Part shown: piece by piece, positions 1 to 64,000 of the stretch
Position numbering within the stretch: the stretch's first letter is position 1
Layout: each line of letters opens with the position of its first letter
Assembly: GCA_030726725.1 (NCBI GenBank)
Contig: JANRDC010000004.1
Span: forward strand, 62,001 to 126,000
Source: Flavobacteriaceae bacterium
Lineage (GTDB): Bacteria; Bacteroidota; Bacteroidia; Flavobacteriales; Flavobacteriaceae
DNA length: 64,000 nt
Direction of reading: 5' to 3'
The notes under the pieces: generated by a model
Told to the model about the DNA's origin: nothing
The model's input: only the letters and a program-made list of their open reading frames with translations
Databases searched by the model: none
Translations under genes and position numbers: made by a program

Positions 1-2123
1 AATACACCGTAATTGACGGTCGCTTTATTTTTTTCAACGGCATCGATAGAACCGATTGCTTTTCCATCAATCATTCGCACCCGATCGCCTACCATCAAGG
101 TTACTTTGGGAATTTCTGGTGATTGAGCAGCCAATGCCTGTTTTTTCTTTTTTTCTGCCCTCACCTGAGGTAATTGCGCAATCACCTCCTGTTGAACCTC
201 TTGCAGTACTTGTTTTTCTTTCTTTTCAACAACCGCTGTCTGTTTCTTTCTTTTGGCATTCTCAGATTCTACCAGTTGGAGCAAACCAGAGACCAAAGAA
301 CGCTTTTTCGTATCCTTAAAGTATTGCAGAGCCAGCTGTTCCACCTTTTGACCTAAGGTCAATACACGTTGGTTTGCATCGTAGAGCTGTTGATACTTAA
401 CCAGCTTATCTTTGATTTTTGCATTTAACTCTGTCAATCGATTGGCTTCTAGCGCTGCCTTATTCGATTGATCTTTCAGCAAACTGTCTTGTGCGCGAAC
501 CTGAGAACGCTCTTGCTGTAATTTAGCGATCGTCGCATCGAAACGCACCTTGCCTTTTTCAATCTTTTTCTTAGCTCTATTGATCAATCCAAAAGGAATT
601 CCATTTTTTTGAGCCACCTCAAAAGTAAACGAGCTGCCCGCTTCCCCCAATACCAACTGATAGGTCGGTGAGAGCGATTGGGCATCAAAAAGCATATTGG
701 CATTGGAGGCAAAGGGCAGTTCATCTGCCAATATTTTTAAATTGGTATAGTGTGTCGTAATAACACCATAAGACCCTTTGTCGTAAAATTCCTCTAAAAA
801 AGTCTCGGCCAATGCACCTCCCAATTCAGGATCTGAGCCCGTACCAAATTCATCGATCAGAAACAAGGTGCGTTCATTGCATTTTTTCAAAAACTCATTC
901 ATGTTCTTCAACCGAGAACTATAGGTGCTCAAATGGTTTTCAATGGACTGATTGTCACCGATATCTGAAAGTATCTTGTCAAAAAAACAAAGCGTGGTCG
1001 CCGGATGAACCGGAATTAAACACCCTGATTGCATCATGATTTGCAAGAGACCAATCGTTTTGAGTGTGATACTCTTACCACCAGCATTGGGGCCTGAAAT
1101 CACCACAATCCTGTTTTGGTCATGCAGGTGAATATCTTGTGGATGTGTGGGCGTATTATTTTTTTTATTGGCTAGATAGAGCAATGGGTGGTATGCTTTC
1201 TTCAAGTGGATTTCTTGTCGATCAGAAATTTGCGGCATAATTCCGTCCATCAACTGAGCATATCGAGCTTTAGCACAAACCATATCCATATGAGCCAAAA
1301 ACGACTGATAGCGCTCTAAATCCGGAGTAAACCTGCGGATACGCTCTGTCAATTGCGCTAAAATGCGCTGAACTTCTTCTTGCTCATCAATTTCAAGCAT
1401 GGAAAGCGCTCGTGAGTGAATCATGCACGATTCGGGTTCTATAAATACGATGCTTCCTGTTTTTGACATGCCTAACGCACTGCCCTTAACTTTTCTTCGA
1501 TGCATGGCCTTTACGGCCAATACGCGGCGATTATCCACAACTGACTCTCTGATATCGTCCAAAAAATCTTGAGCAACAGCACTGCTCATCGCTTGGGAAA
1601 AACTTTTGTTGCGTTTATCCCTGCACAAACCCATTTCCAAACGGATCATCCTCAATCCAGGGGAAGCATCATCTTTAATTTCTCCAAAACGATCAAAAAC
1701 ACTTTGAATCTGTTGAGGTAACTCTGGGCAGGGCAGGTTAGTGGCACTGAGCTGGGCCAACAGGGGAAAGTAATTCCCCATTTTTTTAAAAAAAATATGG
1801 TGGTGGTGCCAAGTCTCATAAAGTTGTGCAATTCTGTGAAACCCAGCAGCGTCCAGTATCATTTGTTCAATCCCCAGTATTTGTACTTCCCGATCAATGG
1901 ATTCAAATCCGTGGTTGGGGATTTTGTTGTTGTTGGAGAAACTGTCGAGGTATTCCGCAGTTTGGGTCATGGCTACAATGGCCTCAGTTTTGTCCACAAA
2001 AGGAAGTAAGGACAATATACGCTCTCTTCCTTTATCGGTATGACAACGATCAGCCACTTGCTGTAAAACAGTGGGGAACTCTAAATCTTCTATGGTTTTT
2101 AGCTGAATTTTGCTCCAGGCCAT
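1..2123 (-). CDS. mutS2: MutS2-family DNA-binding ATPase / endonuclease, 3' end cut by window edge
   Basis: MutS2 proteins bind branched DNA or stalled ribosomes and use a MutS-type ATPase; they act in recombination suppression or ribosome rescue rather than in MutS-type mismatch repair. No ORF-track entry exists because the frame stays open to base 1. Reading the minus strand gives MAWSKIQLKTIEDLEFPTVL at the start, Walker A GPNAGGKSITL near 1070-1100, Walker B LIDEFGTGSDPELGGAL near 830-870 and a KOW-like stretch (VGDRVRMIDGKAIGSID) close to the left edge. About 707 residues are visible; the C-terminal Smr nuclease domain expected for the family would lie outside. The ATG at 2121-2123 sits 19 bases after a TATTTTTG box. 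It is divergent from ung. Confidence 0.93.
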   Translation of the reverse strand, partial: MAWSKIQLKTIEDLEFPTVLQQVADRCHTDKGRERILSLLPFVDKTEAIVAMTQTAEYLDSFSNNNKIPNHGFESIDREVQILGIEQMILDAAGFHRIAQLYETWHHHHIFFKKMGNYFPLLAQLSATNLPCPELPQQIQSVFDRFGEIKDDASPGLRMIRLEMGLCRDKRNKSFSQAMSSAVAQDFLDDIRESVVDNRRVLAVKAMHRRKVKGSALGMSKTGSIVFIEPESCMIHSRALSMLEIDEQEEVQRILAQLTERIRRFTPDLERYQSFLAHMDMVCAKARYAQLMDGIMPQISDRQEIHLKKAYHPLLYLANKKNNTPTHPQDIHLHDQNRIVVISGPNAGGKSITLKTIGLLQIMMQSGCLIPVHPATTLCFFDKILSDIGDNQSIENHLSTYSSRLKNMNEFLKKCNERTLFLIDEFGTGSDPELGGALAETFLEEFYDKGSYGVITTHYTNLKILADELPFASNANMLFDAQSLSPTYQLVLGEAGSSFTFEVAQKNGIPFGLINRAKKKIEKGKVRFDATIAKLQQERSQVRAQDSLLKDQSNKAALEANRLTELNAKIKDKLVKYQQLYDANQRVLTLGQKVEQLALQYFKDTKKRSLVSGLLQLVESENAKRKKQTAVVEKKEKQVLQEVQQEVIAQLPQVRAEKKKKQALAAQSPEIPKVTLMVGDRVRMIDGKAIGSIDAVEKNKATVNYGV

Positions 2124-2142
2124 CTAAAGGACTAATTTTAGC

Positions 2143-2150
2143 CAAAAATA
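2143..2150 (-). promoter_or_regulatory. -7 box of mutS2 promoter
   Basis: The minus strand reads TATTTTTG, a perfect match to the Bacteroidota -7 consensus TAnnTTTG, 19 bases before the mutS2 ATG. No TTG is correctly spaced upstream, so the call rests on the -7 box alone. On the opposite strand TAATTTTA (one mismatch) could serve ung. Confidence 0.55.
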
Positions 2151-2159
2151 CAACTCTGA

Positions 2160-2825
2160 ATGGATCTACCTGACTCCTGGCAAGAATTCCTTTTCGACGA
2201 CCAAACCCAACTGATATGGCGAAAATGGTGGTCAGAAAAACGTGAGCAGCATCTGTTCAACGAGGACTTACCTCCTTTAAACCAAATGTTTAACGCTTTT
2301 AATGCAGTCCATTTTTCCTCGGTAAAAGTGGTGATTTTAGGACAGGATCCCTACCACGGTCTGGGGCAAGCTGATGGTTATGCCTTTTCAGTGGCTCCCG
2401 ATCAACCGCTACCACCTTCACTAGTCAATATATTTAAAGAATTAAGCGCTGAATTCAACGTGTCCATACCCAAAAGTGGACATTTAGCACATTGGGCCAA
2501 TCAAGGAGTGTTGTTACTGAACAGTGCTTGGAGTGTGCCGCTCAACAGTCCAGGAGCTTACATGTCCCCATGGAAACCCTGGTCGGACTTAGTGCTGAAA
2601 CAGTTAAGCCTAAAATCAAAGGGTATTGTATTTATGTTATGGGGGGGATACGCCCAGAAGAAAGCATCATTGATCAGCGACAATCATTTGATCTTGCGCT
2701 CAGGACACCCATCGCCATTAAGTGCCAATAGGGGGTATTGGTTTGGCAACAATCACTTTAAAATGGCCAATGAATACCTCATTCAACAAGGAAAAGAGCC
2801 TATTAATTGGGTGGGGAAAGATTAA
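2160..2825 (+). CDS. ung: Uracil-DNA glycosylase, family 1
   Basis: It removes uracil from DNA as the first step of base excision repair. The 221-residue product has the usual family length. It shows the water-activating motif GQDPYHG (around residues 62-68), the uracil-binding GVLLLNSAW segment and the C-terminal DNA-intercalation motif HPSPLSANRGYWFGNNHF. The segment after GVLLLN (SAWSV) differs from the usual TVLTV-like sequence but keeps the key Asn. The ATG at 2160 begins directly after the divergent mutS2 promoter region. The stop is 2 bases from the convergent end of the nucleoside phosphorylase gene, leaving no room for an intrinsic terminator. Confidence 0.95.
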   Translation: MDLPDSWQEFLFDDQTQLIWRKWWSEKREQHLFNEDLPPLNQMFNAFNAVHFSSVKVVILGQDPYHGLGQADGYAFSVAPDQPLPPSLVNIFKELSAEFNVSIPKSGHLAHWANQGVLLLNSAWSVPLNSPGAYMSPWKPWSDLVLKQLSLKSKGIVFMLWGGYAQKKASLISDNHLILRSGHPSPLSANRGYWFGNNHFKMANEYLIQQGKEPINWVGKD

Positions 2826-2827
2826 AT

Positions 2828-3697
2828 TTATGCTTTAGACAAACAATCCAATGCCCACTCAATCAGATCAATAACTGTTTTATCCGGGTTTTTTGAAAAT
2901 GTTTTGTCTGAGCGATTGGCCAAAATTGCATTGAGGGACACCGCCCGGTGTCCAAAAACTTTAGACAAACCGTAAATGGCCGATGTTTCCATTTCAATAT
3001 GGTCTATTTTCTCTCCCTCAAAACTAAAAGCAGCCAGTCCATCCATCAACTGCTTTTGGGCGCTCCAAGAACCTAATACTCTGCCCTGAGGGCCATAAAA
3101 TCCTACACTCGTGAGGGTATTTGCCAGAATACATCTCGATACATCCCATATTTCCAGCAACTGTTTATCTGGGGATACGCCATAGGGAATTACTGCAGTT
3201 GGCAGAAGTTGTGCGCTGCATAAAGCTTGGGCCATAGGGTTCTGGTAAGGCTTTATTTGATCATAAAAGGCCATCATATTGTCCAAACCAATAGCGTGCT
3301 TACCCACTACAAAAGAATCAACGGGAATGTGGGGTTGTAGGGCACCAGAAGTACCGATACGTATGATATTTAATGATTTTCTCTTTGCTTTATTGGTTTT
3401 GGTCGCAAAATCAATATTGGCCAATGCATCCAATTCATTCATCACTATATCTATGTTGTCGGGGCCAATACCCGTAGAAACCACCGACAAACGCTTTCCT
3501 TCAATATATCCTGTATGAGTCACAAACTCTCTGTGTTGTTTGCGCACTTCAATACGATCAAAAAATTGAGATACTAAAGGGACGCGATCCGGATCACCCA
3601 CCGTGATTACTGTATCGGCCAATTCTTCAGGCATCAAATGCAGGTGATAAACACCCTGGGTTGGGTGAAGGATTAACTCGGTTTCTGGATGTTGCAT
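2828..3697 (-). CDS. Nucleoside phosphorylase (uridine/purine phosphorylase family)
   Basis: It belongs to the PNP_UDP_1 family, which cleaves nucleosides with phosphate to release base and ribose-1-phosphate in salvage. In the 289-residue protein I see the phosphate-binding GDPDRV motif (about residues 34-39), STGIGPDNIDIVMNEL, RIGTSGALQ and the C-terminal ribose/base-binding IEMETSAIYGLSKVFGHRA. The pattern resembles uridine phosphorylase more than hexameric PurD-type purine phosphorylase, but substrate cannot be decided from sequence alone. The ATG at 3697 is one base downstream of the preceding gene's stop (3699), so it is probably co-transcribed with the DUF1835 gene. Confidence 0.88.
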   Translation of the reverse strand: MQHPETELILHPTQGVYHLHLMPEELADTVITVGDPDRVPLVSQFFDRIEVRKQHREFVTHTGYIEGKRLSVVSTGIGPDNIDIVMNELDALANIDFATKTNKAKRKSLNIIRIGTSGALQPHIPVDSFVVGKHAIGLDNMMAFYDQIKPYQNPMAQALCSAQLLPTAVIPYGVSPDKQLLEIWDVSRCILANTLTSVGFYGPQGRVLGSWSAQKQLMDGLAAFSFEGEKIDHIEMETSAIYGLSKVFGHRAVSLNAILANRSDKTFSKNPDKTVIDLIEWALDCLSKA

Positions 3698-3698
3698 G

Positions 3699-4616
3699 TC
3701 AGAGTTTTAGAATGCGCCCAGCTTGGGCATCCCAAAGATAATCATAGGTCAACGCGCCGCCAAGATAACCCTGATCTTTGAGCAGGCTATAAGCATTGGC
3801 CTGTCCCTTGAGGATTTTTTTTCCCATTGTTTTCACCTCATGTGTTGTGGAATTAATCCAAGGTGAGAGTTTTTGAAATACGCGTTTTATCTGAAGTTTG
3901 TTATATCCATAAGTCCTGAGCTGTGTGCGGTACAACTCATCGATAAACGCATCGACATCAGAGGTCCCATGGGTGGCTAACTTTTGCAGCAACGTGTGTT
4001 CAAATTCAGATAATCCATTAAAAACAGCTGGAAATCTTTTTAAGTGTACTGAGATATTTTGTGGGAGTGCACTGAGCTGTGTTTGGTTTGAATGACTGAT
4101 TTGGGTCAATCGTATCGGGTTGTCGGAACAGTATATCTGCCAAGCGTAATCAGCAAATTCGATATCATCTTGGCTTAGTTCCTTCCTGTGTGCCCATGCA
4201 TCGCTTATCTGTTGATCGGTCCATTGATCGGCCAAATCTATATCCGATATGGAAACATCTACCCAAAAAATCTGTGCGTATCTTCTGTGTGTTTTCAGCC
4301 AACTTAAAATGGCGATTAAATTGATTTGACTCGATAAATCGGTATCAAACCAAAGTGCAATGATGTCTTGAGATTTAGCACGACATAAGTTTCTGTATTC
4401 GCGGAGTGTTCTTTGAACAAACCGCTGTTTGCTCCATGCATAAGACGATTGCAAGAACAGAAAACGCTCTTTCCAAAACTGCTCTGAACCAACCTCATGA
4501 AGCGTTCTGCCTTCCGAAAGTATTTCACGCCAGGTGATCACAGATGCTACAGATCCAAACTGACTGATTTTTGGGGTCAGTCGGTCACTTCCAGAAATGT
4601 GCATGAGGGCATCCAT
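3699..4616 (-). CDS. DUF1835 domain-containing protein of unknown function
   Basis: The N-terminus (HISGSDRL, then VITWREILSEGRT at about residues 26-39) and the later LWFDTDLSSQINLIAIL stretch match my memory of DUF1835 proteins, which combine a conserved ITWREML-like motif with an LWF..D..DQ block. The family has no assigned biochemical function. The protein is 305 residues, soluble, without signal peptide or membrane segments. The start could be the listed ATG or the ATG four codons later (MHISGSD). It is followed within 2 bases by the nucleoside phosphorylase and preceded by the SUI1 gene 52 bases upstream, suggesting one transcript. I considered HolA because of size and position, but the motifs do not fit. 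Confidence 0.7.
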   Translation of the reverse strand: MDALMHISGSDRLTPKISQFGSVASVITWREILSEGRTLHEVGSEQFWKERFLFLQSSYAWSKQRFVQRTLREYRNLCRAKSQDIIALWFDTDLSSQINLIAILSWLKTHRRYAQIFWVDVSISDIDLADQWTDQQISDAWAHRKELSQDDIEFADYAWQIYCSDNPIRLTQISHSNQTQLSALPQNISVHLKRFPAVFNGLSEFEHTLLQKLATHGTSDVDAFIDELYRTQLRTYGYNKLQIKRVFQKLSPWINSTTHEVKTMGKKILKGQANAYSLLKDQGYLGGALTYDYLWDAQAGRILKL

Positions 4617-4668
4617 AACAAGGTGTTGGATCTACCAATGTACAAAAAAAAATATAAACTACTGAATA

Positions 4669-4998
4669 TTAACCGCCTACGCGTTTAACTTTATACCCTA
4701 AATCTGTCAGATAAGCCATGATTTTAGGTCTGTAGTCACCTTGTATGATGATTTGTCCTGCTTTATATGTTCCTCCCACACCCAGCAAAACTTTTATTTT
4801 TTTAGCGAGTTCCTGCTGGGAAGATTCATCCATATCGAATCCTTCAATGATGGTCACGGGCTTGCCTTTTCTTTTCTCGTAAATACAACGAACAGGGTCG
4901 GTTTGTCCACTGAAAAAAGACTGCTCTGGGGAAGAGGTTTCTTCGGCAGCGGGCACATGGTCAGGAAATAACCGCTTGAGTTGTTCCGAGAGATCCAT
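4669..4998 (-). CDS. SUI1/YciH-family translation initiation factor
   Basis: The 109-residue product has a SUI1/eIF1-like fold signature in its C-terminal 70 residues: RKGKPVTIIEGFD, then LAKKIKVLLGVGGTYKAGQIIIQGDYRPKIMAYLTDLGYKVKRVGG. Bacterial YciH proteins of this family influence start-site fidelity, but their role outside Escherichia coli is poorly defined. The N-terminal 35 residues (acidic, EETSSPEQS) are variable. Its ATG overlaps the TGA of the upstream oxygenase gene by one base (TGATG), a translational-coupling arrangement, so both are likely made from one mRNA. Confidence 0.9.
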   Translation of the reverse strand: MDLSEQLKRLFPDHVPAAEETSSPEQSFFSGQTDPVRCIYEKRKGKPVTIIEGFDMDESSQQELAKKIKVLLGVGGTYKAGQIIIQGDYRPKIMAYLTDLGYKVKRVGG

Positions 4999-5948
4999 CA
5001 GGCCTTAATCAATCCTAATTCAACCAAACGCTCGTGTAAAAAATCTCCAGCCGTGATATCTTCATACCCTTTTGGATTTTCTTCGCTGATACATTGTGGT
5101 AGACATGCCAAAGACATGCTGCTTACAGGGTGCATAAAGAACGGAATCGAATATCTAGAGGTTCCCCACAACTCTTGGGGTGGGTTTACCACCTGATGTA
5201 TGGTGGATTTAAGGCAATTATTGGTCAACCTGGAAAGCATATCGCCCACATTGATCATCAACTGATCTTCTGTGGCAATAGCATCAATCCATTCGCCCTG
5301 ATGATTTTTCACTTGTAGACCTCTCCCGTGAGCACCCATCAATAGAGTGATCAGGTTGATGTCACCATGAGCTGCAGCGCGCACTGCGTTCTTGGGAGCT
5401 TCAGTAATCGGCGGGTAATGTATGGGCCTTAAAATAGAATTGCCCTGGAGCACATACGCGTCAAAATAATCCTCAGGAAGCGATAGGGGATAGGTCAACG
5501 CCCTGAGCACATAAACTGCGGTCTTTTGCAACTGGGCAAATGCTTCCTTACCCACATGATTAAAATCTGGAATTTCATCCACCCAAATATTATCCGGGTA
5601 GGTGCGTTGATCTTCATTGTGGGGAACATCATACTGGCCAAAATGCCAAAACTCTTTTAAATCACCAGTGCTCGATCCTTTGGCAGATTCACGCCCAAAA
5701 GAAGTGTATCCTCGCTGACCACCAATCCCGGGAATCTCATATTTTTTCTTTACAGATGCTTCCAATGCAAAAAACTGCTTGACTTGAGCATACAGCTCAT
5801 CAACTAGGTTTTGATCCAAAAAATGTCCGCTTAATGCTACAAATCCGATTTCTGAAAAGGCTTGATGCAGCTCTTGGATAAATTTTTGCTTGCGGCTTGG
5901 GTCCTGGGACAAAAAGTCGCGAAGGTCTACACTGGGGATATGGTTCAT
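4998..5948 (-). CDS. 2-oxoglutarate/Fe(II)-dependent oxygenase, isopenicillin-N-synthase-like
   Basis: The 316-residue protein fits the IPNS-like non-heme iron oxygenase superfamily. An N-terminal DIOX_N region (IPSVDLRDFL at residues 4-13) precedes the catalytic jelly roll. The iron-binding facial triad is visible as AAHGDIN (His and Asp) and STIHQV (distal His), and the co-substrate-anchoring RxS appears as RYSIPFF. No secondary-metabolite cluster is nearby, so beta-lactam synthesis is not implied; the substrate is unknown. The start at 5948 is supported by a TACATTTA box 16 bases upstream with a TTG 22 bases further. It leads the apparent operon oxygenase-SUI1-DUF1835-phosphorylase. Confidence 0.87.
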   Translation of the reverse strand: MNHIPSVDLRDFLSQDPSRKQKFIQELHQAFSEIGFVALSGHFLDQNLVDELYAQVKQFFALEASVKKKYEIPGIGGQRGYTSFGRESAKGSSTGDLKEFWHFGQYDVPHNEDQRTYPDNIWVDEIPDFNHVGKEAFAQLQKTAVYVLRALTYPLSLPEDYFDAYVLQGNSILRPIHYPPITEAPKNAVRAAAHGDINLITLLMGAHGRGLQVKNHQGEWIDAIATEDQLMINVGDMLSRLTNNCLKSTIHQVVNPPQELWGTSRYSIPFFMHPVSSMSLACLPQCISEENPKGYEDITAGDFLHERLVELGLIKA

Positions 5949-5964
5949 AGAAGAAAAATAAAGT

Positions 5965-5997
5965 TAAATGTAAAGATTTTTGTTTGTCCTGTTACAA
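5965..5997 (-). promoter_or_regulatory. Promoter of the oxygenase-SUI1 operon
   Basis: On the minus strand a TTG (complement of 5995-5997) is followed after 22 bases by TACATTTA (5965-5972), a 7/8 match to TAnnTTTG. The spacing is within the 17-23 base range accepted for Bacteroidota promoters. The box lies 16 bases before the oxygenase ATG. Confidence 0.5.
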
Positions 5998-6037
5998 ATC
6001 AATCTTCGTTTTTATACATTTAATCAAGCTTAAACAT

Positions 6038-8014
6038 ATGAAATTCAAGGGGGCAAAATTGTCCAAACAACAAAAAATTGCACTGTATCAACAATTGATT
6101 TTTCCGCGAATGATCGAGGAAAAAATGTTGGTATTGTTGCGTCAAGGAAAAATATCCAAATGGTTTAGCGGTATTGGACAAGAGGCTATTTCAGTAGGAG
6201 TAACGGCTGCGCTAAACCCTGATGAATTCATTTTGCCTATGCACCGAAATCTCGGTGTATTTACTTCCAGGAATATTCCCTTTAAAAAGCTATTTGCCCA
6301 ATGGCAAGGTAAAGCCAGTGGATTTACCAAAGGTCGGGACAGAAGCTTTCATTTTGGCACCATGGAGTACCACATCTTGGGGATGATATCCCATTTGGGA
6401 CCACAGTTGGGTGTGGCAGATGGAATCGCTTTGGGTCATAAACTCAGCGGAGACCGCAAAGTAACTGCCGTATTTACAGGAGAGGGGGCCACTTCAGAAG
6501 GTGATTTTCACGAAGCGCTCAATATTGCAGCCGTATGGGATTTGCCCGTGCTCTTTTGTATTGAAAACAACGGCTATGGTTTGTCAACACCAACCACCCA
6601 ACAATACAGATGTGCTCAGTTGGTCGATAAAGCCATCGGCTATGGGATGGAAGGGATTCAAATCGATGGAAACAACATCCTAGAAGTCTACGAAAAGGTA
6701 AGCGAACTAGCTGCATCCATTAGAGAACGACCGAGACCTGTGCTTATCGAATTTATCACTTTTAGAATGCGCGGGCATGAGGAGGCTAGTGGCACCAAGT
6801 ATGTGCCCAAGAAACTGATTGATCAGTGGAGTAAAAAAGATCCCGTGACTCAGTTTGAAAAACACATCAGGGAAACTGAAATACTTGATCAACAAGGAAT
6901 TGAGGCGATAAAAAGCGAAATAAGCGCGCGTATAGAGCATGACTTAACCGAAGTATTTGGGGAGTCAGAAGTGGTATTTGATCCACAAGTTGAATTGGGG
7001 GACGTTTATGCACCATGGAATCATCAGCCGGAATTACCTGGCAGTGATACCCAGGAAATGAGGTTTATCGATGCGGTCAGGGATGGACTTTATCAGTCCC
7101 TAAAGAAATTTGACAATTTGGTCGTTATGGGGCAAGATATTGCCCAATACGGTGGAGCGTTTAAAATAACGGAGGGTTTTGTTGAAGAATTTGGCGAAGA
7201 GCGCATCAGAAATACACCGATTTGTGAGTCAGGTATTGCCGAGACCGCCATTGGATTGTCCGTGGTGGGCAAAAAAGCGGTGATGGAATTACAATTTGCA
7301 GATTTTGTTAGCTCCGGATTTAATCCCATTGTAAACTATGCGGCTAAAATGCATTACCGATGGGGCAAAAACGCAGATGTTGTTTTTAGAATGCCCTGTG
7401 GGGCCGGTGTGGGTGCTGGACCATTTCATTCTCAGACCAATGAGGCCTGGTTTACTAAAACGCCAGGGCTTAAAGTAGTATACCCTTCAAGTCCAGAAGA
7501 TGCTAAAGGTTTATTGACTTCCGCGATTCACGACCCAAATCCGGTGATGTATTTTGAGCATAAAGCATTGTATAGAAGTGTTAAAACAGCAGTGCCCACC
7601 GGGTACTATGAAATACCTTTGGGGAAAGCGCGTGTGATTTGCACGGGAGATCAGGTGAGTATTGTCACCTTTGGTGCTGGTGTTCATTGGGCGATTGAGG
7701 TCCTGGAAAATCACCCGGAGATCAAAGCGACATTGATCGATTTAAGAACACTGGTTCCCATGGATACGAAAACTATACTGGACAGCGTTCGCAGTACTGG
7801 CAGACTTTTATTGATTCAAGAAGACACACTTTTTGGTGGAGTTTGCTCGGACATATCCGCGTTGGTGATGGAACAAGCTTTTCAATATTTGGATGCACCT
7901 GTGATGCGCGTGGGAAGTTTAGAAACACCAATCCCATTTGCCCATCATTTAGAACAAGGATTTCTAGCTAAGTCCAGGGTAGAAGAAAGCTTGTTGAAAC
8001 TTATGGCTTACTAG
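6038..8014 (+). CDS. Branched-chain 2-oxoacid dehydrogenase E1, fused alpha and beta subunits
   Basis: This thiamine diphosphate enzyme decarboxylates branched-chain 2-oxoacids (or a related 2-oxoacid) and passes the acyl group to an E2 lipoyl protein. Residues ~1-310 are the alpha subunit with the ThDP motif GEGATSEGDFHEALN...ENNGYG. After a linker (~residues 325-345), the beta subunit follows: a transketolase pyrimidine-binding domain (VVMGQDIAQYGGAFKITEGF) and a C-terminal transketolase domain ending in MRVGSLETPIPFAHHLEQ. Such alpha-beta fusions are common in Bacteroidota. I start at the ATG at 6038 (MKFKGAKLSKQQ), not the TTG at 5984, because the extra 18 residues look like non-coding sequence. 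No E2 or E3 gene is adjacent. Confidence 0.92.
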   Translation: MKFKGAKLSKQQKIALYQQLIFPRMIEEKMLVLLRQGKISKWFSGIGQEAISVGVTAALNPDEFILPMHRNLGVFTSRNIPFKKLFAQWQGKASGFTKGRDRSFHFGTMEYHILGMISHLGPQLGVADGIALGHKLSGDRKVTAVFTGEGATSEGDFHEALNIAAVWDLPVLFCIENNGYGLSTPTTQQYRCAQLVDKAIGYGMEGIQIDGNNILEVYEKVSELAASIRERPRPVLIEFITFRMRGHEEASGTKYVPKKLIDQWSKKDPVTQFEKHIRETEILDQQGIEAIKSEISARIEHDLTEVFGESEVVFDPQVELGDVYAPWNHQPELPGSDTQEMRFIDAVRDGLYQSLKKFDNLVVMGQDIAQYGGAFKITEGFVEEFGEERIRNTPICESGIAETAIGLSVVGKKAVMELQFADFVSSGFNPIVNYAAKMHYRWGKNADVVFRMPCGAGVGAGPFHSQTNEAWFTKTPGLKVVYPSSPEDAKGLLTSAIHDPNPVMYFEHKALYRSVKTAVPTGYYEIPLGKARVICTGDQVSIVTFGAGVHWAIEVLENHPEIKATLIDLRTLVPMDTKTILDSVRSTGRLLLIQEDTLFGGVCSDISALVMEQAFQYLDAPVMRVGSLETPIPFAHHLEQGFLAKSRVEESLLKLMAY

Positions 8015-8040
8015 GGAATTATTCATTGGTATAGGTTTTG

Positions 8041-8073
<33 letters not shown>

Positions 8074-8087
8074 TCAAATGAAGTTTA

Positions 8088-8109
8088 ATAAAAAACGCCG
8101 TAAAGGCGT
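8088..8109 (-). terminator. Intrinsic terminator of the cold-shock-domain gene
   Basis: On the minus strand ACGCC-TTTAC-GGCGT is followed by six T residues and ATT. It lies 15 bases after the cold-shock gene stop. The plus strand has the same stem but only a short CTTT run, so termination of the convergent E1 gene is less certain. Confidence 0.75.
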
Positions 8110-8123
8110 CTTTATGTAAGTAT

Positions 8124-8579
8124 TTATATCTTTTGTACACGTACAGCATTTAAGCCGCGTTGTCCTTTTTCTAACTCAAACGTTACTTTGTCATTTTCCT
8201 CGACCTGATCGATGAGTTGGCTGACATGGAAAAAATACTTCTCTTGTGACTGGAGATCTAAAATAAATCCAAAACCTTTTGAGGTGTCAAAAAATGTAAC
8301 CTTACCGGTTTTGGCAGCCTCTTCTTGCTCTTCCTCTTCAGTTCGTTTGGCAATTCCAATAACGATATCCTCCAGGGCTATTTCAACTTTCTTCGATGGA
8401 TCAGGCGGTGTGTTGGTCAATTGACCAAACTCATCGACATATACCAACATATCCTCTAAACCAGCTCCCTTGGAAGAATTAGATTTGCGTTCTTCCTTTT
8501 TCTTTGATTTCTCTTCGCGTTTCTTGGCGCGTAATTTTTCTTTTTCTTTTTTGTTGAAGGATTGTTGGGGTCTGGCCAT
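8124..8579 (-). CDS. Cold-shock-domain protein with lysine-rich N-terminal extension
   Basis: Residues ~90-151 form a cold-shock (CSD) nucleic-acid-binding domain: GKVTFFDTSKGFGFI contains RNP1 (KGFGFI), YFFHVSQL contains RNP2, and the domain closes with KGQRGLNAVRVQKI. The first ~40 residues are extremely rich in Lys, Glu and Arg (KKEKEKLRAKKREEKSKKKE), likely a charged RNA-contacting tail. The middle part (DMLVYVDEFGQLTNTPPDP) resembles a small conserved element seen in Bacteroidota CSD proteins. Probable role: RNA chaperone. The gene has its own promoter (8645-8652), a roughly 60-base 5' leader ending in a hairpin just before the ATG, and a clear terminator, so it is monocistronic. Confidence 0.9.
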   Translation of the reverse strand: MARPQQSFNKKEKEKLRAKKREEKSKKKEERKSNSSKGAGLEDMLVYVDEFGQLTNTPPDPSKKVEIALEDIVIGIAKRTEEEEQEEAAKTGKVTFFDTSKGFGFILDLQSQEKYFFHVSQLIDQVEENDKVTFELEKGQRGLNAVRVQKI

Positions 8580-8586
8580 AAGTAGT

Positions 8587-8627
8587 TTAAGGGTTTTTGG
8601 TGCTGAATCACGAATAAATACCCTTGA
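8587..8627 (-). promoter_or_regulatory. 5'-UTR hairpin directly upstream of the cold-shock gene
   Basis: In the minus-strand transcript, TCAAGGGT pairs with ACCCTTAA (one G-U pair), and after a 1x1 mismatch three further A-T pairs form. The loop is about 17 bases. The stem ends 7 bases before the ATG, so it could mask the ribosome-loading region or act as a temperature-sensitive element. Regulation is inferred; only the base pairing is seen. Confidence 0.4.
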
Positions 8628-8644
8628 GGCAGCCTAATTATTGG

Positions 8645-8652
8645 CAAATGTA
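8645..8652 (-). promoter_or_regulatory. -7 box of the cold-shock gene promoter
   Basis: The minus strand reads TACATTTG, a perfect TAnnTTTG match, 65 bases upstream of the ATG. This predicts a 5' leader of about 60 bases, longer than for other genes in the window. Confidence 0.5.
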
Positions 8653-8690
8653 CGCATAAGCGATGAAGTGCCCTACTAATATGAGACGAA

Positions 8691-10172
8691 CTACCTCAAA
8701 TACAAGGCATTTCTAAAACCATTGGTGCCTTTGGATAAGTCAATCAAATAACCGTTGACTATCGCATGGGTGATGATTCCGTTTTTGCGCAACAAAAAAT
8801 TAGGGTTTTTGCCCAGATAAAGGCTTTGATCAGGGACGACAAATTGAGGACTGACTAAAAATATGGGGACCTCCACCACAGACTTACTTGGGGCTTGAGC
8901 AACCTGCCAATACAAATATCCTTTTTTGAGCATTTCAAGGGCTTGAGATATTGAGGGAATTTTTGGATCCCCGGGTTGGGGTATATATTTTTTTCCCAGG
9001 ACCAAATCGTAACCTTTGGCATCAAACTCTTCGTATCCGTAAAATGTAGACAAGTCTCCTAAATCTGTAATTTGGCTTCTGTGGTAAAAGGTTTCGTGTG
9101 CTGGATCATCTACCTCAAATCTCTGTATACCGATGTCAGTGACTCCTTGCCAATCTTCCCATTTTTGGTTTACCTCTTTGATCTTTAAATCGAATAACTT
9201 TCGATCGTTCATCGGTATATCAAAATATTTCTGATAATCTTCTTGCGCATAACTTTCATCTGCAATGGCCCCCAGTGCTGCCAGAATTGACACAAAATTC
9301 AGTTGTCTAATCACCTGTTTTTCAAGGTCATTTTGATAACCACCAGATTCAATCAACACCAAGGAAGTTCCCCACTTTTGAATATTATCTCCAAATGCTC
9401 TGGGTTCAAATGTATCGTCATAACGACCTACTTGACCTGGTGCTAATGACTGAAGTACTTCATTCATGGAGACAATCAGTTGCATTGATTTTTTTCGGGT
9501 ATCGTTGATGTCCTTAGCCTCGTTAAATGCAGTGGCTAAAAATGAAATGGTCGCTGGTTTTGGGGTAAAAGCTGCGTTGTAATAGCGGCTTTGGTCGTGT
9601 AAATTAAATCCGAAATCCGCTTCTAAACTATCTCGTATTCGCTTGAGTACTTGGCTTTCAGGCGCTTGTAGCCTCAGCGCATCTCTGTTTAAATCCATGC
9701 CCAGTTTATTTCGTCGATCGAACACCTGGGCTCCATCAGGATTGAGCATGGGCAAAAAATGTATGCTTAAGTTTTGGCGAAGTTGAGCGGTTTTGGCATC
9801 GTTAATCGGATCGCTTAAATAAGCGAGTACATCAAAAATAGCCATGGTAGCAGTGGACTCATCACCGTGCATCTGACTCCACAAAAACACTTGTGTTTTG
9901 CCCGAACCTGTGCTGATCAAATTCAGGGATCTACCCTCGACGGAGGCACCTACTTTTTGGACTTTAAACGCGGATTGGCTGCGGTATTTCTCCAACAAAG
10001 GAAGTATATCCTGGTGTTTGATACGTCGATCCTTCAGTTGAGCGACCTTGTATTTGGGATATATTTCCGCTAAATCCTGGGCGTCAAAAACCTGGGCAAA
10101 AACACTTTGCCATCCAAGAAAAAATATAAAAACTGTGCTGATTATTGCTTTGGTTTGGGGAGCGGATGCCAT
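8691..10172 (-). CDS. Exported M14-family zinc carboxypeptidase
   Basis: The 493-residue protein starts with a signal peptide (MASAPQTKAIISTVFIFFLG, then QSVFAQ with likely cleavage after VFA). The M14 peptidase domain shows the zinc ligands HGDEST (HxxE) and a distal His in FGFNLHDQ, plus the substrate-binding GMDLNRDA and a catalytic Glu candidate in VLIESGG. Family members trim C-terminal residues from proteins, peptides or cell-wall peptides. The C-terminal ~150 residues follow the catalytic domain without a recognised fold. It overlaps the upstream amidase gene by 31 bases, which suggests co-expression and a possible role in peptidoglycan peptide processing. A paralogue without signal peptide lies at 37382-38503. 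Confidence 0.88.
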   Translation of the reverse strand: MASAPQTKAIISTVFIFFLGWQSVFAQVFDAQDLAEIYPKYKVAQLKDRRIKHQDILPLLEKYRSQSAFKVQKVGASVEGRSLNLISTGSGKTQVFLWSQMHGDESTATMAIFDVLAYLSDPINDAKTAQLRQNLSIHFLPMLNPDGAQVFDRRNKLGMDLNRDALRLQAPESQVLKRIRDSLEADFGFNLHDQSRYYNAAFTPKPATISFLATAFNEAKDINDTRKKSMQLIVSMNEVLQSLAPGQVGRYDDTFEPRAFGDNIQKWGTSLVLIESGGYQNDLEKQVIRQLNFVSILAALGAIADESYAQEDYQKYFDIPMNDRKLFDLKIKEVNQKWEDWQGVTDIGIQRFEVDDPAHETFYHRSQITDLGDLSTFYGYEEFDAKGYDLVLGKKYIPQPGDPKIPSISQALEMLKKGYLYWQVAQAPSKSVVEVPIFLVSPQFVVPDQSLYLGKNPNFLLRKNGIITHAIVNGYLIDLSKGTNGFRNALYLR

Positions 10173-10816
10173 CTTAATTTGCGTGTTTTTCGTTTAACTA
10201 ACCATACAAAACGATCGCCTGGATCTGTTTTGGTGGTTTTATATCCTGGATCTATTTCTTTCCAAAGCTCAGTACCTTCGAGTTCAGTGTATTGATGATG
10301 ACCGATCAAGTATTTTATCTCTGGATATTTCTTTTTTAGGTATTTGAGGAGTTCAGCATTGGCCTTGATTTGCAAAGGAGTTAGGGGCATATCTGCCGTT
10401 CCACCCACATTTTCGATTCCGATAGCCAAGTGGTTCAATCCAATCACATGCCTAGCCATCATGTCTTCAGGCATCAATCGATAAATCGTACCGTCTTGAT
10501 CCACCAGAAAATGAGCCGATACGTTGAGGCCATTTCTACCGAGCTCTGGGCGATATGCGGGCAAATGTTCCGGGTCAAAAGCATTAAAAGACGCTTCCAA
10601 ACTAGGAATAGCCGTCCAATGCAACACCACCATTTTGGGAGATATTTTACCCGAAGGGGCATCGATTAAATATCGCTCTTTCATGTATTGTTGGGTCATG
10701 GAAACCCGCTCAGGCCCAAAAGAAATAGGCCTATCGACAATGATTGGTTTCTTTTGACCCCAAACAGCCATCAACCCAGTACACAAAAATACAATCGCGT
10801 AAAACAGCTGTTTCAT
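10142..10816 (-). CDS. Exported N-acetylmuramoyl-L-alanine amidase (Amidase_2/AmpD-like)
   Basis: It cleaves the bond between N-acetylmuramic acid and the stem peptide of peptidoglycan. The 224-residue product begins with a signal peptide (MKQLFYAIVFLCTGLMAVWG, then Q). The Amidase_2 domain shows a first zinc ligand in VVLHWTA, the fold motif VSAHFLVDQDGTIYRL, the AIGIENVG strand, a second ligand in IGHHQYT and the C-terminal KTDPGD motif equivalent to the AmpD zinc-binding Asp. It lies upstream of, and overlaps, the exported M14 peptidase gene, making a two-gene periplasmic cell-wall unit. A TAnnTTTG-like sequence (ATAATTTG) ends 4 bases before the ATG. Confidence 0.9.
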   Translation of the reverse strand: MKQLFYAIVFLCTGLMAVWGQKKPIIVDRPISFGPERVSMTQQYMKERYLIDAPSGKISPKMVVLHWTAIPSLEASFNAFDPEHLPAYRPELGRNGLNVSAHFLVDQDGTIYRLMPEDMMARHVIGLNHLAIGIENVGGTADMPLTPLQIKANAELLKYLKKKYPEIKYLIGHHQYTELEGTELWKEIDPGYKTTKTDPGDRFVWLVKRKTRKLRWHPLPKPKQ

Positions 10817-10878
10817 AAAACAAATTATGACTTAAAAATACAATTTTGAAATCACTATATTCACTAAAATTTGTTCTG

Positions 10879-12225
10879 ATGAAAAAAGTTTACTGGAGCA
10901 TCGCTTTACTAATCCTGGGCTTATCTGCCTTGTGGTTTACCCAATACCCAAAGCTGGAGATGATCAGTGGTTATTACGCCAAATACACGGCAACTTCTGT
11001 TTTTTACGCGGGACACACCTTGCCCTATTTGGTGGAAAACGATCATCAGGCCCCCTTGATAGAATGGGCCAGCGCTGAAGTAGATAAAGGTAAAAAACAG
11101 GTAAGCGCCGAAGTGTACGGACTCCAGCACAGAACCGCGGTATACCTGGACGGTATTGGCGCAATTCTAGTGCAAGACCCCGATCAATTGCCTGATTTAA
11201 AGGCGGCTAGAAGAAGTAAAACGCCTATTCCCCTTCCCTATCCCCAGGGACACCTTGAACCCAAGGACACTGTTTTTCAAGAGGTAAACTACGCTGGCGT
11301 CACAGATGCAATCGATGGGGCATTTGCCCAAAATGATGTGCAAAAAACCCGTTCTGTATTGGTGTTGTACAAAGGTCATTTAATCGGGGAAAAATACGCC
11401 TCACCTATTGGTCCTGACACCCCAATTTTGGGTTGGTCGATGACCAAAAGCGTGTTGGCTACCTGGTATGGAATATTAAGTGACCGCGGAAAACTATCTG
11501 TGTCAGATCCACTGGATTTAACTGAATGGCAGCATGATGAGCGCAGCAAAATAAAGATCGATGATCTGTTGAGAATGTCTTCAGGACTTGCCTGGGAGGA
11601 GGACTACGGGAAGCTATCCGATGTTACCCGTATGCTTTTTCAATCTGATGATATGGGACAAGCTGCTTTAGACCAAAAATCTATAGCTCCTGCAGGTACC
11701 CTTTGGAACTACTCATCGGGTACCACCAACGCTTTGGCTAAGTATATGAGGCGCTATTTTGACGATGTACATCAATATGCCCAATTTGGGTATGACGAAC
11801 TGATTGACGCCATCGGTATGTACTCTATGTTGATCGAACCCGATGTATCTGGAACTTTTGTGGCTTCCTCCTACGGCTGGGCATCCACCAGAGATTGGGG
11901 TCGATTTGGACAGCTGTACTTGCAAAAAGGGAACTGGAATGGACGACGCATATTTGCCCCTGAATGGGTGGACTATATCACCACCCCTACCCTTGACGCT
12001 GACGGAGCGTACGGTGCGCATTTTTGGCTTAATAAATCTGGTACATTACCCGATGTTCCCCGGGATATGTACTCGGCCAATGGTCATGATGGGCAATATG
12101 TTTACATCATTCCCTCCAGAGATTTGGTGGTCGTCCGCACAGGACTTGCCGAGGCCCCTGTATTTGACGCCAATGGGTTTTTAAAAGCACTTTTGTCCGC
12201 GATCAGCCCTACAACTACTCCTTAA
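10879..12225 (+). CDS. Serine hydrolase of the class C beta-lactamase-like family, membrane anchored
   Basis: Residues 1-20 form a hydrophobic N-terminal anchor or signal (MKKVYWSIALLILGLSALWF). The beta-lactamase/transpeptidase-like fold follows: the nucleophile motif SMTK (in LGWSMTKSVLATW) is the SxxK signature, NYSSGTTNALAKYM supplies the YxS element, and GHDGQYVYIIPSRDLVVVRTG is the usual C-terminal strand. Family members include esterases, D-amino-acid peptidases and beta-lactamase-like proteins; substrate and resistance function cannot be inferred. I start at the ATG at 10879 rather than the TTG at 10846 because the upstream residues are not signal-like and a near-consensus TAAAATTTG lies just before the ATG. 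Length is 448 residues. Confidence 0.85.
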   Translation: MKKVYWSIALLILGLSALWFTQYPKLEMISGYYAKYTATSVFYAGHTLPYLVENDHQAPLIEWASAEVDKGKKQVSAEVYGLQHRTAVYLDGIGAILVQDPDQLPDLKAARRSKTPIPLPYPQGHLEPKDTVFQEVNYAGVTDAIDGAFAQNDVQKTRSVLVLYKGHLIGEKYASPIGPDTPILGWSMTKSVLATWYGILSDRGKLSVSDPLDLTEWQHDERSKIKIDDLLRMSSGLAWEEDYGKLSDVTRMLFQSDDMGQAALDQKSIAPAGTLWNYSSGTTNALAKYMRRYFDDVHQYAQFGYDELIDAIGMYSMLIEPDVSGTFVASSYGWASTRDWGRFGQLYLQKGNWNGRRIFAPEWVDYITTPTLDADGAYGAHFWLNKSGTLPDVPRDMYSANGHDGQYVYIIPSRDLVVVRTGLAEAPVFDANGFLKALLSAISPTTTP

Positions 12226-12230
12226 CTTTG

Positions 12231-12238
12231 TATTTTTG
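12231..12238 (+). promoter_or_regulatory. -7 box of the menB promoter
   Basis: TATTTTTG is a perfect TAnnTTTG match, immediately preceded by a second perfect box TAACTTTG at 12223-12230. Both lie within 33 bases of the menB ATG. The ORF-track GTG start at 12238 falls inside the second box and is therefore unlikely. Confidence 0.6.
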
Positions 12239-12255
12239 TGCTCAAATCCTACCCC

Positions 12256-13098
12256 ATGAACCAGCCTGAATGGAAAACAGTCAAAGAGTACCAAGACATC
12301 ACGTATAAAAAAAGTGGTGGCGTGGCGCGTATTGCCTTCAATAGACCAGAAGTGCGCAATGCATTTAGGCCACAAACGACTTCCGAATTGTACGATGCAT
12401 TTTACGATGCACAGGAAGATCCTTCCATAGGTGTTGTGTTGTTGTGTGGCGAAGGACCTTCACCCAAAGATGGCGTATACGCCTTTTGCAGTGGAGGAGA
12501 TCAAAAAGCTAGGGGGCATCAAGGCTATGTAGGACAAGACGGCAGACATCGACTTAATATTTTGGAGGTTCAACGCCTCATTCGATTTATGCCCAAAGTG
12601 GTAATTGCCTTGGTGTCCGGTTGGGCAGTGGGCGGTGGTCACAGCCTTCATGTAGTTTGCGATTTAACCTTGGCCAGCCGGGAACACGCCATTTTTAAAC
12701 AGACAGATGCAGACGTGACGAGTTTTGACGGTGGTTATGGATCAGCCTATCTAGCCAAAATGGTGGGGCAAAAGAAAGCGAGAGAGATCTTCTTTTTGGG
12801 GCGAAACTACAGCGCTCAAGAAGCCTTTGATATGGGTATGGTCAATGCGGTGGTTTCCCACAGTGATTTGGAAATCGAAGGATGGAATTGGGCTCAAGAA
12901 ATACTGGGCAAATCCCCAACCTCAATCAAAATGCTCAAGTTTGCGATGAATCTTACCGATGACGGAATGGTGGGGCAACAGGTATTTGCCGGTGAAGCGA
13001 CCAGACTTGCCTATATGACTGAAGAGGCTAAAGAAGGTCGCGATGCTTTTTTAGAAAAGAGAAAACCCAATTTCGATCCCAACAATTGGATCGCTTAG
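12256..13098 (+). CDS. menB: 1,4-dihydroxy-2-naphthoyl-CoA synthase
   Basis: MenB closes the second ring of the naphthoquinone in menaquinone synthesis, the main respiratory quinone of Bacteroidota. The crotonase fold is recognisable: ARIAFNRPEVRNAFRPQT near the start, the oxyanion region FCSGGDQKARGHQGY, the GWAVGGGHSLHVVCDL helix and the active-site region DADVTSFDGGYGSAYLA typical for MenB. The C-terminus ends with the usual REGRDAFLEKRKPNF-type motif (here KEGRDAFLEKRKPNFDP). The start is set at the ATG 12256 (MNQPEWKTV); 280 residues match the family. No other men genes are in the window. It converges on the helicase gene with no spacer. Confidence 0.95.
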   Translation: MNQPEWKTVKEYQDITYKKSGGVARIAFNRPEVRNAFRPQTTSELYDAFYDAQEDPSIGVVLLCGEGPSPKDGVYAFCSGGDQKARGHQGYVGQDGRHRLNILEVQRLIRFMPKVVIALVSGWAVGGGHSLHVVCDLTLASREHAIFKQTDADVTSFDGGYGSAYLAKMVGQKKAREIFFLGRNYSAQEAFDMGMVNAVVSHSDLEIEGWNWAQEILGKSPTSIKMLKFAMNLTDDGMVGQQVFAGEATRLAYMTEEAKEGRDAFLEKRKPNFDPNNWIA

Positions 13099-14607
13099 TT
13101 ATTGTTTGGCAAATAACTGCGCTAACTTCAATCTGAGTTTTCGTTGATAATCCTCCTCTAACCACTCTTTGTAGTTCTTGGTATTGTTCATGATACAATA
13201 GGAATAGGTTTTGACCCGGTAGGAAATATCTTCTTGTAACAGTTTTGCTAACATCCTGGCTTCATAGATGTCTTTCGCGTTTTCATAACACAATCTCGCG
13301 TGTTGATCGATGCTGTTTTCCAAGACTGTCTTTGACTTTAAGCCCAATCTAAACACTTCTTTATAAGCGGACTTGATATCGAATTCCAACACTCTTGATT
13401 TGCCAAATCTCGCTTTCAGTTGCGGCGGCATTTCATAAGAGAAATCTCGTTCAATATCTTCATCGTTTTTGATATTCTCCAAATAATAATCGGGAAAATG
13501 GAAAATATCTTGCCAGTTCATCGGTGAATCCCAGGGACCAAAACGGGCGATGTTGTTCCCCATATCGATTACCTTAAAGGTATTTTTATCCCCAACTACC
13601 CTTGAACCCCTGCCGATCATTTGAAAATACAGCGTCAAGGATCTAGTGGCGCGATTCAATATGATGGTTTCTACCGATGGTTCGTCAAATCCTGTGGTTA
13701 AAATACTGACAGAGGTTAAAATGGCATCTGGGGTTTCAGCAAACCAACTCAAAATTTCTCTGCGTTCTGATGCAGTATTTTTATTGTCCAGGTGACGAAC
13801 TGGATATCCAGCTTTCTTAAACGTTTCGTATACGTATTTTGAGGTGCTAATTCCGTTGTTAAATATGAGTGTTTTTGTACCTGCTGCAATCTCCTCGTAG
13901 GTATCCTTCAGTTGATTTAACATCCCCATATTACCGTAGAAGGCATCAGATGATTTTACCGTGTAATCCCCATTAATCCCCAACTTTAAGGATTTTAGAC
14001 TCACGTTGCGCGCGTACAGATCCGCTCGAGCCAAATATCCCCGGTCGATCAACTCTGAAATGGAAGCGCCGATAATCAACTTTTTATAGTGATCTTTCAT
14101 CGGCAACTTGATGTTCGAACTCAAGGGCGTAGCGGTCACCCCAAGCACGATGGCATTTTTAAAAAATTTAAACAGCTTTCTAAACGAATTGTAGTGCGCC
14201 TCATCGATAATCACCAAGCCAATATTCTCCAAGGCTATTTGGTCTTCTTGCAATCGGTTGTTTAAGGTCTCTACCATGGCCACAAAACAATCAAACTGGG
14301 CCTGATCCTCTAATGTTTTTGTCTCGCTATTGATCACCCTATTGCGGACACCAAAACCGGTCAACATCTTGGAGGTTTGAACACTGAGTTCAATTCTATG
14401 GGTTAATACCACCACTTTTTTACCCCTAAGGGCGATGTACCTTCTAGCTATCTCAGAAAAAACAACCGTCTTCCCGCCACCGGTAGGCAGCTGGTACAAT
14501 ACATTGGTGTCCTCTGGAGCCTCATTTAAATAATTAAATATGGCGTCTAGGTCACGAACTTGATAGTCGTAAAGTTTCTTTTCTGAGGATTTTGTTTTGA
14601 TTTCCAA
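13099..14607 (-). CDS. Stand-alone superfamily 2 DEAD/DEAH-box helicase
   Basis: The helicase core is complete: motif I LPTGGGKT, motif II DEAH, motif III GVTATP, then the C-terminal RecA domain with LTTGFDEPSVETIIL and motif VI QMIGRGSR. The layout (N-terminal YDYQVRDLDAIF acting as Q-like motif, short C-terminal helix-rich tail of ~120 residues) resembles type III restriction-like/RAD25-like helicases common in Bacteroidota; the substrate is unknown. The ORF-track TTG at 14652 overlaps the promoter box TAATTTTG (14650-14657). The next in-frame start, TTG at 14605-14607 (EIKTKSSEKK follows), is therefore chosen, leaving the exact start uncertain. No restriction or defence partners are adjacent. 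Confidence 0.82.
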   Translation of the reverse strand: MEIKTKSSEKKLYDYQVRDLDAIFNYLNEAPEDTNVLYQLPTGGGKTVVFSEIARRYIALRGKKVVVLTHRIELSVQTSKMLTGFGVRNRVINSETKTLEDQAQFDCFVAMVETLNNRLQEDQIALENIGLVIIDEAHYNSFRKLFKFFKNAIVLGVTATPLSSNIKLPMKDHYKKLIIGASISELIDRGYLARADLYARNVSLKSLKLGINGDYTVKSSDAFYGNMGMLNQLKDTYEEIAAGTKTLIFNNGISTSKYVYETFKKAGYPVRHLDNKNTASERREILSWFAETPDAILTSVSILTTGFDEPSVETIILNRATRSLTLYFQMIGRGSRVVGDKNTFKVIDMGNNIARFGPWDSPMNWQDIFHFPDYYLENIKNDEDIERDFSYEMPPQLKARFGKSRVLEFDIKSAYKEVFRLGLKSKTVLENSIDQHARLCYENAKDIYEARMLAKLLQEDISYRVKTYSYCIMNNTKNYKEWLEEDYQRKLRLKLAQLFAKQ

Positions 14608-14649
14608 AAGTGTTCTGGTTACGCGTATGCTGCCTGTTGAACAAGCGAA

Positions 14650-14657
14650 CAAAATTA
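14650..14657 (-). promoter_or_regulatory. -7 box of the helicase gene
   Basis: The minus strand reads TAATTTTG, a perfect TAnnTTTG match. It overlaps the TTG codon listed as the ORF start, so translation must begin downstream, most likely at the TTG at 14607. Confidence 0.5.
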
Positions 14658-14682
14658 GGCGTTTTTTTGAGTGGACACAAGT

Positions 14683-15348
14683 TTAATCAATGGATTCACC
14701 GTTTAAATCTGTACTGAGCACTTCGCTTAAATAAACCAAGAATGGACGAGCGACAATGAATTTATCAACGATCTCGCGCACACCTTGAGCTGTGGTTAAC
14801 TTGTTTTGATCTAAGGGACAAGTAAATACATAGTTCTGTCTGCGCAACAATTCAATTTCAGGGTGGTTTTTATCCCATCCTTTTGGCGCTGATTTAAGGG
14901 TCGGCCCAGTAAAAGCACCCCAAGTATCCTTAAAGTTTTTTTGTTCTATAATCTGCTTTAATCCCTCAGGCTCGAGGTCGATTTCTGCACGCATTCGCGC
15001 TAACTCTTCCTTGTTAATGTCCCAATAACCGACAGCGATAAATGTATTACCCGGTTCAATATGGACGTAATAGTCCCCTTTGTTCTTTTGACCGGCTCTG
15101 GCGAAATATCCTGACAAATGAGTTTTATAAGGTGACTTATCTTTGGAAAATCGGACGTCTTTATAAATTCGAAACATGTGGATTTTTTCCAGTGCGTCTA
15201 CAGCTGAAAGAGGTTCAAAAACGGCAGATAAAAGTTGTTGAACACTAGATTTAGCCACTTCATAGCTGTCCTTATGCGCGGCAAACCAGGAGCGGTCATT
15301 GTTTTGTTGAAGCGCTGATAGAAAATCAAAAACTTGTGGTGAAATCAT
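14683..15348 (-). CDS. DUF2461 / TIGR02453 family protein
   Basis: The 221-residue protein matches the DUF2461 pattern: FDFLSALQQNNDRSWFAAHKDSYEVAK at the N-terminus, IYKDVRFSKDKSPYKTHLSGYF in the middle, then a GDYYVHIEPGNTFIAVGYW segment. The family is widespread and conserved but has no established function. No signal peptide or membrane segment is visible. It lies 9 bases downstream of truA on the same strand and could be the last gene of the his-truA transcript. The stop is followed by about 70 bases before the helicase start, so it is separate from that gene, which has its own promoter. Confidence 0.9.
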   Translation of the reverse strand: MISPQVFDFLSALQQNNDRSWFAAHKDSYEVAKSSVQQLLSAVFEPLSAVDALEKIHMFRIYKDVRFSKDKSPYKTHLSGYFARAGQKNKGDYYVHIEPGNTFIAVGYWDINKEELARMRAEIDLEPEGLKQIIEQKNFKDTWGAFTGPTLKSAPKGWDKNHPEIELLRRQNYVFTCPLDQNKLTTAQGVREIVDKFIVARPFLVYLSEVLSTDLNGESID

Positions 15349-15357
15349 AGATGAGGT

Positions 15358-16149
15358 TTAGTAGTTGATCTCATACACACCCAGACCTGAGCCTGGAGCA
15401 GCGTATTGAGGGATGGGCAAAGGTACACCTTGGAGCGTATTTGACAAATCGCATATACCTATCTCACCCCTACCCAACTGAACTAAGGTGCCCATCATCA
15501 ACCTGATTTGATAGCGCATAAACCCATGTCCACTTACCCACAAAACATAGGAAGATTCAGGAAAAAAATTGGCAGTCCACCGATCATTGTTCACCAGGCT
15601 ACATGAATCAATCGTTCTCTGTGTAGATTGATTTGGCTTTTGTGCTGCGCGCACCGTAAAATGAGTAAAATCATGAGTTCCTTGATAGAGATCTGCTCCC
15701 TTTTTCATTAAATTCAGGTCTAAATCGCCAGAAAAATGAGCCATAAAAGGTGCTGTAAATGGATGTGGCTTATCGCCGAAACAGAATAAATAGCCGTAGG
15801 TTTTACTTACTGCGTTTTTGATCGGATTAAAGTCGATAGGGACTTCAACCATGGACTCCACTTTAAGATCTTGTGGCGTGTTGCGGTTAATCAATTCAAT
15901 CCAGGGCGCTATCTCCCCCGTCAAGGGTTGGGTCAGCCACAAAGAGCAGGCTCCATCCAGGGAGGAAACTTTAGCATCTGTTCTACCTGAGGCCAATGTT
16001 TTAAAGGGTTGATCACCCAACACATACTTGAGTGTTTTTACCAACATACCTTCTACTGTTTTTTGCCCAGGTTGAATCTGCCATCCAGAATATCTAAATC
16101 CCAGGTAGGACAACCTGATCAGGTACTGGTATTTCCAAGGATCATTCAC
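15358..16149 (-). CDS. truA: tRNA pseudouridine(38-40) synthase
   Basis: TruA isomerises uridines at positions 38-40 of the tRNA anticodon stem. The 263-residue product shows the N-terminal YLIRLSYLGFRYSGWQIQP, the catalytic Asp motif ASGRTDAKVSSLDG and the C-terminal GHGFMRYQIRLMMGTLVQLG. The ATG overlaps the stop of hisIE by 4 bases (ATGA type), so it is translationally coupled to the his operon. It would thus be under his attenuation unless an internal promoter exists. Classical work on Salmonella linked TruA (HisT) to his regulation because it modifies tRNA-His; here truA is physically the promoter-distal gene of the operon. Confidence 0.95.
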   Translation of the reverse strand: MNDPWKYQYLIRLSYLGFRYSGWQIQPGQKTVEGMLVKTLKYVLGDQPFKTLASGRTDAKVSSLDGACSLWLTQPLTGEIAPWIELINRNTPQDLKVESMVEVPIDFNPIKNAVSKTYGYLFCFGDKPHPFTAPFMAHFSGDLDLNLMKKGADLYQGTHDFTHFTVRAAQKPNQSTQRTIDSCSLVNNDRWTANFFPESSYVLWVSGHGFMRYQIRLMMGTLVQLGRGEIGICDLSNTLQGVPLPIPQYAAPGSGLGVYEINY

Positions 16150-16754
16150 GAGCGAGACTGATGTCTTTGGCGTAGCACTTCGATTACTTTTTCCAATGAA
16201 TGACCTTTTGACTGAAGCAATACTAAATAGTGAAAGAGCAGGTCGGCTGCTTCACCAAGAAATAATTCAGGCTCATCCCTCATCGATTCAATAACCAATT
16301 CTACAGCCTCCTCACCAACTTTTTGGGCTACTTTGTGGATACCCGATTGATGTAAACTGCGCACATAACTCGAGGAACTTTCCGGGTTGTTCAGCCTATT
16401 TTCGATGACCTCAACGAGTTGATCCAGGAAAAGCGTACCGGGATTATTGGCCGTTGACCAACAGGTGTCGGTACCGGTATGACAAGTCGGACCCGCGGGT
16501 TTAGCTTGAATCAATAAGGTGTCACGATCACAATCAACCGAAAAACGAACCAGTGATAAATAATTTCCGCTCTCTTCCCCTTTGGTCCAAAGTCTATTCT
16601 TTGATCGGCTAAAGAAGGTGATTTTTCCAGATGCTTGAGTCTCTGCCCAAGCCTCAGCATTCATGTACCCCAACATCAAGACATTCCTGGTTTGGACATC
16701 TTGAATGATTGCGGGAATCAATCCATCGGGGCTTTTACTGAAATCTATTTCCAT
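16146..16754 (-). CDS. hisIE: Bifunctional phosphoribosyl-AMP cyclohydrolase / phosphoribosyl-ATP pyrophosphatase
   Basis: It catalyses the second and third steps of histidine synthesis. Residues 1-~105 are HisI, with MLGYMNAEAWAETQASGKITFFSRSKNRLWTKGEESGN-type signature (seen in full) and the metal-binding DCDRDTLLIQA and GPTCHTGTDTCW. The C-terminal ~95 residues are HisE (VEVIENRLNNPESSSYVRSL-like start, VGEEAVELVIES, GEAADLLFHYLVLL). The fused order is typical for Bacteroidota and enterobacteria. Size is 202 residues, as expected. It sits 6 bases after hisF and overlaps truA by 4 bases. Confidence 0.96.
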   Translation of the reverse strand: MEIDFSKSPDGLIPAIIQDVQTRNVLMLGYMNAEAWAETQASGKITFFSRSKNRLWTKGEESGNYLSLVRFSVDCDRDTLLIQAKPAGPTCHTGTDTCWSTANNPGTLFLDQLVEVIENRLNNPESSSSYVRSLHQSGIHKVAQKVGEEAVELVIESMRDEPELFLGEAADLLFHYLVLLQSKGHSLEKVIEVLRQRHQSRS

Positions 16755-16760
16755 ATGTGT

Positions 16761-17516
16761 TTATTTTCTAATGGCTATACCTTGGGTTGCAAGATACATT
16801 TTCAAATTTGGGATAGGAATCTCTCCGAAATGAAAAACACTGGCTGCAAGTACTGCATCCGCTTTTCCCAGTGTAAATGCATCCAAAAAATGCTTGGGTA
16901 CACCGGCTCCTCCTGAGGCAATAATGGGAATGTGCAGTTGTTCAGACAAATGAGCTAATGACTCTAAAGCATAACCTTGTTTGCTTCCGTCGTGATCCAT
17001 AGAAGTGAACAGCAGCTCCCCTGCCCCTCGATCTGCCGCTTCTTGGGCCCATTCAAACAAATCTAGCTCTGTCGGTACTTTTCCGCCCACCAAATGAACC
17101 TTCCACAAACTGTTGATCTGTTTTGCATCAATAGCTACCACAACACATTGACTGCCAAATGCCTGAGCTAATTCATCGATTAATGCAGGATTTCTAACTG
17201 CTGAAGAATTGATGGATATCTTATCTGCGCCATTTTTAAGCAACTTTTCCACATCGGATACCGATCGGATTCCACCGCCCACGGTAAACGGTATATCTAT
17301 GGCTTTTGAAACCTCTAAAACCAAGGAAGCCATGGTTTCTCGGGCATCTTCTGTAGCCGTAATATCCAGAAAAACCAATTCATCAGCACCCTGTTCAGCA
17401 TATTGTGCTGCAAGTGCTACAGGGTCTCCTGCATCTTTTAAATCTTGAAAATGAACGCCTTTAACGGTCCTCCCGTTTTTGATGTCTAAACAAGGAATTA
17501 TGCGTTTACTCAACAT
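16761..17516 (-). CDS. hisF: Imidazole glycerol phosphate synthase, cyclase subunit
   Basis: HisF uses ammonia delivered by HisH to convert PRFAR into imidazole glycerol phosphate and AICAR. The TIM-barrel starts with [20 protein letters not shown], contains the catalytic Asp residues in PCLDIKNG and VVAIDAKQ, and the phosphate loops GGGIRS and ASGGAG. The ORF-track start at 17609 adds 31 non-homologous residues lying within hisA. I use the ATG at 17514-17516, giving 251 residues, the standard length. The gene overlaps the hisA 3' end by 11 bases. Confidence 0.96.
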
Positions 17517-18252
17517 GGTTTTCGCTTGAAAATTTTGAGAGTTCATCCATAGAAATTTTGCCTTCGTATAGGGCCTTACCGATGATGGCACCTGAACAGC
17601 CAATGGCATGTATGGCGTATAAATCGTCCATTGTACTCATCCCTCCGCTGGCCACCAAATCTATGGATTGATGGATTTGCCCAGCGGAATTAATCAATCG
17701 CTCATAGAGCTGGGTTGATGGACCACAGAGCATACCGTCTTTTGAAATATCGGTACAAACCACAGTTTTCACTCCTTTTTGCAAATAATCCAACACAAAA
17801 GGAATGAGGGGAATAGCTGAATTTTCCAGCCAACCAGAGACTGCTATTTTTTCATCAAGAGCATCAGCTCCAAGAATAATTCGATCAGCGCCAAAATTTT
17901 CGAGCCAGCGCAAGAAAACATCTGGTTTTTGAACTGCGATACTTCCTCCAGTAACTTGTTTTGCTCCGCTGGAAAAAACAATATCTAGGTCTTGATCCGA
18001 TTTAACACCTCCGCCAAAATCAACTGACAAACTGGTTTTTGAAGTGATGCGTTCAAGCACTTTGTAGTTAACGACCTTGCCGGACTTAGCGCCATCTAAG
18101 TCGACTAAGTGAAGGTATTTAATCCCGTACCCTTCGAAGTACTTTGCTGCATCCAGTGGATCTTTATAATATTCAACCTTGGTGTCATAATCTCCTTTAG
18201 AGAGGCGTACACATGCTCCGTCAATCAGGTCAATAGCTGGGATAATCCTCAT
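17506..18252 (-). CDS. hisA: ProFAR isomerase
   Basis: HisA performs the Amadori rearrangement of ProFAR to PRFAR, the fourth enzyme of the pathway. The (beta-alpha)8 barrel begins [22 protein letters not shown] with the catalytic Asp in PAIDLI; the second half carries [13 protein letters not shown] and [11 protein letters not shown] phosphate-binding loops. It is homologous to the adjacent hisF, as expected from ancient duplication. Length is 248 residues. It overlaps hisH by 4 bases upstream and hisF by 11 bases downstream. Confidence 0.96.
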
Positions 18253-18839
18253 GTAGTCAGGCTTAAAAATTGTTGAAGTATTTGCGCGCCAACCCGGCTA
18301 CTTTTCTCAGGATGAAACTGTGTGCCCCAGAAATTATCTCGATGTAAGGCAGCGCTATAATTCGTTCCATAGGTGGCTACAGCTGCGGTTTGATCGCACA
18401 GAGGCGCATAAAAACTATGCACCATGTACACATAAGGATCCTGGGGAAGGTGCTGAAATAATGGAGCTTTTAAGTCGAATAAACTATTCCATCCCATCTG
18501 AGGGACCTTTAATTGGGTCTTATCAAATTCGACGACATCTACGTCAAAAATACCCAGTCCATCAGTGTTGTTTTCCGCTGAATGACGGCACATGAGTTGC
18601 ATACCCAAACATATACCCAAAACAGGTTGCTTTAATTGAGGAATCAACAGGTCTAGACCTGTTTCTTTGAGTTGACTCATCGCTGAGCCCGCTGCACCTA
18701 CACCAGGAAAAATGACCCGATCAGCCGTGCTTATTTCCGAGGCTTTCTTAGAGAGATGCGCGCGCACACCCAAGCGATCAAAGGCGTGTATGATGCTTTG
18801 AATATTACCGGCACCGTAATCAATGATCACTAAATTCAT
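18249..18839 (-). CDS. hisH: Imidazole glycerol phosphate synthase, glutamine amidotransferase subunit
   Basis: HisH hydrolyses glutamine and channels ammonia to HisF. The class I glutamine amidotransferase signature is complete: the oxyanion strand [11 protein letters not shown], nucleophile Cys in [12 protein letters not shown], and the His-Glu pair in [10 protein letters not shown] near the C-terminus. The N-terminus [16 protein letters not shown] is diagnostic for HisH. Length is 196 residues. It overlaps hisB by 4 bases and hisA by 4 bases, consistent with coupled translation of the two synthase subunits. Confidence 0.97.
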
Positions 18840-19969
18840 AGGGTTCCTTTGGTTGAGGGTAAAATCATTCGGTCTGGATCACGACGCACAGCCATTTTGA
18901 TTGCCTTGGCCCAAGCTTTAAATATCGCTTCTATCTTGTGGTGCTCATTTTGGCCTTCAGCTTTGATATGCAGATTGGCCTTGGCGCCATCGGTAAAGGA
19001 CTTGAAAAAATGCATAAACATCTCGCAGGGCATTTGGCCGATCATTTCTCTGCGAAATTCAGCCTCCCAAACCAACCAATTTCTTCCGCCAAAATCAATC
19101 GCTACCTGCGCCAAAACATCATCCATGGGCAAGCAAAATCCATAGCGCTCAATACCCAGTTTATTGCCCAATGCCTGATGAAAAGCTTCGCCCAAGGCGA
19201 TCGCTGTATCCTCAATAGTGTGGTGTTCATCAACTTCGAGATCACCCACCACCTCAACAGTCAAATTCATTTGGCCGTGTTTGGCCAGCTGATCAAGCAT
19301 ATGGTCAAAAAAGGCGATACCGGTATTCACTTTAGACACACCTGTTCCATCCAAATCTAAACTGATAAATATATCCGTTTCGTTGGTTTTTCTTCTGTGG
19401 CTTACCCTTCTCGCTCCTGCCTGTAAAAAGGCAAATATTTCCGCCCAAGACTCGGTGCGCAAGGCAATCACTTGTTCGAGTTCCTGGTCTTGGCCCACCT
19501 CGTCACTGCCTAAAGTGTTTCCGCGATCTATATAGATAGCCCGACATCCCAAGTTCTTAGCTAGGGCAACATCGGTTATTCGGTCTCCAATGACAAAAGA
19601 TTCAGCTAAATTCCAGGTGCCGTCCATGTATTGGGTCAACATGCCCACGCCTGGTTTTCGGGTGGGTTTGTTTTCACTGGGCAAACTACCGTCGATACAA
19701 ACCTGCTCAAATGCCACACCTGCACTAGAAAAAGCATCGATAACCATATTTTGAATCGGCCAAAAATCGCTTTCAGGAAAAGAATCCGTACCCAGGCCAT
19801 CTTGGTTAGAAACCATCACCAGGGTGTATTCTTTTAACTGTGCAATTTTGGACATTCCCGTAATAGCACCAGGATAAAAGGAAAGTTTGTGCCATCTATC
19901 GATTTGGGGATCGTCTGCTGGTTCTTGGATCAGCGTACCATCACGGTCAATAAATAATAATTTTTTCAT
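18836..19969 (-). CDS. hisB: Bifunctional histidinol-phosphatase / imidazoleglycerol-phosphate dehydratase
   Basis: Residues ~1-165 form a HAD-family histidinol-phosphate phosphatase with the nucleophile motif FIDRDGTLI and [14 protein letters not shown]. Residues ~175-377 form IGP dehydratase with the metal-binding repeats [27 protein letters not shown] and [15 protein letters not shown]. Fusion of both activities is known from enterobacteria and many Bacteroidota. The start is the ATG at 19967-19969 ([12 protein letters not shown]), not the ORF-track start 33 bases further upstream, which lies in hisC. It follows hisC with a 2-base gap and overlaps hisH by 4 bases. Confidence 0.95.
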
Positions 19970-19971
19970 CG

Positions 19972-21015
19972 CTAACAATTTTTCATCCAGGCTGTAAGCC
20001 ACTTATTTTCTTGGGGGGTACCTATGGTAATCCTTAAGGTTTCTGAACAATGCATTTGCCCAGATCGATTGCGGACCACCGCGCCCTGATCTTGTAATTG
20101 CCGATAGCGCTTTGCGGCATCATCGACGCGGATCAGTAAGAAATTAGCCTCCGAGTGAAAAACTTCCTTCACCCAAGGCAATGATTTTAACACTGTTTTT
20201 AATCGATCTCTTTCACTGCAGATCAACGCAACTTCACGCGCTACTTGATCGGTATTTTGGAGCCTTTGCACAGCGACCTCCTGAGTTAAACTATTGATGT
20301 TGTAGGGCGGTTTTATTTTTTTCAACAAATCAATCATCGAGGAGTGAGCGAAAAGCATACCCAATCTAATTCCCGCCAAACCATATGCTTTTGAGAAGGT
20401 TTGGCAAATCACCAAGTTTTCATAACGACCCAATGCTGCAATCCAACTGGGGCTATTTGAAAAATCGATATATGCCTCATCCACTACCACAATTCCCTCG
20501 AAAGATTGCAATAAGAATTCAACGGATTCGGGTTCAATCAATTGACCGGATGGATTATTAGGACTACAGACAAATATCATTTTGGTTTGGGGGGTCACCG
20601 CTGCCACAACTGCAGGTGCATTCATCGAAAAATCGGATCGCAGGGGAACCTCAATGCAGGCTACCTCGTTGATTTGGGCCAATACCTGATACATACCGTA
20701 AGTAGGTGGCATGGTGATTACCTGGTCTTTACCTGGAACACAAAACGCACGAAACAACAAATCCAGCACTTCATCACTTCCGTTACCCAACAGAATTTGA
20801 TCTGTAGTCACACCTTTAAGAGGCGCGATGATTGACTTCAAATGTTTTTGGTGAGGATCGGGATATCTATTGTAATCAGTAGGAAATGGATTTTCATTGG
20901 CATCGAGAAACACCAAGGAATCTGGAGTACCTTCAAATTCATCTCTGGCTGAACTGTAGGGTTTTAACTGTAGCACACTGGGCCTGGCCCACGTATTGGG
21001 GTTAAATTTTTTCAT
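19972..21015 (-). CDS. hisC: Histidinol-phosphate aminotransferase
   Basis: This PLP enzyme transaminates imidazole-acetol phosphate to histidinol phosphate. The fold type I features are present: [17 protein letters not shown] near residue 80, [21 protein letters not shown] and the PLP-lysine motif [15 protein letters not shown]. The ORF-track start (TTG at 21027) overlaps the end of hisD; I use the ATG at 21013-21015 ([14 protein letters not shown]), 4 bases after the hisD stop, giving 347 residues. Confidence 0.95.
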
Positions 21016-21019
21016 CGAT

Positions 21020-22303
21020 TTAGTCAAGTGTCATCAATCGTTTAGTAACCGCTTGTTTGTGCGCCTCAAGACCTTCAGCTTCAGCCATCAAGGCTACTGC
21101 TGGACCGATAACTTGGAGACCTTGGGGTTTAATTTCTTGAAAAGTAATCTGTTTTTGAAAGCTATCTAGGTGAACTCCGCTGTACTGTTTGGCATAACCA
21201 TTAGTAGGTAGGGTATGGTTTGTCCCAGAGGCATAGTCTCCTGCACTTTCAGGCGTGTAATGTCCGATAAACACCGAGCCTGCATTCTGAACTGAATTCA
21301 CAAAGAAATCTGGTTGGTCCATCGCGATAATGTAGTGTTCCGGAGCGTATAAGTTGATCCAATCAGCAGCATCTGCGGTTGAGCTAAATTGGACCATTAA
21401 ACTGTTTTCCAAGGCTTTAAGCGCGATTTCCTTTCTAGGTAACTCCACTACTTGTGCTTGGAGCTCAGCGTTGACCAGCGACAACATATCGGGATCTAAA
21501 CTCACCAAAACAACCTGGCTATCAGGACCGTGTTCAGCCTGACTGAGCAAATCTGCAGCCACAAAAGAGGGCTGCGCTGTGTGGTCGCACAACACCAATA
21601 ACTCGCTGGGGCCAGCAGGCATATCAATAGATACGCCAAATTGTTGCGCATACTGCTTGGCTGCAGTGACATATTGATTTCCAGGCCCAAAAATTTTATA
21701 AACTGCAGGTACAGAAGCTGTACCCAAAGTCATGGCTGCTATAGCTTGTATACCGCCCAACTTAAATATTTTCGTCACCCCACACAACTGAGCAGTGTAC
21801 AAAACCGCCGGATGAACTGAGCCATTGGATTGGGCAGGAGTACACATAACCACCTCTTGACAACCAGCTATTTGAGCCGGTACAGCCAACATCAGTATGG
21901 TTGAAAAAAGCGGTGCGCTTCCTCCTGGAATATACAATCCCACTTTCTGAATCGGTTTCTTTTCCTGCCAACACAATACCCCAGGGGTGCGTTCCACAGA
22001 TACGCGTTGGGTGATCTGTGCCCGGTGAAAAGCCTCAATCTGGTCTTTAGCTAAACAAATCGCCTGTTTCAATTCATCAGACACTTGCGCAATACCTTCT
22101 TGTACTTCTTGAGATGACACCGCTACATCGCTCAGTTCAACTCGGTCAAACTTTTGGGTGTATTCGATTAATGCACTGTCGCCACGGGCGCTAACCTGCT
22201 CAAAAACCTCAGAAACTAGGGACATGAGTGGTTGGTAATCCAGTGCAGGTCTGGAGCACAAAGAGCTCCAAGTTGATGGTTCAGGATTTTTGTATGTACG
22301 CAT
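21020..22303 (-). CDS. hisD: Histidinol dehydrogenase
   Basis: HisD performs two successive NAD-dependent oxidations of histidinol to histidine. I see GVLCWQEKKPIQKVGLYIPGGSAPLFSTILMLAVPA (the GLYIPGG signature), KLGGIQAIAAMTLGT, FGPGNQYVTAAK, the zinc-binding segment around QAEHGPDSQ and the C-terminal YAPEHYIIAM. The true start is the ATG at 22301-22303 (MRTYKNPEPSTW); the ORF-track version adds 22 residues that lie in hisG. Length is 427 residues. It begins 1 base after the hisG stop. Confidence 0.96.
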   Translation of the reverse strand: MRTYKNPEPSTWSSLCSRPALDYQPLMSLVSEVFEQVSARGDSALIEYTQKFDRVELSDVAVSSQEVQEGIAQVSDELKQAICLAKDQIEAFHRAQITQRVSVERTPGVLCWQEKKPIQKVGLYIPGGSAPLFSTILMLAVPAQIAGCQEVVMCTPAQSNGSVHPAVLYTAQLCGVTKIFKLGGIQAIAAMTLGTASVPAVYKIFGPGNQYVTAAKQYAQQFGVSIDMPAGPSELLVLCDHTAQPSFVAADLLSQAEHGPDSQVVLVSLDPDMLSLVNAELQAQVVELPRKEIALKALENSLMVQFSSTADAADWINLYAPEHYIIAMDQPDFFVNSVQNAGSVFIGHYTPESAGDYASGTNHTLPTNGYAKQYSGVHLDSFQKQITFQEIKPQGLQVIGPAVALMAEAEGLEAHKQAVTKRLMTLD

Positions 22304-22304
22304 C

Positions 22305-23165
22305 TTATAAAAACATTTTTTCAATAGGAATGACCAAAATACCTTCAGCTCCAGCTGCTTTAAGCGCATCGATTACCTCCCAATAGCTATCTTGATCAAT
22401 CACAGAGTGAACTGAACTCCAACCGGGTTCTGCCAATGGCAAAACAGTAGGGCTTTTCATTCCTGGCAAGAGTCGAGCGATCTCTGCTATCTTATCGTTG
22501 GGTGCATTTAAGAGTACATATCGCGCACTTCGCCCTTTTAAAACTGCTCTGATTCGGGTGCGCAGTACCTCAATCGTTTGGGTAACTTCTGGGTTAATTT
22601 GAGGGCTAACCACCAAAACAGCCTCACTGTGCAACAGGGTTTCAACAGGTTTTAAATTGTTTTTAAACAACGTACTCCCACTGGAAACTATATCGCAAAT
22701 ACTGTCCGACAGCCCAATATTTGGCGCAATTTCAACTGAGCCATTGATGATGTGCAATTCAGCTTGAATCTGATTTTTTTCTAAAAAACGCTGAACAGTG
22801 TTTGGGTAAGAGGTAGCGATCTTTTGTCCCTGAAAATCAGCAATTCCGTGATAAGGTTTGTCTTTTGGGATCGCCAGGCAAACTTTACATCTAGAAAATC
22901 CAAGTTTCTCCACTACCGCTAGGTCAGGAGCCTTCTCCACCAATAGATTATCCCCGATGATGGCAGCATCTACTACCCCATCTTTCAGATATTGAGGAAT
23001 ATCTCCATTGCGCAAAAAGAATACTTCAAGGTCGAAATTTCTGGCAGACGCTTTCAACTGATCGGAACCATTATCAATTGAAATACCGCAATCTCTCAAG
23101 AGTTGCATGGAGTCTTCATGTAAACGACCGCTCTTTTGGAGCGCCAATCTCATAGTTTTTTTCAT
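22305..23165 (-). CDS. hisG: ATP phosphoribosyltransferase, long form
   Basis: HisG condenses ATP and PRPP in the first committed step of histidine synthesis. The 286-residue product is the long form: a catalytic region (MRLALQKSGRLHEDSMQLL, VVEKLGFSRCKVCLAI, the PRPP loop DIVSSGSTLFKNNL) followed by the ~75-residue C-terminal regulatory domain that binds histidine for feedback inhibition (PTVLPLAEPGWSSVHSVI). No HisZ is therefore needed. I use the ATG at 23163-23165; the listed TTG is two codons upstream. The ATG lies 14 bases after the attenuator hairpin, so expression is set both by attenuation and by feedback. Confidence 0.96.
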   Translation of the reverse strand: MKKTMRLALQKSGRLHEDSMQLLRDCGISIDNGSDQLKASARNFDLEVFFLRNGDIPQYLKDGVVDAAIIGDNLLVEKAPDLAVVEKLGFSRCKVCLAIPKDKPYHGIADFQGQKIATSYPNTVQRFLEKNQIQAELHIINGSVEIAPNIGLSDSICDIVSSGSTLFKNNLKPVETLLHSEAVLVVSPQINPEVTQTIEVLRTRIRAVLKGRSARYVLLNAPNDKIAEIARLLPGMKSPTVLPLAEPGWSSVHSVIDQDSYWEVIDALKAAGAEGILVIPIEKMFL

Positions 23166-23179
23166 GATCAAAAATTAAA

Positions 23180-23207
23180 AAACCCGCTTGATTGCTCAAA
23201 CGGGTTT
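23180..23207 (-). terminator. his attenuator terminator hairpin (3:4)
   Basis: On the minus strand AAACCCGTTTGA and TCAAGCGGGTTT form a 12-bp stem with one G-U pair, capped by a GCAA (GNRA) tetraloop and followed by a T-rich stretch (TTTAATTTTTG). It lies between the leader peptide stop and hisG. Confidence 0.85.
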
Positions 23208-23229
23208 GGTATTGGTACACAGCCATACA

Positions 23230-23283
23230 CTACCTCGTTTGAAGCAGAATTGTTGTATGGTGGTGGTGTTGTTTAAAATTCAT
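23230..23283 (-). CDS. hisL: his operon leader peptide
   Basis: A 17-codon ORF too short for the ORF track encodes MNFKQHHHHTTILLQTR. Four consecutive His codons (CAC CAC CAC CAT, codons 6-9) are the histidine sensor; in a random 17-residue peptide this run would be very unlikely. It ends with TAG one base before strand 2 of the attenuator. The ATG lies only 4 bases after the -7 box TACTTTTG (23288-23295), so the leader mRNA may be leaderless or carry only a few 5' bases. The peptide itself probably has no function after synthesis. Confidence 0.85.
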   Translation of the reverse strand: MNFKQHHHHTTILLQTR

Positions 23284-23287
23284 GATG

Positions 23288-23295
23288 CAAAAGTA
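23288..23295 (-). promoter_or_regulatory. -7 box of the his operon promoter
   Basis: The minus strand reads TACTTTTG, a perfect TAnnTTTG match. It lies 4 bases upstream of the hisL ATG. No clear TTG is found at the -33 position. Confidence 0.6.
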
Positions 23296-23361
23296 AACAA
23301 TAACTTGATGATAAAAAGCCTAAAATAAATTTATCACAAAAACTTTATCTCAAGTGAATCC

Positions 23362-24177
23362 TTATTGGTTACCCAAAATAATGGGCAAACCTTTATCTCC
23401 AGAGCCAATGACGATCACTTTTGCATTTTGGGACTCAGATAGTTTAATCGTAGCCTCTATACCCTTATCCTGTAAAATTTTATCTGTGATCGAAGCACTG
23501 AGTATTCTGTTCGCATCTGCTTTACCTTGCGCATCAATGATTCGTTTTTCCGCTTCTTTTTGAGCAGTGACTAATCTAAATTCATACTCTAAGGATTCTT
23601 GTTCTTGCTTCAATTTGCGCTCAATAGCTTCTTTAATCGAAGTAGGTAAGGTTACATCGCGGACTAAAATTTCATTCAATTGAACATATTGGTTGTCCAC
23701 AATTTTTTTGGTCTCCTCAAAAATCTCTGTCTGAATAACATCCCTTTTGCTGGAATACAATTGCTCTGGCGTGTATCTACCCACTACTGAACGAGCTGCA
23801 GACCGGATGGCAGGCATCAACACGCGTTCTACGTACTGCTCACCTTTTTCTTGATGCAATTTCCCTAAAAACTCGTATTTAGGCACAAACCAAGCAGAGG
23901 CATCCAACTTGATTTCCAAACCATTGGAGGAAAGCACCTGCATTTTCTCAAAAAGTTCCTGTTGTCTGACCTCGTAAATAAATACTTTGTTCCATGGAGC
24001 AACTAAGTGAAAGCCTTCGCCTAATGCGGGTTCATCTGTGACTACACCGCCATCAAATGTTCTGTACAAGACACCCGCTTTACCAGAACCGATGGTTATG
24101 GCTGATTTTGCAAGAATGATAATCAATAATACCACCCCAAAAATGGTGGGCAAAGCAATTTTAGGCATCTTTTCCAT
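23362..24177 (-). CDS. Prohibitin/SPFH-family membrane protein
   Basis: The 271-residue protein has one N-terminal membrane anchor (IALPTIFGVVLLIIILAKSA, residues ~6-25) followed by an SPFH/band-7 domain: GKAGVLYRTFDGGVVTDEPALGEGFHLVAPW, RDVTLPTSIKEAIERKLKQEQESLEYEF and a coiled-coil region (KEAEKRIIDAQGKADANRILSAS, seen in pieces). The sequence is closest to prohibitins, which form large ring-like membrane assemblies that scaffold proteases in other systems; the partner here is unknown. It follows fabG by 11 bases on the same strand, so it is probably the last gene of the lpxD-to-fabG operon, just before the separately regulated his operon. Confidence 0.9.
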   Translation of the reverse strand: MEKMPKIALPTIFGVVLLIIILAKSAITIGSGKAGVLYRTFDGGVVTDEPALGEGFHLVAPWNKVFIYEVRQQELFEKMQVLSSNGLEIKLDASAWFVPKYEFLGKLHQEKGEQYVERVLMPAIRSAARSVVGRYTPEQLYSSKRDVIQTEIFEETKKIVDNQYVQLNEILVRDVTLPTSIKEAIERKLKQEQESLEYEFRLVTAQKEAEKRIIDAQGKADANRILSASITDKILQDKGIEATIKLSESQNAKVIVIGSGDKGLPIILGNQ

Positions 24178-24188
24178 AGTTTATTTAT

Positions 24189-24935
24189 TTAAGTTAACAT
24201 TCCTCCATCTACATGAAGCACCTGTCCGGTGACATAGCTCGATAAATCGCTGGCTAGATACACACAAGCATTGGCCACGTCTTCAGGGCTTCCTCCCCTT
24301 TTAAGCGGAATTCCTTCACGCCAAGATTGAACTACTTTTTCATCCAACTTAGCGGTCATTTCTGTTTCAATAAACCCAGGAGCAATCGCGTTACACCGGA
24401 TGTTTCTAGATCCCAGTTCGAGGGCAATCGATTTGGTAAAACCTATCATTCCCGCTTTAGAAGCCGCGTAGTTGGCTTGTCCCGCATTTCCTTTAACCCC
24501 CACAACACTGCTCATATTGATGATAGACCCAGAGCGTTGCTTCAAAAAATATTTTTGAATCGCTTTGGTCATATTGAACACGGATTTTAGATTGGTTTCA
24601 ATCACCTGATCAAAGTCTTGTTCGCTCATGCGCATCAACAGGTTATCTTTGGTGATTCCAGCATTATTGACCAATATGTCCACCTGTCCAAAATCTGCAA
24701 CCACTTGATCAACAAGCACTTGAGCTTCTTCAAATGAACCAGCATTGCTCTTGTAGGCCTTGGCCTTGACGCCTAATGACGTCAGTTCCTCAGCTAATGC
24801 AAGCGCGGGCGCTTCACTGCTGCTGTAGGTAAAAGCAACATGGGCCCCGTGTTGGGCAAAAACAGAGGCGATACCGGCGCCAATCCCACGACTGGCTCCC
24901 GTGATAATGGCCACTTTATTTTCGAGTAACTTCAT
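24189..24935 (-). CDS. fabG: 3-oxoacyl-[acyl-carrier-protein] reductase
   Basis: FabG reduces 3-ketoacyl-ACP with NADPH in fatty acid elongation. The short-chain dehydrogenase signature is complete: TGASRGIG cofactor loop, NNAGIT, the catalytic Ser in INMSSVVGVKGNAGQANYAASKAG with YxxxK, and the FabG-type C-terminus YVTGQVLHVDGGM. The 248-residue length is standard. Its location downstream of lpx genes and sucD fits a lipid-synthesis cluster. Confidence 0.92.
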   Translation of the reverse strand: MKLLENKVAIITGASRGIGAGIASVFAQHGAHVAFTYSSSEAPALALAEELTSLGVKAKAYKSNAGSFEEAQVLVDQVVADFGQVDILVNNAGITKDNLLMRMSEQDFDQVIETNLKSVFNMTKAIQKYFLKQRSGSIINMSSVVGVKGNAGQANYAASKAGMIGFTKSIALELGSRNIRCNAIAPGFIETEMTAKLDEKVVQSWREGIPLKRGGSPEDVANACVYLASDLSSYVTGQVLHVDGGMLT

Positions 24936-24944
24936 AGTTATTAA

Positions 24945-25817
24945 TTATCCGAGTACTTCTTTTACTTTTTTTCCGATTTCTGCAGGTGAATCCACCACGT
25001 GAATCCCACAGGAACGCATGATGCGTTTTTTGGCTTGAGCTGTATCATCACTACCCCCTACAATCGCTCCAGCATGACCCATTGTTCTACCTGCAGGAGC
25101 AGTTTCTCCAGCAATAAATCCGATGACAGGTTTAGTACTGCCGCTATTCTGGTACCAATGTGCCGCGTCTGCTTCTAGTTGACCACCGATTTCTCCAATC
25201 ATCACCACAGCGTGTGTGTCAGGATCCTCAATCAATAATTGCAGGGCTTGCTTGGTCGTGGTACCAATAATTGGATCACCTCCAATACCAATGGCTGTAG
25301 TGATCCCCAATCCTTGACGAACCACTTGATCTGCAGCTTCGTAAGTGAGTGTTCCTGATTTAGACACAATACCAACATGTCCTTTTTTAAATACAAAACC
25401 TGGCATAATGCCCACTTTAGCCTCTTCTGGAGTAATTACCCCTGGACAGTTTGGACCGATCAATGTGCAGTCTTTGCCTTTTAAATATTGATTTACTTGA
25501 ACCATATCCGCCACTGGAATACCTTCGGTGATGGCAATAATCACTTTGATTCCTGCCTCAGCTGCTTCCATAATAGCATCTGCGGCAAATGCGGGCGGTA
25601 CGAAAATAATGGAGGTATTGGCCCCCACTTCGCGCACTGCATCTGCTACGGTATTAAATACTGGCTTGCCTAAATGCTCCTGCCCTCCTTTTCCTGGGGT
25701 TACTCCACCGACAACCTGAGTGCCATAGGCAATCATTTGTTCTGCGTGAAAACTTCCTTCACTGCCCGTAAATCCTTGAACAATAACTTTTGAATCTTTA
25801 TTGACTAATACACTCAT
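24945..25817 (-). CDS. sucD: Succinyl-CoA synthetase (ADP-forming), alpha subunit
   Basis: SucD carries the active-site phosphohistidine of the TCA-cycle enzyme that interconverts succinyl-CoA and succinate with NTP formation. Visible are the CoA-binding N-terminus (VIVQGFTGSEGSFHAEQMIAYGTQVVGGVTPGKGG), GPNCPGVITPEEAKVGIMPGF and the phosphohistidine motif GRTMGHAGAIVGG. Length is 290 residues. The beta subunit gene sucC is not adjacent; a separate location is common in Bacteroidota. It lies between efp and fabG, 9 bases before fabG. Confidence 0.96.
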   Translation of the reverse strand: MSVLVNKDSKVIVQGFTGSEGSFHAEQMIAYGTQVVGGVTPGKGGQEHLGKPVFNTVADAVREVGANTSIIFVPPAFAADAIMEAAEAGIKVIIAITEGIPVADMVQVNQYLKGKDCTLIGPNCPGVITPEEAKVGIMPGFVFKKGHVGIVSKSGTLTYEAADQVVRQGLGITTAIGIGGDPIIGTTTKQALQLLIEDPDTHAVVMIGEIGGQLEADAAHWYQNSGSTKPVIGFIAGETAPAGRTMGHAGAIVGGSDDTAQAKKRIMRSCGIHVVDSPAEIGKKVKEVLG

Positions 25818-25838
25818 GGTGATAAAATTACTTGATGA

Positions 25839-26405
25839 TTATTTGGTGATGCGCTCCATATACGCACCTTTTTCAGTATCGATTTTTACTTTGTCACCCA
25901 CCTCGATAAACAAGGGCACCTGAATAGACGCTCCTGTTTCAACGGTAGCTGGCTTAGAAGCATTGGTCGCCGTATTGCCTTTAATTCCAGGCTCGGTATA
26001 TGTGACTTCTAAAATAACAGATGCAGGCATTTCCACCGATAGTGGCATGTTGTCCTCCGCATTAAACATCACTTTGCAGATATCTCCTTCTTTGAGAAAT
26101 TCTGGGGCATCCAGCGTAGATGAAGCCAATTCAATTTGGTTGTAATCATCCACGTTCATAAAGTGAAACTTATCACCCTCTGGATACAAGAACTGATAAT
26201 TTCTGGTTTCTACACGTACATCCTCGATTTTATGACCCGCGGAAAATGTATTGTCCAATACTTTTCCGTTGGTGATGCTGCGCAATTTGGTGCGCACAAA
26301 CGCTGGTCCTTTACCTGGTTTTACGTGTAAAAATTCAATGATTTTGTAGATATCGTTGTTAAAACGAATACACAAACCTTTTCGAATGTCTGAAGTTGAT
26401 GCCAT
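25839..26405 (-). CDS. efp: Elongation factor P
   Basis: EF-P relieves ribosome stalling at polyproline sequences. The 188-residue product has the three OB/KOW-like domains of the family: IRKGLCIRFNNDIYKIIEFLHVKPGKGPAFVRTKLRS (with the tip KPGKGPA that bears the modifiable Lys), a middle domain (GDKFHFMNVDDYNQIEL) and the C-terminal GNTATNASKPATVETGASIQVPLFIEVGDKVKIDT motif. No modification enzyme gene is nearby. It follows lpxA by 5 bases on the same strand. Confidence 0.96.
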   Translation of the reverse strand: MASTSDIRKGLCIRFNNDIYKIIEFLHVKPGKGPAFVRTKLRSITNGKVLDNTFSAGHKIEDVRVETRNYQFLYPEGDKFHFMNVDDYNQIELASSTLDAPEFLKEGDICKVMFNAEDNMPLSVEMPASVILEVTYTEPGIKGNTATNASKPATVETGASIQVPLFIEVGDKVKIDTEKGAYMERITK

Positions 26406-26410
26406 AAATA

Positions 26411-27196
26411 TTAATTGTTGCTAAAATAACCTTTCATAATACCCCTTTGTGAATCTCTGATAAACATCAGTATTTCGTCGCGTTCAGGGGTTGCTTCCAT
26501 TTCTGCCTCTATGATTTGAACAGCCTGTGAATTGTTGTAATTCTTCTGGTACAAGATGCGGTAAATATTTTGTATTTCCCTGATTTTGTCCGCGTCAAAT
26601 CCATGTCTTCTCAATCCCACTGAGTTGATACCCACATAGGACAACGGTTCACGTGCTGCCTTGACAAAAGGCGGAACATCTTTTCTCACTAAAGAACCTC
26701 CGGTGACAAAGGAGTAATTGCCTATAGATACAAATTGGTGAACAGCAACAAAACCTGCCATCACTACATGGTGACCCACGGTTACATGCCCAGCCAACGT
26801 GGAAGAGTTAGAAAAAATACAATAGTCCCCCACGTAACAATCGTGGGCAATATGGCAGTAAGCCATGATCAAACAGTTTTGACCAATGGTCGTTCTCATG
26901 CGATCTTTTGTCCCCTTATTGATCGTCACACACTCTCTGATGGTGGTGTTGTCTCCAATTTCCACAAAAGTCTCTTCCCCATTGTACTTCAGGTCTTGTG
27001 GGGGTGCTGAAATCACCGCACCAGGAAAAATATTGCAATTTTTTCCGATACGCGCACCTTCCATGATGGTCACATTGGAACCGATCCAAGTCCCCTCCCC
27101 GATCACTACATTGTTGTGGATGGTGGTAAACGGCTCTACGACCACGTTCTTGGCGATTTTAGCGCCTGGGTGTATATAAGCTAAAGGCTGATTCAT
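26411..27196 (-). CDS. lpxA: UDP-N-acetylglucosamine acyltransferase
   Basis: LpxA adds a 3-hydroxyacyl chain to UDP-GlcNAc, the first step of lipid A synthesis. The protein consists of left-handed beta-helix hexapeptide repeats (IHPGAKIAKNVVVEPF, IGEGTWIGSNVTIMEG, YCHIAHDCYVGDYCIFSN) with the catalytic His in CHIAHDC and the C-terminal helical region (VGLRRHGFDADKIREIQNIYRILY). Length 261 residues is standard. It begins one base after the lpxC/fabZ stop. Confidence 0.96.
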   Translation of the reverse strand: MNQPLAYIHPGAKIAKNVVVEPFTTIHNNVVIGEGTWIGSNVTIMEGARIGKNCNIFPGAVISAPPQDLKYNGEETFVEIGDNTTIRECVTINKGTKDRMRTTIGQNCLIMAYCHIAHDCYVGDYCIFSNSSTLAGHVTVGHHVVMAGFVAVHQFVSIGNYSFVTGGSLVRKDVPPFVKAAREPLSYVGINSVGLRRHGFDADKIREIQNIYRILYQKNYNNSQAVQIIEAEMEATPERDEILMFIRDSQRGIMKGYFSNN

Positions 27197-28597
27197 CTAG
27201 TTCTTTTTTGCGATTTGAGCCATCATCTCCGCTTCACAAACCATTTTGCCATTGGCATAGGCATAAGCCTGCATATGGCATATACCTCGGCGAATCGGGG
27301 TGATTAAACTACAGTGAAAAATAAGGGTATCCCCAGGAAGGACTTTGTGCTTAAAACGCACATTGTCAATCTTCATAAAATAGGTCAAATAATTCTCCGG
27401 ATCCGGAACTGTACTGAGCACCAAAACACCTCCTGTTTGCGCCATGGCTTCGATCTGCAAAACGCCAGGCATTACGGGTGCTCCAGGAAAATGTCCCACG
27501 AAAAAATCTTCATTCATGGTCACGTTCTTCATACCCACTACATGACTGTCCGACAATTCAAGAATTCTATCAATAAACAAAAACGGTGGCCTGTGCGGCA
27601 ACATATCCATGATTTGATGGATGTCCATAAACGGGGGCAGATTCAGGTCGTATTGGGGCACTGCTTTGCGTTTGTCCTCTTTGATCAACTTGGAGAGTTT
27701 TTTGGCAAATAAAGTATTGATGTAGTGTCCAGGCTTATTGGCGATCACTTTTCCACGGATACGGACCCCGACTAAAGCTAAATCCCCGATGACATCCAAC
27801 AATTTATGGCGAGCAGCCTCGTTGGGATAATGCAGTGTCAAGTTGTCTAAAATGCCGTTGGGTTTCACCGACATTTCGGTTTTGTTAAACGCTTTTTTCA
27901 ACTTGTCCATAGTGGATTTTGAAATCTCCTTATCTACGTAGACAATAGCGTTATTCAAATCTCCTCCTTTGATAAGACCGTGATCCAACAAGGTTTCTAG
28001 TTCGTGAAGGAAACTAAATGTTCGCGCACCTGCAATTTCTGATTTAAACTCAGAGATTTGATTTAAAGATGCGTTTTGTGTGCCCAAAATCTTGGTGCCG
28101 AAATCAACCATAGTACACACCTGATAAGTGTCTGCAGGGATGAGGGTTATTTCAGAGCCTGTCTCTTCGTCTTTGCAGGTAAATACTTCTTTAACGATAT
28201 ACTCATAACGAGGTTTGTCTTGTTCTACCAAGCCTGCAGACTCCAAAGCTTCGACAAAAAACTTAGCCGATCCGTCCATAATTGGAGGCTCAGGCGCGTC
28301 GAGTTGAATCAATACATTGTCAATTTCTAAACCGACCAAAGCAGCAAGCACGTGTTCAGAAGTATTGATGTGCACCCCCTCTTTGTTGAGGTTGGTTCCT
28401 CTTTGGGTGTTTTCGACATATTGAGCGTCAGCAGGTACCAGAGGATGTTCTGGAAGATCTATTCTTTGGAAGACATAACCGTGATCTTCAGGAGCGGGTA
28501 TAAATTTAAGGGTAACTTCTTTACCCGTATGTAATCCAACGCCCTTGAGGGTGACTTCGCGAGCGATGGTTTGTTGCATATTTGATGTAGATGCCAT
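27197..28597 (-). CDS. lpxC: Fused UDP-3-O-acyl-GlcNAc deacetylase / 3-hydroxyacyl-ACP dehydratase
   Basis: Residues ~1-305 are LpxC: TLKGVGLHTGKEVTLKF, INTSEHVLAALVGLEIDNVLIQLD (zinc His in SEHVLAA), RTFSFLHELE and EAARHKLLDVIGDLAL (further zinc ligands). Residues ~315-466 are FabZ with the hot-dog helix MDMLPHRPPFLFIDRIL, the catalytic region FPGAPVMPGVLQIEAMAQ and a typical C-terminus. This fusion is characteristic of Bacteroidota. LpxC commits precursor to lipid A while FabZ feeds fatty acid elongation, so one polypeptide fixes a ratio between the two competing pathways. The start at 28597 (MASTSNMQQ) is uncertain; MQQTIAREV six codons later is also plausible. Confidence 0.95.
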   Translation of the reverse strand: MASTSNMQQTIAREVTLKGVGLHTGKEVTLKFIPAPEDHGYVFQRIDLPEHPLVPADAQYVENTQRGTNLNKEGVHINTSEHVLAALVGLEIDNVLIQLDAPEPPIMDGSAKFFVEALESAGLVEQDKPRYEYIVKEVFTCKDEETGSEITLIPADTYQVCTMVDFGTKILGTQNASLNQISEFKSEIAGARTFSFLHELETLLDHGLIKGGDLNNAIVYVDKEISKSTMDKLKKAFNKTEMSVKPNGILDNLTLHYPNEAARHKLLDVIGDLALVGVRIRGKVIANKPGHYINTLFAKKLSKLIKEDKRKAVPQYDLNLPPFMDIHQIMDMLPHRPPFLFIDRILELSDSHVVGMKNVTMNEDFFVGHFPGAPVMPGVLQIEAMAQTGGVLVLSTVPDPENYLTYFMKIDNVRFKHKVLPGDTLIFHCSLITPIRRGICHMQAYAYANGKMVCEAEMMAQIAKKN

Positions 28598-28600
28598 GGC

Positions 28601-29599
28601 TTACTCTTTATTATTGAGGTGTTTGGGCAGATTTTTAAAGTACACATACGATTTGTTGTAATCGCTGTAGTTAAATGCTGGTGTTCCTTGTACTACAGAT
28701 CCAGATTTCAGACTTTTTACAACACCTGACTGACCCTGGATTTTCACGTGATCACCAATGGTCAAATGCCCGGCAAATCCTACCTGGCCACCGATCATAC
28801 AGCCTTTGCCAATCTTGGTGGACCCAGCTACACCTGTTTGTGCGGCAATCACAGTATTTTCTCCAATTTCCACATTGTGGGCGATTTGAATCTGGTTGTC
28901 CAATTTGGCGCCTTTTCTGATGATCGTCGATCCCAATGTAGCGCGATCAATAGTCGTAGAAGCCCCTATATCCACATAATCTTCGATCACGACATTACCG
29001 GTCTGTGGCACTTTGTCATAACTCCCAGATTCGTTGGGGGCAAATCCGAAACCATCTGCACCGATTACAGCATTTCCATGGATCACACAGAAATTACCGA
29101 TCACAGTATCTGAACAGATACGCGCTCCAGAAAAAATAGTGACATCATCTCCAATAACGACTCCTTCATCAATAAATACTTGTGGATATATTTTGACTCG
29201 ATTCCCGATTTTTGTGTGGGCACCGATATAGGAAAACGCACCCAAATAAAAGGCATCTCCTATTTGCGCTGAATCAGCAACAAACGATGGCTGCTCAACG
29301 CCTAACTTTTCACCCTTTAGTTTGTCGTAATAGGACAACAGCACCGTAAACGCTTGATAAGCATCTTTAACGCGTATCAGGGTGGGAGTTATGGATTTAT
29401 CAGGCACAAATTCTTCAGACACGATAACAATGCTTGCTTGTGTGCTGTAGATATAAGGGGTGTATTTAGGATTGGCCAAAAAGCTGATAGAGCCTGGAAC
29501 ACCTTCTTCAATTTTGGACAATTGAAAAACTGCTGCTTCGCAATCTCCCTCGACCCTTCCATCAAGGATGTGCGCAATCTGGCTGGCGGTGAATTTCAT
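28601..29599 (-). CDS. lpxD: UDP-3-O-(3-hydroxyacyl)glucosamine N-acyltransferase
   Basis: LpxD adds the second acyl chain in lipid A synthesis. An N-terminal uridine-binding domain (MKFTASQIAHILDGRVEGD, SISFLANPKYTPYIYSTQAS) precedes a hexapeptide-repeat beta-helix (CVIHGNAVIGADGFGFAPNESG, IGASTTIDRATLGST, IQIAHNVEIGENT). The catalytic His lies in the IAHNVEIG segment. I use the ATG at 29597-29599; the listed GTG is two codons upstream and lies at the end of a -7 box (TATTTTTG), which places the ATG only 5 bases after that box. It heads the lpxD-lpxC/fabZ-lpxA-efp-sucD-fabG cluster. Confidence 0.94.
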   Translation of the reverse strand: MKFTASQIAHILDGRVEGDCEAAVFQLSKIEEGVPGSISFLANPKYTPYIYSTQASIVIVSEEFVPDKSITPTLIRVKDAYQAFTVLLSYYDKLKGEKLGVEQPSFVADSAQIGDAFYLGAFSYIGAHTKIGNRVKIYPQVFIDEGVVIGDDVTIFSGARICSDTVIGNFCVIHGNAVIGADGFGFAPNESGSYDKVPQTGNVVIEDYVDIGASTTIDRATLGSTIIRKGAKLDNQIQIAHNVEIGENTVIAAQTGVAGSTKIGKGCMIGGQVGFAGHLTIGDHVKIQGQSGVVKSLKSGSVVQGTPAFNYSDYNKSYVYFKNLPKHLNNKE

Positions 29600-29604
29600 A
29601 GGCA

Positions 29605-29612
29605 CAAAAATA
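29605..29612 (-). promoter_or_regulatory. -7 box of the lpxD operon promoter
   Basis: The minus strand reads TATTTTTG, a perfect TAnnTTTG match, ending 5 bases before the lpxD ATG. The predicted mRNA would be leaderless or nearly so. The HD-hydrolase gene ends 18 bases upstream of the box. Confidence 0.5.
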
Positions 29613-29629
29613 GCAAAAATCCTTGAACA

Positions 29630-30853
29630 CTAAAGCTTGGGGAAGCAAAGGTAGTGACGAACAACCGGATGCAGCAGAGCATTGAAGTACGGAGGCTCCA
29701 TTAAAGCGTCAAACGACACCAATTTTCCCGACTTATCGACAAATACAATGGGGTTTTGTTCCGATTTATAAGGTGTATTGCGCACTTTTCCTGAAAAGAC
29801 AAAGTAGCTTGCTTGATCCTCATCTAATTTCCAAGCTTTTGCGGTTTTGTTTTTTTTTGTTTCCAAGGAAATCGGAGCCACTGGAGCATCGAACAATTCT
29901 ATTTTAAGCAAGGTTCGGTTATTGATCATTTGCGATAGGCGGCTCAATACAGGATCTGAATGCACTTGCCACTGTTTGATGGCGTGCAATATATCCACAT
30001 CGTCCAAAGCGGCAAATGCACGTTGGGTTTCTAAATCCCATTTGATTTCATGGGGTCTTTTATTCAGAAAATGGGCCAGCTGAGGACTCATGTCTAGTTG
30101 TACACCCTGGGCAGTTAAATGCTGGGCACGTTCCAGTGACTTTAAAAGCAAGATCTCCGCAGAAAGCGACTTCTTGTGCAGATAGACCTGCCAATACATA
30201 AATCTTCTGGCCATCAAAAACTTCTCTACGGAATAAACACCTTTTTGTTCAATCACCAGCTGGTCATCAACCACGTTCATCATATCGATCAAGCGGTCTG
30301 CATTGATATTGCCCTCAGCAACACCTGTATAAAAACTGTCTCTCTTCAAATAATCCAAGCGATCCATATCCAATTGACTAGCCACCAACTGATTCATGAA
30401 GGGTCTAGGATAGGTACCCTTAAATATTTCGATGGCCAAAGTGAGCTTACCATCATAGTTTTGGTTGAGTGAATCCATCAGGGATAGCCCGATTTGTTCA
30501 TGGGAGAAATCAGCGATCAAAGCGCGCTCCAAAGCATGAGAAAAAGGACCATGTCCCAGGTCGTGCAATAGGATGGCATAACCCAAGGCCTTCTCTTCGT
30601 CTGCAGAAATGTGCGTTCCTTTGCTGCGCAACACAGAAACCGCAGTTCCCATCAAATGATAAGCACCCAACGCATGGGCAAATCTGGTGTGTTGCGCACC
30701 AGGATACACCAATGAAGACAAACCCATCTGCGCAATCCTGCGCAATCTCTGCACATAGGGATGATCGATCAATTGAAGCACAAATGGATCTTCTATCCTG
30801 ATAAATCCGTAAATTGGATCGTTGAAGACCGTTGTTTTCTCTAAATGAGGCAC
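29630..30853 (-). CDS. HD-domain phosphohydrolase (dNTPase-like)
   Basis: The 407-residue protein begins with a short region (FNDPIYGFIRIEDPFVLQLIDHPYVQRLRRIAQMG) typical of the SAMHD1/dGTPase-like HD family. It carries the metal-binding His-Asp motif LLHDLGHGPFSHALE, with further ligands in QHTRFAHALGAYHL and the downstream SQLDMDRLDYLKRDSFYTG. Probable activity is hydrolysis of a phosphate ester such as dNTP; substrate is unknown. The start is the GTG at 30851-30853, as no ATG in frame is available and a TATCTTTG box lies 16 bases upstream. Divergent from porX. Confidence 0.87.
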   Translation of the reverse strand: MPHLEKTTVFNDPIYGFIRIEDPFVLQLIDHPYVQRLRRIAQMGLSSLVYPGAQHTRFAHALGAYHLMGTAVSVLRSKGTHISADEEKALGYAILLHDLGHGPFSHALERALIADFSHEQIGLSLMDSLNQNYDGKLTLAIEIFKGTYPRPFMNQLVASQLDMDRLDYLKRDSFYTGVAEGNINADRLIDMMNVVDDQLVIEQKGVYSVEKFLMARRFMYWQVYLHKKSLSAEILLLKSLERAQHLTAQGVQLDMSPQLAHFLNKRPHEIKWDLETQRAFAALDDVDILHAIKQWQVHSDPVLSRLSQMINNRTLLKIELFDAPVAPISLETKKNKTAKAWKLDEDQASYFVFSGKVRNTPYKSEQNPIVFVDKSGKLVSFDALMEPPYFNALLHPVVRHYLCFPKL

Positions 30854-30869
30854 TTTTTGAAGTTTGACA

Positions 30870-30877
30870 CAAAGATA
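30870..30877 (-). promoter_or_regulatory. -7 box of the HD hydrolase gene
   Basis: The minus strand reads TATCTTTG, a perfect TAnnTTTG match, 16 bases before the GTG start. It lies only 5 bases from the porX ATG on the opposite strand. Confidence 0.5.
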
Positions 30878-30882
30878 AGCAA

Positions 30883-32433
30883 ATGACCCAGCCGAACATC
30901 TTATGGATCGACGATGAGATTGATTTACTCAAGCCTCATTTGCTTTTTCTTCAAGAAAAAGGCTACCAGGTCACCCCCTACCACGATGGAATCACCGCCT
31001 TGGAGTGGCTCGCTAACCATCCTTGTGATTTGGTTTTTCTCGACGAAAATATGCCGGGAATTTCAGGATTAATGCTCATCGAAAAAATCCATTGGATCAA
31101 AAAAGGAATACCCATTGTGATGGTGACCAACCATGTAGAGGAACAGATCATGAATGAGGCTATAGGGGCATCGATTACCGATTATTTGATCAAGCCCGTA
31201 CTTCCACAACAAATGCTGCTCGCTTTAAAAAAACACCTGGATACTAAAAAATTAGTTCAAGCCCATCAATCTCAAGTATTTCACAGCAAATACGCAAATC
31301 TTGCAGATCTAATGCCCCAGCTCAGCAACCATCAACAATGGTCTACCTGGTATTTGTCCCTGATAGAATTGGAATGCGACTTGGACCAGCACGGCGATCC
31401 AACCCTCTTCGAATTGCTAAACCAGCTGAAAAAACAAGCCAATCGCTTTTTTGGCGACTTCATCGCTGACCAATATCCACAATGGCTGGCAGGTCAGCAT
31501 AGTCCTTTGCGTTCAGATTTATTGTTGCGGCAAGAGATTCTTCCCAAAATAAACCAGCCCACCCTGCTGTTGATCCTTGACAATCTTCGATACGATCACT
31601 GGATCAGCCTGGAGCAACTTTTTGCAGCATGGTATGACAAAGACCACGAACAGGTGGTGTGGAGTACACTACCTACGGCTACAGCTTATGCGCGAAACGC
31701 TATATGCGCAGGACTCCTACCCCATTTGATCGCAGAAAAACACCCAGATCTTTGGCAAAAAGAATCTGATCCTACTGGAAAAAACCTAGCTGAATCCGAT
31801 TTAATCGGTCGCTTGCTCCAAGAGGAAAACACCGATATCAAATGGTCCTACCACAAGGTTCAAAATCAAAAACAAGGAATGGCCTTGGCGCAAAAAATTC
31901 CTCAGTTGGCTAAACAAGACCTCACTGTGGTGGTATACAATACCCTAGATAAAATCGCCCATGCCAAGACCGACAGCGATTTGGCCAAAGAGCTGATTGT
32001 GGATGATCGATCATACAGAGCGCTACTCCAGACTTGGTTTGCGCATTCGCCTTTAAACAAAATTGCTCAAATTTCAGCGAAACACCAGATGACATTGATG
32101 ATTACCTCTGACCATGGAAGTATTCAGGTGGGACACCCCATTCACTTAAAAAGCGATAAAAACATCAACGCCAACCTGAGGTATAAGGTGGGGAAAAGCA
32201 TCAAAGCCCACCCCAAAGAGGCGTTAAACATCACAAATCCTCGTGCCTTTGGACTACCGCCTGCGGGTCCTAACCACCAATACATCATCGCTAAAAACGA
32301 TGGGTTTTTCACTTATCCACAACAAGAACACGAACACGTACAGCACTACAAAAACTCATACCAGCACGGAGGAATATCGCTGGAGGAGGTATTGGTTCCT
32401 TTTGTAGTATTGAAGCCCAAACCTTTTCTTTGA
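30883..32433 (+). CDS. porX: PorX-type response regulator with PglZ domain
   Basis: Residues 1-~120 form a CheY-like receiver: acidic pocket WIDDE (D10, D11), phospho-acceptor D54 in LVFLDENMPG, and Lys in LIKPVLP. The rest (residues ~150-516) is a PglZ domain of the alkaline phosphatase superfamily, with LLLILDNLRYDHWISLEQL, STLPTATAYARNAI and MITSDHGSIQVG holding probable metal ligands. This architecture is that of PorX, which with the histidine kinase PorY controls type IX secretion in Porphyromonas and Flavobacterium and has phosphodiesterase activity on oligonucleotides. No kinase or secretion gene is in the window. The start has 5 bases to the opposing promoter box of the HD gene. Confidence 0.92.
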   Translation: MTQPNILWIDDEIDLLKPHLLFLQEKGYQVTPYHDGITALEWLANHPCDLVFLDENMPGISGLMLIEKIHWIKKGIPIVMVTNHVEEQIMNEAIGASITDYLIKPVLPQQMLLALKKHLDTKKLVQAHQSQVFHSKYANLADLMPQLSNHQQWSTWYLSLIELECDLDQHGDPTLFELLNQLKKQANRFFGDFIADQYPQWLAGQHSPLRSDLLLRQEILPKINQPTLLLILDNLRYDHWISLEQLFAAWYDKDHEQVVWSTLPTATAYARNAICAGLLPHLIAEKHPDLWQKESDPTGKNLAESDLIGRLLQEENTDIKWSYHKVQNQKQGMALAQKIPQLAKQDLTVVVYNTLDKIAHAKTDSDLAKELIVDDRSYRALLQTWFAHSPLNKIAQISAKHQMTLMITSDHGSIQVGHPIHLKSDKNINANLRYKVGKSIKAHPKEALNITNPRAFGLPPAGPNHQYIIAKNDGFFTYPQQEHEHVQHYKNSYQHGGISLEEVLVPFVVLKPKPFL

Positions 32434-32444
32434 GGGTATATGAT

Positions 32445-32452
32445 TATATTTG
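32445..32452 (+). promoter_or_regulatory. -7 box of the tsaE promoter
   Basis: TATATTTG is a perfect TAnnTTTG match, located 23 bases upstream of the tsaE ATG and 12 bases after the porX stop. No properly spaced TTG is seen. Confidence 0.5.
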
Positions 32453-32475
32453 CCTGGGGATGATCAATAGATACG

Positions 32476-32901
32476 ATGCAGGTAAAAACCTACCAACTAA
32501 AAGACCTAGATAAAACAGCGCAATGGTTGCTCGAAAGCACACCCAAAGGTGTTGTTTGCCTGAGTGCATCTATGGGTACAGGTAAGACTACATTGGTCAA
32601 AGCGATGATCTCAGCTTTGGGCGCTATTGATCCTGGAAGTAGCCCAAGTTTTGGGTTGGTCAACCCGTATTGCAACGCTCAAGGCGAAACAATTGCCTAC
32701 CACCTAGATCTTTATCGGCTGAACAAGTCCAGTGAATTATGGGACATTGGCTGGGAAGAATACGCCCAAAGCGGCACTTGGGTTTTTGTCGAATGGCCAG
32801 AACTAGCTATAGAAATCATGGACGAGCCATACTCGATGGCGAAAATCGTCCAAAACCCAGATCAAAGCCGTACATTAACGCTTGAATACGTGCAACCATG
32901 A
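32476..32901 (+). CDS. tsaE: tRNA threonylcarbamoyladenosine synthesis ATPase
   Basis: TsaE is the ATPase of the TsaBDE complex that forms t6A37 in tRNAs reading ANN codons. The 141-residue protein shows Walker A SASMGTGKTTLVKAM, a switch-like SSPSFGLVNPY, HLDLYRL and the FVEWPELA motif. The C-terminal part is slightly shorter than average. It overlaps the ald start by 4 bases, indicating an operon tsaE-ald-DUF4258. Confidence 0.93.
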   Translation: MQVKTYQLKDLDKTAQWLLESTPKGVVCLSASMGTGKTTLVKAMISALGAIDPGSSPSFGLVNPYCNAQGETIAYHLDLYRLNKSSELWDIGWEEYAQSGTWVFVEWPELAIEIMDEPYSMAKIVQNPDQSRTLTLEYVQP

Positions 32902-34097
32902 GTACACCCAACATCCCTTTTTCCGCCTTTGAGCTGATGCCTCAAGAGGAAAAACTAATGAGGGAATCTGTCCCTGGAAAACTCTTTATCGGTCTACCCA
33001 AAGAGTCGAGTATGGAAGAAAAAAGAGTTTGCCTGACTCCAGATGCGGTTGAATCGCTGGTAGCCCATGGTCATGAAGTATGGGTTGAAGAGGGAGCTGG
33101 AGTAGATTCAAGTTTTGAAGACGATGAGTACAAAAAAGCAGGAGCGACCATTACTGTAGATCGAAAAAAAGTATTTTCTTGTCCATTGGTCTTTAAAGTA
33201 TCCCCCCCAACACCGGAGGAAATAGGTATGATGCAAGTGGGCAGTTCGCTCATTTCTGCCCTGCAGCTCAAAACGATCGACCAAAACTACATCAATTCAA
33301 TTAAGGCCAAAAAAATAACCGCTATTGCCCTCGAATACCTCACCGATGAGGATGGAAGTCATCCAATGACCCAGTCCTTGGGAGAAATCGCTGGGATATC
33401 ATCGATGCATATCGCGGCTGAATTAATGTCACAAACCCATAGTGGTAAGGGGCAACTCTTGGGGAATATCAGTGGCTTACCTCCTACTGAAGTAGTAGTT
33501 TTTGGTGCGGGTACTGCGGCGACAGCTGCTGCAAAAACCGCCTTAGAGCTCGGTGCACAAGTCAAAGTTTTTGACCAATCCGTAGCGCGCTTGCGCAGGC
33601 TGCAAAACCAATTAAAACATCCGATAAGCACCTCGATTCTCGATCCCAAAAACATGATTAAGGCCTTGCGCAGGTGCGACGTAGCTATCGGCGCGCTTTG
33701 GGGCAAATCCCGTGCTCCAATCGTAGTCAGTGAATCCATGACATCCATCATGAAAAAAGGGGCTGTCATTGTAGACATCGCCATTGATAGCGGTGGCTGT
33801 TTTGAAACCTCTGAAGTGACCACCCACGAACATCCCACCCAGACCAAATATGGCGTGATTCACTATGGAGTACCCAATATACCAGCGCGTTACCCGAAAA
33901 CCGCATCCCTGTCCATGAGTCACATCTGCTTGCCTTTGCTATTGCACATTTCAGAACAAGGAGGTGTCAGCCAAAGCGTAAAGCATCATGAGGGATTCCG
34001 CAGTGGCGTATATTTGTACAAAGGAGTCCTCACCCACCAAACTGTTGCTGATTGGTTGGGAATCACTTACACCCCCATTGAATTATTACTGGTATAA
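32898..34097 (+). CDS. ald: Alanine dehydrogenase
   Basis: It catalyses NAD-linked deamination of alanine to pyruvate. The N-terminal AlaDh/PNT domain (FIGLPKESSMEEKRVCLTPDAVESLVAHGHEVWVEEGAG) and the Rossmann domain (VVVFGAGTAATAAAKTALELGAQVKVFD) are complete. The C-terminus has VPNIPARYPKTASLSMSH, resembling the conserved alanine dehydrogenase VANMPGAVPRTST motif. The 399-residue form with an extra N-terminal segment is the usual Bacteroidota type. A member of the same superfamily, transhydrogenase alpha, is an alternative but the length and lack of partner subunits favour alanine dehydrogenase. The stop overlaps the DUF4258 ATG by 1 base. Confidence 0.88.
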   Translation: MSTPNIPFSAFELMPQEEKLMRESVPGKLFIGLPKESSMEEKRVCLTPDAVESLVAHGHEVWVEEGAGVDSSFEDDEYKKAGATITVDRKKVFSCPLVFKVSPPTPEEIGMMQVGSSLISALQLKTIDQNYINSIKAKKITAIALEYLTDEDGSHPMTQSLGEIAGISSMHIAAELMSQTHSGKGQLLGNISGLPPTEVVVFGAGTAATAAAKTALELGAQVKVFDQSVARLRRLQNQLKHPISTSILDPKNMIKALRRCDVAIGALWGKSRAPIVVSESMTSIMKKGAVIVDIAIDSGGCFETSEVTTHEHPTQTKYGVIHYGVPNIPARYPKTASLSMSHICLPLLLHISEQGGVSQSVKHHEGFRSGVYLYKGVLTHQTVADWLGITYTPIELLLV

Positions 34098-34483
34098 TGT
34101 CTTTACTCAAACGAATTGGTTATTACTTGGTCGGCCTATCCATAGGGCTGGTTTTTCTCAGTATTTTTTTTAAGAAAAAATCGGAACAAACAGGGGTCAG
34201 TTTTTGCTATCTACCCAACTGTAGAACACTTAAGGATTTGCGCGCCAAACCCTTGCTTTTGTCTGAAGAAACCAACCGCAGTCTTCAAGAAATGGCAGCA
34301 GATACCTTGGACATCAACCAATTGCTTACGGATGGATCTGTGGATTTTTCTTTGAGCGACACCCGATCAGTGCCCTGCAAGACCTACCTCATCAACGGGG
34401 AGATCAACCGACAGAAAGTGGTGGTAAAAGCAAAAAATTGTCCCGAAGAAGTAGAGATTTTATCCGTTGAAAAAGCTGATTAA
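34097..34483 (+). CDS. Small anchored DUF4258-like protein
   Basis: The 128-residue product has one N-terminal hydrophobic segment (RIGYYLVGLSIGLVFLSIFF, residues ~6-25) and a soluble domain with two cysteine pairs or so (FCYLPNCRTLK and VPCKTYLINGEINRQKVVVKAKNCPEEVEIL). This matches my memory of DUF4258-containing Bacteroidota proteins encoded next to alanine dehydrogenase; function is unknown. It begins on the last base of ald (overlap of 1) and its end overlaps the convergent proline dehydrogenase gene by 4 bases. Confidence 0.75.
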   Translation: MSLLKRIGYYLVGLSIGLVFLSIFFKKKSEQTGVSFCYLPNCRTLKDLRAKPLLLSEETNRSLQEMAADTLDINQLLTDGSVDFSLSDTRSVPCKTYLINGEINRQKVVVKAKNCPEEVEILSVEKAD

Positions 34484-35646
34484 AGCTTTCTCCTCCTCAT
34501 CTCAGCAGCGAGCAAAGACAATTCTCTTGAAGTCTGTCCAGCAACGGAGGTATTTTCAGCTGCACGGCGCATCAAGTAGGGCATCACCTCCCGAACAGGG
34601 CCAAACGGCAAATATTTGGCTACCTTATAGCCTAAATCCGATAGATTAAAACTGATGTGGTCACTCATACCGAACAACTGAGCAAACCAAACTCTAGAAT
34701 CGCTTTTATCCATGCCCTGTTGTTCCATCAATTGAGTAACCTTTATCGTGCTTTCCTCGTTGTGGGTACCTAAAAAAACAGCGCAGAATTCCGCATTTGA
34801 CATAAGTATTTGAGCGATCTCATCAAAATTTTGATCCGTAGCTTCTTTGGTGGGGCAAATAGGTGATTTTATTCCCAATGCTGCAGCTCGTTGATTTTCT
34901 TTTTCCATGTAGGCACCGCGCACTAACTTAACACCGATTTTAAATCCTTCTTGTCGCCCAGTTTCACAGAGCATTTCAGCGTATTGTTTGCGATCCCAAC
35001 GATAAGCCTGAATCGTTTGATAGACGATGGTTGTGCCCTGGTTGTATTTTCGCATCATCTCTAAAACCAATTGATCGGCACTATCCTGCATCCAACTTTC
35101 CTCCGCATCGATCAACAGAGGGATGGAGTTTTCAGCAGCAAGCCCACACAAACGATCAAAACGATCAACTACTCTTTGCCACGCTTGTTCTTGAACAGGA
35201 TTAAGCAGAGATCCTTGAGATTTTAACTCAAATAAATCGATAGGGCCCAGACCAGTGGGTTTAAAAACGCCAAAAGGTATTGCAGGATGATGAGACGCAC
35301 TGACCAATACCGAGGCAATTCGATCACATGCATGATCAAAAGCAATTTCATCAGCTTTACCCTCTACAGAGTAATCCAAGACAGAAAAAACGTTTTTGCT
35401 TTGAAGATTTTCAATAACCGGAAAACAATCTTGTTCCGATATACCTCCGCAGAACTGGTGAAACACCGTTTTTTTTATCAAACCCTCAATGGGCAAATGA
35501 GCCTCCAACATTATTTTGGTCAACCACGACCCCCAGCGAGCTAATCCTGGTTGTCCAATCAGGCTAAATAACCAGTAGGCCTTTTTGAGTTCAAGATCTG
35601 ATTTTAAGGCAAATGCTTTTGCGGTATTCTCAAAATTTGGGACCAA
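34480..35646 (-). CDS. Proline dehydrogenase
   Basis: This FAD enzyme oxidises proline to pyrroline-5-carboxylate. The TIM-barrel is evident from VYQTIQAYRWDRKQYAEML, KLVRGAYMEKENQRAA, FLGTHNEES and the C-terminal YLPFGPVREVMPYLMRRAAENTSV, which carries the conserved arginines for substrate binding. The protein is monofunctional (388 residues); P5C dehydrogenase is not in the window. Start is the TTG at 35644-35646, supported by a TATCTTTG box 22 bases upstream; no ATG is available in frame before the conserved region. Divergent from aroB. Confidence 0.92.
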   Translation of the reverse strand: MVPNFENTAKAFALKSDLELKKAYWLFSLIGQPGLARWGSWLTKIMLEAHLPIEGLIKKTVFHQFCGGISEQDCFPVIENLQSKNVFSVLDYSVEGKADEIAFDHACDRIASVLVSASHHPAIPFGVFKPTGLGPIDLFELKSQGSLLNPVQEQAWQRVVDRFDRLCGLAAENSIPLLIDAEESWMQDSADQLVLEMMRKYNQGTTIVYQTIQAYRWDRKQYAEMLCETGRQEGFKIGVKLVRGAYMEKENQRAAALGIKSPICPTKEATDQNFDEIAQILMSNAEFCAVFLGTHNEESTIKVTQLMEQQGMDKSDSRVWFAQLFGMSDHISFNLSDLGYKVAKYLPFGPVREVMPYLMRRAAENTSVAGQTSRELSLLAAEMRRRKL

Positions 35647-35668
35647 AATCGACGATTTAATAAAGGGT

Positions 35669-35676
35669 CAAAGATA
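35669..35676 (-). promoter_or_regulatory. -7 box of the proline dehydrogenase gene
   Basis: The minus strand reads TATCTTTG, a perfect TAnnTTTG match, 22 bases before the TTG start codon. It overlaps the ATG at 35676 that the ORF track gives as the aroB start, arguing against that start. Confidence 0.5.
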
Positions 35677-35694
35677 TGCACTCCCTCGAGAAAA

Positions 35695-35721
35695 TTGGAA
35701 TAAAAATTATCGGTATTTTTG
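35695..35721 (+). promoter_or_regulatory. aroB promoter
   Basis: A TTG at 35695-35697 is followed after 16 bases by TATTTTTG (35714-35721), a perfect -7 box. It predicts transcription start shortly before the ATG at 35736 and places the upstream ATG at 35676 outside the transcript. Confidence 0.55.
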
Positions 35722-35735
35722 AAGAAACATTAACT

Positions 35736-36797
35736 ATGCAACCCATCCGTACAGCCCAGTCAGTAGTATACTTCGAAGAAGATGGCTATGAAGCATTAAG
35801 ACAGCTTTGGGAGCATAAAAATTACGCCTCTGTATTTTTGTTGATGGACGAGCATACACATCAGTACTGTTTGGCTCCATTTATGGCTGCATTGGCCTGG
35901 GACAAACCGATTGAGCTCATAGAATTACCTTCTGGGGAACAGAACAAACAATTATTTTTTTGTCAATCAGTTTGGGAACAACTTTCTGAACAGGGTGCTG
36001 ATCGCAAAAGTTTATTGATCAATTTGGGAGGGGGCGTCATCACAGATATGGGCGGTTTTATCGCTAGTTGTTATAAAAGGGGTATTGATTTCGTCAATGT
36101 TCCGACGACCCTGCTATCCATGGTTGACGCTTCAGTGGGTGGAAAAACAGGGATAGATTTAGGCTTACTAAAAAATCAAATAGGCGTCATTGCAGAGCCT
36201 TCGCTGGTGATTATTGACCCAAGAATGCTCGACACCTTGGACCAAAGACAATGGAGAAGTGGGCTAGCTGAAATGTTAAAACACGGATTGATTATGGATG
36301 CTGATTATTGGCATCAACTAAAAAATATCGAGCGTTTTAGTGACCTCGTTCCCCTGATCCATCATTCTGTGGCGTTGAAAGCAGCAGTCACCAAAGAGGA
36401 TCCCACAGAACAAGGAAAAAGAAAAATACTAAATTTCGGACATACCCTAGGTCATGCGATTGAATCGCATTTTTTAGAAAAGGATCCGGAGGACTGCTTG
36501 CTACACGGGGAGGCTATTGCCATAGGCATGATCATGGAAGCATATCTTTCCACGGTGTATACGGGATTAAGACTAGATGAGGCCGAGGAGATAAAAGCTA
36601 CCATCCTAAGTGCCTATGATTCCATTGACTTACCGGAATCCATCCTACCACATATTCTTGAGCTCATCCAACACGACAAAAAAAATAGCCACGGTATTGT
36701 TCAGTTCTCACTGTTGAATAAAATCGGTACATGTCAATGGAATTGCCCTGTAGAAGATGGCGCAATAAAGAACGCAATCGACTTTTACAGAAGCTGA
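35736..36797 (+). CDS. aroB: 3-dehydroquinate synthase
   Basis: AroB forms 3-dehydroquinate, the second step of the shikimate pathway. Conserved segments are LINLGGGVITDMGGFIASCYKRGIDFVNVPTTLLSMVDASVGGKTG (NAD-binding and substrate loops), the metal-binding EMLKHGLIMD, and ILNFGHTLGHAIE with HGEAIAIGM. The start is the ATG at 35736 (MQPIRTAQSV), which gives 353 residues; the ORF-track ATG at 35676 adds 20 residues overlapping two promoter elements. No other aro gene is adjacent. Confidence 0.96.
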   Translation: MQPIRTAQSVVYFEEDGYEALRQLWEHKNYASVFLLMDEHTHQYCLAPFMAALAWDKPIELIELPSGEQNKQLFFCQSVWEQLSEQGADRKSLLINLGGGVITDMGGFIASCYKRGIDFVNVPTTLLSMVDASVGGKTGIDLGLLKNQIGVIAEPSLVIIDPRMLDTLDQRQWRSGLAEMLKHGLIMDADYWHQLKNIERFSDLVPLIHHSVALKAAVTKEDPTEQGKRKILNFGHTLGHAIESHFLEKDPEDCLLHGEAIAIGMIMEAYLSTVYTGLRLDEAEEIKATILSAYDSIDLPESILPHILELIQHDKKNSHGIVQFSLLNKIGTCQWNCPVEDGAIKNAIDFYRS

Positions 36798-36805
36798 TTC
36801 AGCTG

Positions 36806-37285
36806 CTACAATTCCTTAAAGATGGTGTGCATCAAACGCTTTTTATCGTTTAAGCTCTCCTCCAAAGAAATCATCGTCTCTGTTCTGCTGATTCCATCAA
36901 TGTCATCAATTTTAAATATGATGTTCTTGGCATGATTGGTATCCTTGGCCCTGATTTTGCAGAAAATATTAAACTTGCCAGTGGTTATATGCGCCACAGT
37001 CACATTGGGAATCAGGTTTAATCGTTCCAAAACAAACTTGGTTTGGTGGGTTTTTTCCAAGAAAATACCCACATAGGCGATAAATGAATAACCTAATTTA
37101 ATGTAGTCCAAGGTCAAAGAAGAACCTTTGATAATCCCCGCGTCTTCCATTTTTTTAACACGCACGTGAACAGTACCTGCTGATATCAATAATTTTTTCG
37201 CAATATCTGTGAATGGAATACGTGTATTGTCGATTAACATATCCAAAATTTGGTGGTCAATCTCATCTAATTTTATTTTTCCCAT
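36806..37285 (-). CDS. Lrp/AsnC-family transcriptional regulator
   Basis: The 159-residue protein has an N-terminal winged helix (KLDEIDHQILDMLIDNTRIPFTDIAKKLLISAGTVHVRVKKMEDAGII) and a C-terminal RAM ligand-binding domain (AYVGIFLEKTHQ, VAHITTGKFNIFCKIRAKDTN, GISRTETMISLEESLN). Such regulators sense amino acids or their derivatives and bind AT-rich palindromes. Its promoter region carries an A/T palindrome with 10-base arms at 37328-37348, suggesting autoregulation. Neighbours include aroB, proline dehydrogenase and alanine dehydrogenase, which are possible but unproven targets. Confidence 0.93.
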   Translation of the reverse strand: MGKIKLDEIDHQILDMLIDNTRIPFTDIAKKLLISAGTVHVRVKKMEDAGIIKGSSLTLDYIKLGYSFIAYVGIFLEKTHQTKFVLERLNLIPNVTVAHITTGKFNIFCKIRAKDTNHAKNIIFKIDDIDGISRTETMISLEESLNDKKRLMHTIFKEL

Positions 37286-37307
37286 GGCAGCGGACTAATT
37301 TAAAGCG

Positions 37308-37315
37308 CAAACTTA
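37308..37315 (-). promoter_or_regulatory. -7 box of the lrp-like gene
   Basis: The minus strand reads TAAGTTTG, a perfect TAnnTTTG match, 22 bases before the regulator ATG. The A/T palindrome at 37328-37348 covers the expected -33 region. Confidence 0.5.
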
Positions 37316-37327
37316 TCAAATAATGTT

Positions 37328-37348
37328 TTGAATTTTTAAAAAATTCAA
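37328..37348. repeat. A/T-rich palindrome upstream of the Lrp-type regulator
   Basis: The arms TTGAATTTTT and AAAAATTCAA are perfectly complementary around a single central base, giving a 21-base palindrome. It is 12 bases upstream of the -7 box. Lrp-family operators are A/T-rich palindromes of similar size, so autoregulation is an inference. It is an unlikely terminator for the M14 gene because it has almost no G/C. Confidence 0.45.
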
Positions 37349-37381
37349 TCATTTATTGTGAAATATGCAACAGAATCATAC

Positions 37382-38503
37382 TTATTTGATTAAATTTTGG
37401 ATAACAGACCATACATCTTCTTTAGACTGCAACAACAATTGCTCTTGTGCCAGTGCGATATCATAAGTTTTATGACCCCAGAAAGCGTTTTCCTCCACCA
37501 CTTCGGGTATCGATGGCCACCATTGAATGGCTCCGTTGACTAGCTTTTCCTCCAAAGTAATCGCCAATGCCTGACCTTGTCTCCAAATAGAACTTAACCG
37601 ATATGGGCTTTTAACCAATATATCTACAAATCTTTTTCCGTTTTGCGGAACTGATAAATATTGATCAATGTCTTGATAGACATACAAATCAAAGGCAATA
37701 CTGTTGATCGCTGTGTACAGGGATAAACAAACCAGGGCCCTAGTATTTATTCTTGAATAATCATCTGGAAAATGACCTGCTTCAAATAAAATGGTTGGTG
37801 TTCCCAGAGTTTGAAAAGTGTCCCCCACACAATTGATATTATAGGCGTCATCATACCTACCAACGCCCTCTGGGATATAGGATTGCAACCACTCATTGAT
37901 GTCTGAAATAACTTGCATGGCCCGAGCCCTGTGTTCAGGAATAGAGCGCTGATCATCAGCCGCAGGCGCAAGAAAAGACATAGTTGCAGGAACTGGATGA
38001 TCGCCCACATGATATATAGTTCGTTGGTCGTGCAGATTAAAACAAAAATCAGGCTTCCACGAATTGAACAACGCAATTAAATATTGACTTTCCGGCTGTG
38101 TTTGGGCTTGAGCGTCTCTGTTTAAATCGATTCCAGCAGCATTAAATCGTGTATAGGCATGCGCACCATCAGGATTTAAAACTGGTACAACACACAAAGT
38201 GCATAGCGCTTTTATCTGCCTTGTCCACTCCGTGTCTTCGTCCAACAACCGCATCAAATCCAACAAACCTCTAGTTGTCGTGGACTCATTGCCGTGCATT
38301 TGAGACCACATCAATAGCTTTTGTGGGCCTTCTCCCCAGCTCCAAGCATAAATCGGTCTTTGCTCAACAGAATATCCCAAAAGTTTTTTCTGCCATAAAA
38401 CGCTCAGCGAAGCGGTTACTTGATCGATTTGCTCTGGGGATAAGTACCGTTGATCAATTCCAGGTGCTTTTATTTTGGCGTAATTAAACTCTTTGATTTT
38501 CAT
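37382..38503 (-). CDS. Cytosolic M14-family zinc carboxypeptidase (paralogue)
   Basis: The 373-residue protein is a clear paralogue of the exported M14 peptidase at 8691-10172: it shares MHGNEST (zinc HxxE), VLNPDGAHAYTRFNAAGIDLNRDAQ, FCFNLHDQRTIYH and PEGVGRYDDAYN, VGDTFQTLGTPTILFEAGH. It lacks a signal peptide, so it should act in the cytosol. The start is the ATG at 38501-38503, since the first six residues of the ORF-track version overlap the -7 box (38519-38526). Possible substrates are peptides or peptidoglycan fragments; this is not shown. It is divergent from the XRE regulator. Confidence 0.87.
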   Translation of the reverse strand: MKIKEFNYAKIKAPGIDQRYLSPEQIDQVTASLSVLWQKKLLGYSVEQRPIYAWSWGEGPQKLLMWSQMHGNESTTTRGLLDLMRLLDEDTEWTRQIKALCTLCVVPVLNPDGAHAYTRFNAAGIDLNRDAQAQTQPESQYLIALFNSWKPDFCFNLHDQRTIYHVGDHPVPATMSFLAPAADDQRSIPEHRARAMQVISDINEWLQSYIPEGVGRYDDAYNINCVGDTFQTLGTPTILFEAGHFPDDYSRINTRALVCLSLYTAINSIAFDLYVYQDIDQYLSVPQNGKRFVDILVKSPYRLSSIWRQGQALAITLEEKLVNGAIQWWPSIPEVVEENAFWGHKTYDIALAQEQLLLQSKEDVWSVIQNLIK

Positions 38504-38518
38504 GAAAACTGTTTGCCG

Positions 38519-38526
38519 CAAAAATA
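38519..38526 (-). promoter_or_regulatory. -7 box of the cytosolic M14 gene
   Basis: The minus strand reads TATTTTTG, a perfect TAnnTTTG match, 15 bases before the ATG at 38503. Confidence 0.5.
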
Positions 38527-38582
38527 CCTAATTAATCAGACAACTACGTCTAACTTTTCATCATGCCAAGCCTATTTTTTAT

Positions 38583-38611
38583 GTTTACAATTGTAAATTA
38601 CAAAAGTAAAC
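38583..38611. repeat. Palindrome and GTTTAC/GTAAAC pair in the divergent M14-XRE region
   Basis: TTTACAATTGTAAA (38584-38597) is a perfect 14-base palindrome. GTTTAC at 38583-38588 and its complement GTAAAC at 38606-38611 frame it. A further GTTTAC at 38689-38694 overlaps the -7 box of the XRE gene. These may be regulator binding sites; evidence is sequence symmetry only. Confidence 0.4.
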
Positions 38612-38667
38612 AAATAAATTAAAACTCTACATATCAGTGTTTTAAGTTATTTTACATCAAGCTATAT

Positions 38668-38708
38668 TTGATATAAAATATTTTCCATGTTTACTTTTGT
38701 TATCTTTG
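38668..38708 (+). promoter_or_regulatory. Promoter(s) of the XRE regulator
   Basis: TTG at 38668-38670 precedes TACTTTTG (38692-38699) by 21 bases, a good Bacteroidota promoter. A second perfect -7 box, TATCTTTG (38701-38708), follows directly and a third, TATATTTG, lies at 38663-38670. Which is used is unknown. Confidence 0.5.
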
Positions 38709-38726
38709 AAAAATTAAATTAATTCT

Positions 38727-39158
38727 ATGGCCATCCAGCAAAAAATCCAACAAATGATGACCCAATACGGATACTCCCCCACTCAATTGGCAGATCAGTT
38801 GGGCATACCCAGGTCCTCTATTTCCCATCTGATGTCTGGGCGGAATAAACCCAGTTTAGAGTTTGTATTAAAAGTCTTACAAAGATTTCCAGAAACAAAC
38901 CTTTACGAATTCTTAGACCTGACTCAACCAGGTCTGCAACAGAAAAACGCTCCGGCAACAAACGAAATGAATGCCCATTGGTCCTTGTTCGACATCGAGC
39001 ACAGCGGACAAACAGAAAAACCAAACGAACACAAGGCAGCGAGCAACCCAGAAATACAGCTATCCATGCCAACGAGCAAGCTACAAAAACCCATTCGCGT
39101 GGTATTTTTCTATGGCGATGGCACCTTTGAGGCCTTTGAAAATTCAGCACAACAATAG
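38727..39158 (+). CDS. XRE-family helix-turn-helix regulator
   Basis: Residues ~5-60 form an HTH_3 domain (KIQQMMTQYGYSPTQLADQLGIPRSSISHLMSGRNKPSLEFVLKVLQRF), which binds DNA. A flexible Gln/Asn-rich linker follows, and the C-terminus has a short conserved element (PIRVVFFYGDGTFEAFE, residues ~122-138) found, from memory, in other Bacteroidota XRE proteins of similar size. Total 143 residues. The palindrome and GTTTAC motifs in its own promoter region are candidate operators. Ligand and target genes are unknown. It lies upstream of the lipoprotein gene on the same strand with a 23-base gap. Confidence 0.88.
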   Translation: MAIQQKIQQMMTQYGYSPTQLADQLGIPRSSISHLMSGRNKPSLEFVLKVLQRFPETNLYEFLDLTQPGLQQKNAPATNEMNAHWSLFDIEHSGQTEKPNEHKAASNPEIQLSMPTSKLQKPIRVVFFYGDGTFEAFENSAQQ

Positions 39159-39169
39159 GTTCCAATTCG

Positions 39170-39177
39170 TACATTTA
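39170..39177 (+). promoter_or_regulatory. -7-like box of the lipoprotein gene
   Basis: TACATTTA is a 7/8 match to TAnnTTTG and ends 4 bases before the ATG, the same spacing as for hisL and uvrA. Confidence 0.35.
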
Positions 39178-39181
39178 CGCC

Positions 39182-39550
39182 ATGAAAATACTTTTCTCTA
39201 CAGCGGTGTGCTTATTTGTCTTGGGATGCCAACCTCCACAAAGAAATTGTGCGGAGTACAAAGAGGGTGATTTCAGTTTTACCGCTGAAGTAGGTGGAGA
39301 AGAAAAAACCACCACATTTACCCGTAATGAGCTCTGGGAAGTATCCACCTATGAAGGCGTTGTTGACTCAGCATCTGTGCGGTGGATCAATGATTGCGAA
39401 TACGTATTGCAGTCATTAAATCCAGAAAATCCACAAGCATCTAAACCTATTCACATCAAAATATTAAGCACTGACCAGACTGGTTATAGTTTTGAGTATT
39501 CCATCATTGGGAGTGCGCAAAAACAACGCGGAAAAGCCATAAAAAAGTAA
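39182..39550 (+). CDS. Small lipoprotein of unknown function
   Basis: A type II signal peptide with lipobox LFVLGC (Cys16 as the lipidated residue) is followed by a ~105-residue domain containing FSFTAEVGGEEKTTTFTRNELWEVSTYEG and SVRWINDCEYVLQSLNP. Comparable flavobacterial proteins are, to my memory, often labelled 'DNA topoisomerase IV' in databases because of their position near parC; the lipobox and size show that label is wrong. It is probably an envelope protein anchored to a membrane. It lies 3 bases upstream of the TerC gene. Confidence 0.8.
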   Translation: MKILFSTAVCLFVLGCQPPQRNCAEYKEGDFSFTAEVGGEEKTTTFTRNELWEVSTYEGVVDSASVRWINDCEYVLQSLNPENPQASKPIHIKILSTDQTGYSFEYSIIGSAQKQRGKAIKK

Positions 39551-39553
39551 ATC

Positions 39554-40339
39554 ATGTTCGAAATTTTCGCAAATGCTGATGCTTGGATAGCATTGTTGAC
39601 ACTCACATTTTTAGAGATTGTGCTGGGTATTGACAACATCATATTTATATCCATTGCCGCCGGAAAACTCAATGGAGCTCAAAAAGCCAAAGCCATCAAC
39701 ATAGGATTGTTATTAGCCATGGTCAACAGGATTGTACTGCTTTTTGGCATCAGCTTGTTAACCTCCCTAAAAGCAGCCTGGTTTCATATAGATTGGGGTT
39801 GGATCGCTGGCGGTATTTCAGGCCAAGCCATCATTTTATTTTTAGGCGGATTGTTTTTGCTCTACAAAAGCACCCGAGAAATTCACGAAAAAATTGAAGA
39901 TAAAGGCCATCAAGAAGCTACACTAGAGAAAAAGCAATCTACATCGTTTGGTTCTGTGCTTTGGCAAATCATCATCATTGACTTGGTGTTTTCTGTAGAC
40001 TCCATATTGACCGCTATTGGGATGACCAATGGGATTTCTCCCAATCCTAACGATGCATTGATGCTCATGGTGATCGCAGTAATTGTTTCCGTAGGTATTA
40101 TGATGCTGTTTGCGCGCGCTGTTGGTGAATTTGTGGGAAAACACCCAACCATCCAAGTATTGGCCCTTTCCTTCCTCATATTGATTGGCTTTATGTTGAT
40201 CACCGAGGCGGCCCATTTATCCCACGTGGTTGTCTTTGGGCAAAGCATTGGAGCGATACCCAAAGGGTATTTATACTTTGCCATTGCATTTTCATTGGGT
40301 GTTGAGTTTATCAACATGAAGCTTCGGCCGAAGAAGTAA
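39554..40339 (+). CDS. TerC-family integral membrane protein
   Basis: The 261-residue protein has about seven membrane segments and the TerC/Alx signatures LTLTFLEIVLGIDNIIFISI (acidic residues in helix 1) and IIIIDLVFSVDSILTAIGM (second conserved Asp pair), with a soluble loop of about 30 residues between (KSTREIHEKIEDKGHQEATLEKK). Members are linked to metal export, mainly manganese, and to metalation of exported proteins. Tellurite resistance should not be assumed. It ends 2 bases from the convergent parC gene. Confidence 0.93.
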   Translation: MFEIFANADAWIALLTLTFLEIVLGIDNIIFISIAAGKLNGAQKAKAINIGLLLAMVNRIVLLFGISLLTSLKAAWFHIDWGWIAGGISGQAIILFLGGLFLLYKSTREIHEKIEDKGHQEATLEKKQSTSFGSVLWQIIIIDLVFSVDSILTAIGMTNGISPNPNDALMLMVIAVIVSVGIMMLFARAVGEFVGKHPTIQVLALSFLILIGFMLITEAAHLSHVVVFGQSIGAIPKGYLYFAIAFSLGVEFINMKLRPKK

Positions 40340-40341
40340 GC

Positions 40342-42990
40342 TTAAAACAAAGTGATTTGCTCCCCAAACTCAGGGTTGTCTTTGTCGTCATTTTGTGCGG
40401 GTAATTCGATGTTTTGATTGGTTTCAGCGCTGTTTTCAACTTCTGTCAACGCTTCTTCCAAATCAGCTTCTTCAACATCTTCATAGGGCAATGGCTCTTT
40501 TAATTCCGTTGATTTTAGGTCAAATTTCGTCAACATATTTCCCATGGCTTTGATGCCTTTCACCCCAATAAACTCATCTAAGACAACTATTTCCTCTGGC
40601 CTAGCGTCTTTGCCTCTTTCTTTGGCAAAGGCCAAGGCAACTACCGGTCTCCAGTCAGTGGACACCAGCTCTAGGTAAGAATCTGGGTGATCAGAGATAA
40701 TCAACTCTTCCTTGACAGGTTGATCTACTGTAAAACGCTTGACATAAAATATTTTTTTAGCGCCTTCGTAGTAAATCACTGAAATAGGTTTCCTTGGATT
40801 CCACTGCTCCAACACAATCATATCCTCATCAAAATGAAGTGATAAATCAGGAGTCACCGTCTTTAAAATCCCTTTTTGATTGATGATCAACAAAAGGTCA
40901 TTACCTCTGAATGCACCCAACAGCGAGCCTCTACCGTCGACATTTAGTCGCTGTACTACTTCATCAAACCAAATATTCCTAGGCTTAAGCGTAGACAATC
41001 CTTTTTCCTTGAGCTCTATACGCTTAATGGCATATTTAGTCACCGTATTGCCTTTAGACTCCCTACCCTTGATCAAAATCTCCGAAAAATCAAGATCCCA
41101 TTTCAATTTTTTGATCGTTCCAACAGCTCTGAGTTGGATATTGATCACCTCAGCTTCCCCATTTGGGTTGGCTGAAAAATAAAGCACTTCAGATCCAGCT
41201 TGGCCAGTTGTTAGCTCATAGGGCCTATCTCTGGTTACCCCGGTCACGGTAAAACGCTTTACAAAGGAAGCACCTCGGGCACCATCGCGATAAACCATAT
41301 TATACACCGTTCTGGTGTCTTTCTTTTTAAACACAGCGACATGTATGATATCTTTTCCGACAAATGTCTTGGCGTCTACTTTGGACACCGTCATTTTGCC
41401 GTCTTTGGTAAACACAATCACGTCGTCAATGTCGCTGCAATCAGCCACGTATTCGTCCTTCTTCAGCGAAGTACCTACAAAGCCCTCTTCCCTATTGACG
41501 TATAATTTTGCATTTCTGTTGACTACCTTAGTCGCTTCAATATCGTCAAAAACCCTTATTTCCGTCTGTCTTTCGCGCCCTTTGCCATAAGTGGCTTTTA
41601 ACTGTTTGAAATAATCTACCGCATAATCGACTAAATGATCTAAATGGTGCTGTACTTGTGCGAGTTTTTCTTCTAAACTTTCAATGTACTGCTGCGCCTT
41701 GTTTAAATCGAACTTCGAAATACGCTTGATCCGAATTTCAGTTAACCTGGCCAAGTCTTCTTGAGTGACGGGTCTTTTCAGATGCGTGGTGTGGGGCTTT
41801 AATCCTTGGTCAATAGCGTCTAGTACACCTTCCCAAGTTTCTTGCTCTTCAATACTGCGGTACACCCTTTTTTCAATAAAGATTCGCTCCAAAGAAGAGA
41901 AATGCCACTGAGCCTCTAGCTCTTCCTTTTGGATTTCGAGCTCAGCTTTTAACAACCCCAACGTTCGGTCTGTAGAGATGGCCAGCATATCGCGCACACC
42001 GATAAACAATGGCTTATTGTCTTCAATGACACATGAGAGCGGAGAAATAGAGGACTCGCAACTCGTAAATGCATAAAGCGCATCGATGGTTTTGTCCGGG
42101 GATACACCAGGAGGCAAATGCACCAAAATCTCGACAAACTCAGAGGTGTTGTCGTCAATTTTTTTGATTTTTATTTTCCCTTTCTCATTGGCCTTTAAAA
42201 TAGAATCGATGAGTGTGGAGGTATTTGTTCCGTATGGGATTTCGCTGATTACCAAGGTGCTTTTATCCAACTGGGCAATTTTAGCGCGCACGCGGATGCG
42301 TCCACCGCGCATACCGTCTTGGTACTGAGTGACATCCACAATACCCGCTGTTGGAAAGTCTGGAAATAATTCAAACTTTTTGCCCTTGAGGTGCGCTATG
42401 GAGGCGTCAATGAGTTCATTGAAGTTATGGGGTAAAATTTTAGTGGACAAACCCACCGCAATACCTTCAGCACCTTGGGCCAACAACAATGGAAATTTAA
42501 CTGGTAGATTAACCGGCTCTTCTTTACGCCCGTCATAGGAAAACTGCCACTCGGTGATTTTTGGGCTAAAAACCACTTCTAAGGCAAACTTGGAAAGTCT
42601 TGCCTCTATATAACGGGAGGCAGCTGCACCATCTCCTGTCAAAATATTCCCCCAGTTACCTTGGGTATCGATCAACAAGTCTTTCTGACCTATCTGCACC
42701 ATGGCGTCAGCTATACTCGCATCTCCGTGGGGATGGTATTGCATGGTGTGACCAACCACATTGGCCACTTTGTTGTATCTACCGTCATCCAGTTCCTTGA
42801 GCGCATGCATGATTCTGCGCTGAACGGGCTTAAACCCATCTTCAATAGCGGGAACAGCACGCTCCAAAATAACATATGAAGCGTAGTCCAGGAACCACTC
42901 CTTGTACATACCAGTGACTTTAACCAACTGCTCCTGTGGGGCTATTGGCTCGAAATCATCAGATGGAATATGTGGCTCTTCCGTATTCAT
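40342..42990 (-). CDS. parC: DNA topoisomerase IV subunit A
   Basis: ParC carries the catalytic tyrosine of the type IIA topoisomerase that decatenates chromosomes. The N-terminal domain shows YASYVILERAVPAIEDGFKPVQRRIMHAL, the quinolone-determining region HTMQYHPHGDASIAD and the active-site GAAASRYIEARLSKFALEV. The C-terminal ~350 residues hold beta-pinwheel repeats (VVFSKD-type KDGKMTVSKVD, NQKGILKTVTPDL) and an acidic tail of about 60 residues (EEADLEEALTEVE). 882 residues matches the Bacteroidota topo IV/GyrA-like type. Lack of the GyrA-box argues for ParC over GyrA. The gene follows parE by 11 bases. Confidence 0.93.
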   Translation of the reverse strand: MNTEEPHIPSDDFEPIAPQEQLVKVTGMYKEWFLDYASYVILERAVPAIEDGFKPVQRRIMHALKELDDGRYNKVANVVGHTMQYHPHGDASIADAMVQIGQKDLLIDTQGNWGNILTGDGAAASRYIEARLSKFALEVVFSPKITEWQFSYDGRKEEPVNLPVKFPLLLAQGAEGIAVGLSTKILPHNFNELIDASIAHLKGKKFELFPDFPTAGIVDVTQYQDGMRGGRIRVRAKIAQLDKSTLVISEIPYGTNTSTLIDSILKANEKGKIKIKKIDDNTSEFVEILVHLPPGVSPDKTIDALYAFTSCESSISPLSCVIEDNKPLFIGVRDMLAISTDRTLGLLKAELEIQKEELEAQWHFSSLERIFIEKRVYRSIEEQETWEGVLDAIDQGLKPHTTHLKRPVTQEDLARLTEIRIKRISKFDLNKAQQYIESLEEKLAQVQHHLDHLVDYAVDYFKQLKATYGKGRERQTEIRVFDDIEATKVVNRNAKLYVNREEGFVGTSLKKDEYVADCSDIDDVIVFTKDGKMTVSKVDAKTFVGKDIIHVAVFKKKDTRTVYNMVYRDGARGASFVKRFTVTGVTRDRPYELTTGQAGSEVLYFSANPNGEAEVINIQLRAVGTIKKLKWDLDFSEILIKGRESKGNTVTKYAIKRIELKEKGLSTLKPRNIWFDEVVQRLNVDGRGSLLGAFRGNDLLLIINQKGILKTVTPDLSLHFDEDMIVLEQWNPRKPISVIYYEGAKKIFYVKRFTVDQPVKEELIISDHPDSYLELVSTDWRPVVALAFAKERGKDARPEEIVVLDEFIGVKGIKAMGNMLTKFDLKSTELKEPLPYEDVEEADLEEALTEVENSAETNQNIELPAQNDDKDNPEFGEQITLF

Positions 42991-43001
42991 TAAATATTCA
43001 T

Positions 43002-44864
43002 TTACAAATCTTTAGAGTTGATAACATCAAGCTCAACTTTAAGATTATCAATAATAAATTCTTGGCGATCAGGCGTGTTTTTGCCCATATAAAAAGACAA
43101 CAAATCCTCCACAGAAGTAGTCCGATCCATCAACACTGGTTCCAACCTAATTTGCGGTCCGATAAAATGTTTAAACTCATCCGGAGAGATCTCACCCAAT
43201 CCTTTGAATCGGGTAATTTCAGGTTTAGCGCCCAATTGAGCTATTGCATTTCTGCGTTCCTCGTCGCTGTAGCAATAAATGGTTTGTTTCTTGTTTCTCA
43301 CCCTGAAAAGGGGTGTTTGCAAAATATACAGGTGATTCTCTTTGATCAATTCGGGAAAGAACTGAAGAAAAAAAGTGATCAACAGCAAGCGAATATGCAT
43401 ACCGTCAACGTCGGCATCCGTCGCTATGACAATTTTGTTGTACCTGAGGTCTTCCATTGAATCCTCGATGTTTAGGGCTGCTTGCAAGAGATTAAACTCC
43501 TCGTTTTCGTATACGATTTTCTTGCTCATCCCATAGGAGTTTAGCGGCTTACCCCGCAAACTAAACACCGCTTGACAATTGACATCCCTCGACTTGGTGA
43601 TGGAACCTGACGCTGAATCTCCCTCAGTGATAAACAAAGTGCTTTCCAATGAGCGGTCGTTTTTTACGTCGGTGAGGTGCACCCTGCAATCCCTGAGTTT
43701 TTTGTTGTGTAAACTCGCTTTTTTCGCTCGATCTCGCGCTAGTTTTCTGATTCCAGACAATTCCTTGCGCTCTCTTTCAGCCTGCATGATCTTGGACTGC
43801 ATCAACTGAGCAGTTTCCGGATTTTTATGCAAGTAATTGTCTAGTTCTTTGCCGAGGAAATCCATGATGTAGGATCGAACAGAGGGCATTTCGCCCCCCA
43901 TCTCTGTAGAGCCCAACTTGGTCTTGGTTTGGCTTTCAAACACCGGTTCCATGACTTTGATGGAAATCGCAGAAATAATCGACTTTCTGATGTCAGCCGC
44001 CTCGTAATTTTTCCCGTAAAAATCCCTGATCGTTTTGGCCAATGCCTCCCTAAACGCCGCCTGGTGTGTACCACCCTGTGTGGTGTGTTGTCCATTGACA
44101 AAAGAGTGGTATTCTTCGCTGTACTGGGTCTTGCTGTGGGTGATGGCTACCTCGATATCCGGACCCTTGAGGTGAATGACAGGATAAAGCAAGTCATCAA
44201 CCTTATTATTGTCCTCAATCAGATCTTTTAAGCCGTATTCCGAGAAATATTTTTCTCCGTTATACACCAAAGTGAGTCCCGGGTTTAGGTACACATAATT
44301 TTTTATCATGCGCACCACGTACTCACTTCTATACTTGTAGTTTTTGAATATGGTCTCGTCTGGGACAAAGGTCACCCGTGTGCCTCGCTTTTTTCCAGAT
44401 TCCTCAGGTCCTGTTTGTGTGGATAATTCGCCTTGATGGAACTCAGCCGTTACCGACTGTTGATCGCGTACAGACTCCACGATAAACGAGGAGGACAAAG
44501 CGTTGACCGCTTTGGTACCCACACCATTCAGACCCACTGATTTTTTGAAGGCCCGGCTGTCGTACTTTCCACCTGTATTCATTTTGGACACGACATCCAC
44601 TACCTTTCCCAGAGGAATTCCTCGCCCGTAATCCCGTACGCTTACTTGTTGGTCTTTGATTGAAATCTCAATGGTTTTACCGGCCCCCATGACAAATTCA
44701 TCGATACAGTTATCGACGACCTCCTTGAGCAAAATATAAATACCATCGTCAGCAGAGGTGCCATCACCGAGCTTACCGATATACATACCAGGTCTGAGGC
44801 GAATATGCTCGCGCCAATCCAGGGATCGAATGTTTTCTTCTGTATATTGAGTTTCTTGGGTCAT
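43002..44864 (-). CDS. parE: DNA topoisomerase IV subunit B
   Basis: ParE is the ATPase subunit of topoisomerase IV. The GHKL ATPase domain is complete: [54 protein letters not shown]. The TOPRIM domain shows [14 protein letters not shown] and the metal-binding [12 protein letters not shown]. Length 620 residues fits ParE rather than GyrB (which is longer in Bacteroidota). The start is the ATG at 44862-44864 ([12 protein letters not shown]); the listed TTG is six codons upstream. It forms an operon with parC. Confidence 0.94.
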
Positions 44865-44997
44865 TCTAGGAAGAACACCCAAAATAATTCATTTGGGTGA
44901 AAAGGCTAAGATAACAAGACTCCCAAAAAGATAAAAAGCGGTGGCTTTAAAGTAATTAACAATAAGCAGACACCTATTGTTGACAGCTATTCAGGAA

Positions 44998-46092
44998 CTA
45001 TACGTTAAATCTGAAATGCATCACATCACCGTCCTGAACGATGTACTCTTTTCCTTCAACACGCATCTTACCAGCTTCCTTCACTTTGGACTCACTGCCG
45101 TAATGAACGTAGTCCTGATAAGAGATTACTTCAGCTCGGATAAATCCTTTTTCAAAATCTGTGTGAATGACGCCAGCTGCCTGAGGTGCTGTAGCTCCTT
45201 TATGGATGGTCCAAGCGCGCACCTCTTTGACACCTGCCGTAAAATAAGTTTCCAGCTGAAGCAAGCGATAGGCCCCGCGAATCAACTTGGCGGAACCTGG
45301 CTCTGAAAGACCTAAGTCTTCTAAAAACAGTTGTCTTTCCTCGTAGCTTTCCAGCTCAGTAATATCAGCTTCCGTACCCACTGCCAAGTAGATCACCTCA
45401 GCGTTTTCTTGGGCTACTGCAGATTTGACTTGGTCAACGTAATGATTTCCAGATACAGCAGCGCCCTCATCGACGTTGCACACATACAACACTGGTTTAT
45501 CTGTGATCAACTGCATGGGACGCACAAATACCTTGCGGTCCTCTTCATTGATTTCTATGGCACGCACCGAAATGCCAGCTTCTAATTTACTTTTGATCAA
45601 TTGAAGCACCGTTTGTTCTTTTTGGGCGTCTTTATCACCGGTTTTAGCCGCGCGATTCACTTTCTCCAATTTTTTATCGACCACCTCCAAATCTTTTAGC
45701 TGAAGTTCCATATCGATGGTCTCCTTATCTCTGACAGGATTTACCCCACCATCCACATGGACGATATTGTCATTGTCAAAACAGCGGAGCACGTGAAGTA
45801 TCGCATCCGTTTCCCTGATATTGGCCAAAAACTGGTTGCCCAATCCCTCTCCTTTACTGGCGCCTTTAACCAATCCTGCTATGTCTACAATTTCTACAGT
45901 TGCTGGGAGCACACGCTCAGGGTTGACCAATGCCTCCAACTGGTTTAGGCGTGGATCTGGAACAGAAACGACCCCTATATTAGGCTCTATGGTGCAAAAA
46001 GGGAAGTTGGCTGACTGCGCTTTGGCGTTGGACAAACAATTGAATAGGGTGGATTTACCCACATTGGGAAGTCCAACAATACCTGCTTTCAT
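44998..46092 (-). CDS. ychF: Redox-regulated ATPase of the Obg family (YchF/OLA1)
   Basis: YchF binds ATP and ribosomes and is involved in stress responses. The sequence has G1 GLPNVGKST, the specificity motif NVDE (in VLYVCNVDEGAAV) characteristic for ATP over GTP, and the C-terminal TGS domain (TIHKGATAPQAAGVIHTDFEKGFIRAEVISYQDYV). The correct start is the ATG at 46090-46092 (MKAGIVGLPNV), giving 364 residues; the ORF-track version adds 28 residues from the ferredoxin region. It begins 10 bases after the ferredoxin gene on the same strand. Confidence 0.96.
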   Translation of the reverse strand: MKAGIVGLPNVGKSTLFNCLSNAKAQSANFPFCTIEPNIGVVSVPDPRLNQLEALVNPERVLPATVEIVDIAGLVKGASKGEGLGNQFLANIRETDAILHVLRCFDNDNIVHVDGGVNPVRDKETIDMELQLKDLEVVDKKLEKVNRAAKTGDKDAQKEQTVLQLIKSKLEAGISVRAIEINEEDRKVFVRPMQLITDKPVLYVCNVDEGAAVSGNHYVDQVKSAVAQENAEVIYLAVGTEADITELESYEERQLFLEDLGLSEPGSAKLIRGAYRLLQLETYFTAGVKEVRAWTIHKGATAPQAAGVIHTDFEKGFIRAEVISYQDYVHYGSESKVKEAGKMRVEGKEYIVQDGDVMHFRFNV

Positions 46093-46102
46093 AAATTTTA
46101 AC

Positions 46103-46453
46103 TTAAGATCCGTGCATGAATTGCTGTTTCTCCAGCAACACTTCTTCTGTTTCTTGGTGCTCGTCGTCAGGAACACAGCAATCTACAGGACATACAGCAG
46201 CACACTGTGGCTCTGCGTGAAATCCTTTACACTCCGTACACTTGTCCGCTACGATAAAGTAGTACTCATCGCTTCCCGGTTCTTGAGGTGCATCTGCATC
46301 TACAGCATGGCCGTTTGGTAAAACTACATTTCCGGACAACTTGGTTCCTTCTTTGTATTTCCATTCGGCAGCTGCCTCATAAATCGCTGTATTGGGGCAT
46401 TCGGGCTCACAAGCACCACAATTGATGCATTCGTCTGTAATCTTGATGGCCAT
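46103..46453 (-). CDS. 4Fe-4S dicluster ferredoxin
   Basis: The 116-residue protein has two [4Fe-4S] cysteine clusters: CINCGACEPECPNTA near the N-terminus and CTECKGFHAEPQCAAVCPVDCC in the second half, separated by an insertion (about 40 residues, WKYKEGTKLSGNVVLPNGHAVD). This architecture is common in Bacteroidota ferredoxins next to acyl-CoA reductase genes. It probably transfers electrons to an unknown oxidoreductase. The start is the ATG at 46451-46453; the ORF-track start is a shadow. Its promoter overlaps the divergent one of the acyl-CoA reductase. Confidence 0.9.
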   Translation of the reverse strand: MAIKITDECINCGACEPECPNTAIYEAAAEWKYKEGTKLSGNVVLPNGHAVDADAPQEPGSDEYYFIVADKCTECKGFHAEPQCAAVCPVDCCVPDDEHQETEEVLLEKQQFMHGS

Positions 46454-46471
46454 AGGTCGTGTAGTTATGCT

Positions 46472-46479
46472 TACTTTTG
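46472..46479 (+). promoter_or_regulatory. -7 box of the acyl-CoA reductase gene
   Basis: TACTTTTG is a perfect TAnnTTTG match 44 bases before the ATG at 46524. Confidence 0.5.
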
Positions 46480-46484
46480 TCTGG

Positions 46485-46492
46485 CAAATGTA
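46485..46492 (-). promoter_or_regulatory. -7 box of the ferredoxin gene
   Basis: The minus strand reads TACATTTG, a perfect TAnnTTTG match 31 bases before the ferredoxin ATG. It is only 5 bases from the opposing -7 box, so the two divergent polymerases would compete. Confidence 0.5.
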
Positions 46493-46523
46493 AAAACAAA
46501 AAACCAGTCGGTCACCATAAGAA

Positions 46524-47573
46524 ATGAGCATAACCCGAAATCGCATTGAGATATTGAGCCAGTTGGGACAGGAGATGAGTTTGATGGCCACTAAGCTCAC
46601 CGACCCATCCTACTCAGCTGATCCCATACTCGGTCCACTAATCGCCCAAACCACTGCAAAAAATGGTTGGTTTACCCCCGATCAAATCGCATATTGCCTC
46701 CGTCATTGGGGGGAACTCTTACAGCCCCATCATTTAGCCGAATGGGTAGGCGACATTGATTTTGCAGAAATCACCCAAACTACCGTGCTGATTATTGCCG
46801 CAGGAAATATACCCTTAGTCGGTTTTCACGATATTCTAGTCACCTATTTAAGTGGGCATCAGTGCGTGATTAAACCTGCGACTAACGATCAAGTGCTCAC
46901 CCCCTATTTTGTTCAAAGAATCGCTGAACTCGATCCCAAGAGCGCGTCAAGATTAATCATCACTCGTGAACTAGTTGGGTCGTTTGATGCGGTCATCGCC
47001 ACAGGAAGCGACAACAGCGCTCGATATTTCGACCATTACTTTGGGAAAAAGCCAAACTTGATCAGACGCAACAGGTTTTCATGTGCCGTGTTAACTGGAT
47101 CGGAAACCCAAGAACAATTGGCCCTGTTGGGTGATGATATATTCAGGTATTTTGGACTCGGATGTCGTTCAGTTGCTGCATTATGGGTGCCAGAAGGATA
47201 TGATTTTTCCTCATTTTTTGCCGGGATTTACTCGTGGTCCGAGGTGATCAATCACCACAAATACGCCAATAACTACGACTATAACAAAGCTGTGTACATG
47301 ATGAGCAACATTCCTTTGTGGGACAACGGGTTTTTGCTGCTCAAATCCGATTCCCGAGTGGGCGGATCCCCCATAGGCACCTTAAACTACCAGACCTATA
47401 GCTCCATAGATGAGGTGAATCAGTCATTGTTACTTCAAAAAGATCAAATTCAATGTGTTGTAGGACCGAGCGTCCTACCCAACGCTCTGGATTTTGGACA
47501 AACCCAAAGACCTCTACTTCACGATTATGCAGACGGAATTGATCCCATTAAATTTGTGTTATCGCTTTACTAA
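46524..47573 (+). CDS. Acyl-CoA reductase, LuxC-like
   Basis: The 349-residue protein is related to LuxC, which reduces acyl groups to aldehyde. Visible features are the NADP-binding-like GNIPLVGFHDILVTYLSGHQCVIKPATNDQ, a catalytic Cys candidate in RNRFSCAVLTGSE, and the LGCRSVAALWVPEGYD segment. No other lux genes (AB, D, E) are present, so bioluminescence is not implied; Bacteroidota often carry this orphan acyl-CoA reductase beside a ferredoxin and serC. The substrate is unknown. It is followed after 42 bases by serC. Confidence 0.86.
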   Translation: MSITRNRIEILSQLGQEMSLMATKLTDPSYSADPILGPLIAQTTAKNGWFTPDQIAYCLRHWGELLQPHHLAEWVGDIDFAEITQTTVLIIAAGNIPLVGFHDILVTYLSGHQCVIKPATNDQVLTPYFVQRIAELDPKSASRLIITRELVGSFDAVIATGSDNSARYFDHYFGKKPNLIRRNRFSCAVLTGSETQEQLALLGDDIFRYFGLGCRSVAALWVPEGYDFSSFFAGIYSWSEVINHHKYANNYDYNKAVYMMSNIPLWDNGFLLLKSDSRVGGSPIGTLNYQTYSSIDEVNQSLLLQKDQIQCVVGPSVLPNALDFGQTQRPLLHDYADGIDPIKFVLSLY

Positions 47574-47615
47574 CCCAATCTTTTATGCCAATTTTGTGGC
47601 GCAATTTTCTATCCA

Positions 47616-48677
47616 ATGAAACACAACTTTAGCGCAGGCCCTTGTATCTTACCCCGACAAGTCATTGAACGAGCAGCATCAGCGGTACTTGATTTTAATC
47701 AGTCTGGATTGTCTCTTATAGAAATCTCACACAGATCTAAAGATTTTGTGGCGGTTATGGATCGAGCTCAAGCATTGGCATTAAAGCTGTTGGGACTTGA
47801 AGACAAAGGTTATCAAGCACTTTTTCTACAAGGAGGGGCTAGTCTTCAATTTGCCATGGTGCCCATGAATCTTTTTCACCACAGTGCTGCCTATTTAGAT
47901 ACAGGTACTTGGAGTACCAAAGCCATTGAAGAAGCCAAAAGAATGGGGACAACCCATGTTATGGCCAGTTCGGCGGATCGAGGATATCGATATATCCCTG
48001 AAGGATTTGAAGTGCCCAAAGGCGTTGATTATGTTCATTACACCTCAAACAACACCATATACGGCACACAGATGTCTATTTTTCCCAAAGCAGATGCCCC
48101 CATGGTCTGCGACATGAGTTCTGATATCTTTTCCAGACAACTCGATTTTGAACAATTTGATTTGATCTATGCTGGGGCTCAAAAAAATATGGGGCCTGCA
48201 GGGGCCACTCTAGTGGTGGTAAAAGAATCAATCCTCAAAAAGGAAAAAGGTGTTTTGCCCGCTATGTTGGATTACCAAGCGCATATCAAAGGTGAAAGTA
48301 TGTACAATACTCCCAGTGTTTTTGCGGTATACGTATCCATGCTCACCTTGGAATGGTTGGATCAATTAGGCGGAATAGCCAGCATTGAACCTAAAAATCA
48401 AGAAAAAGGAAGACTGATGTACGAGGCCATCGACAACAGTGCGTTGTTTGAAGGTTATGCCCACACAAAAGACAGGTCATTGATGAATGCCACTTTCAAT
48501 ATCAAACAACCTGAACTTGCCTCAAGATTCAATGAACTGCTTAAAGAAGCTGGCATAGAAGGCCTAGCAGGGCATCGCTCCGTGGGAGGTTACCGAGCCT
48601 CTATGTACAATGCACTGCCATTGAGCAGTGTTCAAGTGCTGACAGAGGTGATGGGATACTTGGAACAAAAAGGATAA
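47616..48677 (+). CDS. serC: Phosphoserine aminotransferase
   Basis: SerC converts 3-phosphohydroxypyruvate and glutamate to phosphoserine in serine synthesis. Conserved motifs are FSAGPCILPRQVIE, EISHRSKDFVAV, FLQGGASLQFAMVP, the PLP-lysine in YAGAQKNMGPAG and the C-terminal GHRSVGGYRASMYNALP. Length 353 residues is standard. It is followed 1 base later by serA, forming the core serine pathway unit. Confidence 0.96.
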   Translation: MKHNFSAGPCILPRQVIERAASAVLDFNQSGLSLIEISHRSKDFVAVMDRAQALALKLLGLEDKGYQALFLQGGASLQFAMVPMNLFHHSAAYLDTGTWSTKAIEEAKRMGTTHVMASSADRGYRYIPEGFEVPKGVDYVHYTSNNTIYGTQMSIFPKADAPMVCDMSSDIFSRQLDFEQFDLIYAGAQKNMGPAGATLVVVKESILKKEKGVLPAMLDYQAHIKGESMYNTPSVFAVYVSMLTLEWLDQLGGIASIEPKNQEKGRLMYEAIDNSALFEGYAHTKDRSLMNATFNIKQPELASRFNELLKEAGIEGLAGHRSVGGYRASMYNALPLSSVQVLTEVMGYLEQKG

Positions 48678-48678
48678 T

Positions 48679-49647
48679 ATGCGTATTTTAATCAATGATG
48701 GACTGGATCAGGCGGCCATAACGGCTTTAAGTGAAGCAGGTTTTACACTTGATCTGACGCGGGTAGCTCAACCGCAATTGATCCCCTACATCAACCAACA
48801 CCAAATTCAGGGAATCATTGTTCGCTCCGCTACTCAGATCACGGCTCAAGTGATTGAACAATGCCCGAGTGTGGAGTGGATAGCGCGTGCTGGTGTTGGT
48901 TTGGACAACATCGATGTGTCAGCTGCCAAAAAGCGCAAAATCCCAGTGATCAATACACCAGGAGCCTCTGCCCAAGCTGTAGCTGAACTAGCCATGGCCC
49001 ACCTATTGGGTGGGGTGCGTTTTCTTCACGAATCCAACAGAAACATGCCTTTGGTGGGAGACACCGATTTTAAAGCGCTTAAAACAGCCTACCGGGGAAA
49101 AGAATTAAGTGGAAAAACTGTGGGAATCGTCGGATTTGGTGCCATAGGGCAATCCATGGCTAAACTTTGTTTGGGTATGGGAATGCACGTGATTTTCTGT
49201 GATCCAGAGGTCGACCAGGTGACGCTTTCGTGGACCATCGGGAACAACACTCCTGTGTCTATTCATCTACAAAGCACCACCAAAGAAATCGTGTTGGCAC
49301 AATCCGATTATATCAGCCTTCACTTACCCAATCAAGAAAAACCATTTTTGGACAGAGATGCATTTGCCGCTGTAAAACCCGGTGTGGGGATCATCAATAC
49401 GGCACGTGCATCTGCCATTGATCACCAAGCGCTGCTTCAAGCCTTGGATCGCGACATCGTCTCCTTTGCCGGATTGGACGTTTATGAAGATGAACCAAAT
49501 CCCAAACTGGGCATACTCATGCACCCAAAATTGTCGCTCACCCCGCATATCGGAGGGAGTACTGAGGAAGCACAATCGCGCATAGGAATTGACTTAGCCG
49601 GGCAAATCATCCAAAAATTCACCCCAAACCCTATTGATGTTTCGTAG
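48679..49647 (+). CDS. serA: D-3-phosphoglycerate dehydrogenase, short form
   Basis: SerA oxidises 3-phosphoglycerate in the first step of serine synthesis. The 322-residue protein has the NAD-binding domain (GKTVGIVGFGAIGQSMAKL), the substrate-binding region (WIARAGVGLDNIDVSAAKKRKIPVINTPGASAQAVAELAM), the catalytic Arg in IINTARASAID, the Glu in LDVYEDEP and the His in LTPHIGGSTEE. No ACT regulatory domain is present, so serine feedback inhibition of the classical type is unlikely. Together with serC it gives two of the three pathway enzymes; serB is not in the window. Confidence 0.93.
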   Translation: MRILINDGLDQAAITALSEAGFTLDLTRVAQPQLIPYINQHQIQGIIVRSATQITAQVIEQCPSVEWIARAGVGLDNIDVSAAKKRKIPVINTPGASAQAVAELAMAHLLGGVRFLHESNRNMPLVGDTDFKALKTAYRGKELSGKTVGIVGFGAIGQSMAKLCLGMGMHVIFCDPEVDQVTLSWTIGNNTPVSIHLQSTTKEIVLAQSDYISLHLPNQEKPFLDRDAFAAVKPGVGIINTARASAIDHQALLQALDRDIVSFAGLDVYEDEPNPKLGILMHPKLSLTPHIGGSTEEAQSRIGIDLAGQIIQKFTPNPIDVS

Positions 49648-49972
49648 ATTAAAGGAAAAATGGAACGTCGATTCCAACCGCACGCTTTTTGTTATTTTCT
49701 TGGTATTTTCCCTGACTGGCAGCAGCTCGGTTAAACTGGCCAAACCGTTCTTAGAACTGATCGGATGGCACAAGGAGGCTTTTGACACGCATTGGGTGTG
49801 GCTGGTGGTATATTACGCTGTGCGCATCCTCATTATTTTCCCTTTGTATCAAGTATTGCTCCTTTGCTTTGGTTGGCTGTTGGGTCAATTTTCTTTTTTC
49901 TGGGCATTTGAAAAGAAAATGCTTGCCAGAATGGGTTTTAAAAAATACTTTTCGGATCAAGATGAATCCTAA
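49637..49972 (+). CDS. DUF6787-like small membrane protein
   Basis: The 111-residue product begins [15 protein letters not shown] and has two clear membrane segments (about residues 16-40, [23 protein letters not shown], and 54-80, [27 protein letters not shown]), followed by a charged C-terminus ([18 protein letters not shown]). It matches my memory of the DUF6787 family of Bacteroidota; function is unknown. The start is the ATG at 49637, overlapping serA by 11 bases. It overlaps lolD by 11 bases. Confidence 0.75.
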
Positions 49973-50636
49973 AGCCATCATCAACATCAGATCCCTCGAT
50001 AAATCCTACGGCCAGACCCCTGTGCTTCAAGGAGTTGATTTGACTGTTTACGAGCGAGAAGTAGTCGCCATTGTTGGCCCTTCCGGCGCGGGCAAATCCA
50101 CCCTGCTTCAAATCATAGGCACTTTGGATCAGCCCAGCAATCCAACAACCTGCAGCATTGAAATCCTGGGGCACAATACCGCCCAATATTCCGACAAACA
50201 ACTCGCTCAATTCAGGAACAAACACCTGGGGTTTATCTTTCAATTCCACCAACTCCTTCCAGAGTTTAACGCTTGGGAAAATGTGTGTATCCCTGCTTTA
50301 ATCGCAGGCCTACCCCTTTCAGAAGCCAAAGTTAAAGCGGAGCAAATACTGGAAGAATTAGGATTAAAAGATCGCCTAAACCACAAGCCTAACCAGTTAT
50401 CTGGGGGCGAACAACAGCGAGTTTCCGTAGCCCGTGCCTTGATCAACCAACCCACATTGATTTTGGCCGACGAACCCAGCGGTAATCTAGACACCCATAA
50501 CGCGCAAAATCTTCACGAACTTTTTTTCGACATCAGAGACCGATGGGGAACCACCATCGTCGTTGTCACCCACAACTTGACCCTCGCCAAAATGGCTGAC
50601 CGCACAATTTCTATGGAAGATGGAAAAATGGTCTAG
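49962..50636 (+). CDS. lolD: LolD-like ABC transporter ATPase
   Basis: The 224-residue ATPase has Walker [13 protein letters not shown], signature LSGGEQQR, Walker [13 protein letters not shown] and the switch His in [15 protein letters not shown]. It belongs to the MacB/LolD/FtsE group; the [11 protein letters not shown] spacing and the [16 protein letters not shown] loop fit LolD, the ATPase of lipoprotein release. Membrane subunits (LolC/E) are not adjacent, so the assignment to lipoprotein transport is probable, not proven. The start is the ATG at 49962 ([12 protein letters not shown]), as the ORF-track version extends 60 residues into the preceding gene. Confidence 0.87.
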
Positions 50637-51402
50637 CGAGCTGCCCTGGGAAAGCCTTCAATCTTTTTTAGACGAAAAAGCAGCTCAATACGAGAAAATC
50701 AATTTTCTGGAGGAAGATCCCATTCAAATCCCTCATCAATTTACCCAACCATTAGACATCGAAATCAGCGGTTTTTTAACCTCCATCATCGCATGGGGTC
50801 AGCGTAAAACCATAATTGCCAATGCCCAAAAACTGATGGACTATCTCGATCAAGCCCCTGGAGCATTTGTTCTAGGCGCCACTGAAAGCGATATAAAAAA
50901 AATTGGGCCATTTGTTCACCGGACATTTCAACACGATGACCTGCTTTTTTTCCTAACACGACTGCAACAACTATACCTTGAAGGTCATGGGTTGAGCAGT
51001 TTTTTTGCCCGCCCAGATGCAGACGGACGCATTCAGGAATCCATCAGTGCGTTTAAACATCATTTTTTCTCAGTACAACACCTGGCGCGCAGCCAAAAAC
51101 ATCTGCCAGATCCGGCTAAAGGAGCTGCTGCTAAGCGGGTAAACATGTTTCTGAGGTGGATGGTGCGCTCTCCAAAAAAGGGAGTAGATTTTGGCATATG
51201 GTCCCTACCGACCTCTGCGCTTTCCTGCCCACTCGATGTGCATACGGCACGCGTAGCCCGCAAGCTCGGATTGATCACCCGAAAACAAGACGATGCAAAA
51301 ACGCTTGTGGAATTAGACAAAAACCTAAGAAACCTAGATCCCGATGATCCAGCCAAGTACGATTTTGCCTTGTTCGGTTTGGGCGTATTTGAAAAATTCT
51401 AG
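50620..51402 (+). CDS. TIGR02757/DUF2400 family protein
   Basis: The 260-residue protein has [38 protein letters not shown] and the motif [44 protein letters not shown], both characteristic of TIGR02757 proteins. The C-terminal part has helix-hairpin-helix-like character reminiscent of DNA glycosylases, but no function is established. It overlaps lolD by 17 bases, so it is part of the serC-serA-DUF6787-lolD chain. Confidence 0.88.
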
Positions 51403-51437
51403 ACATTTTCATATATTAGAAGGATAAACCTTTCGCT

Positions 51438-52928
51438 ATGAAAAAAATATTTTTTGTGCTTGCCTTCAGTTTAACCACTTCTGGATTACTGGCACAGCGC
51501 ACATTGGTTGAAGACACTAAAGTGATCACCAACCACACACTCAATACGGGTACTTCCCAATGGGCCTACACCGCCGAAACTGGCACACAACCGGTTTGGG
51601 ATAGCCAAGGAAAATCGATAGCCAACCTCCACTACACCTACTATACCCGCGATGGCATCAAGGACAGAAAAAATAGACCGTTGGTTATTTCTTTTAATGG
51701 CGGACCAGGATCAGCCTCTGTTTGGATGCATTTAGCCTACACAGGACCCAGGGTGCTGAATATTGATGATGAAGGATATCCTGTTCAGCCCTATGGTTTT
51801 TCCCATAATCCTTATACGATTCTCGATGTGGCAGACATCGTATATGTGAATCCTGTAAACACCGGATATTCCAGAACAATTCCGGAAGATGGACCTGAAG
51901 TAGATCGAAAAAAATTTTTCGGGGTCAATGCTGACATCGCCTATCTGGCAGAATGGCTCAACACTTTTGTTCAAAGACACCAAAGATGGGAAAGCCCCAA
52001 ATACTTAATCGGTGAAAGCTATGGCACCACACGCGTATCTGGTTTGGCCTATGCGCTTCAAAACAATCAATGGATGTACCTCAATGGGGTGATTTTAGTA
52101 TCCCCCACTGAGTTGGGTATCGATCGAGAAGGTCCCGTAGAGATCGCCAACAGAATACCTTATTTTGCAGCAGCAGCCTGGTACCACAAACAGTTAGATC
52201 AGTCTTACCAGTCGATGAAATTAACCGATTACCTCGCCGAGGTAGAATCGTTTTCCATCAACCAATTGCTGCCCGTTTTGGTCAAGGGCGGATTTGCCAG
52301 CGATGGTGAAAAAAATGCTATGGCCGAGCAAATGCAACGTTATACCTCAATCGACGCCCAAGTGTACCTCCAGCACAACCTCGAAGTCCCCTTCCCCTAT
52401 TTTTGGAAAGAATTGCTGAGAGACCAGGGATACACCGTGGGTCGATTAGACTCTAGATATTTGGGGTTGGATAAGAAGGAAGCGGGTGATGCGCCGGACT
52501 ACGCTGCGGAACTCACCTCTTGGCTGCACTCTTTTACCCCGGCGATCAACGCCTATATGCATCAGGAGTTGAATTGGAAAACAGATGTAAAATACAATAT
52601 GTTCGGGCCTGTCAATCCCTGGGACAGATCAAACGACCAAACCGGGGCACAACTCAGACAAGCTATGGCGCAAAACCCATACCTAAACGTCATGTTTCAA
52701 TCGGGTTATTTCGATGGGGCAACCACCTATTTTAACGCTAAATACTCCATGTGGCAATTGGATCCCAGCGGAAAAATGAAAGATAGAATTTCGTTTAAAG
52801 GTTATGAAAGTGGACATATGATGTATTTAAGAAGGGCAGATCTAAAGACGGCCAATGAGGATATTCGCTCATTTATCAAGGCTTCTAGCAGTCAGGGTAA
52901 ATCTGCTCAGTATTCTTTAAAACCATAA
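51438..52928 (+). CDS. Exported S10-family serine carboxypeptidase-like protein
   Basis: The 496-residue protein begins with a signal peptide (MKKIFFVLAFSLTTSGLLAQ). The S10 alpha/beta hydrolase core has the substrate-binding SFNGGPGSASVWMHLA, VYVNPVNTGYSR, the catalytic Ser in LIGESYGTTRVSG and a C-terminal catalytic His in YESGHMMYLRR, with a likely catalytic Asp before it (FQSGYFDGATTY). It probably releases C-terminal residues from peptides in the periplasm or outside the cell. It is preceded by a 35-base gap after the TIGR02757 gene. Confidence 0.9.
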   Translation: MKKIFFVLAFSLTTSGLLAQRTLVEDTKVITNHTLNTGTSQWAYTAETGTQPVWDSQGKSIANLHYTYYTRDGIKDRKNRPLVISFNGGPGSASVWMHLAYTGPRVLNIDDEGYPVQPYGFSHNPYTILDVADIVYVNPVNTGYSRTIPEDGPEVDRKKFFGVNADIAYLAEWLNTFVQRHQRWESPKYLIGESYGTTRVSGLAYALQNNQWMYLNGVILVSPTELGIDREGPVEIANRIPYFAAAAWYHKQLDQSYQSMKLTDYLAEVESFSINQLLPVLVKGGFASDGEKNAMAEQMQRYTSIDAQVYLQHNLEVPFPYFWKELLRDQGYTVGRLDSRYLGLDKKEAGDAPDYAAELTSWLHSFTPAINAYMHQELNWKTDVKYNMFGPVNPWDRSNDQTGAQLRQAMAQNPYLNVMFQSGYFDGATTYFNAKYSMWQLDPSGKMKDRISFKGYESGHMMYLRRADLKTANEDIRSFIKASSSQGKSAQYSLKP

Positions 52929-52933
52929 TTTAT

Positions 52934-52963
52934 CGCCGAATACACCCTGGGTTTACTTCGGTG
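52934..52963 (+). repeat. Imperfect inverted repeat between the S10 gene and the dihydroorotase-like gene
   Basis: CGCCGAA pairs with TTCGGTG (one G-U), then TA/TA and ACC/GGT with one bulge, closed by a loop of about 3 bases. It lies 5 bases after the S10 stop and 13 bases before the next -7 box. It has no T-run, so it may be a weak terminator, an RNA 3'-end stabiliser or an operator covering the -33 region of the next promoter. Confidence 0.4.
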
Positions 52964-52976
52964 TCCTCATAATGTT

Positions 52977-52984
52977 TAATTTTG
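52977..52984 (+). promoter_or_regulatory. -7 box of the dihydroorotase-like gene
   Basis: TAATTTTG is a perfect TAnnTTTG match, 32 bases before the ATG at 53017. Confidence 0.45.
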
Positions 52985-53016
52985 CATTCAAAAGCTTCGA
53001 ACCTTAGCACTAGTCT

Positions 53017-54276
53017 ATGAACATTTGCCTACGCCAGGCGACCATCGTCGATACTACACAAAAAGAACACCACGGTCAAAAAAGAGATATTTTGATAGAA
53101 GGTGGGGTCATCAAAGCGATACAATCATCCATCACTCCACCTGATGGGTGTACCGTGATCGAGCGAGACAACCTACATGTATCGCCCTCTTGGATGGACA
53201 CTGGCGTCTGTTTTGGAGAACCTGGATATGAGGCTAGGGAAACCATCGCACAAGGCTTAAAGACAGCGGGATTAAGCGGTTTCGGACAGGTGCTCTTACT
53301 GCCCAATACGCTGCCTATACCGGATCAGACCAACACATTGGCCATGATGCATCAAAAAGCAGCCCACTGCGTTGTTGGACTTAAAACCATCGGTGCGCTG
53401 ACCAAACAATGCAATGGACATGATTTAGCTGATCTATTCGATATGTACCAGTCAGGAGCGGTCGGTTTTTTTGATTACAAAAAACCGATTCAAAACAGTC
53501 ACCTGCTCAAAATTGCCCTTCAGTACACCCAAGTATTTAACGCTCGTGTTTGGAGCTATCCACTTGATGCAGCCATGCACCACAAAGCAGTAGCCCATGA
53601 AGGCACCGTATCCACCTCCTTGGGATTAAAAGGCAGTCCAGCACTGGCAGAAGAACTCCAAATCAGCAGAGATTTATCGGTATTGGCCTACAGTGGAGGT
53701 AAATTGCACATTCCCACAATTTCAACAGCCAAAGCTGTAGAATTAATTGGTGAAGCCAAGGCTAAAGGATTAGATGTCACCTGTAGTGTCGCTATTCACC
53801 AGCTTTGGGGAGATGAATCTGCCCTGCTTGAATTCGACACGAATACCCATTTAATGCCTCCTTTACGCACCCTAGAAGATCAACAAGCGCTGATACAAGG
53901 CCTATTAAGCGGAGTTATAGATTACGTGACCTCAGACCACAACCCACTGGATACTGAGCTCAAAAGAATAGAGTTTGATTTATCCACTCCTGGATCCTTA
54001 GGTTTAGAAGCTGCTTTTGGGGTACTCAATCAAAAGTTAGGTATGGATCAGGCGGTCACCTTACTGCAAAAAGGGAAATCAGCATTTGGATTTTCAAATT
54101 ATCAAATCGCTGTTGGTCAACCAGTTGACATGAGTCTATTCAACCCTAACGTCAAGTACACCCAACAGTTGAATGACTTGTACAGCACCGCCAAAAACAG
54201 CCTGTATTTAGGTGCTGAATTAACGGGCAAGGCCTGGGGAGTGATCACCCAAAAAGGGATGTTGATCCATGAATAA
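53017..54276 (+). CDS. Dihydroorotase homologue lacking the usual metal ligands
   Basis: The 419-residue protein follows the type I dihydroorotase layout: MNICLRQATIVDTTQKEHHGQ, VTSDHNPLDTELKRIEFDL, and SLGLEAAFGVLNQKLG. However, the usual D-x-H-x-H metal motif reads WMDTGVCFGEPGYE, so both first-shell histidines are missing. The usual HcEd site reads WSYPLDAAM, and the usual H-V-S-T site reads IPTISTA. Only Asp (GFFDYKK) and the Asp of SDHNPL remain. This pattern fits non-catalytic dihydroorotase homologues, such as those that act as structural partners of aspartate transcarbamoylase. The annotation 'dihydroorotase' would be doubtful. No pyr genes are adjacent. Confidence 0.85.
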   Translation: MNICLRQATIVDTTQKEHHGQKRDILIEGGVIKAIQSSITPPDGCTVIERDNLHVSPSWMDTGVCFGEPGYEARETIAQGLKTAGLSGFGQVLLLPNTLPIPDQTNTLAMMHQKAAHCVVGLKTIGALTKQCNGHDLADLFDMYQSGAVGFFDYKKPIQNSHLLKIALQYTQVFNARVWSYPLDAAMHHKAVAHEGTVSTSLGLKGSPALAEELQISRDLSVLAYSGGKLHIPTISTAKAVELIGEAKAKGLDVTCSVAIHQLWGDESALLEFDTNTHLMPPLRTLEDQQALIQGLLSGVIDYVTSDHNPLDTELKRIEFDLSTPGSLGLEAAFGVLNQKLGMDQAVTLLQKGKSAFGFSNYQIAVGQPVDMSLFNPNVKYTQQLNDLYSTAKNSLYLGAELTGKAWGVITQKGMLIHE

Positions 54277-54589
54277 AATACCCGGACAAAAAATTGCTTT
54301 ACTGGCCTACATCACCATTTTTGGTGCATTGATGGCCATGAGCATGAACAATGAGCCTCAGTATGCTCATGCTAGGTTCCACACACGACAAGCTTTTGGC
54401 ATACACCTTTTGTTTCACGCCATGGTGTTGGTGCTCCCCTACTGGATTGGATTATACGGACTTTTGGCGATTTACCTGATTTACTTCATTTTCATTGCCT
54501 TTGGAATCGCGGATGCCTTGAGCGGTAAACAACGACTCCTGCCTGGGATAGGCACCTATTTCCAACGCTGGTTTACTTTTGTTTCATGA
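54269..54589 (+). CDS. Small membrane protein of unknown function
   Basis: The 106-residue product has about three hydrophobic segments (residues ~7-25, 45-60 and 62-82, for example IGLYGLLAIYLIYFIFIAFGI), with a positively charged loop HARFHTRQAFGIH between the first two. The general layout resembles DUF4870-like proteins, but I cannot assign a family firmly. Its start overlaps the dihydroorotase-like gene by 8 bases and its end overlaps the esterase gene by 4 bases, indicating co-transcription. Confidence 0.65.
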   Translation: MNKIPGQKIALLAYITIFGALMAMSMNNEPQYAHARFHTRQAFGIHLLFHAMVLVLPYWIGLYGLLAIYLIYFIFIAFGIADALSGKQRLLPGIGTYFQRWFTFVS

Positions 54590-55257
54590 GCGCCCAACCC
54601 TTACACTACCTCGTTCACGAGCCAGCAGGCCCCGTAACCCATCCAAGAAAAGCCCTTTTCTTACTCCACGGATACGGGAGTAATGCCCAGGATCTTTTTG
54701 GATTGGCCAAACCCCTCAAACTAGACGCTGTGGTTTTTTCGCTTCAAGCGCCCTATGATCTTGCTGGTCAAGGATTTGCCTGGTATGCGATACATTTTGA
54801 CGAGCAGCAAGGAAAATGGTCGGATGACCAACAAGCCTTGAGTTCAGTAGAGCAAATCGACCAAATGATCACACAGTTAATCGAAGAATACCACTTGGAC
54901 CCCGAGGAACTTCATCTGGGTGGATTTAGTCAAGGTGCTATTTTAAGCTATGCCCTTGCTTTTCAAAAAAAAGGGCGTTTTCGCTCTATCGCGGGGCTGA
55001 GCGGATACATCAATGAGCGAATCACCCCCCTAGGTCCTATGGAAATCAATGTATTTGCCTCGCATGGAACTCAGGATCAAGTGATCCCGTTCAGTTGGGC
55101 TGAGTCCATCCAACAACAGCTCAACCTGGAAGGATGTACCCTTAAGTTTTGCGCTTATCCCACCGGCCATAGTCTTTGTATGGAAAATTTCGAGGATTTA
55201 ATCCAATGGATGAGGCATTATATCGGCAGTGTCGCCTCGACTTCCAAGCCGTCGTAA
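54586..55257 (+). CDS. Carboxylesterase/phospholipase of the alpha/beta hydrolase superfamily
   Basis: The 223-residue enzyme has the oxyanion LLHGYGSNAQDLFGL, the nucleophile elbow LGGFSQGAILSYAL (Ser in GFSQG), the acid residue in SHGTQDQVIPFSWA and the His in YPTGHSLCMEN. It is typical of the abhydrolase_2 esterase family that hydrolyses short acyl esters or lysophospholipids. No signal peptide, so it is cytosolic. It overlaps the convergent MBL gene by 40 bases at its 3' end. Confidence 0.88.
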   Translation: MSAQPLHYLVHEPAGPVTHPRKALFLLHGYGSNAQDLFGLAKPLKLDAVVFSLQAPYDLAGQGFAWYAIHFDEQQGKWSDDQQALSSVEQIDQMITQLIEEYHLDPEELHLGGFSQGAILSYALAFQKKGRFRSIAGLSGYINERITPLGPMEINVFASHGTQDQVIPFSWAESIQQQLNLEGCTLKFCAYPTGHSLCMENFEDLIQWMRHYIGSVASTSKPS

Positions 55258-56000
55258 GCCAAAAATATACCTGCTGGCAAAGTTTTCTGCACCGCTTCGT
55301 GAAAACCAAGATGATGACTGATGTGGGTGAAATAGGTTTTTTTTGCCCCGATCTCCTGGGCCAATGCAACAGCTTCACTCAGCGATAAATGCGCGTGATG
55401 TGGTTCGTGCCTCAAGGCGTTGATCACCAGTATATCTAATCCCTTTAGCTGATCTAAATGTTGCTCAGGCATGGATTTCACATCGGTGAAATAGGCCAAT
55501 CCTCCCACTCTAAATCCAGTAACTTCTATGGGACCGTGGGGGGCATTAAGCGGTGTTACCGCCAATCCAAACAAATCAAAACTGCTGGCTTCAATTTCGT
55601 TGATTTGAACACTTGGGGCGCCTGGATACTTGTTTTCCTCCTGTAAAATATAGGCAAATCTTTCTTTTAGCGAATCGATGACACGCGTAGCTGCATAGAT
55701 AGGAAAGTATCCCTTTTGAAAATAATAGGGTCTAATATCGTCCAGTCCAGCCGTATGGTCTGCGTGTTCGTGCGTAAACAACAGTGCGTCCAATTTTTTC
55801 TGTCCGGCTGCCAACATTTGGTTTCTAAAATCGGGACCGCAATCAATGCCCACTGCGCAGTCGTCCCAACGTATCAAAGCCGATGTTCGTTGGCGTTTAT
55901 CTCGGGGGTCCAGACTCATACACACCGGATGATCACTCCCCAGTACCGGAATACCTTGGGAAGTACCTGTGCCCAAAAAACGCAGAGTTATTTGCCTCAT
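55218..56000 (-). CDS. MBL-fold metallo-hydrolase, PhnP-like
   Basis: The 260-residue protein shows the metallo-beta-lactamase motif THEHADHTAGLDDIRPYYF (HxHxDH) plus LRFLGTGTSQGIPVLGSDHPVCMS at the N-terminus, AIDCGP-type second-metal region (VGIDCGPDFRNQM), and C-terminal THISHH. Such PhnP-like enzymes are phosphodiesterases acting on cyclic phosphates, but the substrate here is not known. The ATG is 7 bases after a -7 box, suggesting a nearly leaderless mRNA. It is divergent from the conserved 486-residue protein and overlaps the esterase at its 3' end. Confidence 0.88.
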   Translation of the reverse strand: MRQITLRFLGTGTSQGIPVLGSDHPVCMSLDPRDKRQRTSALIRWDDCAVGIDCGPDFRNQMLAAGQKKLDALLFTHEHADHTAGLDDIRPYYFQKGYFPIYAATRVIDSLKERFAYILQEENKYPGAPSVQINEIEASSFDLFGLAVTPLNAPHGPIEVTGFRVGGLAYFTDVKSMPEQHLDQLKGLDILVINALRHEPHHAHLSLSEAVALAQEIGAKKTYFTHISHHLGFHEAVQKTLPAGIFLAYDGLEVEATLPI

Positions 56001-56007
56001 TTTATGC

Positions 56008-56035
56008 CAAATTTATAACAATTACATAAAGCCAA
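56008..56035 (-). promoter_or_regulatory. Promoter of the MBL-fold hydrolase gene
   Basis: On the minus strand a TTG (complement of 56033-56035) is followed after exactly 17 bases by TAAATTTG (56008-56015), the best fully spaced Bacteroidota promoter I see in the window. It lies 7 bases before the ATG at 56000. Confidence 0.65.
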
Positions 56036-56050
56036 ACAGGTCAGTTTGAT

Positions 56051-56058
56051 TAACTTTG
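56051..56058 (+). promoter_or_regulatory. -7 box of the 486-residue conserved protein gene
   Basis: TAACTTTG is a perfect TAnnTTTG match, 20 bases before the ATG at 56079. Confidence 0.5.
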
Positions 56059-56078
56059 TTCGAAATTAAACGATTTCA

Positions 56079-57539
56079 ATGGCTTCTGTTTTAAAAATGG
56101 AAATGGAATTTAACGATGTTCCCTCCATCAAGGCTAAAACCCTAAGGATCAATCTCAACCCTGATATATACGGAACGTTTGCCGAAATCGGTGCAGGTCA
56201 GGAAACTGCGCGTCATTTTTTTAGGGCTGGAGGTGCATCAGGAACCATCGCCAAGGCGATGAGTGCCTATGATAAAGATTTCAGCGATGCTATATACGGA
56301 TTGGAGGAAGATGGTCGCTATGTCACTCAATCGAGATTGACCAAAATGCTCTCCCATGAAATGAATTTAATGGAAGAGCGCATCAGCAAAGAAAAACATC
56401 CCAATAAACTCTTCTTTGCCTACGCCAATACAGTAACCACCATCGATTTCGCAAAACAATACAAGGGTCATGGCTGGGTCGGCATCAAGTTTCAACTAAC
56501 GCCAAACCAAAAACAATACAACGAAATCATCCTGCACATACGCTTTAAACAAAATGAAGCGAGATTACAACAGGAAACCTTGGGTGTATTGGGGGTAAAC
56601 CTGATCTACGGAGCTTTTTACGCACACCACAAGCCCAAAAGCTTGCTCAAATACCTTTATGATCACTTGGATAAAGACCTGTTAGAAATTGACATGATCA
56701 ATTTTTCCGGTCCGGATTTCAAACATGTGGACAACAGATTGATGAGTCTTCAGTTGATCAAAAACGACATGACCGATGCCGTTATGTTTGACCCATCTGG
56801 CGTAAACCTGTTGCCTGCCGCTGTGTTGTACAAGAAAAACATCATGGCCATCAGAGGTAGTTTCCGACCTGTGACTTTGGTGAATGAGGACATGTATCAA
56901 AAATCATTGAACATGTTCCTCAATGAATCCACTGTGGACCCCAATAACACCATAGTGCTGTTTGAAATCACCCTGTCCAACCTCAAGGTTTCAGGAGAAA
57001 TCGATGAACGCGACTTTCTGGACAGGGCTGAGCTGCTCTGTGCCCTAGGCCATACGGTGTTGATTTCTAAATTCCAGGAGTATTACAAGCTGGTAGAATA
57101 CTTTAACGAATACACCAAAGCGCGTATTGGTCTTTCCATGGGGGTAAACAACCTAGTAGCGATCTTTGATGAAAAGTACTACAGACACCTCAGTGGAGGA
57201 ATCCTTGAAGCCTTTGGAAAACTATTCTTTAAAGATCTAAAGGTCTACCTATACCCGATGATCGATGAAGAAACTGGAGATTTGATCACGAGCAACAACA
57301 TGCAGGTTCACCCTAGGATGCGCGAGCTATTCAAGTTCTTTAAATACAATGGCAAAGTGGTAGACATTGTCGATTACGACCCAGAAATCTTGAATATTTT
57401 CTCAAGAGATGTTTTGCAAAAAATCAAGAACAACGAATCTGGCTGGGAAAATATGCTCCCAGAGATTGTCGCAGAACAAATCAACAAAAAACAACTTTTC
57501 AGAGATCTTGAAGGCAGGGAAATCCCTGAGCTTTCTTAA
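56079..57539 (+). CDS. Conserved Bacteroidota protein of unknown function
   Basis: The 486-residue product has no signal peptide, no membrane segment and no motif I recognise as catalytic. Highly conserved-looking stretches include YGTFAEIGAGQETARHFFRAGG, NKLFFAYANTVTTIDFAKQYKGHGWVGIKFQL, NFSGPDFKHVDNRLMSLQL and RIGLSMGVNNLVAIFDEKYYRHLSGGILEAFGKLFFKDL. I recall closely similar proteins throughout Flavobacteriia that carry inconsistent labels such as 'TonB-dependent receptor' or 'nicotinate-nucleotide adenylyltransferase'; neither fits, as there is no beta-barrel, plug or nucleotidyl motif. The gene has its own promoter and stands alone between MBL and bcp, whose 3' end overlaps it by 4 bases. 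Confidence 0.85.
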   Translation: MASVLKMEMEFNDVPSIKAKTLRINLNPDIYGTFAEIGAGQETARHFFRAGGASGTIAKAMSAYDKDFSDAIYGLEEDGRYVTQSRLTKMLSHEMNLMEERISKEKHPNKLFFAYANTVTTIDFAKQYKGHGWVGIKFQLTPNQKQYNEIILHIRFKQNEARLQQETLGVLGVNLIYGAFYAHHKPKSLLKYLYDHLDKDLLEIDMINFSGPDFKHVDNRLMSLQLIKNDMTDAVMFDPSGVNLLPAAVLYKKNIMAIRGSFRPVTLVNEDMYQKSLNMFLNESTVDPNNTIVLFEITLSNLKVSGEIDERDFLDRAELLCALGHTVLISKFQEYYKLVEYFNEYTKARIGLSMGVNNLVAIFDEKYYRHLSGGILEAFGKLFFKDLKVYLYPMIDEETGDLITSNNMQVHPRMRELFKFFKYNGKVVDIVDYDPEILNIFSRDVLQKIKNNESGWENMLPEIVAEQINKKQLFRDLEGREIPELS

Positions 57540-57988
57540 GCCTCTAGTATCTGCGAAGCGTGATTGGCCGTGTTTACTTTGTCAAATACACGGATAACTG
57601 CCCCATTTTCTACAACAAAGGTATAGCGGTGTATTCCGTCATAAGTTCTACCCATAAATTTCTTTTCTCCCCAAACACCAAAGAGTTCGATGACTTTTCT
57701 TTCTTCGTCTGCCAAGAGAGGAAAAGGAAATTGGTGGGTGTCCTTAAATTTGGCTTGCTTCTTGACTGAATCGGCACTCACCCCTACCAGGGCATAGCCT
57801 TGAGCCAACAACTCACTGTAGTGGTCCCTTAAGCTACAAGCCTCAGCGGTACAACCAGGAGTACTGGCCTTAGGGTAAAAGAAAACAACCAATTTCTTAT
57901 CTTTAAAGTCCGCAGAGGACCATGGGTTTCCTTGGTCATCAATTCCTGAAAAATGAGGTACATGGGCCCCGACTTGTAGTGGATTCAT
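57536..57988 (-). CDS. bcp: Thiol peroxidase of the BCP/PrxQ family
   Basis: It reduces hydroperoxides with thioredoxin as electron donor. The peroxidatic Cys is in the motif PKASTPGCTAEACSLRDHY and a resolving Cys five residues later (CTAEAC), the atypical 2-Cys arrangement of BCP. The C-terminal GRTYDGIHRYTFVVENGAVIRVF is typical. The start is the ATG at 57986-57988 (MNPLQVGAHV), one codon after a GTG. A TATATTTG box lies 18 bases upstream. It converges with the preceding gene. Confidence 0.94.
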   Translation of the reverse strand: MNPLQVGAHVPHFSGIDDQGNPWSSADFKDKKLVVFFYPKASTPGCTAEACSLRDHYSELLAQGYALVGVSADSVKKQAKFKDTHQFPFPLLADEERKVIELFGVWGEKKFMGRTYDGIHRYTFVVENGAVIRVFDKVNTANHASQILEA

Positions 57989-58006
57989 CACATATAGATT
58001 TAGTCA

Positions 58007-58014
58007 CAAATATA
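58007..58014 (-). promoter_or_regulatory. -7 box of the bcp promoter
   Basis: The minus strand reads TATATTTG, a perfect TAnnTTTG match, 18 bases before the bcp ATG. It lies 8 bases from the nth ATG on the other strand. Confidence 0.5.
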
Positions 58015-58022
58015 ACATTAAG

Positions 58023-58682
58023 ATGACAAAAAAAGAAAAGGCAGCCATAGTAGTGGAGCGATTGGAATACTATTTTCCTGAAGTCCCTATTCCCCTGGAC
58101 CACAAAGACCCCTTTACTTTGTTGGTAGCAGTTTTGCTCTCAGCCCAAAGCACAGACGTACGTGTTAATTTAACCACCCCTGCCTTATTTGCCCTAGCGG
58201 ACAATCCATTTGATATGGCGCAATGCGATGTCGAAAAAGTCAGAGAAATAATCAAGCCCATCGGTTTATCGCCCCAAAAAGCCAAAGCTATTGTTGGGCT
58301 GTCAAAAATTTTGGTCGAAAAATACCAAGGCGTGGTGCCTGATCAACTCGCACAATTAGAAGAACTGCCAGGTGTTGGTCACAAAACCGCCAGTGTAGTC
58401 ATTTCCCAGGCATTTGGGATCCCTGCATTCCCCGTCGACACCCATATTCACAGACTGATGCACCGGTGGGGACTTTCCAGCGGAAAAAACGTTATTCAGA
58501 CGGAAAAAGATGCGAAAAAGCTTTTCGACGCATCGATATGGAATAAACTCCACCTGCAGATGATTTGGTATGGAAGAACTTACAGTCCAGCTCGTGGATG
58601 GTCGATCGAAAAAGACGAAATCAGCCAACGGCTTGGGGTGAAAACAACTACCCCTAAGGTTGATCGTCGTAAAACGAAATAG
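58023..58682 (+). CDS. nth: Endonuclease III without iron-sulfur cluster ligands
   Basis: Nth removes oxidised pyrimidines and cuts the abasic site. The HhH-GPD core is present: LLSAQSTDVRVN, the hairpin LEELPGVGHKTASVV with the catalytic Lys, and FPVDTHIHRLMHRWGLS with the catalytic Asp. The usual C-terminal C-x6-C-x2-C-x5-C cluster is missing: the corresponding region reads GRTYSPARGWSIEKDEISQRLG with no cysteine at all. The protein therefore cannot bind [4Fe-4S]. This variant is, from memory, common in Flavobacteriia. The 219-residue gene overlaps the convergent sigma factor gene by 29 bases. Confidence 0.93.
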   Translation: MTKKEKAAIVVERLEYYFPEVPIPLDHKDPFTLLVAVLLSAQSTDVRVNLTTPALFALADNPFDMAQCDVEKVREIIKPIGLSPQKAKAIVGLSKILVEKYQGVVPDQLAQLEELPGVGHKTASVVISQAFGIPAFPVDTHIHRLMHRWGLSSGKNVIQTEKDAKKLFDASIWNKLHLQMIWYGRTYSPARGWSIEKDEISQRLGVKTTTPKVDRRKTK

Positions 58683-59241
58683 TTTTTTTATCGAGTTCTT
58701 TTCTGAGGTTGATCAATGCGTAGCGCATTCTGCCAAGCGCTGTGTTAATACTCACACCGGTCGCTTCAGAGATTTCTTTAAAACTCATGTCTTGAAAAAT
58801 GCGCATGCGCACCACCTGCTGCTGCTCCTCGGGTAATTGAGCGATCATATCAAACATGCTTTGGTTAATTTGGGCACTCATCTGCTGAGGTTCATCCCAA
58901 ATGATGGGCTGCAAGTCCTGATCCCAAAAAGTACCGTCCATGGTTGGGGACACCATTTGCCTTTTTAATTGTCTGAAGTGGTCCATAACCACATTGTGCG
59001 CTATGCGCAACAACCAAGGGAAAAATTTTCCCTCTGACTGAAAACTTCCTTTTTTTAGGTATAAAAACGCTTTAATAAACGTGTCCTGCAACAAATCGTC
59101 ACACAGTGAAGCATCCTTGGTTTTGGCATAGATATACCTGCGCAACCTAGGTTGATAAGGTTTCCAAAGTTGGCTTACAGCGGTTGAATCCCCAGATACA
59201 ATACGGGAAATCAACTCATTCTCAACGGATAAGGAATACAT
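58654..59241 (-). CDS. Extracytoplasmic-function sigma-70 family sigma factor
   Basis: The 195-residue protein has sigma region 2 (VSQLWKPYQPRLRRYIYAKTKDASLCDDLLQDTFIKAFLYL) and region 4 (LPEEQQQVVRMRIFQDMSFKEISEATGVSINTALGRMRYALINL). It belongs to the ECF group. No anti-sigma factor gene is next to it and no membrane protein is encoded nearby, so it may be controlled by level or be one of the housekeeping-like ECFs of Bacteroidota. It is divergent from uvrA with a 170-base gap and overlaps nth at its 3' end. Confidence 0.9.
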   Translation of the reverse strand: MYSLSVENELISRIVSGDSTAVSQLWKPYQPRLRRYIYAKTKDASLCDDLLQDTFIKAFLYLKKGSFQSEGKFFPWLLRIAHNVVMDHFRQLKRQMVSPTMDGTFWDQDLQPIIWDEPQQMSAQINQSMFDMIAQLPEEQQQVVRMRIFQDMSFKEISEATGVSINTALGRMRYALINLRKELDKKTISFYDDQP

Positions 59242-59399
59242 AGCATCAGCATTGTTTCGCCCTCAAAGGGTGTAATTCATCAAGAGCGGGTTAAGTAGCT
59301 TGTGCTATAGGCGAAATTTTCAACCAATATATAAAAAAACATCGATATATAAAACAAGGCGAACACAGGGATTCGTAGGTGAAAAACAGGGGCAAATCG

Positions 59400-59407
59400 T
59401 ATATTTG
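59400..59407 (+). promoter_or_regulatory. -7 box of the uvrA promoter
   Basis: TATATTTG is a perfect TAnnTTTG match and ends 4 bases before the TTG start codon at 59412. The gap from 59242 to here contains A/T repeats (ATATATAAAA) but no other clear signal. Confidence 0.55.
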
Positions 59408-59411
59408 ACAC

Positions 59412-62201
59412 TTGAACAACAGCTCTGTTTTGCCTGAATTAGATCCCAAAAAAAACATCATCATTGAGGGTGCTCAAATGCATAACCTCAAAGATATCGA
59501 TGTTGTTTTACCCAGAAACAAATGGATCGTGATTACGGGTGTTTCTGGATCGGGAAAATCAAGTTTGGCTTTTGACACCCTATATGCAGAAGGACAAAGA
59601 CGCTATGTGGAAAGTCTTTCTGCCTACGCCCGCCAATTCTTAGGGAAACTGGAAAAACCAAAGGTTAGGTCCATTAAAGGAATAGCTCCTGCCATTGCTA
59701 TTGAGCAAAAAGTGCGCACCAATAATCCGCGTTCAACTGTGGGGACGACCACTGAAATCTATGACTATCTAAAGTTGCTGTTTGCCCGTATTGGCATCAC
59801 TATTGACCCTGTCACAGGTAGGGTAGTCAAGAAAGAAGACATTCAGGATGTTTGGAACTTTTTGCAACAGCAAGCCAACGAAGCTCGATTCTTGTTGTTG
59901 TCTCCAAAAGAGGTGCATCAAACGCATAGTCCACAACAGATCAAACAACTGTTAATCGCACAAGGTTATGCTCGGGTGTGGCAGAAAAACCAAGTCATCA
60001 ATATTCAAGATGCAGATCTGTCTGAATCTTACGAACTAGTCATTGATCGAATTGTGTTAAACCTGGCTGATCTAGATTTTGAGCAAAGACTCAAAGGAGC
60101 TATTGAGCTGGCTTTTTTCGAAGGAAAAGGCACCTGTATCATCAGAGACACGGAAGGCAAAGTCAACATTAAATTTGACAATCGATTTCAAGCTAATGGA
60201 GTTGAATTTTTAGAACCCTCCCCCAACCTATTTAGCTTCAACAATCCCTACGGGGCCTGTCCCCAATGTGAGGGTTATGGGGATTTAGTGGGTATTGACC
60301 CTGATCTGGTAATTCCCAATACTTCGCTAACCCTTTATGAAGGGGCTATTGCTCCTTGGAAAGGGGATCGCTTGCAACGCTTCAAAGACAAAATGATCGA
60401 AAAAGCGGCTTCGGTACAACTTCCCATTCACACCCCATGGCACCAACTCACTGCAGACCAACAGCGTTTGGTCTGGGAGGAAACCAAAGCTTTTAAAGGG
60501 CTAAATCTTTTTTTTGCACAACTGGAGCAAGAAAACTACAAAATTCAAAACCGGGTATTGCTCTCTAGATACCGAGGTAAAACAACCTGCCCCAGCTGCC
60601 GTGGTAAAAGACTGAGACCAGAGGCATTTATGGTTTTTGTCGGTGGCTGTGATTTAGGTACACTGATGGATATGCCCGTAGAAAAACTCCATCAATTTTT
60701 TGAACAATGGGAACCTTCACCCGAAGAATGGGCCATCGGAAAGAGATTGATTCTCGAAATTAAGCTCAGGCTGCAGTACTTAATGCAAGTCGGACTCCCC
60801 TACCTGACCCTAAACAGAAAATCAAATAGCTTATCCGGTGGTGAAAGTCAAAGAATACATTTGGCTACGTCTCTGGGAAGCAGCTTGGTGGGATCCATGT
60901 ATATTCTAGATGAGCCCAGTATAGGCTTACACCCCAGGGATACGGAACATCTGATTAAAGTGCTCCAGTCGCTCAGGGACCTGGGGAACACCGTGATTTG
61001 TGTAGAACACGATGAAGACATGATGCGGGCTTGCGATTGGCTGGTCGACATTGGTCCAGAAGCAGGTGTGCACGGTGGCCAGGTCACTGCCTCGGGGACA
61101 CTAGATGATTTGATGCATGCCCACTCGTTGACTGCTGATTACCTTCATGGAAGGAAACAGATTGCACTCCCGAAAAAAAGGCGTAATTCCCACGAATTCA
61201 TCAAAATTACGGGGGCACGGTCCCAAAACTTGAAAAATATCACCGTTTCATTCCCTCTGCACGCCATGACTGCGGTAACCGGAGTTTCTGGAAGCGGAAA
61301 GAGTACACTGGTTAAATCGTTGATATACCCTTTGTTACAAAAGAAATTTACAGGAACTAGTGACAAAATAGGACCTCATGACTCATTTGAAATCAACAGT
61401 GATGATCTAGGCAGTGTTGAATGGATTGACCAGAACCCTATCGGACGTTCATCCAGGTCAAATCCGGTCACCTACATCAAAGCATACGACGATATCCGAA
61501 GCCTATATGCAGGCCTACCGCTGAGTAAAAATAGAGGCTACCAATCCAAGCACTTTTCATTTAATGTAGCTGGAGGCCGATGTGAAAAGTGTCAGGGAGA
61601 GGGAAGTATTACCATTGAAATGCAATTTATGGCCGATGTCCATATTGAGTGTGACCAATGTCAAGGCAAGCGTTTTCAATCTGAAATTCTAGAGGTAAAC
61701 TTTCAAGGAAAAAATATTTTTGAACTCTTGCAAAGTACGGTATCTGAGGCATTAGCGTTTTTTGGCACTCATGGGCAAAAAAAGATTGCCCAGAAACTCA
61801 AGGCGCTGGATGATGTAGGTCTCGGATATGTAGCACTAGGCCAGTCCTCTGCCACCCTATCCGGTGGTGAAGCACAGAGAATTAAACTGGCTAGTTTCTT
61901 GCTCAAAGGTCAAAATGAAGCAAAAACACTCTTTATTTTTGATGAGCCAACTACAGGTTTACACCTTCATGACATCGACAAACTGCTGAAATCTTTGAAT
62001 GCGTTGATCGATAAGGGACACAGTATTTTGCTCGTAGAACACCATATGGATGTGGTGAAATGCGCTGACTATGTCATTGATTTAGGGCCTGAAGCTGGAG
62101 ATCAAGGCGGGCACCTGGTGGTGATGGGAACACCTGAACAGGTCGTTGCGGAAGAAGCCTCCCACACTGGAAAGGCTTTAAAAAAATACTTATTGGCCTA
62201 G
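59412..62201 (+). CDS. uvrA: Excinuclease ABC subunit A
   Basis: UvrA is the damage-sensing ATPase dimer of nucleotide excision repair. Two ABC modules are visible: first Walker A TGVSGSGKSSLAF and signature LSGGESQRIHLA; second TGVSGSGKSTLV and LSGGEAQRIKLA with IFDEPTTGLH. Zinc fingers are at CPQCEGYGDL-type (CPQCEG), CPSCRGKR and CEKCQGEGS/CDQCQGKR. The 929-residue length fits. The start codon is TTG at 59412, as the conserved NIIIEGAQMHNLKDID begins near residue 15 and no ATG precedes it; a TTG at 59430 is an alternative. The first TTG follows a -7 box by 4 bases. Confidence 0.95.
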   Translation: MNNSSVLPELDPKKNIIIEGAQMHNLKDIDVVLPRNKWIVITGVSGSGKSSLAFDTLYAEGQRRYVESLSAYARQFLGKLEKPKVRSIKGIAPAIAIEQKVRTNNPRSTVGTTTEIYDYLKLLFARIGITIDPVTGRVVKKEDIQDVWNFLQQQANEARFLLLSPKEVHQTHSPQQIKQLLIAQGYARVWQKNQVINIQDADLSESYELVIDRIVLNLADLDFEQRLKGAIELAFFEGKGTCIIRDTEGKVNIKFDNRFQANGVEFLEPSPNLFSFNNPYGACPQCEGYGDLVGIDPDLVIPNTSLTLYEGAIAPWKGDRLQRFKDKMIEKAASVQLPIHTPWHQLTADQQRLVWEETKAFKGLNLFFAQLEQENYKIQNRVLLSRYRGKTTCPSCRGKRLRPEAFMVFVGGCDLGTLMDMPVEKLHQFFEQWEPSPEEWAIGKRLILEIKLRLQYLMQVGLPYLTLNRKSNSLSGGESQRIHLATSLGSSLVGSMYILDEPSIGLHPRDTEHLIKVLQSLRDLGNTVICVEHDEDMMRACDWLVDIGPEAGVHGGQVTASGTLDDLMHAHSLTADYLHGRKQIALPKKRRNSHEFIKITGARSQNLKNITVSFPLHAMTAVTGVSGSGKSTLVKSLIYPLLQKKFTGTSDKIGPHDSFEINSDDLGSVEWIDQNPIGRSSRSNPVTYIKAYDDIRSLYAGLPLSKNRGYQSKHFSFNVAGGRCEKCQGEGSITIEMQFMADVHIECDQCQGKRFQSEILEVNFQGKNIFELLQSTVSEALAFFGTHGQKKIAQKLKALDDVGLGYVALGQSSATLSGGEAQRIKLASFLLKGQNEAKTLFIFDEPTTGLHLHDIDKLLKSLNALIDKGHSILLVEHHMDVVKCADYVIDLGPEAGDQGGHLVVMGTPEQVVAEEASHTGKALKKYLLA

Positions 62202-63647
62202 TTTTTTGGGCCATATAGATCGGTATTCAATCAATCCTAGTCGGTAAATACCTGCGATATAAACAAGGCTTACCAACAAAGCAATCCCTGTGATGCGCAA
62301 AAATACAGGGCCATCAATATTTGAAAACACCCAGTCTACCACCCACCAACTGATCCCCCCCCACAATAGGACAGCTACCATTTTAGGTTGCCAGGGATGA
62401 GCCTTAATCCAAGCGTACACCGCCCATACTTTAGCGCATTGATAAAGGAGCATCGCGCCCAATGACGCCCATGCAGCGCCAATAATTCCATAACGCGGTA
62501 TCAACCAAAGGTTAAATCCCACCGTGAATAAAGCCATAACTACGCCGGTATACAAAACCCATTTGTATTTTGGAGCGTTGAGCAGCAGCGCATTATTGAT
62601 ACCCATACTGGCTTCTATCCACTTGCTCATACCGATCAGCAACAACACCCAGATCGCAGATTGATATCCGGCTGGAAGCAATGAAAAAATATCTGGCGCA
62701 GTGCTCCAAAGCACCAACAACACCCAACCGGAGGTCCAACTCAATTGTATGGCCGACTCCTGGTAACGGCTTTTGATGAAATCCCATTGGCCTGAAGCAA
62801 TCCATTGAGCAGACATCGGCAAAGCGATTTGGTGGGTTGCCCGCGCAGGTACAGAAACCAATGTAGCCATAAACACAGCAACCGTGTAAAAAGCTACTTC
62901 TGAGAGCGGCAAAAACTGATGAATCATTACTTTGTCAATTTCCAAAATCACCAAAGCCACAGCGGTACCCAAGACCACAAAAAGTCCATAGGATAGATAT
63001 TCCTTAAAAAACGCGGGGATTCCCCAGGCCAAAACCGGACGAGCGATGTATACGCTGTAAATCGCCATGCTTAAAGTGCGCACTGCATAAATCATGACCA
63101 GTCCTGTAAATAGTTGTTCCGTAGAGATCCACTGGAAATACATCATCACCAACAGCCATGTGATCAACAAACGGTGACTCACCTCTTTGAGCACATTGCC
63201 AAAAACTGACTTAAGTCTGGTTTTGGCCAACGAATAAAAAACCTCAAAATAAGCCATAAAACCACCAATGGCCCAAAAGTGAATCAGGTATGGAGAGACG
63301 GCATCCGGCGACTGAAGCCAATGCGCAGCTGCAGCATCTCCCCAAACGGCCAGAAGGATTCCCAGGGGAAGGATAACCACCAAAGGCCACCAAAGCATCC
63401 AACCCAAAAACTGAGCCCGCTCTAGATCGGTATGTATGGTCGGGAAAAACTTTAAGAGTGTATTGGGCACGCCCATAGTCATCCATGGCATGAGCAAAGT
63501 TGCAGCAGCCAAGAGCCAAGAAAGCAAACCGTAGGTATCTACATCCAACACATGCACGTAGAGCACCAAGGTATTCAGTGCCCCTAGTGCAAAACCTGCA
63601 TAGGTGCTCACTGCGTTGACCATAGATTGCTTATACAGTGAACTCAT
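62190..63647 (-). CDS. Polysaccharide/oligosaccharide flippase (Wzx-like)
   Basis: The 485-residue protein is hydrophobic over its whole length with about 12-14 predicted membrane segments (for example AVSTYAGFALGALNTLVLYVHVL at residues ~12-34 and SLVYIAGIYRLGL near the end). It has the MATE/MOP-fold pattern of Wzx-type flippases that move lipid-linked sugars across the inner membrane. It overlaps the partial glycosyltransferase gene by 17 bases, so both likely serve one surface-polysaccharide pathway. It overlaps the convergent uvrA gene by 12 bases. Confidence 0.86.
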   Translation of the reverse strand: MSSLYKQSMVNAVSTYAGFALGALNTLVLYVHVLDVDTYGLLSWLLAAATLLMPWMTMGVPNTLLKFFPTIHTDLERAQFLGWMLWWPLVVILPLGILLAVWGDAAAAHWLQSPDAVSPYLIHFWAIGGFMAYFEVFYSLAKTRLKSVFGNVLKEVSHRLLITWLLVMMYFQWISTEQLFTGLVMIYAVRTLSMAIYSVYIARPVLAWGIPAFFKEYLSYGLFVVLGTAVALVILEIDKVMIHQFLPLSEVAFYTVAVFMATLVSVPARATHQIALPMSAQWIASGQWDFIKSRYQESAIQLSWTSGWVLLVLWSTAPDIFSLLPAGYQSAIWVLLLIGMSKWIEASMGINNALLLNAPKYKWVLYTGVVMALFTVGFNLWLIPRYGIIGAAWASLGAMLLYQCAKVWAVYAWIKAHPWQPKMVAVLLWGGISWWVVDWVFSNIDGPVFLRITGIALLVSLVYIAGIYRLGLIEYRSIWPKKLGQ

Positions 63648-64000
63648 GGAGCAGATTTGCGAGTTGAACGGTTTTGTTTTGGCGTGTATAGCGCTCCGTA
63701 TCTATAGGATTGGTCAATGGAGCTCCGCTCTGATGGTGTTGCCAAAGAGACCACAACAAGGATTCAATACGCTGGTCGTCTAAGGATTCAGCAAAAAAAC
63801 CTGTTTGGGTTTGGGTCAAAATTTCATGGACATCCCACCGGTCTGGTCCCAAAGCGAGAATGGGCTTATGGGTTTCCATATATTCAAAGAATTTGCCAGG
63901 AATAATCTCTGATGCCCAGGGCTGTGAAGCTTCAACCAGCAATAATACATCTGCAGACCACTGCACTTGACGCGCTTGGTGGTGGGGCAAATACCCCCTG
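63631..64000 (-). CDS. Glycosyltransferase, N-terminal part cut by window edge
   Basis: About 120 C-terminal residues are visible. DVLLLVEASQPWASEIIPGKFFEYMETHKPILALGPDRWDVHEILTQTQTGFFAESLD matches the donor-binding half of GT-B (GT4-like) enzymes, with the Glu-rich EYM.. loop around the nucleotide-sugar site. The 5' end lies beyond base 64000, so start and family are not certain. The gene precedes and overlaps the flippase gene, consistent with a polysaccharide cluster continuing to the right. Confidence 0.75.
   Translation of the reverse strand, partial: RGYLPHHQARQVQWSADVLLLVEASQPWASEIIPGKFFEYMETHKPILALGPDRWDVHEILTQTQTGFFAESLDDQRIESLLWSLWQHHQSGAPLTNPIDTERYTRQNKTVQLANLLHEFTV

Follow-up and report, generated by a model that had tools for sequence, protein, structure and literature searches.

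A dihydroorotase homologue without its metal site as a probable structural subunit of aspartate transcarbamoylase in Bacteroidia

A flavobacterial gene for a dihydroorotase (DHO) homologue that has lost its metal site, here called pyrC', probably encodes a non-catalytic, DHO-like subunit of a class A2 aspartate transcarbamoylase (ATCase), the gene having moved away from pyrB. It lies in a stretch of 64,000 nucleotides of a Flavobacteriaceae genome, referred to below as the window. On this account dimers of the product (PyrC', a pseudo-DHO) would join two PyrB trimers to each other, giving a dodecamer of six PyrB and six PyrC' chains, and the bridging would stabilise the catalytic PyrB trimer; both complex formation and stabilisation are inferred. 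Dihydroorotate would be made by a DHO of the PRK09236 type. The history would begin with an ancestral pyrB-pyrC pair whose products formed a class A1 complex, with both ATCase and DHO active. Catalysis would then have passed to a second DHO; the first would have lost its metals and yet been retained because PyrB depends on it, and its gene would have moved away from pyrB. The sequence-only reading of the window had left a choice between a structural ATCase subunit and a new role. The former appears the better choice because orthologues adjoin or overlap pyrB, because PyrB and PyrC' tend to be lost or replaced jointly, and because a replacement DHO is present where the site is lost.

The open reading frame runs exactly from 53017 to 54276 on the forward strand, starts with ATG and encodes 419 aa. 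The TIGR00857 DHO model scores the product at 254 bits, under its cut-off of 279; a Pfam scan gave no match to it, whereas the intact DHO copy of the same genome did match; the best solved sequence relative is the Aquifex aeolicus DHO (E 1.5e-50). An AlphaFold2 model, for which the input alignment included 35 flavobacterial orthologues (mean pLDDT 85.8), predicts a full-length DHO homologue with the type I fold: Foldseek places it with the Bacillus anthracis DHO (4yiw) and with ATCase-bound Aquifex DHO (3d6n, 4bjh) at TM ~0.9, the value for chains 3d6n_A and 4bjh_A being 0.90. This structural comparison, which the sequence-only reading had proposed, bears out its claim that the fold-defining segments are intact over 419 residues. 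Compared with its orthologue in genome G005, the gene shows dN ~0.10 and dS ~1.35-1.7; it is under strong purifying selection (dN/dS ~0.06-0.07), so that the retention of a degenerate PyrC' is more than chance.

The gene is followed on the same strand by a 106-aa ORF without family match (54269..54589), which shares 8 bp with the 3' end of pyrC' and has a homologue downstream of pyrC' in 80/80 named flavobacterial loci, and by a gene for a phospholipase/carboxylesterase-family protein (PF02230; 54586..55257, +), part of an operon-like run in 78/80 loci. Elsewhere in the window, positions 56079-57539 encode a 486-aa protein with no Pfam or NCBIfam match, which is found in 63/80 named loci at 77% median identity and is conserved above its neighbours; an acyl-CoA reductase (LuxC family) gene, then serC-like and serA-like genes, occupy 46524-49647.

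What has been lost is the metal and substrate site. The former HxH site and first loop, residues 59-75 (WMDTGVCFGEPGYEARE; 53191..53241, +), align with Aquifex so that H61, H63 and R65 correspond to G63, C65 and G67, and it is this segment, normally D-x-H-x-H-F-R-E-P-G, that had been read as altered. A P-G-x-E-x-x-E stretch within the same residues is almost invariant. Three further ligands are replaced on the forward strand: the bridging Asp153 by Y154 (53476..53478), His180 by Y181 (53557..53559) and His232 by T234 (53716..53718), the two histidine changes also agreeing with the earlier claim. The substrate residue Arg65 is thus lost, and His309 has become L311, while Asn95 (N97) is kept, as is D307 (= Asp305; 53935..53937, +), the sole metal ligand retained. 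A catalytic type I DHO has an HxH pair, a bridging Asp/Lys, two His and an Asp; in PyrC' one of these six ligands is left. The sequence-only reading was right about the motif, with one small correction: the Asp of ‘FDYK’ aligns with Aquifex D152 and not with the ligand D153. As Aquifex DHO remains functional without H180 and H232 (PMC3880350), it is the loss of H61, H63 and D153 that is decisive. Misalignment hiding intact ligands was ruled out, since the pattern is consistent over 80 named flavobacterial orthologues: all 80 have S/G at 61, S/C/A/N at 63, G at 65 and T at 232 (Aquifex numbering), position 180 lacks His in 79/80, and no alignment was found that restores the ligands elsewhere. 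In the degenerate set the former ligand columns are mostly among the more variable, in contrast with their invariance in active orthologues. To judge from these alignments, PyrC' would have no residual DHO activity.

It is the metal pocket that has decayed; nearby loops are conserved yet poorly predicted in the lone chain. Three segments of the model fall below pLDDT 50 (residues 69-72, 188-206 and 315-322), and P69, E195, G203 and K316, which lie within them, are invariant across the degenerate set. The second segment is encoded at 53578..53634 (+); the third forms most of a conserved loop, residues 314-322 (53956..53982, +), in which E314 is better conserved among degenerate than among active proteins. 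Three loops of Aquifex DHO lack order in the free protein and gain it in the complex with ATCase (PMC3880350). The low-confidence loops of the PyrC' model approximately match these loops A-C, as might be expected of a subunit that becomes ordered at an interface.

The genome of the window has a second DHO, of PRK09236 type with an intact site (G000:C6, L001); the search for an intact second pyrC-type gene that had been suggested thus found one, and the possibility that PyrC' is the lone DHO is ruled out. A single PyrB scores over the cut-off, on a contig (G000:C18) other than that of pyrC', where it adjoins a PyrR-like ORF. PyrI was found in none of 100 genomes, comprising the window's and relatives, which rules out a PyrI-type (class B) ATCase. 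By gene content, then, the genome has PyrB and a separate active-type DHO without PyrI, as a class A2 enzyme would. Linkage of pyrC' to pyrB is absent here; among degenerate copies it is found only in independent ones of another family (f25, below), with pyrC' ~2 kb from pyrR-pyrB in family f9. Adjacency to pyrB is, however, a feature of gene order and lies outside the definition of the class A2 complex.

In these same 100 genomes, PyrC' occurs in ~88 and PyrB over the cut-off in 91. Counted jointly by hand, with the fragmentary G006 set aside, 85 genomes have both and five neither; three have PyrC' without detectable PyrB (G065, G070, G074), two have a native PyrB without PyrC' (G094, 94% complete, and G008, 64% complete), and four, all of one genus (f5), have a foreign PyrB and no PyrC'. 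The association of native PyrB with PyrC' gives a Fisher p of 7e-9, uncorrected for kinship. Genomes G062 and G069 and the f16 symbionts are without both proteins. The f5 PyrB is 43% identical to the window's (two of the four genomes read), against 75-87% for the natives read within the taxonomic order; its gene (L173, L182) adjoins car genes and is close to arg genes, in genomes where PyrC' is lost. Where native PyrB has been lost or replaced, pyrC' is mostly gone as well. The missing PyrB of G065, G070 and G074 may reflect recent loss or an assembly gap; at least G070 retains an active-type DHO despite having no detectable PyrB.

A wider sample of the phylum (198 genomes, >=90% complete; 49 Bacteroidia and 149 others, with family and class labels deduced from named orthologues) extends the picture. 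PRK09236 DHO scores over the cut-off in 47/49 Bacteroidia against 2/149 others. Among the 46/49 Bacteroidia in which a strong PyrC-like match was read, 45 carry the degenerate PyrC'; the 46th (G170) has an intact pyrC next to a pyrB of divergent sequence (47.7% identity), with neither PyrC' nor a PRK09236 DHO over the cut-off, and its pyrC was probably acquired. No strong PyrC-like protein was found in the remaining Bacteroidia, G064, G077 (f5) and G262, the last of which is missing both native PyrB and PyrC'. Outside the class, 45 aligned representatives, together with Aquifex, keep all six ligands, and in many families intact orthologues lie directly downstream of pyrB, often within tens of bases. 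Two exceptions are degenerate: f25, of a different class, where the copy overlaps pyrB by 4 bp in 4/4 genomes and a further DHO-like protein is present, most of whose ligands align; and G193, whose degenerate L198 is accompanied by a PRK09236-like protein at 457 bits, under the cut-off. Degeneracy thus goes with the presence of another DHO, and the degenerate f25 gene is still coupled to pyrB. A FastTree analysis joins the class-wide degenerate proteins (support 99) in a group that includes L198 but not f25. It does not resolve the deeper PyrC branching, so that orthology and gene order, more than tree position, are what speak for a probable origin of this group from an ancestor linked to pyrB. 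PyrI scores over the cut-off in this sample only in G291 (L119/L122), beside a second, divergent PyrB. The sequence-only reading had noticed neither the class-wide spread nor the BatA-domain gene to which pyrC' is coupled in relatives (described below); a literature search for such a protein in Bacteroidetes returned nothing relevant.

Several known systems invite comparison. The class A2 pseudo-dihydroorotase is described for Pseudomonas putida, P. fluorescens and P. aeruginosa (PMC7053772, and Schurr et al. 1995 as cited there); the PyrB chain of P. aeruginosa is monomeric and inactive without it (PMC7053772). Like that protein, the Bacteroidia PyrC' resembles a type I DHO over its full length but lacks the metal ligands, and occurs in genomes with a separate active DHO; unlike it, it belongs to another phylum, is unlinked from pyrB and is coupled in many relatives to a BatA-domain gene. 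The Pseudomonas PyrC' is needed for active ATCase, a role that its Bacteroidia counterpart, compared with it here by published description, would share. The class A1 DHO-ATCase of Aquifex (3d6n, 4bjh) is among the closest in predicted fold and supplies the closest solved sequence relatives, and its conserved flexible loops have their likeness in PyrC' (PMC3880350); Aquifex DHO, however, is catalytic once bound to ATCase, whereas the ligands of PyrC' are gone. The PRK09236-type DHO (Porphyromonas gingivalis 2gwn; L001 here) shares superfamily and pathway with PyrC' but has an intact active site and forms a separate lineage in the tree; it is the probable replacement. In fungal Ura2/CAD-like proteins a non-catalytic pseudo-DHO domain is a structural element of ATCase (PMC7053772); both it and PyrC' are DHO-like and non-catalytic, the one a fused eukaryotic domain and the other a free protein.

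The subunit reading has to contend with the separation of pyrC' from pyrB, seen in the window's genome and almost throughout the class, with the genomes noted above that carry one protein without the other, and with a different neighbour. In much of the class a gene for a protein of 640-690 aa with an N-terminal BatA domain, a VWA-like membrane protein (L070:5262-7193, L210:4007-6001 and others; alignment A4), lies directly upstream of pyrC'; the two overlap by 4 bp in 40 named loci and are close in many more, from several families. In much of the class pyrC' is translationally coupled to this gene rather than to a pyrimidine gene. One could suppose that PyrC' has ceased to serve PyrB and was recruited to the membrane protein, for instance as a scaffold on the cytoplasmic side of an envelope complex; the three genomes without detectable PyrB do keep PyrC' together with the BatA-domain gene. 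We think this unlikely. The long BatA-domain protein is absent from the window's genome, where a serine carboxypeptidase gene stands upstream of pyrC', and PyrC' persists without it, PyrB being present, in three lineages (G000/G002; G071; G068/G081/G092). Conversely, two class members that lost or replaced native PyrB (G262, G170) keep the BatA-domain protein while PyrC' is absent, and outside the class (G248, G129) it occurs in genomes whose pyrC keeps its site and forms a pair with pyrB. The coupling may then be a genomic relocation, perhaps with a regulatory or second role. A compromise, that the pseudo-DHO has two partners and links ATCase to the BatA-domain protein, which would tie pyrimidine synthesis to an envelope complex or place it under that complex's control, seems a little less likely again; a search of the literature for BatA together with DHO gave no relevant result.

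Two other readings start from the altered site itself. PyrC' might still be an enzyme for the DHO reaction, or for that of some other amidohydrolase, and work with an unusual metal site or with none: the Pseudomonas paralogue PyrC2 was reported to be DHO-active without zinc residues (PMC2770081), and Asp307 and Asn97 are retained. But most of the former ligand columns are among the more variable ones, Arg65 and His309 have gone as well, and a dedicated intact DHO exists in the same genome, so that we consider it very unlikely. It is scarcely credible that PyrC' is a functionless, decaying leftover duplicate, as the lost site and the second DHO might by themselves imply: a pseudogene is contradicted by the strong purifying selection, and class-wide retention and the several invariant residues of the degenerate set also count against it.

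If PyrC' is indeed an ATCase subunit, a whole bacterial class would run the first committed step of pyrimidine synthesis on a class A2 enzyme, which to our knowledge is known only from Pseudomonas and its relatives. The shift of a DHO from a catalytic to a structural part would also have occurred more than once, with another DHO present each time. For annotation, family models are likely to label such proteins dihydroorotase. The Bacteroidia protein would then be a clear case in which the chemistry was lost and the enzyme kept for its architecture.
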